Shown here: positions 1 to 35,044 of the stretch, piece by piece | How the letters are laid out: each line of letters begins with the position of its first letter | Numbering within the stretch: position 1 is the stretch's first letter | The notes under the pieces: generated by a model | The model's database searches: none | What the model saw: the letters and a program-made list of their open reading frames with translations, nothing else | What the model was told of the DNA's origin: nothing | Assembly (NCBI GenBank): GCA_019873725.1 | Contig: JAIOAS010000011.1 | Location: 2,158-37,201 of the forward strand | Source of the DNA: Chloroflexota bacterium | GTDB taxonomy: Bacteria; Chloroflexota; Anaerolineae; B4-G1; SLSP01 | Direction of reading: 5' to 3' | DNA length: 35,044 bases | Translations under genes and position numbers: made by a program

Positions 1-640
1 GGGCAAAGTCCAGGTCCACGCACTACGCGGCGTGTCGCTCTCCATCGAACAAGGCGAATGGGTCGCCATTATGGGGCCGTCCGGCTCCGGCAAGTCCACG
101 CTGATGCACGTAATCAGTTGCCTGGACACACCGACCTCCGGCGCGTACTACCTCGACGGCGTCGATGTGAGCGCGATGCAGGAGAACCAACTGGCCGCCA
201 TCCGCAGCCGGAAAATCGGCTTTGTCTTTCAGACGTTCAACCTGTTGGCGCGCACCAGTGCCCTCAAACAAGTGATGCTGCCGATGCAATACAACCGCAA
301 CGGGAAACGAGTCCCGCCCGGTGAGCGCAAACGACGCGCGCATGAAGCTTTGGAGATGGTCGGCCTGGGTAAACGGCTGAACCACAAACCTTCCGAACTT
401 TCCGGCGGACAGCAGCAGCGCGTCGCCATCGCCCGCGCGCTGATCAACGACCCACCCATCCTCATGGCCGACGAGCCAACCGGCAACCTGGACTCCAAAT
501 CGGGCCGCGAGGTGCTGGACATCTTCCACCGCCTGCACGCAGAACGCGGCATCACGATAGTCATGGTCACGCACGATGAGGCCATAGGTAAGGAAGCGCA
601 GCGGGTGATTCGACTTTTTGATGGTCAAATAGTCGAGTAG
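1..640 (+). CDS. ABC transporter ATPase, MacB/LolD type (5' end missing)
   Basis: The reading frame is open to the left edge: codons from position 2 read GKVQVHALRGV and run straight into the visible domain, so the GTG at 32 is an internal valine and the true start lies outside the window. The domain has Walker A GPSGSGKST, a Q-loop (FVFQTFNLL), the signature LSGGQQQR, Walker B ILMADEPTGNLD and the H-loop in MVTHD, so all catalytic residues are present. The GNLD ending of Walker B and the short compact domain are typical of the MacB/LolD/FtsE branch, which powers mechanotransmission-type export or lipoprotein release rather than bulk import. The next gene is a MacB-type permease on the same strand, 88 bp downstream, so the two very probably form one transporter. 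The TAG stop lies inside a run of TAGTC repeats. The substrate cannot be told from sequence. Confidence 0.95.
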   Translation, partial: GKVQVHALRGVSLSIEQGEWVAIMGPSGSGKSTLMHVISCLDTPTSGAYYLDGVDVSAMQENQLAAIRSRKIGFVFQTFNLLARTSALKQVMLPMQYNRNGKRVPPGERKRRAHEALEMVGLGKRLNHKPSELSGGQQQRVAIARALINDPPILMADEPTGNLDSKSGREVLDIFHRLHAERGITIVMVTHDEAIGKEAQRVIRLFDGQIVE

Positions 641-719
641 TCGCATAGTCGCGTAGTCAACGAGCCTGTGCGAACCAACGGCTAAGAGACTATCAGACTA
701 CTTGACTATCCGACTCTAA
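630..719 (+). repeat. TAGTC array followed by GACTA array, leader of the permease gene
   Basis: Four TAGTC units recur every 8 bp from 630, 638, 646 and 654, the second supplying the stop codon of the ATPase. After a spacer, four GACT(A) units recur every 8 bp from 688, 696, 704 and 712, and the last unit runs into the AAGGAG Shine-Dalgarno (718-723) of the permease. The two halves are reverse complements in their 5-mer core and could fold into a long bulged hairpin between the genes. The GACTA half belongs to a family of arrays found before five other genes in this window. Confidence 0.85.
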
Positions 720-728
720 GGAGCACTT

Positions 729-1994
729 ATGTTCACACAATTAGCAGATCTACTGGAAAATATCCGGGTGGCGCTCGATGGGCTGCTGGCGAACAAACTG
801 CGCTCGGCGCTCACCATGTTGGGCGTCATCATCGGCGTGGGCGCCGTCATCGCGTTGATGTCCGTCGGTGAAGGCGCGCAAACGGAGATCACCGGTCAAA
901 TCAGCAGCATCGGCACCAACCTGCTCGTCGTCATGCCGACCAACACGGGGCGTGTGGGCGGCGGAGGCGTTGCCTCCGGCGGCCTGACAATGGACGACGT
1001 CGAGGCGCTGCTGGCGCCATCCGCCGTGCCGGACGCGGCGTTGATCGTGCCACAATACAGCGTCAGCGGGCAGATCATCTACGGCGACACGAATTTCAGC
1101 GCGTCGAGCGTCGGCACGACGCCCGATTACCTGGCGCTGAACAACCTGACGCTGGCGGAGGGCGATTTCATCTCCGCCCGCGACATCGAGAAACGCGCCA
1201 AAGTCGCGGTGTTGGGCGCGCAGGTGGCGCAAGACTTGTTCGGTGATTTCAATCCGGTGGGACAGAAAATCAAAATCGCCAACGCCGCCGGAACGCAAAA
1301 GACCTCGCTGACCGTGATCGGCGTTCTGGAAGAAAAGGGCGGATCGATGCTGGCAGACGCGGATAACTCGGTCTACGTGCCCATCTCCACCGCGCAAACC
1401 AAACTCGCCAACGCCCGCAACGCGCTGGGCAAGCTCACCGTGAGTCGCATCGACGTGATGGCAGCTTCGGAGAGCCAGGTGGACGCGGCCTACAGCCGCA
1501 TCGAGGCCATTCTCAACACACAGCACGGCATCGGCCCGCTCGACGACGCCGACTTCCGCATCATCAACCAGGCCGACATGCTCGAAATGGCGACCAGCAT
1601 CACCGACACGTTGACCGTGTTCCTGGGAGCCGTGGCAGGCATTTCCCTGCTGGTGGGCGGCATCGGCATTATGAACATCATGCTCGTCTCCGTCACGGAG
1701 CGCACGCGCGAAATCGGCCTGCGCAAAGCAGTCGGCGCGCGCAAGGGCGATATACTGCTCCAGTTCCTGATGGAAGCGATCATCCTGAGCCTCATCGGCG
1801 GCAGCATCGGCATCCTGACCGGAATCGGGGTCGGGCAACTGGTCAACCTGACCGGAGTCGTGACCTCCGTGGTCACCGTGCAGTCGATTGTGCTGGCGGT
1901 GGGATTCTCGTTCGCCATAGGGCTGTTCTTCGGCATCTACCCCGCCAACCAGGCAGCAAGCCTGAATCCGATTGAGGCACTCCGATATGAATGA
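729..1994 (+). CDS. MacB-type ABC transporter permease
   Basis: 421 residues, with an ATG start preceded by AAGGAG at a 5-base spacing. The architecture is that of the MacB/FtsX family. There is one N-terminal membrane helix around residues 17-45 (LRSALTMLGVIIGVGAVIALMSVG), a large extracytoplasmic MacB_PCD domain from about 50 to 270, then three C-terminal helices of the FtsX domain (about 290-315, 340-370 and 380-410). The conserved coupling segment TERTREIGLRKAVGARKGDI lies between helices 2 and 3. It ends with NPIEALRYE, as many family members do. With the ATPase just upstream it should form a homodimeric permease driving export of an unidentified substrate or working on lipoproteins or peptides at the cell surface. 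No periplasmic adaptor (MacA-like) gene is visible, but it could lie left of the window. Confidence 0.95.
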   Translation: MFTQLADLLENIRVALDGLLANKLRSALTMLGVIIGVGAVIALMSVGEGAQTEITGQISSIGTNLLVVMPTNTGRVGGGGVASGGLTMDDVEALLAPSAVPDAALIVPQYSVSGQIIYGDTNFSASSVGTTPDYLALNNLTLAEGDFISARDIEKRAKVAVLGAQVAQDLFGDFNPVGQKIKIANAAGTQKTSLTVIGVLEEKGGSMLADADNSVYVPISTAQTKLANARNALGKLTVSRIDVMAASESQVDAAYSRIEAILNTQHGIGPLDDADFRIINQADMLEMATSITDTLTVFLGAVAGISLLVGGIGIMNIMLVSVTERTREIGLRKAVGARKGDILLQFLMEAIILSLIGGSIGILTGIGVGQLVNLTGVVTSVVTVQSIVLAVGFSFAIGLFFGIYPANQAASLNPIEALRYE

Positions 1995-2011
1995 AGGAGG
2001 GAAAAGCTGTC

Positions 2012-2039
2012 AAAAAACTCCTGTGGCCTTACGGCCACA
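2012..2039 (-). terminator. Intrinsic terminator of the minus-strand lipoprotein gene
   Basis: On the minus strand TGTGGCC-GTAA-GGCCACA forms a 7-bp hairpin followed by GGAG and six T (2017 to 2012). The gene's TAA stop lies in the hairpin loop. It also separates this gene from the convergent MacB permease. Confidence 0.7.
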
Positions 2040-3081
2040 CCGCCCAAGAGCCGCTTTCCCAACCCGAGGTGCGGAGAATCTGCCCGTCAAGGGTCTGGAG
2101 AAACGCATACGCCCCCAGCGATTCGGTGCTTTCCGGCTGCCACGCGCCGGTAAATCCGACTTCGGCGCTCAAGGCCCAGCCCAAGGCCGTCTGGATATCG
2201 GCATTTTCTCGCCACAGCTTGCCAAAGCCGCGGATGGGCTGCTGCAATCCAGCCGGCGGCACAATGGCCGGGTCGCTTTCCGGCTGTCCCTCGGTCCACG
2301 TGTCATCGTAGCGCCGAAACTGCCCGCTGTCGTTAAGGACGAAGATGACACCCCCGGTCGTCCGGTCGTGCAGTGTCAAGCTCTGCATCCAGATCATACG
2401 CCCGTGTTCAAAACGCTGCTCAGCGGCAGGGCCTTGCGATACAGCAATGGAGGCGCAGTTGGAATGCGAGCGGTCGAAGAACCAGGGGTAAGCGCACGGC
2501 CAATCGGCGTCCAGTGAGGCATACACCCGCTCCCCATCCGGTCCCTGTGCTGCGATACTCATCCGTGGGTTGGGGTAATACGTCCAGGAAAAATCATGCG
2601 TCAACGAACCGTTGGGCGGTTGGTTGCTCCACCAGATGGGGAAACGCATCTGGGAATGGCTGTACACCTCCACAAACTCCGCGCCAACCGTCGTCCAGTG
2701 AAAGGTGATGCGCTTGACGTTGCCCGGTAGATCTTCGATATCCAGCGTAAACGATGTAATGGTCAGCGGTGATTGTGTAGCCACCACAGGCGGTACGGCG
2801 GTAGGAAGAGGTGCCGTTGGCATCGGTGCTAATGTAGGTGTCGATGGAAGCGTTGGGGTTGGCATGGTCGCCTCCGGCGACGCCGTCGCCGCCCCCGGTT
2901 CTTTGCCGCCCTCCGGCGTCACCTGGGCGTCAAGCGTCAAGTCTGGCGTGGCCGTAGGGATCTCCGCGTCCGGTGTGTTGGTGACCGGAGCGATGGGCGT
3001 TGGCATGACGTATCTACAGGCCAGGATCAACCACAACACCATCCCGATCAGGATCAGCAAACAAGGTGCTTTTGTTCTCAC
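2029..3081 (-). CDS. Thr/Pro-stalk lipoprotein of unknown function
   Basis: About 350 residues. Two in-frame GTG codons compete: one at 3087 directly abuts AGGAGG (3088-3093), while the one at 3081 has the normal 6-base spacing, so I place the start at 3081. The N-terminus is a hydrophobic signal ending in a lipobox (LILAC), predicting lipid attachment to Cys. A Thr/Pro/Ala-rich stalk follows (roughly residues 25-105), then a globular outer domain of about 245 residues with several Trp-rich segments and two Cys (WPCAYPWF, SNCAS). The C-terminal part contains a block with GLQQPIRGFGKLWRE and LGWALSAE. I believe this block recurs in uncharacterised Chloroflexota lipoproteins, but I know no function for it. 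It lies convergent to the MacB gene and divergent from the ABC exporter. A good promoter sits just upstream. Confidence 0.85.
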   Translation of the reverse strand: MRTKAPCLLILIGMVLWLILACRYVMPTPIAPVTNTPDAEIPTATPDLTLDAQVTPEGGKEPGAATASPEATMPTPTLPSTPTLAPMPTAPLPTAVPPVVATQSPLTITSFTLDIEDLPGNVKRITFHWTTVGAEFVEVYSHSQMRFPIWWSNQPPNGSLTHDFSWTYYPNPRMSIAAQGPDGERVYASLDADWPCAYPWFFDRSHSNCASIAVSQGPAAEQRFEHGRMIWMQSLTLHDRTTGGVIFVLNDSGQFRRYDDTWTEGQPESDPAIVPPAGLQQPIRGFGKLWRENADIQTALGWALSAEVGFTGAWQPESTESLGAYAFLQTLDGQILRTSGWESGSWAVWP

Positions 3082-3142
3082 AGCCACCCTCCTGGCAGAC
3101 CGAAAAACCTGAGCGAACTCTAAGTGCCCTTATATCACGCTA

Positions 3143-3171
3143 ATTGTATATCAGAAGAGGCTGCCTTACAA
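3143..3171 (-). promoter_or_regulatory. Sigma70-type promoter for the lipoprotein gene
   Basis: Read on the minus strand: -35 TTGTAA (3171-3166), a 17-bp spacer, and -10 TACAAT (3148-3143). Transcription would begin near 3136, giving a leader of about 55 nt. The MITE begins 16 bp upstream of the -35 box. Confidence 0.55.
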
Positions 3172-3186
3172 CCTAACTCGGAAGCT

Positions 3187-3339
3187 GGGTGCATTTCAGA
3201 ATGGGGGCGACTTTTCTTAAATTGCACCGCAGAGCACGCAGTGTCCGCAGAGTTGCCAGAAATTTCTCTGCGTTCTCAGCGAACTCTGCGGTTAAATCAA
3301 ACGCTTATCTGGCTTTTGCCCCCGAATTGAAATGCACCC
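3187..3339 (+). mobile_element. MITE-like element, copy 1 (153 bp)
   Basis: The element starts GGGTGCATTTCA and ends TGAAATGCACCC. The inverted ends match at 18 of 22 positions (12 perfect outer bases, then an inner GGGGGC match). It is flanked by a direct repeat GGAAGCT (3180-3186 and 3340-3346), a likely target duplication. Inside, CGCAGAG motifs appear in both orientations and can pair into a hairpin. By my count it matches the copy at 32111 at 144 of 153 positions, with equal length. There is no coding capacity, so it would need a transposase supplied in trans. It lies between the divergent promoters of the lipoprotein and the ABC exporter. Confidence 0.85.
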
Positions 3340-3398
3340 GGAAGCTCGTACCGTTTATCATTCCGCCTGAAACCCAACCAGCTTTTTCACAAAACGGT

Positions 3399-3404
3399 TA
3401 TAAT
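3399..3404 (+). promoter_or_regulatory. Candidate -10 box of the ABC exporter operon
   Basis: A consensus TATAAT lies about 140 bp before the exporter start, with no convincing -35 box at 16-18 bp upstream. If used, the transcript would start near 3411, and nearly its entire leader would consist of the GACTA repeat array. Confidence 0.3.
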
Positions 3405-3422
3405 ACCCCTGATCCAACAAGA

Positions 3423-3534
3423 GACTATCTGACAAAAAACTATCCGACTAAAATTATCTGATCAAAGACTATCTGACTAAGGACTACCCGACTAAAGACT
3501 ACCCGACTAAAGACTATCTGACTACCTAAGGACT
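3423..3534 (+). repeat. GACTA tandem array in the leader of the ABC exporter
   Basis: An array of about fourteen GACTA-type units, partly degenerate at the 5' end. The clean 3' part has a 15-bp higher period made of an 8-mer and a 7-mer, such as GACTATCT GACTAAA or GACTACCC GACTAAA. The Shine-Dalgarno AAGGA (3528-3532) is embedded in the last units, 7 bases before the ATG at 3540. Confidence 0.9.
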
Positions 3535-3539
3535 ACCGA

Positions 3540-5783
3540 ATGACTCGATTAACACGTTACCTGAAACCTTATCTGTGGATGATCCTGCTCGCCGTGGTGC
3601 TGCTGTTCGTGCAGGCCAACGCCGAATTGGCGTTGCCGGATTATCTCTCGCGCATTGTCAACATCGGCATCCAGCAGGGCGGCGTGGAGAGCGTGCTGCC
3701 CGTCGCCATCCGTCAAAGTACGATGGCGCGGCTGACGCTCTTCCTGAGTGACGCCGATAAAACGATGCTGCTGGCGCACTATACGTTGGTGAACCAGGAC
3801 TCGCCCGACTACGCTGTGCTGGTGGAAAAATACCCCGCCCTGGCTCAAGAACCGGTCTATGTGATCGGCGCGCCGGACAAAGCCACCCGCGAGGCATTGA
3901 CCCCCACACTGAGCCGGGCCTGGCTCGCTGTCGCCGCCATCGAACAGATCATGGCCGACCCATCGAAGGCGGCGGCTATGGGTAGCGGCTTCGGCGGCTT
4001 CGATATTTCCAAACTGCCGGCGGGCACAGATCTGTTCGCCCTGTTGCAGAAACTTCCGGCAGCGCAATTGACGCAGATGAAAACCAGGATGAGCGAGCAG
4101 TTCGCTGCGCTTGGGGAGAACATGGTCACACAAGCAGCGCTCCAAGCAGTCAAGGCGGAATATATGGCGCTCGGCCTGAACGCCGAGAAACTACAAACCG
4201 CTTACATTCTGCGCGTTGGCGGACTGATGCTGCTGTTGACGCTGCTCTCGGTGGCCTGTACCATCACGGTGGGCTTCCTGGCAGCGCGCACGTCCGCCGG
4301 CCTGGCCCGCGACTTGCGTAAAGCCGTCTTCGAGAAGGTCGAGAACTTCTCCGGCGCCGAATTCGACAAGTTCTCCACTGCCTCACTCATCACCCGCACC
4401 ACCAACGATGTCACACAGGTGCAAATGGTCACGATGATGATGCTGCGCATGGTCATCTACGCGCCCATTATGGGGGTCGGTGGCGTCGTCCGCGCGCTGG
4501 GCAAGGGATCGGGGATGTGGTGGCTGATCGCCGTCGCCGTCGGCGTCCTGCTCGGCCTGATCGTCCTCGTCTTTTCCATTGCGCTGCCCCGCTTCAAGCT
4601 GATCCAAAAGTTGGTGGATCGCCTCAACCTCGTCGCCCGCGAACATCTGTCGGGGATGATGGTCATTCGCGCCTTCAACCGCCAGGCGTTTGAGGAAGCG
4701 CGCTTCGACAAAGCTAACCAGGACCTGACCGCCAACAGCCTGTTTATCAACCGCGTGATGGTGATCATGATGCCGCTGATGATGCTCATCATGAACGGCC
4801 TTTCACTGGCAATCCTCTGGGTCGGTGCGCACCAGATCGCCCAGGCCACGATGCAGGTCGGCGATATGATGGCCTTCATGCAATACGCCATGCAGATCGT
4901 GATGTCGTTCCTGATGCTTTCGATGATGTTCATCATGCTGCCACGCGCGGCGGTCTCCGGCGACCGCATCGCCGAGGTCTTGGAGACCGCACCGAGCATC
5001 TGCGATCCCGAACAACCGCAAACCTTCCCCACCCCGTTCCGAGGCGTGGTCGAATTCCGCGACGTTGGCTTCCGCTATCCCGGCGCGGATGAAAACGTGC
5101 TGTGCGGCATCAATTTTACCGCGCAGCCCGGGCAGACGACGGCCATCATCGGCTCGACCGGGTCGGGCAAATCCACCGTCGTCAACCTCATCCCGCGCTT
5201 CTACGACGTGACCGAGGGCGCAATCCTGATTGACGGCGTGGACATCCGTACGGTCAGGCAAAGCGAACTGCGCGACAAAATCGGCTACATCCCGCAACGC
5301 GGCGTGCTGTTCTCCGGCAACATCGAGAGCAACCTGCGCTATGCGGACGAGGATGCCGACCCGGAGACGCTGCGTTGGGCGGTGGATGTCGCCCAGGCGT
5401 CCGAATTCATCAACGCCAAACCGGAAGGATTGGCTGCCGAAATCGCGCAGGGCGGGGCGAATGTCTCCGGCGGGCAGAAGCAGCGCCTGGCAATTGCCCG
5501 CGCGCTGGTGAAAAAGCCGCCGATTTATATCTTCGATGACAGCTTCTCGGCGCTGGACTTCAGAACCGATGCGGCGCTGCGGCGTGCGCTCAAGCAACAC
5601 GCCGGCAACAGCACGCTGCTGATCGTCACCCAGCGCGTTGCCACCGTCAAAAACGCCGAGCAGATCATCGTCCTCGAAGAGGGGCAAATGGTGGGCAAGG
5701 GCACCCACCAGGAGCTGATGCAGACCTGTGAAACATATCGTGAAATCGCACTTTCACAATTGAGCATGGAGGAACTGGCATGA
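3540..5783 (+). CDS. ABC exporter half-transporter with degenerate ATP site (subunit 1)
   Basis: 747 residues: an exporter-type membrane domain fused to an ATPase. Walker A GSTGSGKST starts at residue 538, the signature NVSGGQKQR at 641, and Walker B is IYIFDD at 662-667. The catalytic Glu after Walker B is Asp (D667) and the switch His is Gln (Q698 in VTQR), so this subunit's own Walker site should be hydrolytically impaired, as in TM287/288- or LmrCD-type heterodimers. The membrane domain is unusual. After helix 1 (about 9-30), some 180 residues of soluble sequence precede helix 2 (about 222-250), an extracytoplasmic insert far longer than the usual short loop. The stop overlaps the start of the partner gene (ATGA). 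Such exporters handle lipids, peptides or drugs; the substrate here is unknown. Confidence 0.93.
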   Translation: MTRLTRYLKPYLWMILLAVVLLFVQANAELALPDYLSRIVNIGIQQGGVESVLPVAIRQSTMARLTLFLSDADKTMLLAHYTLVNQDSPDYAVLVEKYPALAQEPVYVIGAPDKATREALTPTLSRAWLAVAAIEQIMADPSKAAAMGSGFGGFDISKLPAGTDLFALLQKLPAAQLTQMKTRMSEQFAALGENMVTQAALQAVKAEYMALGLNAEKLQTAYILRVGGLMLLLTLLSVACTITVGFLAARTSAGLARDLRKAVFEKVENFSGAEFDKFSTASLITRTTNDVTQVQMVTMMMLRMVIYAPIMGVGGVVRALGKGSGMWWLIAVAVGVLLGLIVLVFSIALPRFKLIQKLVDRLNLVAREHLSGMMVIRAFNRQAFEEARFDKANQDLTANSLFINRVMVIMMPLMMLIMNGLSLAILWVGAHQIAQATMQVGDMMAFMQYAMQIVMSFLMLSMMFIMLPRAAVSGDRIAEVLETAPSICDPEQPQTFPTPFRGVVEFRDVGFRYPGADENVLCGINFTAQPGQTTAIIGSTGSGKSTVVNLIPRFYDVTEGAILIDGVDIRTVRQSELRDKIGYIPQRGVLFSGNIESNLRYADEDADPETLRWAVDVAQASEFINAKPEGLAAEIAQGGANVSGGQKQRLAIARALVKKPPIYIFDDSFSALDFRTDAALRRALKQHAGNSTLLIVTQRVATVKNAEQIIVLEEGQMVGKGTHQELMQTCETYREIALSQLSMEELA

Positions 5784-7693
5784 CGCACGGACCGACAGCC
5801 ATACGCAACACAACTTCAGACCGTGGACCGATCGGTGGCCCCGGCAGACGCGGGCCGTTCGGCCCTGGCGGCCCCGGGCGCGGCGGCCCGATGGGCATGA
5901 TGCGCGGTGAAAAAGCCCGCGATTTCAAGGGAACGATGCGCAAGCTGATCGGCTACCTGGGCAGGTACAAGGTCGCTCTCGTTTTCGTCGCGCTGATGGC
6001 GATAGCTTCGACCGTCGCCAACATCGCCGGGCCTAAAATTCTCGGCCAGGCTACCACGCGCCTGTTCGAGGGCGTGCTGGCGCAGATCGCCGGCACCGGC
6101 GGCATTGACTTCGCCGCCATCGGGCGCATCTTGCTCACCGTGCTGGCATTGTACCTGGCCTCCACGTTGTTCAGCTACATCCAGGGCTGGATCATGGCGA
6201 ACATCTCCACCAACATCGCCTATCGCTTCCGCAAAGATATCGCCGAGAAAATCAACCGCATGCCGCTCAAATACTTCGACACGACCACGCACGGGGAAGT
6301 GCTCTCGCGCATCACCAACGATGTGGATACGGTCAACCAGACCCTCAGCCAGAGTCTCACGCAGATTATCACATCAACGGTCACCGTCATCGGTGTGCTG
6401 GTGATGATGCTCTCGATTAGCTGGTTGATGACGCTGGTAGCGTTGCTGATGATCCCGCTGTCGCTGGCAGTGGTGGGACTCATTGTAGGGCGCTCGCAGA
6501 CGTACTTCAAACAGCAGCAGGATTACCTGGGCCACGTCAACGGCCACATCGAGGAAATGTACGGCGGGCACGTGGTGATGAAGGCATTCAACGGCGAGGC
6601 CAGGAGTTTGGCGAAGTTCGACGAATACAACCTGCCACTCTACAACGCGGCCTGGAAATCGCAATTCCTCTCAGGGCTGCTGATGCCGCTCATGATGTTC
6701 ATCGGCAACCTGGGCTACGTGGCCGTGGCGGTGCTCGGCGGATGGCTCGTCATCCGCAATACGATTGCCATCGGCGACGTACAGGCGTTTATCCAGTACG
6801 TGCGCTCGTTCACCCAGCCGATCACGCAGCTCGCCAACATCTCCAACGTGTTGCAACAGACGGCGGCGGCCGCGGAGCGCGTCTTCGAGTTCCTGGCCGA
6901 GGCCGAGGAAATCCCTGATACTGCCACACCGGTCAAGCTGGAACAAGTGAACGGCCACGTCGAATTCCGCAATGTTCGCTTTGGCTACCTGCCCGACAAA
7001 ATCGTCATCCACAACTTCTGTGCCGAGGCGCGTCCCGGCCAAAAGATCGCCATCGTTGGGCCGACGGGCGCCGGCAAGACCACCATGGTCAAGCTGCTGA
7101 TGCGCTTCTACGACGTGAACGATGGCGCAATCCTGGTGGACGGGCACGATATCCGCGCCTTCACCCGGCACGACCTGCGCAAAATGTTCGCGATGGTGTT
7201 GCAGGACACCTGGCTCTACAACGGCACGATTATGGAGAACATCCGCTATGGACGGCCTGAGGCGACCGATGAAGAAGTCATCGCCGCCGCCAAGACCGCC
7301 CACGTCGATCACTTCATCCACACCCTGCCGGATGGCTACGCGATGGAACTGAACGAGGAAGCGAGCAACGTCTCACAGGGGCAGAAGCAGTTGTTGACGA
7401 TTGCCCGCGCGGTGCTGGCCGATCCGAAAATCCTCATCCTGGACGAGGCCACCAGCTCGGTGGACACGCGCACGGAGGTGCTCATCCAGCAGGCGATGGA
7501 CAAGCTGATGGCCGGACGCACCAGCTTCATCATCGCCCACCGCCTCTCCACCATCCGCAACGCCGACCTGATCCTGGTGATGAACGAGGGCGACATCGTC
7601 GAGCAGGGCACACACGCGGAGCTGCTGGCGCGCAATGGCTTCTACGCGGAGTTGTACAACAGCCAGTTCGAGGGGGCGAGTGACGTTACGTAA
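5780..7693 (+). CDS. ABC exporter half-transporter with canonical ATPase residues (subunit 2)
   Basis: 637 residues. It overlaps subunit 1 by 4 bp, so the two are translationally coupled and almost certainly a heterodimer. A Gly/Pro/Arg-rich cytoplasmic N-terminus (about residues 10-45) precedes the six-helix exporter domain. The NBD has Walker A GPTGAGKTT from residue 427, Walker B LILDE with catalytic E556, and switch H587, all intact. Its signature is NVSQGQKQL (from 530), with Gln replacing the first Gly of SGGQ. This is the expected complement: the partner's impaired Walker site faces this altered signature, while this subunit's complete Walker site faces the partner's normal SGGQ. Two hairpins follow the gene, the second a strong terminator. 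Confidence 0.95.
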   Translation: MTHGPTAIRNTTSDRGPIGGPGRRGPFGPGGPGRGGPMGMMRGEKARDFKGTMRKLIGYLGRYKVALVFVALMAIASTVANIAGPKILGQATTRLFEGVLAQIAGTGGIDFAAIGRILLTVLALYLASTLFSYIQGWIMANISTNIAYRFRKDIAEKINRMPLKYFDTTTHGEVLSRITNDVDTVNQTLSQSLTQIITSTVTVIGVLVMMLSISWLMTLVALLMIPLSLAVVGLIVGRSQTYFKQQQDYLGHVNGHIEEMYGGHVVMKAFNGEARSLAKFDEYNLPLYNAAWKSQFLSGLLMPLMMFIGNLGYVAVAVLGGWLVIRNTIAIGDVQAFIQYVRSFTQPITQLANISNVLQQTAAAAERVFEFLAEAEEIPDTATPVKLEQVNGHVEFRNVRFGYLPDKIVIHNFCAEARPGQKIAIVGPTGAGKTTMVKLLMRFYDVNDGAILVDGHDIRAFTRHDLRKMFAMVLQDTWLYNGTIMENIRYGRPEATDEEVIAAAKTAHVDHFIHTLPDGYAMELNEEASNVSQGQKQLLTIARAVLADPKILILDEATSSVDTRTEVLIQQAMDKLMAGRTSFIIAHRLSTIRNADLILVMNEGDIVEQGTHAELLARNGFYAELYNSQFEGASDVT

Positions 7694-7714
7694 AACCGAA
7701 AACTGAGATCAAAG

Positions 7715-7755
7715 CGTGTTTTTTATTGGCGGGCTACGCCCACCCACAAAACACG
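7715..7755. other. Bulged hairpin downstream of the exporter operon
   Basis: CGTGTTTT (7715-7722) pairs with AAAACACG (7748-7755), enclosing an inner GGGC-TAC-GCCC hairpin. It precedes the stronger terminator by 15 bp. Role unknown. Confidence 0.4.
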
Positions 7756-7770
7756 AAAGAATCTCTGTGT

Positions 7771-7810
7771 CAGACTCCCTGTTTTTACTATAAAAACAGG
7801 GAGTCTGTTT
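7771..7810 (+). terminator. Strong intrinsic terminator after the exporter operon
   Basis: CAGACTCCCTGTTTTTA (7771-7787) and its exact reverse complement (7791-7807) form a 17-bp perfect stem with a 3-nt loop, followed by a short T stretch. It closes the exporter operon and insulates the ATPase gene that follows. Confidence 0.8.
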
Positions 7811-7817
7811 CCCTGTT

Positions 7818-7846
7818 TTGACAACATAAATAAGTACGTGTATAAT
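7818..7846 (+). promoter_or_regulatory. Perfect consensus sigma70 promoter, probably giving a leaderless mRNA
   Basis: TTGACA (7818-7823), a 17-bp spacer, and TATAAT (7841-7846) are exact consensus elements at ideal spacing. The next ATG in frame with the ATPase gene is at 7853, only 6 bases past the -10 box, which is where transcription should begin. There is no room for a Shine-Dalgarno site. Confidence 0.85.
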
Positions 7847-7852
7847 GGATTT

Positions 7853-8983
7853 ATGTATAAACGATACTATGAACCTCTGGATTCCCACCTGTTTCCCAAC
7901 AAGGTGTTGGTGATTTATGGGCCGCGCCGGGTAGGAAAAACAACGTTGCTACAGAATTATCTGAAGCAGACGCCGCTAAAATTCAAACTGGATTCTGGGG
8001 ACAATATCCGCACCCAGCAAATTCTCAGCTCACAAGATTTCGGTCAAATCCTGCCCTACGTAGAAGGATACGAACTGCTGGCAATTGATGAAGCCCAGGC
8101 TATCCCCAACATTGGCATGGGCCTGAAAATCATCGTTGACCAGACGCCCGGCATCCGGGTCATTGTAACCGGTTCGTCGTCTTTTGAACTGGCGGGGCAG
8201 GTGGGCGAGCCGTTGACCGGACGCAAACTAACGTTGAACCTGTATCCGATGGCCCAATCGGAGTTGTTGTCGGTATATAATCGCTTCGAGCTGCGTGAGA
8301 AATTGGCGGACTTCTTGATCTTCGGTAGTTATCCCGAAGTGCTGCAAGCCGCGACGCAACGCGCGCGAATAGAGGTATTGACGGAAATTGCCAATGCTTA
8401 TTTGTTGAAAGACATCCTCGCTTTTGATCGCGTCAAAAATTCGCGCGTCCTTCTCGATTTGTTGAAGTTGCTGGCTTTTCAGATTGGCAGTGAAGTGGCG
8501 CTCAACGAATTGGCAACGCAATTGGGGGTAGATGTCAAAACGGTGAAGCGCTATCTCGATCTGCTGGAAAAAACCTTCGTGATCTATCGTTTGAATGGTT
8601 TCAGCCGCAATCTGCGCCAGGAAGTGGCAAACAAATCCAAGTATTACTTTCTCGACAATGGCATTCGCAACGCTCTGATTGCACAATTCAATGGGTTGGA
8701 TCAGCGCAACGATCAGGGCGCCTTGTGGGAAAATTTTATGGTGGCTGAAAGGCTCAAATATCGCACTTACCACGCACTTTATGCCAACGTCTATTTTTGG
8801 CGCACATATCAGCAGCAAGAAATCGATCTGATTGAGGAGCATGGTGGGAAGTTGCATGGCTATGAGTTTAAGTGGTCGCCTAAGAAAGCCATCCAGCCCC
8901 CAGCAAAATGGGTGGAGACCTACCAGGATTCGGAATTCAAAGTGATCCACCCGGATAATTATCTGGATTTTGTGTTACCGTAA
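7853..8983 (+). CDS. AAA_14/DUF4143 family ATPase
   Basis: 376 residues from the ATG at 7853. An upstream in-frame GTG at 7838 lies inside the promoter spacer and is not a credible start. Walker A is GPRRVGKTTLLQ, Walker B LLAIDEAQAI, and a sensor-like segment VIVTGSSSFEL follows, all in the first third. The C-terminal half is the DUF4143 region and contains a winged-helix-like stretch (VKTVKRYLDLLEKTFVIYRL). Near the end, EIDLIEE followed by GYEFKW resembles the D...ExK core of PD-(D/E)xK nuclease folds seen in this family. Such ATPases are common in genomic islands, and no biochemical role is firmly established. It is isolated between a terminator and a second promoter and is lower in GC than its neighbours, which suggests transfer. 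Confidence 0.9.
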   Translation: MYKRYYEPLDSHLFPNKVLVIYGPRRVGKTTLLQNYLKQTPLKFKLDSGDNIRTQQILSSQDFGQILPYVEGYELLAIDEAQAIPNIGMGLKIIVDQTPGIRVIVTGSSSFELAGQVGEPLTGRKLTLNLYPMAQSELLSVYNRFELREKLADFLIFGSYPEVLQAATQRARIEVLTEIANAYLLKDILAFDRVKNSRVLLDLLKLLAFQIGSEVALNELATQLGVDVKTVKRYLDLLEKTFVIYRLNGFSRNLRQEVANKSKYYFLDNGIRNALIAQFNGLDQRNDQGALWENFMVAERLKYRTYHALYANVYFWRTYQQQEIDLIEEHGGKLHGYEFKWSPKKAIQPPAKWVETYQDSEFKVIHPDNYLDFVLP

Positions 8984-8994
8984 GTCCAGGCACG

Positions 8995-9022
8995 TTGCAG
9001 TTGTTGCCCCGCATGTTACAAT
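8995..9022 (+). promoter_or_regulatory. Extended -10 promoter for the nucleotidyltransferase/HEPN pair
   Basis: TTGCAG (8995-9000), a 16-bp spacer, and TACAAT (9017-9022) preceded by TGT (9014-9016), which gives an extended -10. Transcription would start near 9029, a few bases before the first possible start codon. Confidence 0.55.
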
Positions 9023-9035
9023 ATAAACAAACCCT

Positions 9036-9467
9036 ATGCATGAAGAAAGGGCTATGGGAATGTGTTCGGATAAGTCGGGTGAAACAAACAATGTAGTAAA
9101 AGAGCCGGGAACTACTTATTCAACGCTGGCAGATACCCCGCGCGATTCCTATATTCCCCTCAACGTTGCCGAAGTTGCACAGCAAATTGCCGCGCGGTTC
9201 CAGCCTGAGCGTATCATACTGTTTGGTTCGCACGCTTACGGGCAACCACATCCCGGCAGTGATGTAGATATGTTGGTGGTTATGGAGACACCGTTGAAAG
9301 AGGCCGAACAAGCGACGAGAATATGCCAACGCATTGACTACCACTTTGGCCTTGACCTGATTGTACGCACGCCGGCCACATTACGCCGCCGATTGGCGTT
9401 AGGCGATTCGTTCTTGCGTGAGATCATAGATCAGGGGATTGTGCTCTATGAACGACCTGACGCTTGA
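9036..9467 (+). CDS. MNT-type nucleotidyltransferase, putative antitoxin
   Basis: Up to 143 residues. The start is ambiguous: ATG at 9036, 9054 and 9060 are all in frame, and 9060 has the best-placed ribosome site (GAAAGG at 9045-9050). The fold begins near residue 45 in every case, so the first 20-40 residues are an unexplained extension. The core carries GSHAYG, then DVDMLVV, matching the GSx10DxD pattern of minimal DNA-polymerase-beta-like nucleotidyltransferases, with a further acidic residue in LDLIVRTP. In characterised MntA/HepT-like systems this enzyme modifies and silences the HEPN partner. Here the HEPN gene overlaps its 3' end by 20 bp, so the pair is a plausible toxin-antitoxin or defence module. 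Confidence 0.88.
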   Translation: MHEERAMGMCSDKSGETNNVVKEPGTTYSTLADTPRDSYIPLNVAEVAQQIAARFQPERIILFGSHAYGQPHPGSDVDMLVVMETPLKEAEQATRICQRIDYHFGLDLIVRTPATLRRRLALGDSFLREIIDQGIVLYERPDA

Positions 9468-9882
9468 GTGGATCGCTAAAGCTGAGGGCGACTACGCCAG
9501 CGCCGGGCGGGAATACCGTGCGCGGCGCAATCCCAACTACGATGCCGCGTGCTTTCATGCCCAGCAAGTCGCCGAAAAGTACCTCAAGGCATGGTTGCAG
9601 GAACAATGCGTGGTTTTTCCTCGAACACATAGCCTGATTGTGCTGTTGGAACTATGCCTTCCTATGGATGTCAGTTTCGAGTTTCTACGCGGGAAACTGA
9701 TTCTGCTGGAACGGTATGCAGTCCAATATCGGTATCCAGGCGAGACAGCGGACAAAAGCGATGCGCGGCTGGCATTCCGAGCCAGCCAGGCAGTACGTGC
9801 TTTTATGCGCGACAAATTTGGCATGATTTATACTAACCGCACACTAAAATTGCCATTTTCATCAGCAGATTTAGCCGATTAA
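9448..9882 (+). CDS. HEPN domain protein, partner of the nucleotidyltransferase
   Basis: 144 residues from the ATG at 9448, overlapping the preceding gene by 20 bp; AGGGG about 11 bases upstream may serve as ribosome site. The conserved HEPN core (PF05168 type) is clear: AACFHAQQVAEKYLKAWL at about residues 31-48, then RTHSLIVLLE, and later QYRYPGE and ASQAVRAFM. I see no R-x4-6-H ribonuclease motif, so it may be a non-nucleolytic HEPN or use another site. The last residues (SSADLAD) and the TAA stop are encoded inside the first arm of an inverted repeat (9862-9938), so the native C-terminus was probably altered by a repeat insertion. Confidence 0.85.
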   Translation: MNDLTLEWIAKAEGDYASAGREYRARRNPNYDAACFHAQQVAEKYLKAWLQEQCVVFPRTHSLIVLLELCLPMDVSFEFLRGKLILLERYAVQYRYPGETADKSDARLAFRASQAVRAFMRDKFGMIYTNRTLKLPFSSADLAD

Positions 9883-9938
9883 GCAGATTTTTGACCGATT
9901 TACAGCGCACAATCTGCTAACTCTGCTTAATCTGCTGA
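9862..9938. repeat. Imperfect inverted repeat at the HEPN gene end
   Basis: Left arm 9862-9888 (TCAGCAGATT..., with GATTAAGCAGATT at its inner end) and right arm 9911-9938 (AATCTGCTAA...CTTAATCTGCTGA) are approximate reverse complements, separated by about 22 bp. It contains the HEPN stop codon. It looks like a member of a dispersed repeat family, but only one copy lies in this window. Confidence 0.6.
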
Positions 9939-10011
9939 CAGGAATAAGGAAATTTTGCCGTGCGCCTAGTATAGAAAAACGACCTATTCGTAATCGGCGA
10001 TGGTGATCACA

Positions 10012-10044
10012 CGGCTCTCTCATGAATGAGGGAGCCGCGTTTTT
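10012..10044 (+). terminator. Intrinsic terminator after the MNT/HEPN pair
   Basis: CGGCTCTCTCAT-GA-ATGAGGGAGCCG forms a 12-position stem with one mismatch, followed by CG and five T (about 10040-10044). It closes the low-GC islet that began after the terminator at 7771. The rest of the 300-bp spacer before the next gene shows no clear promoter. Confidence 0.8.
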
Positions 10045-10183
10045 GTACGCGATGACCGTCATGGAACCTTTCCATCTGCGCATACGTCATAATAACAGAC
10101 TGTCCATGCATAGCGTATTGGAGTAAAATGGTTATACAGGTGTGTTGCATCTCGTGAAACGCACTGCCGATCAGGAGGACAAA

Positions 10184-13100
10184 ATGAACCGCAAACCCTG
10201 GCTATTGATCCCATTGAGCCTGTTGCTGCTCACCGCCTTCGCGTGCAGCCTCATCCCGCAGCGGACGACACCCACGCCGCAACCGCCGGCCACCGCCACC
10301 CCACGTCCCACCGCCACGCCGCTGCCGCCCAAACCGGTCATCCCCTACACGCCCGTCCCCGCCGATATGCTCTCGCCGATCATCATCCAGCGCAGCCCCA
10401 AACGCGGCGAGAGCCTCAAGCCTGACGGTGCGATTGAGATCGTGTTCGACAAGCCGATGAACCAGGCTGCGGTAGCAAGCGCGTTCACGCTGCAAATGGC
10501 GGGGGAGAACAAGCCGGTCAAAGGCGAACTCTCATGGACCGACGCGCGCACGCTGCGCTTCCAGCCAGCCGAGGCGCTGCCCCGCGACACCGTCTTCGAT
10601 GTGATCCTCACGCAAAACGCCAGCGCCGCCACGGGCGAGCTACTGCGCGAGCCGTACACCTTCCGTTTTGTGACGGCGGGCTACCTCGAAGTCGCCCAGG
10701 TGATCCCCGCCCCGGATACCGCCGACGTGGAGACCGAGTCGACCATCACCGTGATGTTCAACCGCCCCGTTGTGCCCCTCACCACGCTGGCGCAGATGGA
10801 GAACCTGCCCGATCCCGTGACCTTCGAGCCGGAAATCAAGGGCAGCGGCGAATGGCTGAACACGTCCATCTACGTCTTCACGCCCGCAGAACCGCTGGCG
10901 GGCGGCGTCACCTATCGCGCGACGGTGAGCGCCGGATTGCAGGACGTGGCGGGCGCGCTGCTGGCGGAGGATTACGTCTGGCATTTCTCCACCGTCCCGC
11001 CGAAGGTGGTGTGGGTGCAACCCCGCGCGAGCGCGACGTTGGTGGATATCAAGACGGCCATCACCGTGCAATTCAACCAGCCGGTAGACCTGAAGTCCCT
11101 GGAGCGCGCCTTCACCCTGAGCGGCGGGCGGGGATTGGCAGGCAATAACGTCAACGGGACGTTCTCAGTAGTGGACAATACCGTCGTCTTCACGCCCACG
11201 CGGGCGCTGGACTTCAACACGACCTACACCGTGAAGCTGGATGCGGGCATCACGTCTGCAGCGGGCGGCCTGGGGATGAAAGAAGCTTACACCTGGCAAT
11301 TCACCACCGTCCCCCTGCCCGAAATCGTCTCCACCAATCCCGCAAATCTGGAACGCAACGCGCCGCCGCATACCGCCTTCGAGATCGTCTTCAACGCTCC
11401 CATCGATCCTGCCACGGTGATGCCCAACCTGACGATGACGCCGCCCTTCTCACCGACGCAGGTTTACACCTACTTCTCGCCCTACAACAACACCTTCGTT
11501 TTACAGTTTGGTGCGCAGCCTTCGACCGATTACACCGTCGTCATCAAAAACGGCATTGCCGATCCCTACGGCAACACCATCCCGCGCGGGCGCACCATCA
11601 GATTCCGCACCGGGCCGCTGACGCCGAACTACCGCCTGCTCGTCCCGGATATGACCGGCACGTATGACGCCGCGTTGCCCGCGCAGATCGTCATCGGTCA
11701 CGTCAACGTCAGCCGGGTGAATCTGCGCCTCTACAAGCTGCCGTTGGATGCGTTATTCACCTCTCGCTGGCAATGGGAAGACCAACTGCCTGCCGGCAAT
11801 CGACTGCTCCGCGAATGGCAGCAGAATTTGGAGAGTCCACTCAATAAGCAAAGCTACACCGTGGTCGACCTGACCGCAACGCCGGGCGGGACGCTGGAAC
11901 CGGGTATCTATCTGTTGGAGACCGATTCGCCGGACGTCAGCAAGGAATATTCGTACTACTACAACCGGCGGCACATTATGATCGTGTCCAATCTCAACCT
12001 CACGCTGAAGAGTGGGCCGGAAGAGGCGTTCGTCTGGGCCACCGATTTGCGTACCGGTGAGGCGATCCCCAATCTGTCCCTCAACCTGGTGCAACAAGAC
12101 GGCGGCAGCCTGGGAACCGCCGTCACCGATAATAACGGCATCGCCCGCAGCAGCCTGCCGATGTCCCGGAATACCGTCGTCGTCTACAGCGAAGAACCTT
12201 TCGCCGCCGTCGCCGATGGCTGGGGGCGCGGCGTCAGCCCGTGGGACTTCGGCGTGGGCGAAGGCGAATACGCGCAGGCATACCGCACCTACGTCTACAC
12301 CGACCGCCCCATCTATCGCCCCGGACAGACGGTGCACTTCAAGGGCGTGGTGCGCGCTGAGGATGACGTGGCCTACAATCTGCCGGGCGTGCGCTATGTC
12401 CAGGTCTCCATCCGCGATGCAGCCTACGAGGAAATCTACAACGAGCACCTCACGCTCGGCGAACTAGGCACGTTCGATGGGACGCTCGACCTGGCGGCGG
12501 GCGCCAGCCTGGGTGATTACCAGGTCTACGTCTCCTTTGGCGAGTACGGCGGCTACACCAGCTTCCAGGTGGCGGCCTATCGCGCGCCGGAGTTCGAGAT
12601 CGTCGTGGAGACCGCCAAAGCCGAAGTGCAACGTGGCGACGACGTGGCGGCGACGATTGCCGCGCGCTACTTCTTCGGCGGCCCGCTGGCGAATACTGCT
12701 GTACAGTGGAACGTCTTGGCCGAAACCTACCGCTTCCAGCCGCCGTGGGGCGGGCGCTACAGCTTCAGCGATGTGGACGATCCCTACACCTGCTTCGATT
12801 GCTGGTGGTGGTGGCGCGAACCGCCCGCCCCCGAAGCCATCCTCAGCGGCACCGGAACCACCGACGCCAACGGCGAACTGAAAATCACCCTTGACGGTGC
12901 GGCGCTCAACGATGCCCTCACGCAGCGCGCGGCGCGTATCACGCTCGAAGCTACCGCTACCGGGCCTGACAATCAGGCCATCTCCGGGCGCACGAGCGTC
13001 GTCGTCCACCCCGGCCCGTACTACATCGGCCTCAGCGCGCAGAAGTACGTGGGCGAAGCCGGGAAGCCGAGCAACATCGACCTCGTCACCGTGGATTGGG

Positions 13101-16100
13101 AAGGCACGCGCCTGTCCGGCAAGAACATCAAAGTCGAATTCTACCGCCGCGAGTGGATCAACACCTTCATCGAGAACGAATTCGGCGGCGGTTCCTGGTC
13201 GTGGGAAACCAAAGAGACGCTGGTGGACGAAACCACCGTCACCACAAACGACCTCGGTGAGGCCACAGCGACGTTCACCCCGGCTGAGGGCGGCTCCTAT
13301 CACATCGTCGCCACCCCCGCCTCCCCCCCTTCCGTCCCCCCCAGTGGGGGGGAGACAGGGGGGGCTGCCTCCCCCCCATCGGAGGGGACTGAGGGGGGGA
13401 TTCGCTCCTCTATCTTCATCTGGGTTTCCGGCAAGGACTACGTTGCCTGGCGGCGGGAAAACAACGACCGCATCACGCTCATCAGCGACAAGAACACCTA
13501 CAAAGTCGGGGAGACTGCCGAAATCCTGATCCCCTCGCCCTTCGAGGGGCCGCATCTGGCCCTCATCACCGTCGAGCGCGCCAGCGTCCGGCGCTACGAG
13601 GTCATCCGGCTGACAAACAACAGCACCATCTACCGCCTGCCCATCACCCAGGAGGACATCCCCAACATCTACGTCTCCGTCGTGCTGATCAACAAGCGGC
13701 AGGACGGCAAACCGGCAGATTTCAAAATGGGCCTGTTGCCGTTGGACGTTGACACACAACCGGTAACGCTAAACTTGCAACTCGAAACGACGGTCGAACA
13801 GGCGCAACCCGGCGAGACGGTCGATTACACCCTCCGCGCGACGCTGCCCAACGGCGAACCGGCAGCAGGCGTGGAACTTTCGCTCGACGTGGTGGATAAA
13901 GCCGTGCTCAGCCTGCGCCCGCGCAGCAGCGACATCGTGCAGGGCTTCTACGCCCGGCGGATGCTGCAAGTGAACACCGGCAGCGCGCTCAGCCTCTCCG
14001 TGAACCGCTATCTTGAAGAAATCGCTGAGGATTTGGACCTGCAATTGGAGCAGACCTCCGGGATACGCGAAATGTATGCGATGGCCGAGGATGGAGCAAT
14101 CGAAGTGCCTGCCGCGATGCCTATGGCAATGGCGACAGCAGCGCCGATGGCTGTAGAAATGGAATCGGCGAAGTACGCCGAAAACGTCGCGCCGCCGGCA
14201 GGCGTGGAGATCCGCGAGGAATTTGCCGACACCGCTTACTGGAATCCGCGCATCGTGACCGATCAAACAGGTCGTGCCGTCGTCACGCTCAAATTGCCCG
14301 ACAATCTCACCACCTGGACGCTGCGCGCCGTCGGCCTCACCGCCGACACGCGCGTGGGCGAAGGCAGCGCCGACCTCGTCGCCACGAAGCCGCTGCTGGT
14401 GCGCCCCGTCGCGCCGCGCTTCTTCGTCGTAGACGACCGCGCGCAGCTCGCGGCGAACGTCAGCAACAACACCGGGCAAGACCTCACCGTCGAAGTGAGC
14501 TTGAGCGCCGAAGGCGTGGGCATCCACACCGAGACGCCGCCGCGCCAGACCGCCGTCGTCCCTGCGCGCAGCGAGCGCAAGGTGACGTGGTGGGTGACAG
14601 TGCAGGACGTGGTCAACGCGCAGCTTATCTTTAGCGCCGTAGCCGGAGAGTACGCCGACGCGAGCAAACCGCGCCTCAGCACCGGACCGGACGGTTCGCT
14701 GCTGGTCTTCCGCTACACCACGCCCGACATCGTGGGGACGGCGGGTCAGCTCATCGAGGGCGGCTCGCGCACCGAAGCTATCGCGCTGCCGCCGGAGTTT
14801 GATGAGCGGCGTGGCACGCTCACCGTGCAGCTCGATCCGAGCCTCGCCGCCGGGATGCAGGACGGCCTGCGCTACCTCGAACACTTCGAGTACGAGTGTA
14901 CCGAGCAAACCGTCAGCCGCTTCCTGCCGAACGTTCTCACCTACCACGCGCTGAAGACGCTGGGGATCGAAAATCAGGAATTAGCCGAGCGTTTACCCGG
15001 TCTGGTGGACGAAGGTCTGAACAAGCTCTATCTACAACAGAATCCCGACGGTGGGTGGGGCTGGTGGCCCACTCCCCCCCTATCCTCCCCCCCAGTGGGG
15101 GGGACAAGAGGGGGGGAAAGCAACTCGCACGTGAGCGCCTACGTCGTCTTTGCGCTGCTCAAAGCGCAACAGAGCGGCATCGCCGTCGACCAGAACGTGC
15201 TCAACAATGGCATCGCCTACCTGCAAGCACAAATCAAAGAAGTGCGCGACTACAAAAACTTCCGCAATGCCAACCAGCAGGCATGGCTCCTCTATGTCCT
15301 GGCGGAAGGCCGCGCCGCGCCCCAAGACAAACTCGATGCGCTTTACGAAAACCGCGAGAAACTGAGCTACTACGCCCGCGCATATCTGGCGCAGGCACTC
15401 TGGCTCAACAATCGCGCGGACAGCCGCCTCGCCACGCTCCTCTCCGACCTCAACAACGCCGCCATCCTCAGCGCCACCGGCGCACACTGGGAGGAGTCCA
15501 ACTACGACTGGTGGGCGATGAACACCGACACCCGCTCCACCGCCATCGTCCTCGACACGCTGGTGAAGCTCGACCCGCAGAACGAACTGCTGCCCAACGT
15601 CGTGCGCTGGCTGATGGTCGCCCGGCGCGCCGGCATCTGGGAGACCACACAGGAGACCGCCTGGGCGCTCATCGCGCTCACCAACTGGATGGTCGAAACC
15701 GGCGAACTCGACGCGAACTACGATTACGCCTTCTTCCTCAACGACCGGGAGCAGGCGCGCGGCGCCGCCACCCGCGAGACGATCCGCGAGAGCAGCCGTA
15801 CCGTCATCCCCATTGCCGACCTCATCGCGGACATGACCAACGCGCTGACCATCGCCCGCAGCGACGGCAACGGGCGGCTCTACTACACCGCGCACCTCGA
15901 AGTCTACCAGCCGGTGGAGAACGTGGAACCTGCCGACCGGGGCATCATCGTGCAGCGCAGGTACACGTTGGCGGCGTGCGCAAATGAGCAAATGGCAAAT
16001 GGCGAATCGGCTCTCGAGTGTCCTGAGGTGCGCGAAGTCAAACTCGGCGACGTGATCCGCGTGGACTTGACGATCATCGTGCCGCACGACCGCTACTACG

Positions 16101-16426
16101 TGGTGGTGGAAGACCCGCTCCCGGCGGGCGGTGAGGCCATCGATACCGGCCTGGCGACGACCAGCCTGCTGGCGACGCCGCCTTCCCTGCGACGCGAAGG
16201 CTCGCGCTGGTGGTGGTGGTGGCGCTGGTACAGCCGCAGCGAGCTGCGCGACGAGAAAGTTGTGCTCTTCGCCGACGCGTTGCCGGCGGGCACCTACGAA
16301 TACAGCTACACCTTCCGCGCCACGCTGCCCGGTGACTATCACGTGTTGCCCACCGTCGCCAGGGAGTTCTACTTCCCGGAGGTCTTCGGACGCAGCGACG
16401 GGCGACTGTTGACGATCGGCGAGTAA
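10184..16426 (+). CDS. Alpha-2-macroglobulin lipoprotein with thioester
   Basis: 2080 residues from the ATG at 10184, chosen because AGGAG lies 5 bases upstream; longer in-frame starts lack a ribosome site. A signal with a lipobox-like AFAC at about residues 18-21 and a Thr/Pro stalk precede four Ig-like (Big_5-type) repeats between about 60 and 490. The alpha-2-macroglobulin part follows, with the family motif YTDRPIYRPGQTVHFKG near 703-720, a Met/Ala/Pro-rich stretch near 1305-1330 that could be the bait region, AYWNP, and the thioester motif CTEQ at C1572. The family traps proteases that cut the bait and couples them covalently, so this should be a surface protease trap. It is longer than typical bacterial members (about 1650). 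Oddities are two in-frame palindromic repeat insertions (near residues 1046-1073 and 1630-1645) and two Trp runs. No PbpC gene is nearby. Confidence 0.95.
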   Translation: MNRKPWLLIPLSLLLLTAFACSLIPQRTTPTPQPPATATPRPTATPLPPKPVIPYTPVPADMLSPIIIQRSPKRGESLKPDGAIEIVFDKPMNQAAVASAFTLQMAGENKPVKGELSWTDARTLRFQPAEALPRDTVFDVILTQNASAATGELLREPYTFRFVTAGYLEVAQVIPAPDTADVETESTITVMFNRPVVPLTTLAQMENLPDPVTFEPEIKGSGEWLNTSIYVFTPAEPLAGGVTYRATVSAGLQDVAGALLAEDYVWHFSTVPPKVVWVQPRASATLVDIKTAITVQFNQPVDLKSLERAFTLSGGRGLAGNNVNGTFSVVDNTVVFTPTRALDFNTTYTVKLDAGITSAAGGLGMKEAYTWQFTTVPLPEIVSTNPANLERNAPPHTAFEIVFNAPIDPATVMPNLTMTPPFSPTQVYTYFSPYNNTFVLQFGAQPSTDYTVVIKNGIADPYGNTIPRGRTIRFRTGPLTPNYRLLVPDMTGTYDAALPAQIVIGHVNVSRVNLRLYKLPLDALFTSRWQWEDQLPAGNRLLREWQQNLESPLNKQSYTVVDLTATPGGTLEPGIYLLETDSPDVSKEYSYYYNRRHIMIVSNLNLTLKSGPEEAFVWATDLRTGEAIPNLSLNLVQQDGGSLGTAVTDNNGIARSSLPMSRNTVVVYSEEPFAAVADGWGRGVSPWDFGVGEGEYAQAYRTYVYTDRPIYRPGQTVHFKGVVRAEDDVAYNLPGVRYVQVSIRDAAYEEIYNEHLTLGELGTFDGTLDLAAGASLGDYQVYVSFGEYGGYTSFQVAAYRAPEFEIVVETAKAEVQRGDDVAATIAARYFFGGPLANTAVQWNVLAETYRFQPPWGGRYSFSDVDDPYTCFDCWWWWREPPAPEAILSGTGTTDANGELKITLDGAALNDALTQRAARITLEATATGPDNQAISGRTSVVVHPGPYYIGLSAQKYVGEAGKPSNIDLVTVDWEGTRLSGKNIKVEFYRREWINTFIENEFGGGSWSWETKETLVDETTVTTNDLGEATATFTPAEGGSYHIVATPASPPSVPPSGGETGGAASPPSEGTEGGIRSSIFIWVSGKDYVAWRRENNDRITLISDKNTYKVGETAEILIPSPFEGPHLALITVERASVRRYEVIRLTNNSTIYRLPITQEDIPNIYVSVVLINKRQDGKPADFKMGLLPLDVDTQPVTLNLQLETTVEQAQPGETVDYTLRATLPNGEPAAGVELSLDVVDKAVLSLRPRSSDIVQGFYARRMLQVNTGSALSLSVNRYLEEIAEDLDLQLEQTSGIREMYAMAEDGAIEVPAAMPMAMATAAPMAVEMESAKYAENVAPPAGVEIREEFADTAYWNPRIVTDQTGRAVVTLKLPDNLTTWTLRAVGLTADTRVGEGSADLVATKPLLVRPVAPRFFVVDDRAQLAANVSNNTGQDLTVEVSLSAEGVGIHTETPPRQTAVVPARSERKVTWWVTVQDVVNAQLIFSAVAGEYADASKPRLSTGPDGSLLVFRYTTPDIVGTAGQLIEGGSRTEAIALPPEFDERRGTLTVQLDPSLAAGMQDGLRYLEHFEYECTEQTVSRFLPNVLTYHALKTLGIENQELAERLPGLVDEGLNKLYLQQNPDGGWGWWPTPPLSSPPVGGTRGGESNSHVSAYVVFALLKAQQSGIAVDQNVLNNGIAYLQAQIKEVRDYKNFRNANQQAWLLYVLAEGRAAPQDKLDALYENREKLSYYARAYLAQALWLNNRADSRLATLLSDLNNAAILSATGAHWEESNYDWWAMNTDTRSTAIVLDTLVKLDPQNELLPNVVRWLMVARRAGIWETTQETAWALIALTNWMVETGELDANYDYAFFLNDREQARGAATRETIRESSRTVIPIADLIADMTNALTIARSDGNGRLYYTAHLEVYQPVENVEPADRGIIVQRRYTLAACANEQMANGESALECPEVREVKLGDVIRVDLTIIVPHDRYYVVVEDPLPAGGEAIDTGLATTSLLATPPSLRREGSRWWWWWRWYSRSELRDEKVVLFADALPAGTYEYSYTFRATLPGDYHVLPTVAREFYFPEVFGRSDGRLLTIGE
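13321..13400. repeat. In-frame G/C palindromic repeat in the alpha-2-macroglobulin gene, copy 1
   Basis: Poly-C and poly-G blocks around CCCCCCCAGTGGGGGGG, followed by a second C-rich/G-rich pair, all able to form hairpins. The segment 13321-13365 is nearly identical to 15072-15116. Translated in frame it gives a low-complexity Pro/Ser/Gly stretch (PPSVPPSGGETGG then PPSEGTEGG) in a gene that otherwise encodes folded domains. Confidence 0.85.
15072..15116. repeat. In-frame G/C palindromic repeat in the alpha-2-macroglobulin gene, copy 2
   Basis: About 45 bp nearly identical to the first half of the copy at 13321, including CCCCCCCAGTGGGGGGG. It encodes PPLSSPPVGGTRGG in frame, placed between GGWGWWP and SNSHVSAYV of the thioester-domain region, where relatives would be expected to be continuous. 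Confidence 0.85.
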
Positions 16427-16522
16427 CAATCCGGGGTGGGAACCGTAGCCCGTTAATGATTTTCTAAACATTTTCTAATGCTCCTTTAATGTTGCGTTTA
16501 TTCTCTTCTAATATTCGTTTGC

Positions 16523-16559
16523 TATAGTGTGGGTGTATCGGAAAGACAGCAATCCGATA
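16523..16559 (+). promoter_or_regulatory. Candidate Hsp20 operon control region: -10 box and inverted repeat
   Basis: A -10-like TATAGT (16523-16528) is followed, at the expected transcription start, by an inverted repeat TATCGGA (16536-16542) and TCCGATA (16553-16559) separated by 10 bases. It could be an operator or a 5'-mRNA hairpin. Upstream, TTCTAA-like motifs recur (16462, 16473, 16505) in an AT-rich stretch. No good -35 box and no CIRCE element were found. Confidence 0.35.
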
Positions 16560-16619
16560 AAGCCCGCACAGCAAGGGCAATAACCAGAAATACCATATCT
16601 GATGATAAGGAGGCAGAAT

Positions 16620-17066
16620 ATGTTTGGAAGATCATTTTGGGGACTGACATCACCCTGGAGCGAGATGGAGCGCCTGCGACGCGAGATGAATCGGCTGTTC
16701 GCCAGTTTCCCAACGATTTCCGGGGCACGCATAGCGCCTGGCTATCCGGCGATGAACGTCTGGATGAATGAAGAGGGCGCAGTCGTTACTGCCGAACTGC
16801 CCGGCATCGATCCTGAGAAACTGGACATCGCCGTGGTGGAGAACACCCTCACACTCAGCGGTGAGCGCAAGCCGCTCGAGCTCGCGGAAGGCGACGTCTA
16901 TCACCGCCGCGAACGCGGTTACGGCAAGTTCACCCGTTCCTTCCAATTGCCGTTCAACGTGGAAGCCAACAACGTGCAAGCCGTCTATGAGAAGGGTGTG
17001 CTGCGTATCACCCTGCCGCGCGCCGAAGCGGACAAGCCGCGGAAGATCGCCGTCAAGGCTGCCTAA
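16620..17066 (+). CDS. Small heat-shock protein Hsp20, first of three
   Basis: 148 residues, with an ATG start preceded by AAGGAGG at a 6-base spacing; a longer in-frame ATG at 16602 precedes this ribosome site. An N-terminal arm (about 1-45, WSEMERLRREMNRLF) precedes an alpha-crystallin domain containing AELPGIDPEKLDIAV, NTLTLSGERK and the GVLRITLP signature. The tail holds an I-x-V motif (RKIAVK) of the type that docks into neighbouring subunits. Such proteins form oligomers that hold unfolding proteins in an ATP-independent way. It opens a cluster of three divergent paralogues, probably a stress-induced operon, and is the only one of the three without a GACTA leader. Confidence 0.95.
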   Translation: MFGRSFWGLTSPWSEMERLRREMNRLFASFPTISGARIAPGYPAMNVWMNEEGAVVTAELPGIDPEKLDIAVVENTLTLSGERKPLELAEGDVYHRRERGYGKFTRSFQLPFNVEANNVQAVYEKGVLRITLPRAEADKPRKIAVKAA

Positions 17067-17089
17067 TCGAAAAAACGCCTTGACCAGGC

Positions 17090-17119
17090 GACTAACGACT
17101 AAAGACTAAGCGACTATTT
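17090..17119 (+). repeat. GACTA array in the leader of the second hsp20 gene
   Basis: Four units, GACTAAC GACTAAA GACTAAGC GACTATTT, running directly into AAGGAGG (17120-17126). Confidence 0.85.
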
Positions 17120-17132
17120 AAGGAGGTCTCTT

Positions 17133-17543
17133 ATGGCTAACGAAAATGAACTCAATATTCAGGAAACGGAAAAGCAAGAAATCGCCGAGACCGGTGCTGA
17201 GCGCACCCGCTCGCGGCTGGCCTTCGTGCCCCGCACCGACATCTATGAAACCAACGAGGCCATCGTCCTGTTGACGGATATGCCCGGTGTGGATGAGAGC
17301 ACGCTCGACATCACCTTGGAGAATGATGTGCTCACCATCAAAGGCTACGTTGAGACCGCCTATCCCGAAGGGTACGGGCTGGCTTATGGTGAGTATCGCG
17401 TGGGCGATTACGAACGCAGCTTCACGCTGTCCGACAAAGTGGACCGCAACAAGATCGAAGCGACGGTGAAGGATGGCGTCTTGCGCCTGTACTTGCCGAA
17501 AGCCGAACCCTCGCTGCGCAAGATCGCAGTGGCTGCCGGCTAA
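17133..17543 (+). CDS. Small heat-shock protein Hsp20, second of three
   Basis: 136 residues, ATG start with AAGGAGG 6 bases upstream. The N-terminal arm is short, charged and Glu-rich, unlike the other two copies. The alpha-crystallin domain (about 32-130) contains TDMPGVDESTLDITL, NDVLTIKGY and DGVLRLYLPKAE, and the tail ends with the I-x-V motif RKIAVAAG. Lack of the aromatic N-terminal arm suggests a smaller or differently assembled oligomer, as in class-A-like bacterial Hsp20s that pair with a longer partner (inference). Spacing from the first hsp20 is 66 bp, most of it repeat array. A 13-bp hairpin follows within 10 bp. Confidence 0.93.
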   Translation: MANENELNIQETEKQEIAETGAERTRSRLAFVPRTDIYETNEAIVLLTDMPGVDESTLDITLENDVLTIKGYVETAYPEGYGLAYGEYRVGDYERSFTLSDKVDRNKIEATVKDGVLRLYLPKAEPSLRKIAVAAG

Positions 17544-17550
17544 TCTTTCG

Positions 17551-17584
17551 ACAGGATTCACAGGATGAAAACTGTGAATCCTGT
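17551..17584. repeat. Palindromic hairpin between the second and third hsp20 genes
   Basis: ACAGGATTCACAG (17551-17563) and CTGTGAATCCTGT (17572-17584) form a perfect 13-bp stem with an 8-base loop. No T tract follows, so it may be a dispersed palindromic repeat or an attenuating or mRNA-protecting structure rather than a terminator. Confidence 0.6.
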
Positions 17585-17626
17585 GAATCAGTATCAAGAG
17601 CTATAAATCAGAATACCATACAATCT

Positions 17627-17696
17627 GACTATTGGAATACGTGACGATTGAACTGTCTGACTATTGGACTATCTGACTAATGACTACCGACTATCG
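17627..17696 (+). repeat. GACTA array in the leader of the third hsp20 gene
   Basis: Degenerate first units, then GACTATTG GACTATCT GACTAAT GACTACC GACTATCG, ending 8 bases before AAGGAGG (17705-17711). Confidence 0.85.
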
Positions 17697-17717
17697 GAAC
17701 ATTGAAGGAGGTGGACT

Positions 17718-18221
17718 ATGTCAATCACAAATTTAATGCCATGGCGGCGCAGAGAACATAAAATTGCCGTCAATCGGGAGGAAGAACATCCGCTGGCGCT
17801 CTTTGAACGGGATATAAACCGTCTGTTCGACAGCTTCTTCGGGGGATTTGGGCTGGCGCCTTCCGATTTCTGGGACACCAGTTGGAGCGCCTTCAGCCCG
17901 CAGGTCGACATCGTCGATAACGACAAGGAAATCAAGGTCTCGGTGGAACTACCCGGGCTGGATGAGAAAGACATCGACGTGAGCCTCTCCCGCGATACGT
18001 TGACCATTAGCGGAGAAAAGCGACAGGAGAAAGAGGATAAGGGCAAGAACTACTATCGCATGGAACGGTCTTACGGCTCTTTCAAGCGGGCGATCCCGAT
18101 TCCCTGCGAGGTCAAGACCGAGGCCGTCGAAGCGACGTTCAAGAACGGCGTCCTGAGCATCGTCCTGCCGAAAGCCAGCGAAGGGCAGTGCCGCCAAAAG
18201 ATTACCGTGAAGACTGAATAA
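17718..18221 (+). CDS. Small heat-shock protein Hsp20, third of three
   Basis: 167 residues, ATG start with AAGGAGG 6 bases upstream. The N-terminal arm is aromatic-rich (HPLALFERDINRLFDSFFGGFG). The alpha-crystallin domain (about 58-150) begins FSPQVDIVDNDKEI and includes VELPGLDEKDIDVSL, DTLTISGEKR and GVLSIVLPKA. The tail carries KITVKTE with an I-x-V motif. This is the most canonical class of bacterial Hsp20 and the longest of the three; it probably co-assembles with or complements the other two. A bidirectional terminator follows, shared with the convergent rlmH gene. Confidence 0.95.
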   Translation: MSITNLMPWRRREHKIAVNREEEHPLALFERDINRLFDSFFGGFGLAPSDFWDTSWSAFSPQVDIVDNDKEIKVSVELPGLDEKDIDVSLSRDTLTISGEKRQEKEDKGKNYYRMERSYGSFKRAIPIPCEVKTEAVEATFKNGVLSIVLPKASEGQCRQKITVKTE

Positions 18222-18233
18222 TCCCTTCAGTGT

Positions 18234-18284
18234 AAAAACAGACCTGACAGGTCTCGGAAGACCTGTCAGGTCTGTTTTTTTATT
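18234..18284. terminator. Bidirectional terminator between hsp20-3 and rlmH
   Basis: A perfect 21-bp stem (18234-18254 with 18259-18279) with a CGGA loop, with an A run on the left and a T run on the right, so it works on both strands. The arm contains GACCTGACAGGTCT, itself nearly palindromic. Its right T run overlaps the rlmH stop codon. Confidence 0.9.
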
Positions 18285-18759
18285 TGTGATACTTCTCACC
18301 GCCGATAATCGTCGCTGCGCGGTACAACTGTTCCAGCAAAACAACGCGCGCCAGCTCGTGCGGAAATGTGAGCAACGACAGCGACAACGTATCGTTACAC
18401 GCGGCGAGAACTTCAGGCGACAGCCCCACCGGCCCGCCGAGTAGAAAAGCCAGGCTGCCGTACACCTCGATCTGCTTACGCAAAAATTCAGCCAGTTGCG
18501 GGCTATCCATCTGCTTGCCGGTCGGGGCCAAGGCGATCACGCGCCGTGCATCCTTGACCGCCGCAAGCAGCGCCTCTCCTTCGCGCTGCATCGCCACCCC
18601 GTCGGACATCCCCTGCCCCACAAAATCCTTCACTTCGATCACTGTCACGTCCGTGTAGTGGCGCAAGCGCGCGAGATATTCCTGCTGCGCCGCACGCCAG
18701 TAAGCACTGTGCAGTTTTCCTACAGCAGCAATCGTGATTTTTCCCGCAAGACGGGCCAT
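18280..18759 (-). CDS. rlmH: 23S rRNA (pseudouridine1915-N3)-methyltransferase RlmH
   Basis: 159 residues, the usual length of the family. The SPOUT methyltransferase landmarks are present: RRVIALAPTGKQMDS, AFLLGGPVGLS and the C-terminal LTFPHELARVVLLEQLYRA plus GEKYHK, whose residues form the knotted SAM site and catalytic tail. The protein methylates N3 of pseudouridine 1915 in helix 69 of the 23S rRNA on assembled ribosomes. The ATG at 18759 has GAGGAAGG 6 bases upstream, which fixes the start. It is convergent to the hsp20 cluster and divergent from the DUF11 gene, a stand-alone housekeeping gene. Confidence 0.97.
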   Translation of the reverse strand: MARLAGKITIAAVGKLHSAYWRAAQQEYLARLRHYTDVTVIEVKDFVGQGMSDGVAMQREGEALLAAVKDARRVIALAPTGKQMDSPQLAEFLRKQIEVYGSLAFLLGGPVGLSPEVLAACNDTLSLSLLTFPHELARVVLLEQLYRAATIIGGEKYHK

Positions 18760-18865
18760 CTTCTACCTTCCTCACCCTTGCTCGATTTTGCTTTTTGGAA
18801 TAATATAGTTGCAATGCTTATGCATATTGGTTAAAAAGTCAAATTAACGCAGATGTAGAGTTCGT

Positions 18866-18893
18866 TGCAAATTTACGTTAAAGATGTAGAATA
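18866..18893 (+). promoter_or_regulatory. Candidate promoter for the DUF11 secreted-protein gene
   Basis: TTGCAA (18866-18871), a 16-bp spacer, and TAGAAT (18888-18893) in a notably AT-rich stretch. The transcript would have a leader of about 140 nt that includes a strong ribosome site and a possible 28-codon leader reading frame. Confidence 0.35.
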
Positions 18894-18958
18894 CTATTAG
18901 GTGTAGCGGGGGGAATGTTTTTAACCATCTAAGTAAGGGAGGAGGTGAAAAGGCATAA

Positions 18959-19045
18959 ATGCGTAACAAGAGAGACGGGGGAGACCTCATAACCAGTATT
19001 GTATCATTCCGTTTCAGCACAAGTGTAAAGGAGAAAGTAGCATGA
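18959..19045 (+). CDS. Possible 28-residue leader peptide coupled to the DUF11 gene
   Basis: ATG at 18959 opens a 28-codon frame whose TGA (19043-19045) overlaps the ATG of the next gene (ATGA). Upstream lies an almost perfect anti-16S stretch, GGAGGAGGTGA (about 18939-18948), about 10 bases away. The peptide is basic at its start (MRNKRDGG) and has no recognisable domain. It could be a coupling or attenuation leader; the alternative is chance, with the distal ribosome site acting as a standby site. The next gene has its own good ribosome site (AAAGGAG). Confidence 0.3.
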   Translation: MRNKRDGGDLITSIVSFRFSTSVKEKVA

Positions 19046-19545
19046 AAACTTCCCAGAAACTATTGGCCGTTCTCGCTGTTGTCGTGGCATTGTGCGCCCT
19101 GGCCGTTATGAGCGTTATTGCTGCGCCGGCAGCCCCCGGACTGCAAATTGATAAGACCGTAACGCCAGGCATTATGAAAGCTGTACCCAATGGTGTCCTG
19201 ACGTACACGATTGTCTTGTCTACTACCGAGACGGACGCTATGATCGGCGTGGTCTTGACCGATACCCTGCCGCCGCTGCTGCGCTTCGGCGCGTGGGTGG
19301 AGCAACCCGGAGACGCTAGTGTTAACGGTAATCAAATCACATGGTCCGGGTCTGTAATGGGACAGGTCGAGTTTGTCTTTACCGCGCTTTTGCCAGCGGA
19401 TCAAAATACTCTTCGACTCCTGCCACCATCAATCACTAACATCGTGCAAGTGACCTTCCCCGGCGGCAGCGGCTCTGCCAGCGCCACCACCCGCTTCTAC
19501 CGCTACATCTTCCTGCCGTTGGTGACGCGCAACTTTACCCCGTAG
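19042..19545 (+). CDS. Small secreted DUF11-type protein with LPLV-R tail
   Basis: 167 residues; ATG with AAAGGAG 8 bases upstream. An N-terminal signal peptide (KTSQKLLAVLAVVVALCALAV, likely cleaved after VIAAPA) leads into one DUF11/CARDB-like Ig fold. Its hallmarks are LQIDKTVTPG, GVLTYTIVLSTT, VVLTDTLPPLLRF and ITWSG. The protein ends YRYIFLPLVTRNFTP. That short tail matches the end of the S8 protease encoded next (YIYLPLVMRAYTAP), suggesting a shared C-terminal export or anchoring signal (inference). The family usually forms cell-surface stalks or repeats; here only one repeat is present. A terminator follows immediately. Confidence 0.88.
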   Translation: MKTSQKLLAVLAVVVALCALAVMSVIAAPAAPGLQIDKTVTPGIMKAVPNGVLTYTIVLSTTETDAMIGVVLTDTLPPLLRFGAWVEQPGDASVNGNQITWSGSVMGQVEFVFTALLPADQNTLRLLPPSITNIVQVTFPGGSGSASATTRFYRYIFLPLVTRNFTP

Positions 19546-19566
19546 TCCGCGTTACAGGCTATAATC

Positions 19567-19600
19567 AAGGGGGAGGCAGCAGGAGCAACCTCCCCCTTTA
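19567..19600 (+). terminator. Terminator after the DUF11 gene
   Basis: AAGGGGGAGG and CCTCCCCCTT form a 10-bp stem with a 12-base loop 22 bp after the stop codon. Only a short T tract follows, so efficiency is uncertain. Confidence 0.55.
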
Positions 19601-19757
19601 CGCGGAACAAATCCCCGGTTCTGACTTCATAAGACGAAAGGAGGTGATGTGCAAGCAGAAGAGCGCCGAGCGGTGCGCAGATAGTATCTGAATGTACATT
19701 GAACCGTAGGATTACCTTTCCAGAATTCTCAAAGATAAGTAAGGAGGAGTATACATT

Positions 19758-22700
19758 ATGAAAGCCACACTGCAAAAACGAGTTCTCTCGTTACTAAGCA
19801 TGCTGGTTGTCTTGAGCATGATATTTACACCATACGCAGTTTTGGCGACTGAGGGCGGACCCGAAGTCACCGATGGCGAAATGCCAACGTTGGCCCCAGC
19901 AAACTACTGGATCGTCCAACTGACCGCGCCCGCGCTGGCGCAATACACCGGCGGGATTGCCGGATTGCAGGCTACCGCCGCCAGCGTCACCGGCGCGAAT
20001 CGGCTCAATGTGAACACACCAACAGCGCAGGCCTATATTGCCTATTTGAAGGCAACTCAGGCTGAAGTTGCGCAGGCCATTCAAAAAGCTGTGCCCGGCG
20101 CCGCAGTCGAGCGTGATTACCAGGTCGTGTTCAACGGTTTGGCAATCAAGCTCCCCCAGGCTGACGAGCAGGCCCCGCTGAAACTGTTCAAAATCCCTGG
20201 AGTAAAGCAAGTTTTCCGCCAGGAGATTTACTATCCGGATATGTATGCCAGCCTGCCGCTTATTGACGCTCCCGCGATGTGGGCAAGCCTGGGCGGACAA
20301 GGTGTTTCCGGTAAAGGGCTGAAAGTCGCCGTCATCGATACCGGCATCTACATCACTAACACCTGCTTCAACCCCACGGGCTATACCTATCCCGCAGGCT
20401 TCCCCAAAATGGACACCGACAAGCCCGCCGCCACCAACGAGAAAGTGATCGCGGCGCGCGCATATTTCCGCCCGGATGATCCACCCGTCGCCGGCGACGA
20501 GGGAACGTGGGCTGGCCCTAGCGGCAGCAGCCATGCGACCCATGTCGGCGGTACGATTGCCTGTGTGCCCGATACCACCGCCACACCTTACGGTGAAACG
20601 ATCAGCGGCGTCGCCCCGGCGGCGCAACTGATGAGTTACCGGGTTTTCTATCCGGCGCAAAGCGGCAGTGGCAGTGGGTGGAGTGCTGAACTGATAGCTG
20701 CGATCGAGGATGCCGTCATCGATGGCGCGGATGTCGTCAACAATAGCTGGGGCGGCGGTTCACCCTCCGTCTATCCCGATCCCCTCGATCTGGCCTACGA
20801 CGCAGCCTGGGATGCCGGCGTCGTCGTCGTTTTCTCCGCCGGCAACAATGGCCCCTATCCACACACTGTCGATCACGCCTCGGATAAGGACATCACCGTT
20901 GGCGCCAGCACCACGAGCGGCACCTTTGCCGCTGGTGTTCTGGGTGTCAGCGCCCCGGAGCCAATTTCGCCCACACTGCAAAATATGGCTTTTGCGAGCG
21001 CTGCATTCGGTGCGCCTCTGGTGGTAGGACAGGTGTATGAGTATGAATACCTGCCCGCTTCTGCAGTAGACTCCGCTAACGTCACCGGATGTAATGCCTG
21101 GCCCGCCGGGACTTTTACCGGCAAGGCGGCGATTATCAGCCGGGGCGTCTGCGAGTTTGGCCTCAAAGTGCTCAATGCTGAAAACGCCGGCGCGGAGTTT
21201 GTCGTGATCTATAACAACGCTGGCGATAGCCTGATCTCTATGGGCGCCGGCGCTTATGGTTCTCAGGTCACCATTCCCTCAGTCTTTGTCGGACAGACCA
21301 ATGGCACGAGGATGGTCAACTGGTACACGACTTACGGCGCTGCTTCCAAAATCAAGTTAGATAACACCCCCTTCCAGGCCGGCAACATCCCTGACCGGCT
21401 CGCCAACTTCACCTCACGCGGATCATCCATTCGCCAGACAATGGGCGTGGATGTGGTGGCGCCCGGCGTCAATATTCTGTCCTCGGGGTACGGTCAAGGC
21501 GGCGGCATCGCCGGTCACATGGGCTTCGGTCAGGCCAGTGGCACCAGTATGGCGGCACCGCACGTCTCCGGCGCGGCAGCGCTGCTCAAGCAACTGCATC
21601 CTGATTGGACGCCTGGGCAGATCAAGTCTGCGTTGATGAGTACGGCGGAACTCGACTTACTGGATTATAATGGCGCTGTCGTCGGCGCGACGGACCGCGG
21701 CGCGGGGCGAATCGACCTGGGCAAGGCCGGCGATCCCGGTTTGACCTTCGACAAGCCAAGCCTGAGCTTCGGCTATATGGCGATAGGCGGACATGCCAGT
21801 GAAACCGTGGTTGCCACCGATGTTTTCAGCCATGCCACAACCTTCACTTACACCGTGACCGTCGAAGAGACCGGCAATGTGACCACCACTGGTTACTTCA
21901 CGATCAGCGTAGTGCCAGAAAGCATCGCGGTTGACGCCAAAGGCGACACGGCTTCCTTCAACGTGAACGTCGAAATCGCGCCCAACGCTCCGGCCGGCGA
22001 CTACGAGGGTATGGTCTGGCTTGAGCACGGCCATCACATGCTGCACATTCCGGTATGGATTCAGGTATGGCCGGAAAAGAGCGACAAGGTCTTGCTGCTG
22101 GACAACGACTTCAGCTATCTCTTGGGGTATCCGGACTATACCTGGTACTACACCAGCACACTGGAAGCGCTCGGCATCCCGTATGACTACTACGATGCCG
22201 ACAGATACTATAATCGGGCGCAAACCATCCCCGACCTATCCGTGTTACAGCAGTACAAAGCCGTGATCTGGTACACTGGCGATCACTGGCAATATAACGG
22301 TTACTACAACGTCCCCACACCGCTGACCACCCAAGATCAGCAAATCTTGATCGGCTATCTCCAGGGCGGCGGGCGCTTGCTGGCAACCGGGCAGGACTTG
22401 TCCTCTGTGCTGCGCGCCGATACCGGCAACGAGGTGTCGAACCTCTACGGTGGCTTCCTGGGCGCTGAATGGCTACAGGACGATGTCTTCTCCGGCGTTC
22501 TGCCGACAGAACAACGTCAACTGAAGGGCCTGGGCTTCACCGAAGGTATCACGGTAGACCTCACACTCCCTGCCACCATCATCCCCGATGGCGCTGGCAA
22601 TCAGCTCTATGTCGACGAGATTCAGGTTCCCGTGCCTGGTGAGGGGCAGCCTGAACCTGTCGTTGCACCCAAGCCCATCTTCCAAGCAACCAGCGGGGAT

Positions 22701-23195
22701 CATGTGGCTGACGGATATGTAGGCCTGGCGACCTCTTCGGATGCTTCGTTGGAAGACCCAATGACCTACGCGGATTGGCGCAGTGTGTACCTCTCCTTCG
22801 GATTTGAAGGTATCAATAACCCGCCACCCAACACGTTCCTGTTCGACTCACGCGCGACAGTGATGAACCATCTGCTAGGTTTCCTATTCACCCAACCGAC
22901 CGTCGCATTGCCAGACTACGATGTAACTGCGGGCGCAGTAACGTTGGTTGCCACCAGCGGCTTCGCCACGGAGGATACCACCGATCTCGTCCAGTATCGT
23001 TGGGACTTCGGCGACGGCTCACCCATCCAGACCACCACAGTCCCGACTGTGACTCACACCTACGCACCGGGCACGTTCACTGCCCATGTTGAGGTCACCG
23101 ACTTCTACGGGCATACGGCTATCGATGCGGGCACCGTCAAGGCAACTGCCTATATCTACCTCCCGCTCGTTATGCGCGCCTACACCGCACCCTAA
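19758..23195 (+). CDS. Secreted multidomain subtilisin-like (S8) serine protease
   Basis: 1145 residues; ATG with AAGGAGGAG 8 bases upstream. Order: signal peptide (about 1-31); I9-type propeptide (about 45-165); S8 catalytic domain with Asp194 (AVIDTG), His259 (SHATHVGG) and Ser597 (GTSMAAPHV), interrupted by a PA-like insert (about 415-530); a fibronectin-type domain (about 655-770); a class I glutamine-amidotransferase-like fold (about 775-885, beginning DKVLLLDND and containing GGGRLLATGQ); a linker; a PKD domain (about 1050-1130, YRWDFGDGSP); and the tail YIYLPLVMRAYTAP. The triad is complete, so the enzyme should be an active extracellular protease, with PKD and Ig domains for adhesion or spacing. 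The amidotransferase-like module inside an S8 protease is unusual, and its catalytic residues are not evident. A strong terminator follows. Confidence 0.95.
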   Translation: MKATLQKRVLSLLSMLVVLSMIFTPYAVLATEGGPEVTDGEMPTLAPANYWIVQLTAPALAQYTGGIAGLQATAASVTGANRLNVNTPTAQAYIAYLKATQAEVAQAIQKAVPGAAVERDYQVVFNGLAIKLPQADEQAPLKLFKIPGVKQVFRQEIYYPDMYASLPLIDAPAMWASLGGQGVSGKGLKVAVIDTGIYITNTCFNPTGYTYPAGFPKMDTDKPAATNEKVIAARAYFRPDDPPVAGDEGTWAGPSGSSHATHVGGTIACVPDTTATPYGETISGVAPAAQLMSYRVFYPAQSGSGSGWSAELIAAIEDAVIDGADVVNNSWGGGSPSVYPDPLDLAYDAAWDAGVVVVFSAGNNGPYPHTVDHASDKDITVGASTTSGTFAAGVLGVSAPEPISPTLQNMAFASAAFGAPLVVGQVYEYEYLPASAVDSANVTGCNAWPAGTFTGKAAIISRGVCEFGLKVLNAENAGAEFVVIYNNAGDSLISMGAGAYGSQVTIPSVFVGQTNGTRMVNWYTTYGAASKIKLDNTPFQAGNIPDRLANFTSRGSSIRQTMGVDVVAPGVNILSSGYGQGGGIAGHMGFGQASGTSMAAPHVSGAAALLKQLHPDWTPGQIKSALMSTAELDLLDYNGAVVGATDRGAGRIDLGKAGDPGLTFDKPSLSFGYMAIGGHASETVVATDVFSHATTFTYTVTVEETGNVTTTGYFTISVVPESIAVDAKGDTASFNVNVEIAPNAPAGDYEGMVWLEHGHHMLHIPVWIQVWPEKSDKVLLLDNDFSYLLGYPDYTWYYTSTLEALGIPYDYYDADRYYNRAQTIPDLSVLQQYKAVIWYTGDHWQYNGYYNVPTPLTTQDQQILIGYLQGGGRLLATGQDLSSVLRADTGNEVSNLYGGFLGAEWLQDDVFSGVLPTEQRQLKGLGFTEGITVDLTLPATIIPDGAGNQLYVDEIQVPVPGEGQPEPVVAPKPIFQATSGDHVADGYVGLATSSDASLEDPMTYADWRSVYLSFGFEGINNPPPNTFLFDSRATVMNHLLGFLFTQPTVALPDYDVTAGAVTLVATSGFATEDTTDLVQYRWDFGDGSPIQTTTVPTVTHTYAPGTFTAHVEVTDFYGHTAIDAGTVKATAYIYLPLVMRAYTAP

Positions 23196-23230
23196 CGTCA
23201 CGAGGCGATAGAAGCCGAGTCTATCAACCA

Positions 23231-23264
23231 GGGGAGGGCGTTCTCACGCCCTCCCCTTCTTGTT
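23231..23264 (+). terminator. Intrinsic terminator after the S8 protease
   Basis: GGGGAGGGCGT (23231-23241), loop TCTC, ACGCCCTCCCC (23246-23256), then TTCTTGTT: an 11-bp perfect GC stem 35 bp after the stop codon. Confidence 0.85.
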
Positions 23265-23271
23265 GCCGCAA

Positions 23272-23308
23272 AAAGCGTAGGGCGAGTTGGCAACTCGCCC
23301 TACGCTTT
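23272..23308. repeat. Perfect palindrome with GAGTTGGCAACTC core
   Basis: An 18-bp arm on each side of a single central base (23290). The core CGAGTTGGCAAC(T/C)CG recurs at 33431-33446, and both copies begin GCGTAG, so this looks like a dispersed REP-like palindrome family. Confidence 0.7.
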
Positions 23309-23322
23309 CCACCAAATAAAAA

Positions 23323-23412
23323 CCTCTCAGGATTTGTTGGGCGCGGGTACCCCGCTTGGCTTTGCAGTGTTCACCGCTCGGTGACCTGCCTGTTCTCCCA
23401 AATCCTGAGAGG
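23323..23412. ncRNA. Candidate structured RNA element with a three-way junction
   Basis: CCTCTCAGGATTTG (23323-23336) pairs perfectly with CAAATCCTGAGAGG (23399-23412), a 14-bp closing stem. It encloses two hairpins: GCGGG-TAC-CCCGC (23343-23355) and TCACC-GCTC-GGTGA (23371-23384). The 90-base fold lies in a 349-bp gap without genes. It may be a small RNA, a regulatory leader for the downstream genes, or a non-coding repeat; strand is not determined. I do not recognise a known RNA family. Confidence 0.4.
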
Positions 23413-23482
23413 ATCAACGATTTGTCTCTATTATAGGGGTGTTTTTGGCGCGCGTCAATAGAACATCTGAATTAATTCGATT

Positions 23483-23510
23483 TTGCGTTCCCCCATTTCC
23501 GCGGTATGAT
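23483..23510 (+). promoter_or_regulatory. Promoter of the tandem membrane-anchored protein pair
   Basis: TTGCGT (23483-23488), a 16-bp spacer, and TATGAT (23505-23510). The start near 23517 gives a leader of about 28 nt before the ATG at 23545. Confidence 0.5.
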
Positions 23511-23544
23511 ACTGCCGTAATGCGGAATGCGTGAGGAATGAGGG

Positions 23545-23901
23545 ATGAAACGTCTGCTCTGGTTCATCGTCGGTATAGCCCTGGGGATTGGATTGGCGCT
23601 TCTCATCGGCTGGCAATGGCTGCCGGTCCAGCGCGCCGATTCCTCTCCGGCGCTGTTACGCCGCGATTATCAAGAAGAATACCTGCGGCTGATCGCCGCC
23701 GCCTATCGGGTGGATGGCGACCTGGCCCGCGCGCAGCAACGCCTGGCAGAACTGCCGCCCAATAGTCTCGTCAACGTGACAGAACGCTGGATCGCCCAGG
23801 GCAAATCCGACGCCATTCTGATTCCCCTGGCGCAGTTGGCCCGCGACCTGGGTGTGAGCACGCCGGCCATGCAACCCTATCTCCAACGAGGGACACCGTG
23901 A
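23545..23901 (+). CDS. Membrane-anchored protein of unknown function, short paralogue
   Basis: 118 residues, ATG with GAGG about 8 bases upstream. One N-terminal membrane helix (LLWFIVGIALGIGLALLIGW) anchors a helical outer domain of about 85 residues. It aligns along its whole length with the first part of the next gene's product: ALLRRDYQEEYLRL against PLLDKPYRTDWIEM, then a GD/GN step, then AQQRLAEL against TQLRLQGL, and LGVSTPAM against YGIDTPAV. The pair therefore arose by tandem duplication. Its stop overlaps the GTG start of the next gene by 4 bp. No known domain is recognised. Confidence 0.85.
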   Translation: MKRLLWFIVGIALGIGLALLIGWQWLPVQRADSSPALLRRDYQEEYLRLIAAAYRVDGDLARAQQRLAELPPNSLVNVTERWIAQGKSDAILIPLAQLARDLGVSTPAMQPYLQRGTP

Positions 23902-24764
23902 AACCCTGGGGCGTCCTCATCGTCGGCCTGATCCTCGGTCTCGCGGCGGGATTGCTCTACACGTGGGTCATCTCCCCGCCGGAGTACTACGATACCTACC
24001 CGCCGCTGCTGGATAAGCCCTATCGCACCGACTGGATCGAGATGACGGTGTTGGCCTATGGCGCAGAAGGCAACTGGAGCCGCACGCAACTGCGACTGCA
24101 GGGACTCTCGGAAGCGGAAATCCGCCCTATCGCCGCCGCGGCGCTCGATCAAGCCGTCGCCGCGGGCCGGCCGTTGGTGATCCTGCAACGGATGGCTAAA
24201 CTGGCGGCGTTCTACGGCATCGACACCCCCGCCGTCCACATCTACACCGGTGCGGACAGTACCGTCCCGACGCCCGCGCCCACGCCGACCGCCCAGACCA
24301 TCCCCCCCACTTCCGCGCCAACGCCGACGGCCATCCCGCCGACCAACACGCCCTTTCCTGCCCCTACCCTCACCGTCGCAACGCCTATCTCCCCGGCCCT
24401 GAGCGAATTTCATATCGTCTCGCAAACCCTGACCTGCACCACTACGCCGCACATTGCGGTCTCCCTGGTCCTGTCACATACGATCACGGTCCGCCGCCGC
24501 GAGGAGGTAGAATGGCTCCCCCTGCCAGGGCGCGAAGTGTGGCTGCTGTGGGAAGACGGCGCGGACCGCGCCGTGACGGGCTTCAACCCGGAGATGGGGC
24601 CGGGCTACGCGGATTTCACCGTCGCACCGGGCCAGGTCTACAAACTCTACATCGATGTTCCACGCGGGGCGCCGCTCTCGACGATACAGGTCGAACCCTG
24701 CACCGCAGAGGAAGGCGAAGGCTGGATCAGCCGGTTATTGGTGTTTCTGACCCAAGAGGATTAA
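23898..24764 (+). CDS. Membrane-anchored protein of unknown function, long paralogue with stalk
   Basis: 288 residues from a GTG overlapping the previous stop (GTGA), so translation is coupled. It has an N-terminal membrane helix (about 6-28) and the same helical domain as its neighbour (about 30-115). A Thr/Pro/Ala stalk follows (about 122-165), then an extra C-terminal beta-rich domain of about 120 residues containing a Cys (QTLTCTT), EVEWLPLPGREVWLLWEDG and a second Cys near the end (VEPCTAEEG). The two Cys could pair outside the cell. The stalk pushes the last domain away from the membrane. Function unknown; presumably it acts with the short paralogue. Confidence 0.88.
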   Translation: MKPWGVLIVGLILGLAAGLLYTWVISPPEYYDTYPPLLDKPYRTDWIEMTVLAYGAEGNWSRTQLRLQGLSEAEIRPIAAAALDQAVAAGRPLVILQRMAKLAAFYGIDTPAVHIYTGADSTVPTPAPTPTAQTIPPTSAPTPTAIPPTNTPFPAPTLTVATPISPALSEFHIVSQTLTCTTTPHIAVSLVLSHTITVRRREEVEWLPLPGREVWLLWEDGADRAVTGFNPEMGPGYADFTVAPGQVYKLYIDVPRGAPLSTIQVEPCTAEEGEGWISRLLVFLTQED

Positions 24765-24926
24765 CGGCCTGGTTGCCAAAGGCTGTCAACACAATATGGA
24801 GAGACCTTCAGGATGAAAGTCCAGCCCACGCGCGCAAGCCAGACCTGTTTCTACTACACGGCATGGCGCAGGCCATGCGGCTTGACCGTCTAACGAACCC
24901 TATCTCACAACGCCGGTGGTTATACT
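24765..24926 (+). other. Non-coding spacer with one hairpin
   Basis: No gene is supported here. GCATGGC-GCAG-GCCATGC (24861-24878) forms a 7-bp hairpin without a T tract. A TATACT at 24921-24926 lies just before the next gene's start codons and, if a -10 box, would give a leaderless message; no -35 partner is convincing. Confidence 0.4.
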
Positions 24927-24929
24927 GTG

Positions 24930-25859
24930 ATGAAAAAACAATGCTGTAATGTGTTTGTGTTCTGGGTAAGTTTAATCCTGTTGACAGCCTGCGGACCGCA
25001 AACGCCGGTGTCCCCGACAAGGACACCGGCACCCACACTCACCCCGCCCCCCACCCTCACCCCCCTTCCCACGTGGACGCCGACGCTCACGCCGACCCCC
25101 ACCCCGATACCGCCGCTGATTGTCAATGTCACCTGGCCCGAGGCGGTATCCGCGCTTGAGCCGCCACTCGTCATCGCCGACGTGACGCTGCCCCAGGGCA
25201 TCACGGCAGACGTCGCCATCAGCGCCAAAATTTACGATCCAACATCAACGGTTCACACTACCTTTGACCTCGTCCGGCAAAGTAGCAGACGCTACGTTGC
25301 TCCCGCGCCGTTCCAACTGGCGTTGGATGCACCCACAGGGCACTGGTGGCTCGTCGTCCATGTGGAGACAGAATTGGAGGTCGTCGGGGAGCGGATGCTG
25401 CCTTTCCAGCCCGCCCCCATCGAGTTCTACACACTGACAGAGACCCTACCCTCCGGGGTAAACCTGCGCGTGCCGCGAGCTTTTACCGAAGTCACCGCGG
25501 AGGGCAACCAGTATGCCGGCGGGCGCGTGTGGCGGCATGGGAAAGGCGAAATCGCGCTGTGGTGGGCGCCCGGCCCAACCGAGCCGCTGCTTCTCAACAA
25601 CGCCGTGGTGATGCTGGAAGCCACCCACGAGCCGCAGGCACCGTCCAAAGCGGAGTTTGTCGAAGAAACCACGTGGCAAGAACGCCCCGCCTTCCTGTTC
25701 CATGAACAGTGGCCTGGCAGACAGGGTGGACCGGCTGTGGCGTGGGTGATACAGGGGCCTGACGACTGGCTGTACGTTCTCCGCGTCCGCGCTTTGGGTG
25801 TCGAGCCGATCCCTGGGCTACTGCAAGAAATCGCCGCGACGTTCGCCTTCACCGACTAA
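24930..25859 (+). CDS. Thr/Pro-stalk lipoprotein of unknown function
   Basis: 309 residues from the ATG at 24930; a GTG at 24927 directly before it is an alternative, and neither has a clear Shine-Dalgarno site. A signal peptide with lipobox LTAC (Cys about residue 21) predicts lipid anchoring. Residues about 25-60 are an almost pure Thr/Pro stalk. The outer part starts with an Ig-like domain (about 62-155) and ends with a domain of about 150 residues (SGVNLRVPRAFTEV, IALWWAPGPTEPL, WVIQGPDDWLYVLRVRA) that resembles lipid- or protein-binding beta folds, but I cannot assign it. It is convergent with the L,D-transpeptidase gene 76 bp away. Confidence 0.85.
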   Translation: MKKQCCNVFVFWVSLILLTACGPQTPVSPTRTPAPTLTPPPTLTPLPTWTPTLTPTPTPIPPLIVNVTWPEAVSALEPPLVIADVTLPQGITADVAISAKIYDPTSTVHTTFDLVRQSSRRYVAPAPFQLALDAPTGHWWLVVHVETELEVVGERMLPFQPAPIEFYTLTETLPSGVNLRVPRAFTEVTAEGNQYAGGRVWRHGKGEIALWWAPGPTEPLLLNNAVVMLEATHEPQAPSKAEFVEETTWQERPAFLFHEQWPGRQGGPAVAWVIQGPDDWLYVLRVRALGVEPIPGLLQEIAATFAFTD

Positions 25860-25935
25860 AAAACTCACGGGGGCGAGCGAACCAAAAATCCGCCTCAACG
25901 GGTACATTTCAGACCTCGACCTTCAGGGAGGACGC

Positions 25936-27021
25936 TTATGTGATGTTGATCGGTGTACCGACGCGCCGGTTGCTGCGGATGAACTCGTCTTCGTAACCAC
26001 CGATGGGATGCACCCAGCGATAAATCCAGCGCGCGGCCTCACAGGAGACGTTCAGACAGCCATGGCTGCGGCGCACGCCGAAATCGTTGTGCCAGTACGC
26101 GCCGTGGATGGCCGTCCCCACCAGATCGAAGAACGTGTTCCACGGCACCCCCGGCAGATCAAAAATGTCGCCGGGCGCGGGTATGTCTTCCTCTTTCATC
26201 CCCTCGTAAGGCACATTGCTCATGTGACGCGACACCTGCTTGAGCAGGACAGCATGATTGCCGGTCGGCGTCGCCAAATGACCGCCCAGCCCCGACGCAA
26301 CGAGCGTGCGAAAGACGACGTTCTCGCCCTCGAAACACGTGAGCGACTGCTCTTCCAGGTTGACCTCGATGCGCTTGTTCCCCACAAAAGGATGAATGGG
26401 CGCCATCTCTGCGCGGGGGAAGCGGCGCACATCGCGCGCCAGCACCCATTGGTGATTGCCGACGACCTTGGGCGGGTAGTCATCGGCGACTTTGTACCAG
26501 CCGGTGCCCTCAGCGTCGGTGACTGCATCGATCACATGGAACATGGTGCTGCCGTAGAAGCGGTACTTCTTCGCGGCCTGCGGGTGCGGCTCGGTACGCG
26601 CTTCGGTGTAGACCTGCGAAATCTCGCCCCAGAAGCCCCACGGCCCGATGTCGGCGATAAAGGGCTGCGGTGGGTAAATCCGCATCGGCAGCACCCACGC
26701 CGAATGGACGTAGCCCAGATCGGTTTCGTACCACAGATCGTTGTGCCGGCTGAACGGCGCGCGCACTTCCCTCAGGATGCGACAAGATTCGTCGCGCGCC
26801 AGCGTGTTGAGACGTTTGGAGGTCGTGTCGGGTTGCTCGTAGAAAACCACCGGATGGATGGCGCGCCCCATCAGAATGAAGGTATTGGGGTCCGGCTCGG
26901 TGGGATCCATCCGCAACGTTGGATACTGCGCGCGGGCGTGCCAGACCGGCGACAGTGTCGCTGCCGCGGCAGCGCCGGCGATGAGTTTGAGCAGTTGGCG
27001 GCGGGTCAACGTGCGGGCCAT
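25936..27021 (-). CDS. L,D-transpeptidase (YkuD domain) with Tat-type signal
   Basis: 361 residues. Although the frame is open further upstream, the product start is placed at the ATG at 27021 because it begins a twin-arginine signal (TRRQLLKLIAGAAAAATLSP). That start lies 4 bp after the degV stop. An SH3-like segment (about 75-115) precedes the YkuD domain (about 215-340). Its motif IHGAYWHNDFG...RSHGCLNV contains the catalytic His and Cys322. These enzymes form 3-3 cross-links in peptidoglycan or attach proteins to it; they work outside the membrane. Tat export of an L,D-transpeptidase is uncommon. It is probably co-transcribed with degV from the promoter near 27930. Confidence 0.93.
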   Translation of the reverse strand: MARTLTRRQLLKLIAGAAAAATLSPVWHARAQYPTLRMDPTEPDPNTFILMGRAIHPVVFYEQPDTTSKRLNTLARDESCRILREVRAPFSRHNDLWYETDLGYVHSAWVLPMRIYPPQPFIADIGPWGFWGEISQVYTEARTEPHPQAAKKYRFYGSTMFHVIDAVTDAEGTGWYKVADDYPPKVVGNHQWVLARDVRRFPRAEMAPIHPFVGNKRIEVNLEEQSLTCFEGENVVFRTLVASGLGGHLATPTGNHAVLLKQVSRHMSNVPYEGMKEEDIPAPGDIFDLPGVPWNTFFDLVGTAIHGAYWHNDFGVRRSHGCLNVSCEAARWIYRWVHPIGGYEDEFIRSNRRVGTPINIT

Positions 27022-27025
27022 GGCA

Positions 27026-27895
27026 CTAGGGAATCTCCGGGTAATCTGCGAGCGCGGCAAACGCAATCCCCACCATCGTCGGGCCGGTATGCGCGCCCAA
27101 CACGGGCGACATCGTGCCGAGGGGGAGCCAGGTACACTTGAATGTTCTGTCCACTTCCTCACGCAGGAACGCCGCGCCTTCTGGATTGAGGGCGTGGATA
27201 ATCTGGACGCGCAGAGGCGTGCCGGGCGCATGCTTCTTGAGCATCAACTTGACCAGTCCCCTGAGCGCCCCATGGAACGTGCGTGCCATGCCCAGTTGCT
27301 CGTAATTGCCGATATCCTTCGTCACGCCAATCATCGGCTTGATATGCAGCGCCGAGGCGATCAGCCCCTTCATGTGGCTGATACGCCCGCCGTGAATCAG
27401 GTAGCGCAAATCCTCTAGCGTGTAGATGCTGTCGCTCACCGCTACGATGCGCTGAATCAAATCGACGATGCGTTCCACAGGCCACCCTGCCTTGATGGCG
27501 CGGGCCGCCGCCGACACCTGCCAGCCCACCACAGCAGAGAGTGTCTTACAATCCACAACGGTGACATTAGCCTCCGGCACCATTGCCGCGCCCGCTTTCG
27601 CCGCATTAACCGAGCCGCTCAATCCCGACGACATCTGAAGCGACAGGATGTCCGGATCAGTAGCGGCCAGTTTGCGGTACATTTCGGCAAAGTCTCCCGA
27701 TGAAGGCTGCGATGTTGTCGGGAAAGCCCCCGTCTCTTGCAAGAGCCGGTAGAGTTCCTCAGATTGAATATCCAGGCCGCTTTTATACGTCTTCCCCTCG
27801 AGCGTGATCGTGTGACGCACAGGGTTCAACGGTATGTCGGGCATTTCTTCCGGCGGCAAATACAAATCCATTCCACTATCCGTGACGATCTGCAT
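27026..27895 (-). CDS. DegV family fatty-acid-binding protein
   Basis: 289 residues. The ATG at 27895 is chosen because AAAGGAGG lies 6-8 bases upstream and a promoter ends just above it; a longer frame from 27961 would begin inside the promoter. Family motifs in order: IVTDSGMDL, TSQPSSGDF, SSGLSGSVNAAK, and HGGRISHMKG, which line the fatty-acyl pocket. DegV/FakB proteins present exogenous fatty acids to the kinase FakA; no FakA homologue is in this window. The unusual neighbour is the L,D-transpeptidase 4 bp downstream; a functional link is not evident. Confidence 0.95.
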   Translation of the reverse strand: MQIVTDSGMDLYLPPEEMPDIPLNPVRHTITLEGKTYKSGLDIQSEELYRLLQETGAFPTTSQPSSGDFAEMYRKLAATDPDILSLQMSSGLSGSVNAAKAGAAMVPEANVTVVDCKTLSAVVGWQVSAAARAIKAGWPVERIVDLIQRIVAVSDSIYTLEDLRYLIHGGRISHMKGLIASALHIKPMIGVTKDIGNYEQLGMARTFHGALRGLVKLMLKKHAPGTPLRVQIIHALNPEGAAFLREEVDRTFKCTWLPLGTMSPVLGAHTGPTMVGIAFAALADYPEIP

Positions 27896-27932
27896 CTCTC
27901 CCTCCTTTCGCAGTAAAACACGGTTGGGCCTG

Positions 27933-27961
27933 ATTGTACTTGTAATTGATGCACAAGGCAA
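27933..27961 (-). promoter_or_regulatory. Promoter of the degV / L,D-transpeptidase operon
   Basis: On the minus strand: -35 TTGCCT (27961-27956), a 17-bp spacer, and -10 TACAAT (27938-27933). A start near 27926 gives a leader of about 31 nt before the ATG at 27895. Confidence 0.6.
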
Positions 27962-27995
27962 AGCAATGTAAATTGTCGTACACCGAAATCACACC

Positions 27996-28029
27996 AAAAA
28001 CACAAGGCGCAGCTCCTGGCTGCGCCTTG
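27996..28029 (-). terminator. Terminator after the large kinase gene
   Basis: An 11-bp stem (CAAGGCGCAGC and its complement, 28003-28013 with 28019-28029) followed on the minus strand by TGTG and five T. It lies 22 bp after the kinase stop codon and before the degV promoter. Confidence 0.8.
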
Positions 28030-28050
28030 TTCGACAGAAAGCAGTGAGCG

Positions 28051-30603
28051 TTACACGCGAATCTCCCCTTCGCGTTTACCGAAGTTGATCTTGACGCCGG
28101 GCGCCATCGTCATACTGCGCCCCGGTTCCACATCCTTGATCGTCCCATCGCTCAGCGTGATGACCCACTTCTCCAGGGTCAGGTTCCGCAGCCCCCAGAT
28201 ATTTGGATTGGTGGGATGGCGGGTGACTTCGGCGACCGGCACCGAGAAATCATAAGCCTTATCGGGATCCACGTGATGCGGATAGAGCCGGGTGTTATAG
28301 TTCAACATCACCACAGCATCCCCTACCCGCAGACGCGGTGGCAACGCCAAATCGCTATGGCACGACCAGCACGTGCCTGGCTTGCCGCCGGTCGCTTTCA
28401 ACGCAGCCAGATCGTAGAAGTTTTCGGCGCTGCACTGCGCGCAGTAGATGATGGTATCGCGCAGATTCACCAATGCCTTGCGCCACTCACTCGCGCGCAC
28501 GCGCCCACCATAAGGGTCGCGCAGCCCGTTGGTGAACGCCTGCACAAACAGATCGCGGACGAACTGCGGATAAAGCGGCCAGTAATCCTGCACACGGTTG
28601 TGATACCCTGGCACCGGGCGGTTGGTATCGTTATAGGGATCGAAAATGAAGACGGGGTCCGCACCGAAGAGCCGTTGTTCTACCACGCGATCGAAGGCCG
28701 GGACGTTGAGGGCACGTTCGCCTTCCAGGGGATGGTGCACCATCATCATATAGAACAGCAATGTGGAGAGCGTGTGCAGGTCCGACTGGACGCCGGGCGC
28801 AGCCTCACCGCGTACCAGCTCCGGCGCAGCAAAACGCAGCAGGCGGGGCGCGCCGGGCGTGCCTTCCGGCACAATGTTGTCCGCGTAGACAAAGAGCACA
28901 TCGCCCGTATCTGGATCAAAGAAAACGTTACGCGGTGACAGATCGCGGTGACATAAGCCCTTCAGATGCAACGCGGTAAAGCTATCCACGATCCCCAAAA
29001 GCGTCGTCGTCAGGGTGTGGAAGGTCGGCTCCACCCACTGTTTGACCAGGTCTTCGATGTTCCTGAAACGAGGATCGCGCGGTGAGGTGAGGTAGCCGAA
29101 GCCGGGCACATCCGCCGATTCAACCACCGTCGTCGGCCAGAGGAAGCCCGGCGTGGGCGGTCCCTGCTTGATCAGCGTTTCGAGCAGGGCGCGCTTTTCC
29201 GGTGTGGCTTCGGCGGGGAAAATCCACGTCAACATCACCGGTTGCCCATCGACCTCGGCGGCATGCGCATCGGCCTGGCCTTCGGTGCTGACGAACTGAT
29301 CGGCGGTGTAACGCGCAGCCAACATACCCACCCGCCGATCCGGCACGGTGTAGAAGGTGAAGATGCTGGGCGTGGGTTGCGGTGCAGGCTGGGGCGCCGG
29401 CTGTACGACCGGCGCGGGCGTGACGGCCGGCTGGACGGGTGGCGCAACCGGTGCAGGCGCGGGAGCAGCGGGCTGCGGAGCAGGCGTAACCGCTTGCGGT
29501 GCAGGAGCCGCAGGTTGCGGGGCCGGTTGAGGCGCGAAGGTGAGCGGTGTGGGCGGTGGCGTAGGCGCTGCCGTCTGTTGCGCCGCAGCAACGATCTGCC
29601 GCTCGATGACTTCCAACGCCTTGATCGCGGCAGGATTATCCGGCTCCATCGACAGCCACTGGTTGATGGCGAGCTTGGCGGCTTGCAACTTTCCGGCCTT
29701 CAACGCGGCGTCGGCCTTGGCCCGCAGTTGGTCGGCCATCGCCGACAACTTTGCGCCGGTGCTCAGCGGCGTTTCGAGCGCCTTCAGCGCATTCCAGAAC
29801 GCCATTGCATCGGGATAGCGCGTCGTCGGATCGAAGGCCAGCGCCTTGCTCAACACGCCCGCGATGCCTGGCGGGACATCGCTCGGCCAGGTCTGGGGGA
29901 ACTGTGGCCCTTGGGCGTGCGCGTGCATGGCCTGCATCACGCTGGCGTCCTCGAACAGCTTCTTCCCCATCAACATCTCATACGTGATACAGCCAAGCGC
30001 GTAAATGTCGGCAGGAATTTCAGGAGGCGCGGTCTCCCACACCTCCGGCGCGATGTAGGCCAGCGTACCGACCAGGCCGCCTTCGAGACGGCTCAGCCCC
30101 ACACTGTTGGCGGCCATCAAGCGCGTCAGCCCGAAATCCATCAACAGCGGGCCGCCGGGCGGATCGATGAGGATGTTCGCCGGTTTGAGGTCGCTGTGCA
30201 CGAGACCCTGGCTATGCGCGTAATTCAACGCCTCACAGACAGACTTGAGGAACGGCAGCGCCTTGTCCCACGGCACCCGCTGTCCGGTGTGCGCGGCAAT
30301 GGCTTCGGCCAGACTACCATCCCGCGCCAACTGTGTCACCTGGTAAAGATCCGTCTCCGTCTCACCGATGTCGTAAATGGGCGTGAGATGAGGGTGTTGA
30401 AGACGGGCGGCGGCATGCAAATTGTCGCGCAGGCGGGCGACCCACGCTTCATCCTGCAACAACAACGGATCGAAAAATTTGATAGCCACCAGCCGTCCGA
30501 TGCTCGTGTCTTCGGCGCGGTACACCGTGGCAAAACGCCCCTTGCCCAACACGCCCAACACGCGATATTTGCCTAAACTCGGAAGAGTAACGCCTGTGTT
30601 CAT
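28051..30603 (-). CDS. Ser/Thr kinase fused to a pseudokinase, zinc ribbon and FHA-like tail
   Basis: 850 residues, with AAGGGGGG upstream of the ATG. Residues 12-280 are a PknB-type kinase with GKGRFATVY, Lys42 in VAIK, DFG at 156-158 and APE; its catalytic loop is HSDLKPAN, so it is non-RD. A helical segment (about 285-342) and a Pro/Ala/Gln linker (about 345-412) follow. Residues about 418-715 are a second kinase fold that aligns with the protein encoded upstream. Here the glycine loop is lost, the VALK Lys is Thr459 and the DFG Asp is Tyr573, although HRD (552-554) is kept; it is probably a pseudokinase. Then comes a zinc ribbon (C721, C724, C745, C748) and a tail with GLRNL...W and KINFGKREGEIRV that resembles an FHA-like domain. 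Neighbour 30697-32010 encodes the unfused paralogue. Confidence 0.92.
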   Translation of the reverse strand: MNTGVTLPSLGKYRVLGVLGKGRFATVYRAEDTSIGRLVAIKFFDPLLLQDEAWVARLRDNLHAAARLQHPHLTPIYDIGETETDLYQVTQLARDGSLAEAIAAHTGQRVPWDKALPFLKSVCEALNYAHSQGLVHSDLKPANILIDPPGGPLLMDFGLTRLMAANSVGLSRLEGGLVGTLAYIAPEVWETAPPEIPADIYALGCITYEMLMGKKLFEDASVMQAMHAHAQGPQFPQTWPSDVPPGIAGVLSKALAFDPTTRYPDAMAFWNALKALETPLSTGAKLSAMADQLRAKADAALKAGKLQAAKLAINQWLSMEPDNPAAIKALEVIERQIVAAAQQTAAPTPPPTPLTFAPQPAPQPAAPAPQAVTPAPQPAAPAPAPVAPPVQPAVTPAPVVQPAPQPAPQPTPSIFTFYTVPDRRVGMLAARYTADQFVSTEGQADAHAAEVDGQPVMLTWIFPAEATPEKRALLETLIKQGPPTPGFLWPTTVVESADVPGFGYLTSPRDPRFRNIEDLVKQWVEPTFHTLTTTLLGIVDSFTALHLKGLCHRDLSPRNVFFDPDTGDVLFVYADNIVPEGTPGAPRLLRFAAPELVRGEAAPGVQSDLHTLSTLLFYMMMVHHPLEGERALNVPAFDRVVEQRLFGADPVFIFDPYNDTNRPVPGYHNRVQDYWPLYPQFVRDLFVQAFTNGLRDPYGGRVRASEWRKALVNLRDTIIYCAQCSAENFYDLAALKATGGKPGTCWSCHSDLALPPRLRVGDAVVMLNYNTRLYPHHVDPDKAYDFSVPVAEVTRHPTNPNIWGLRNLTLEKWVITLSDGTIKDVEPGRSMTMAPGVKINFGKREGEIRV

Positions 30604-30637
30604 AGTCCCCCCTTATCATTTTAGATGGGTTGATTTT

Positions 30638-30673
30638 GATTGGGTGATTTTTCCGTCGCCCAATCACCCAATC
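30638..30673. repeat. Palindromic hairpin between the two kinase genes
   Basis: GATTGGGTGATT (30638-30649) and AATCACCCAATC (30662-30673) form a perfect 12-bp stem with a 12-base loop, in the 93-bp gap between the kinase genes. No T run follows on the minus strand, so it is not a clear terminator. Confidence 0.6.
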
Positions 30674-30696
30674 CTCAATCTCCAAATCTGCAATTC

Positions 30697-32010
30697 TCAG
30701 ACTCTGATTTCGCCTTCTTTTTTGCCGAAATTGATTTTCGTGCCGACGGCCAAACGCACGTTGCGCCCCGGCTCCACGTCGAGGATCGCCCCATCATCGG
30801 TGGTGATCACCCATTTTTCCTTGCTCAGGTTTCGCAGTCCCCAGATCGACGGGTCGGTAGGGTGTTGGTTGACTTCAGCAACAGGATGGGAGAAATCGTA
30901 CAGCCGGTCGGTGTCCACATGATGGGGGTAGAGCTTAGTGTCCCAGTTCAACATTACGATGGCGTCCTCAATGCGAATGCGCGGCGGCAGGACGAGTGGC
31001 GCTTTACACGCCCAACACTCACCGGGATTGCCGGTCGCCTTGAGCCTCTCGGCGCTGTAAAAGTTCTCCGCGCCACACTTTGGACAGTAGATAATGGCGT
31101 CGCGCATGCGCGCCATCGCTGCACGCCACTCACTTTCGCGGATGCGCATCTGGGGATCGTGCAATCCGATCGTAAATGCCTTGGTGAAGAGATCGCGAAT
31201 GAAAACCGGATAGAGGGGCCAGAACGTCAAGGCGTTATCGTGGAAGCCTTCCACCGGGCGGTTGCTGTCATCGTTGGGATCGAAGATGAACAGCGGATCG
31301 GTCCCGTACAGCTTGTTCATCGCGGGCAGGTCGAGGCATTTGATGCTGCTCTCACGCTTGCCTTCCAGCGGGTGGTGCACCATGAGCATGTAGAAGAGCA
31401 ACACGGCCAACGAATAAAGGTCGGTCTGCATACTGGGGCGCGCCTCGCCGCGCACGATCTCCGGCGCCATAAAGCGGGGCGTGCCGAGAACGCCGCCCTC
31501 GGTTGCGCCATCGACGGCCACGTTGTCATTGTCGCAGATGAGGATCTCGCCCGTATTTGGCTCGAAGAAGACGTTGCCGAAGGAAATATCGCGGTAGCAA
31601 TACCCCATCGCATGCAGCCCCAGAAAGCTATTCGCCAGTTCCAGCCCTGCCGTCGCCAAAGCGCGGAACGTGGGTTCGGCCAGGCGCTTCATCAGATCGA
31701 CGATGCTTTTGTACTGCGGCCCGCGCAAGGGCATGATGTAGCCAAAGCCAGGCACGTCCGCAGACTCGGTCAGCTCGATGGGCCAGAGAAACTTCTCGCT
31801 GGGGGGGCCTTTTTTGATCAGAACTTCCAACGCCGCGCGCTGCTCGGCAGTGGCCTGCGCCGGGAAATACCATTTGAGCGCCACCTTCTGTCCGCTCAAG
31901 TCCGCGCGGTAGACTTCGCCCTGTCCACCGCCGCCGAGGAATTTCTCGGCAGTACAGGCCATGCGGGATGTGACCGTCTGGACGGTCTGACCTTCTTTCA
32001 AAATGTGCAT
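30697..32010 (-). CDS. Protein kinase with zinc ribbon and FHA-like tail
   Basis: 437 residues; ATG with AGGAGG 6 bases upstream. The kinase domain (about 15-305) has a glycine loop GGGGQG (26-31), Lys46 in VALK, a catalytic loop YRDISFGN (139-146), Asp160 in CDND in place of DFG, and APE (182-184), so the key catalytic residues are kept in divergent form. After it come a zinc ribbon (C309, C312, C332, C335) and a C-terminal domain with GLRNLSKEKW and KINFGKKEGEIRV, FHA-like by pattern. This architecture resembles kinases I recall from TerY/PP2C-associated triads, but no vWA or phosphatase gene is in the window. It is paralogous to residues 418-850 of the downstream kinase. Its leader carries a GACTA array. 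Confidence 0.92.
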   Translation of the reverse strand: MHILKEGQTVQTVTSRMACTAEKFLGGGGQGEVYRADLSGQKVALKWYFPAQATAEQRAALEVLIKKGPPSEKFLWPIELTESADVPGFGYIMPLRGPQYKSIVDLMKRLAEPTFRALATAGLELANSFLGLHAMGYCYRDISFGNVFFEPNTGEILICDNDNVAVDGATEGGVLGTPRFMAPEIVRGEARPSMQTDLYSLAVLLFYMLMVHHPLEGKRESSIKCLDLPAMNKLYGTDPLFIFDPNDDSNRPVEGFHDNALTFWPLYPVFIRDLFTKAFTIGLHDPQMRIRESEWRAAMARMRDAIIYCPKCGAENFYSAERLKATGNPGECWACKAPLVLPPRIRIEDAIVMLNWDTKLYPHHVDTDRLYDFSHPVAEVNQHPTDPSIWGLRNLSKEKWVITTDDGAILDVEPGRNVRLAVGTKINFGKKEGEIRV

Positions 32011-32030
32011 AGTGTACCTCCTGCAAACAC

Positions 32031-32064
32031 AGTCAAGTAGTCGTTAGTCAGGTAGTCTATAGTC
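32031..32064 (-). repeat. GACTA array in the leader of the smaller kinase gene
   Basis: Read on the minus strand: GACTATA GACTACCT GACTAAC GACTACTT GACT, ending 8 bases before the AGGAGG at 32022-32017. Confidence 0.85.
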
Positions 32065-32110
32065 AAATTTTCGCGCATTGACAACAAATTGCAACAAGGT
32101 CAATCCTGCC

Positions 32111-32263
32111 GGGTGCATTTCAGAATAGGGGCGACTTTTCTTAAATTGCACCGCAGAGCACGCAGCGTCCGCAGAGTTACTGGAAATTTCTCCGCGCTCT
32201 CAGCGAACTCTGCGGTTAAATAAGACGCTTATCTGGCTTTTGCCCCCGAATTGAAATGCACCC
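32111..32263 (-). mobile_element. MITE-like element, copy 2 (153 bp), inside the deaminase gene end
   Basis: Same length as copy 1 and matching it at about 144 of 153 positions, with the same inverted ends. It is flanked by a 9-bp direct repeat AATCCTGCC (32102-32110 and 32264-32272). Its right 35 bp are translated as the last 11 codons and stop of the deaminase gene. It also fills most of the gap before the kinase gene. Confidence 0.9.
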
Positions 32264-33260
32264 AATCCTGCCAGGCCGGATCGGCGCAGAAGGCGGCGCT
32301 CAGGCGTTCCTTCTGTGCTTCAGGCTGCCAGGAAGCGCGAATCCCGTTCAGAATGAGCATCCGAATGTCATCACGGGAGAAGCCCAACACCTGCTCAAGC
32401 AGCATGAATTCTTCCGCGAGTGTATTGCCGAACATCCTGGGATCATCGGTATTTATTGTTACGAGGATACCGCGCTCAAAGTAGCAACGCACCGGATGTT
32501 TATCCAGCGAAGAGACGACGCCCGTGCGCACATTGGAGAGTGGGCACATCTCCACCGGGATGGCGTGTGCCGCGAGATAATCGAGCAGCGCCGGGTCTTC
32601 TGCCGCGCGCGTCCCGTGTCCGATGCGTTCGGCGTGCAGTGCGTGGAGGGCGCCCCAGATGCTCGCTGCGCCGGCCGCTTCTCCGGCATGGGCGGTGGTG
32701 TGGAAGCCCAGCGCGCGAGCCTGCGCGTACACGTCCGCGAAAGGCTCCGGCGGATACAGGTGCTCCGACCCTCCAATGCCCACGCCGATGACGCCCTGAT
32801 CGCGCACTTCAACCACGTCGGCGAGGGTGCGTGCCGCGGTCTCCGGGCCATAATCACGCCCAAAGTCGACGATGAGGAAAATATCGATGTCGGGAACGCG
32901 GGTTAGACCGGCGCGGATGGCCTCAGCCAACCGTTGCACGCACAGGCCATGGTGAGCGAAATCCACCGGTGAGAAAAAGACTTCTGCATAGCGAATATTC
33001 TGCTGCGCCAGATCGCGGGCCACAGCCTCGGCAATGAAGGTGAAGTCTTCGTATTCACGCAAAAACTGGTTCTTCCAGACCCACGTGTCGATAAAGTGGG
33101 GGAAGTCGCGGAAGACGAATTTCTGTTTCAACGCTTCCAGGTCAGGCAGGTCAGGAGCGCCGCCGTATTTCTGGACAAGGTTCCACAGGGCGGGATAGGG
33201 AATTGCACCCTCAAGATGCAGGTGCAGTTCAACTTTAGGGAGACGGTCAAACCAGTTCAT
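32229..33260 (-). CDS. Adenosine/adenine deaminase family enzyme with MITE-derived C-terminus
   Basis: 343 residues from the ATG at 33260; an in-frame ATG at 33284 would add eight residues (MTTRLTPT) encoded by the GACTA array, and neither start has a visible Shine-Dalgarno site. Metal and catalytic motifs of the adenosine deaminase family are intact: HLHLEGAIP with the HxH pair, TTAHAGEA with the catalytic Glu, ERIGHGTRA, EMCPLSNVRTG and INTDDPRMFG with the Asp pair. It should deaminate adenosine or a related purine in the cytoplasm; family members also use adenine or modified nucleosides, so the substrate is open. The final 11 residues and stop come from the inserted MITE. Without the element and one target copy the frame would end at once with TGA after AWQD. 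Confidence 0.93.
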   Translation of the reverse strand: MNWFDRLPKVELHLHLEGAIPYPALWNLVQKYGGAPDLPDLEALKQKFVFRDFPHFIDTWVWKNQFLREYEDFTFIAEAVARDLAQQNIRYAEVFFSPVDFAHHGLCVQRLAEAIRAGLTRVPDIDIFLIVDFGRDYGPETAARTLADVVEVRDQGVIGVGIGGSEHLYPPEPFADVYAQARALGFHTTAHAGEAAGAASIWGALHALHAERIGHGTRAAEDPALLDYLAAHAIPVEMCPLSNVRTGVVSSLDKHPVRCYFERGILVTINTDDPRMFGNTLAEEFMLLEQVLGFSRDDIRMLILNGIRASWQPEAQKERLSAAFCADPAWQDWVHFNSGAKAR

Positions 33261-33269
33261 CGTTGGTGT

Positions 33270-33410
33270 TAGTCGGGTAGTCATTAGTCAGATAGTCCGG
33301 TAGTCGTTAGTCGGGTAGTCAGTAGTCAGATAGTCGGGTAGGCGTTAGGCGGGTAGTCAGTAGTCAGATAGTCGGGTAGGCGTTAGGCGGGTAGGTGTTA
33401 GTGGGATAGG
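33270..33410 (-). repeat. GACTA array with 38-bp duplication, leader of the deaminase gene
   Basis: The longest array of the family. On the minus strand it reads GACTATCT GACTAAT GACTACCC GACTAAC and so on, decaying to CCTAACGCCTACC variants farther from the gene. On the plus strand a 38-bp unit (33313-33350) is repeated exactly at 33351-33388. Confidence 0.9.
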
Positions 33411-33424
33411 TGTGCGGTGAGCAG

Positions 33425-33453
33425 CGTAGTACGAGTTGGCAACCCGTACTATA
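33425..33453. repeat. Palindrome at the LRR gene end, GAGTTGGCAAC family
   Basis: AGTACGAGTTG (33428-33438) and CAACCCGTACT (33440-33450) pair with one mismatch. The LRR gene's TAG stop (33451-33449) lies inside the arm. The core matches the palindrome at 23272-23308. Confidence 0.65.
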
Positions 33454-35044
33454 GTATAATCCTCAGGTCGGAACGCGCAAGGGTGGCGAGTCCGGCCTCG
33501 GTGATGTTCTCGCAGCCGGTCACATCCAACACGCGCAAAGCATCGCACGTCGACAGATACGTCAGCCCCGCGTCGGTGATGGCGGTACGACCGAGATACA
33601 GGTGGGTGAGCCGCGGCAAGTCCCGCACGTGTGCAAGCGTCGCATCGGTGAGCGGCGTGTTCTCCAAATCCAGGTGCGTCAAAGTTGCCAGCCCGGCGAG
33701 GTGCGCCAGCCCTGTGCCTGTGACCGGTGTGTGTGAAAGATCGAGGCGCGTCAGGTCGGCAAATACGCGTGCGTGGGCCAATCCCGCGTCGCTGATGCGC
33801 GTCCCGGCCAGCGTCAGATCGGTCAATCCGCTAAGGACGCTCAACCGCGCCAGCCCCTCATCGGTAAGCGCGGTCCAGCTCAAGTCCAGGCGCGCCAGAC
33901 CGATGAGCGGATGCAGGTAGACGATGCCCGCGTCGGTAATGGCGGTTGCCTCCAGGTTCAACGCCGTCAGGCCGTTGAGCGCGCGAATGTGCGTCAGGCC
34001 GGCATCCGTGATCTGCCCGCACGCGCCGAGATTCAAGTCCGCCAGGTGCTTGAGCGCGCGCAGATGGGACAACCCACCATTGGTGAGCCGCACACAATGG
34101 AAAAGATTCAACTGCGCCAGGTGAGTGAGACTGCGTAACGCGCTCAACCCGGCTCCGGTGATGGACGTGTCGCTAAGATCGAGCGCCGCCATCTCGGAAA
34201 GCGCGCTGAGGGCCGCTAAACCCTCATCCGTCACCTGGACGCTGGCCAGGCCCAGATCGCGCAAACCGGTGAGAGCCCTCAGATGTGCCGCGCCGGCATC
34301 GGTGAGCTGCGCACAGCGCCCCAGGTTCAGGCTGCGCAGACGGGCCAGCGCAGACAGGTGCGCCAGGCCCGCATCGGTGAGGCGTTCACACCACCACAGA
34401 TTGAGATCAACCAGCGTATCAAGCACCTGAAGAAAAGCCAATCCCGCGTCGGTAATCGCGGTGCGCGACAGGTTGAGACGCAGCAAACCGGGGAGATCGC
34501 ACACGTGCGCCAGGCCCACATCGGTGATGGGGCTGTGCTGCAAGTCCAATTCCTGGATGGGACCGAAGGCGCGCAATTCCTGCGCCAGCGTGTGCAGCCT
34601 GGCATCGTCGAGGTAGGCGCTCACACGCACTTCGTAATCAGGCAACACGTCCACCTGGCCCGGCATCACACCGAGTTCGCGCCATTCGCGGTTGCTGGTC
34701 AAAGTGGAACGCCCTAACAGCGCCACCGGCAACGTCGATATAAACGTGCGGGGCTTGGCCTCCGTCAGCAAAATGCCCAATGCCTCCGCGCACGTCTCCA
34801 CGGCCCAACGCGCGGCGTCTTCCGGCAGGAAGTAAGCGTCCTGCAAGCGCCGGATGAGCCAGCCGAAGAGCACCGGCTGCGGGATGTTCGGCGAGGCGCT
34901 GCGCAGGTCGGCAGGCACGTTCTCCTGCACGGCCATCACCAACAGATTGACCTCGCCCTTGTACGAGCCACAGAAATCCAGCAGCAACGCCCGGCAGCGA
35001 CGCGGGTCTTCCAGAACGGATTCCCCGTACTGCGCAACAATCTC
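33449..35044 (-). CDS. Leucine-rich-repeat protein with kinase-associated N-terminal domain (5' end missing)
   Basis: At least 531 residues; the frame is open to the right edge, where it reads IVAQYGESVLEDPRRCR before LLLDFCGSYKGEVNLLV, so the start lies outside. That first block of about 110 residues (ending with AARWAVETCAEALG) resembles a helical domain I have seen beside bacterial Ser/Thr kinases and other sensor modules. After a spacer, about fifteen repeats of roughly 24 residues follow, each with a core like ITDAGLAHL and L..LNL. They are of the cysteine-containing/F-box-like LRR type, forming a curved protein-binding surface. No signal peptide is visible in the part seen. A partner may be one of the two kinases 1-5 kb away (inference). 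The stop lies in a palindromic repeat. Confidence 0.9.
   Translation of the reverse strand, partial: EIVAQYGESVLEDPRRCRALLLDFCGSYKGEVNLLVMAVQENVPADLRSASPNIPQPVLFGWLIRRLQDAYFLPEDAARWAVETCAEALGILLTEAKPRTFISTLPVALLGRSTLTSNREWRELGVMPGQVDVLPDYEVRVSAYLDDARLHTLAQELRAFGPIQELDLQHSPITDVGLAHVCDLPGLLRLNLSRTAITDAGLAFLQVLDTLVDLNLWWCERLTDAGLAHLSALARLRSLNLGRCAQLTDAGAAHLRALTGLRDLGLASVQVTDEGLAALSALSEMAALDLSDTSITGAGLSALRSLTHLAQLNLFHCVRLTNGGLSHLRALKHLADLNLGACGQITDAGLTHIRALNGLTALNLEATAITDAGIVYLHPLIGLARLDLSWTALTDEGLARLSVLSGLTDLTLAGTRISDAGLAHARVFADLTRLDLSHTPVTGTGLAHLAGLATLTHLDLENTPLTDATLAHVRDLPRLTHLYLGRTAITDAGLTYLSTCDALRVLDVTGCENITEAGLATLARSDLRIIL

Follow-up and report, generated by a model that had tools for sequence, protein, structure and literature searches.

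Extension of proteins by the ends of MITEs is already known from other bacteria. In Coxiella burnetii Dugway, QMITE2 supplies about 33 residues to enhC, and MITEs also overlap the 3' ends of other genes there (PMC5896051). In Erwinia carotovora, insertion of RU-1 removed the stop codon of the amidase gene ECA3499 and added about 34 residues (PMC2759123), while the RPEs of Rickettsia, repeats of roughly 150 bp that encode a conserved peptide, insert in frame within genes (reviewed in PMC10969869). The locus considered here lies in a 35,044-nucleotide stretch of a Chloroflexota genome (the window), in which an adenosine deaminase gene ends inside a MITE. As in enhC, the C-terminal residues are provided by a MITE lying in frame at the gene's 3' end; however, the enhC extension of about 33 residues meets its stop immediately past the element, whereas the deaminase gains 11 residues and stops within it, and the deaminase tail, unlike that of enhC, recurs on an unrelated gene. 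The likeness to ECA3499 is that a small mobile repeat took the normal stop, that the extension lies past the conserved domain, and that the orthologues are shorter, although RU-1 is an unrelated element with a TA duplication and a longer added stretch. With the RPEs, our element shares the property of giving a repeat-encoded peptide to unrelated proteins, many of them in the RPE case, but RPEs sit within genes, whereas the Chloroflexota MITE forms terminal tails only and has no copy inside a gene. A search limited to open-licence papers found no report of such a tail for Chloroflexota. The Chloroflexota case is new, and its evidence is unusually clear: both the state before and the state after the insertion are visible, which makes the locus a clean example of a mobile element shifting the end of a protein.

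The deaminase gene and its displaced stop codon

The relevant features, in window coordinates, are the following.

32229–33260, minus strand: adenosine deaminase gene (predicted), 343 codons from the ATG at 33260, in a reading frame open from 33284; its final 11 codons are newly acquired
32229–32264, minus strand: the new codons W V H F N S G A K A R and TAA, read from the MITE and without counterpart in the two orthologues (L032, L033)
32111–32263, no strand assigned: MITE copy 2, 153 bp, with ends GGGTGCATTTCA...TGAAATGCACCC and no internal transposase gene
32102–32110, no strand assigned: target-site duplication, copy 1, AATCCTGCC, perfect over 9 bp
32264–32272, no strand assigned: target-site duplication, copy 2, AATCCTGCC, perfect over 9 bp
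32100–32102, minus strand: original TGA stop, beyond the element, displaced and untranslated, matching the stop position of the G003 orthologue (GAT TGA)
3187–3339, no strand assigned: MITE copy 1 of the window, between divergent genes, with the duplication GGAAGCT

Domain and equivalog scores agree in predicting an adenosine deaminase: the Pfam A_deaminase match (3.1e-79) covers residues 8–321, and the equivalog model TIGR01430 scores 276.5 bits, above its cut-off of 216.55. The gene shows coding-type codon use. The tail begins only at residue 333, and as the domain ends before it, the enzyme is probably unbroken by the addition. Single-sequence structure prediction of the protein was not successful (mean pLDDT 42.6), and a search of viral contigs for relatives of the deaminase found none. 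At the other end of the gene, an array of degenerate repeats abuts the start codon and provides an upstream in-frame ATG at 33284 (MTTRLTPT-).

The original prediction held that the last codons of the deaminase, WVHFNSGAKAR and TAA, are read from the right end of MITE copy 2, and that taking out the element with one copy of the duplication restores GAT TGA after AWQD. Both are borne out at the nucleotide level. The insertion point falls within the TGA stop codon (T|GA), and the Trp codon TGG consists of a T derived from the duplication and the GG of the element. From there the frame continues to the present stop, a TAA at 32231–32229 inside the element. With the flanks joined, the empty site reads GCC TGG CAG GAT TGA, that is, AWQD followed by a stop. 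The further statement that the stop had been replaced needs refining: the old stop was displaced, the TGA surviving at 32102–32100 beyond the element. Since no stop intervenes, the tail is predicted to be translated, unless the transcript is cut.

Deaminase orthologues were sought in 60 related genomes. The alignment of C-termini that the original prediction had proposed places the stop of the same-genus orthologues at the predicted codon: that of G003 (85% identical) ends in DPAWKD* with GAT TGA, and that of G002 (81% identical) in DPAWQA*. Both proteins are without the tail and both genes without the element, contrary to the outcome that would have refuted the original prediction, and the two genomes keep the gene order of LRR protein, deaminase, 437-codon kinase-like protein and 850-codon kinase-like protein. 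More distant members of the deaminase family have unrelated end residues and stop slightly earlier or later. Because the same-genus orthologues have neither tail nor element, these comparisons indicate that the WVHFNSGAKAR tail is new in the source lineage and arrived with the element.

The MITE family and its placement relative to genes

In the source genome (5.27 Mb in 415 contigs) the element occurs in 58 near-full copies and in truncated ones as well. Most copies are 153 bp long, and an exact duplication of 7–9 bp flanks 33 of the 58. The inverted ends match perfectly over 12 bp and imperfectly beyond that; patterns built on the two ends gave 78 and 61 matches, against 0 for a reversed control pattern. 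Given this copy number, the duplications and the empty control, the element is not a chance repeat, and as a short sequence without a transposase gene, with terminal inverted repeats, a target-site duplication and dispersed copies, it has the features of a MITE. Copy 2 folds into a single, near full-length hairpin (-69.3 kcal/mol, z = -6.25). An Rfam search of the window returned no match. No promoter-like site was found, and the single terminator-like match (minus strand) occurs at a rate near chance expectation. Related elements with similar ends and other interiors are found in G002, G001 and other genera of the family (G019, for example), and among named genomes the exact matches to the right end come from Caldilineaceae or other Chloroflexota MAGs, which makes that lineage the very probable source of the window.

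Two contigs each carry a pair of copies arranged head to tail (C48, L134 2501-2815; C165, L166 2501-2814). Each pair is separated only by an apparent shared target duplication, an exact 8 bp (GCAGGTAC) in C165 and of the TTGACAA(A)C type in C48, which suggests tandem duplication of the element. The window also contains intergenic arrays of a degenerate short repeat (TAGTCGGGTAGTCATTAGTCAGA) in both orientations, at 33262-33412, 32031-32073, 3407-3526, 17096-17124 and 17656-17709.

Codon-model gene calls around all MITE copies show no called gene interrupted and no gene start overlapped, while four 3' ends are overlapped. From coding density, about 45 of the 58 copies would be expected in genes, against none that interrupts one. 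Copies seemed to favour divergent gaps over convergent ones, but with gap lengths taken into account the difference was not significant (p = 0.32). Insertions at the extreme 3' end appear to be tolerated, possibly as they change or add only a handful of residues beyond the folded domain; those inside genes may be purged or may never occur, through selection or through target choice. Open reading frames that end in or cross the element on three contigs (C45, with 829 codons, C272 and C290) looked antisense or spurious, disappeared when the gene caller was retrained and were not counted. In one of the four genes overlapped at the 3' end (C279, L182 1070-1531), only the last base of the stop appears to come from a degenerate copy (TA|G).

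Tails on other proteins and competing explanations

Three of the four overlapped 3' ends belong to genes with orthologues, namely the deaminase, a regulator on contig C102 and a TPR protein on C76. The original prediction had also proposed that other sites could acquire this tail, and the C102 regulator provides such a case: it ends in ECVENA-GVHFNSGAKAR, with the tail and frame of the deaminase, and its empty-site reading ECVENAENC* agrees with the end of its tailless orthologues, ECVENVENR*. The C76 protein ends in RRILLSGAFQFGGKS, its tail SGAFQFGGKS being another frame of the element, and its orthologues, without the tail, end in RRMLPGLTQVT* or RLKLNTG*; the duplication at this site is imperfect, so that the pre-insertion reading is uncertain. 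A parallel case comes from the sister species G002, whose glycogen debranching enzyme ends in ANMGTGTHFNLGTALAVAGL (GTHFNLGTALAVAGL), read in the deaminase's frame from a diverged member of the family, whereas orthologues without the tail stop a few residues past the shared ...VVL. The duplication is again imperfect, and a second element adjoins. We name the C102 regulator NB-ARC/TPR, and the G002 protein a debranching enzyme, from a reading of their sequences and not from a family search. Note here that on the G002 contig (C6, L197 2381-2541) two related elements stand almost back to back 3' of the debranching gene, which ends in the first.

In 35 of the 58 copies the right end simply reads VHFNSGAKAR, so the recurrence of the tail follows from the element rather than from selection. 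The same short peptide stands on two unrelated proteins of one genome, a caution for annotators that a C-terminal peptide shared by unrelated proteins may be the end of a transposon. The tail-bearing genes form a ready set for measuring how neutral such tails are.

We hold with high confidence that insertion of a MITE in the stop codon gave the deaminase its 11-codon tail and that such insertions have recurred elsewhere; the tail is probably near-neutral. A non-autonomous element whose inverted ends are 12 bp long, with an 8–9 bp target duplication, inserted between the T and the GA of the stop. In the resulting phase its right end offers ten open codons, so that 11 codons would be read before the element's own TAA. 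Independent events of the same type gave tails to other genes of the source genome and in the sister species.

An alternative is that the main effect of the insertion lies in the RNA, with the hairpin altering processing or stability of the mRNA and the tail being incidental. We consider this unlikely, though the hairpin may act on the downstream kinase: the near full-length hairpin lies between co-directional genes of conserved order, and such a mechanism was raised for EnhC by the Coxiella authors (PMC5896051). However, any MITE is expected to form a hairpin, and an RNA effect is compatible with the tail also being translated. It is improbable that the tail has been co-opted, with selection keeping it for a change in how stable the deaminase is, where it localises or what it interacts with. 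The shared peptide within one genome and the similar one on the sister-species enzyme could be taken in its favour, but as the commonest right-end reading the peptide needs no selection to recur, and it lies outside the conserved domain. The likeliest reading of the deaminase tail is a near-neutral hitch-hiker, not an adaptation. We give still less credence to the idea that the right end itself has been shaped so that every phase yields a short tail and a stop, rendering 3' insertions benign, in which case the VHFN-type tail would be conserved in its own right and not a by-product. That the deaminase is a decaying pseudogene, with the insertion as one of its lesions, is hardly credible, given an intact 343-codon frame, a full domain match above the curated cut-off and codon use of the coding type. 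A tail ancestral to the deaminase, its coincidence with the element boundary being due to chance, can be dismissed, as the orthologues of the same genus end in AWKD* and AWQA* and the tail sequence is an element end found at dozens of unrelated places.

The search for a mobilising transposase

The GGG ends and the 8–9 bp duplications gave a lead to ISKra4, which we took as the presumptive source family, but the NF033572 profile had no match in the source genome. Three DDE_Tnp_1 matches were considered as autonomous partners, and none has the MITE ends; nor could any transposase-bearing pair be recognised among the solitary ends that might have been parts of full-length elements. An autonomous partner with the same ends was thus not found among the 415 contigs of the source genome for the two transposase families searched. 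In DYLA01000068.1 (L120 524-640), reading the beginning of an FAD-binding protein (VVIIGAGPAGLAAAYELI) on the minus strand leads directly into a solitary end of a related element; the gene is probably truncated, and the end a remnant.
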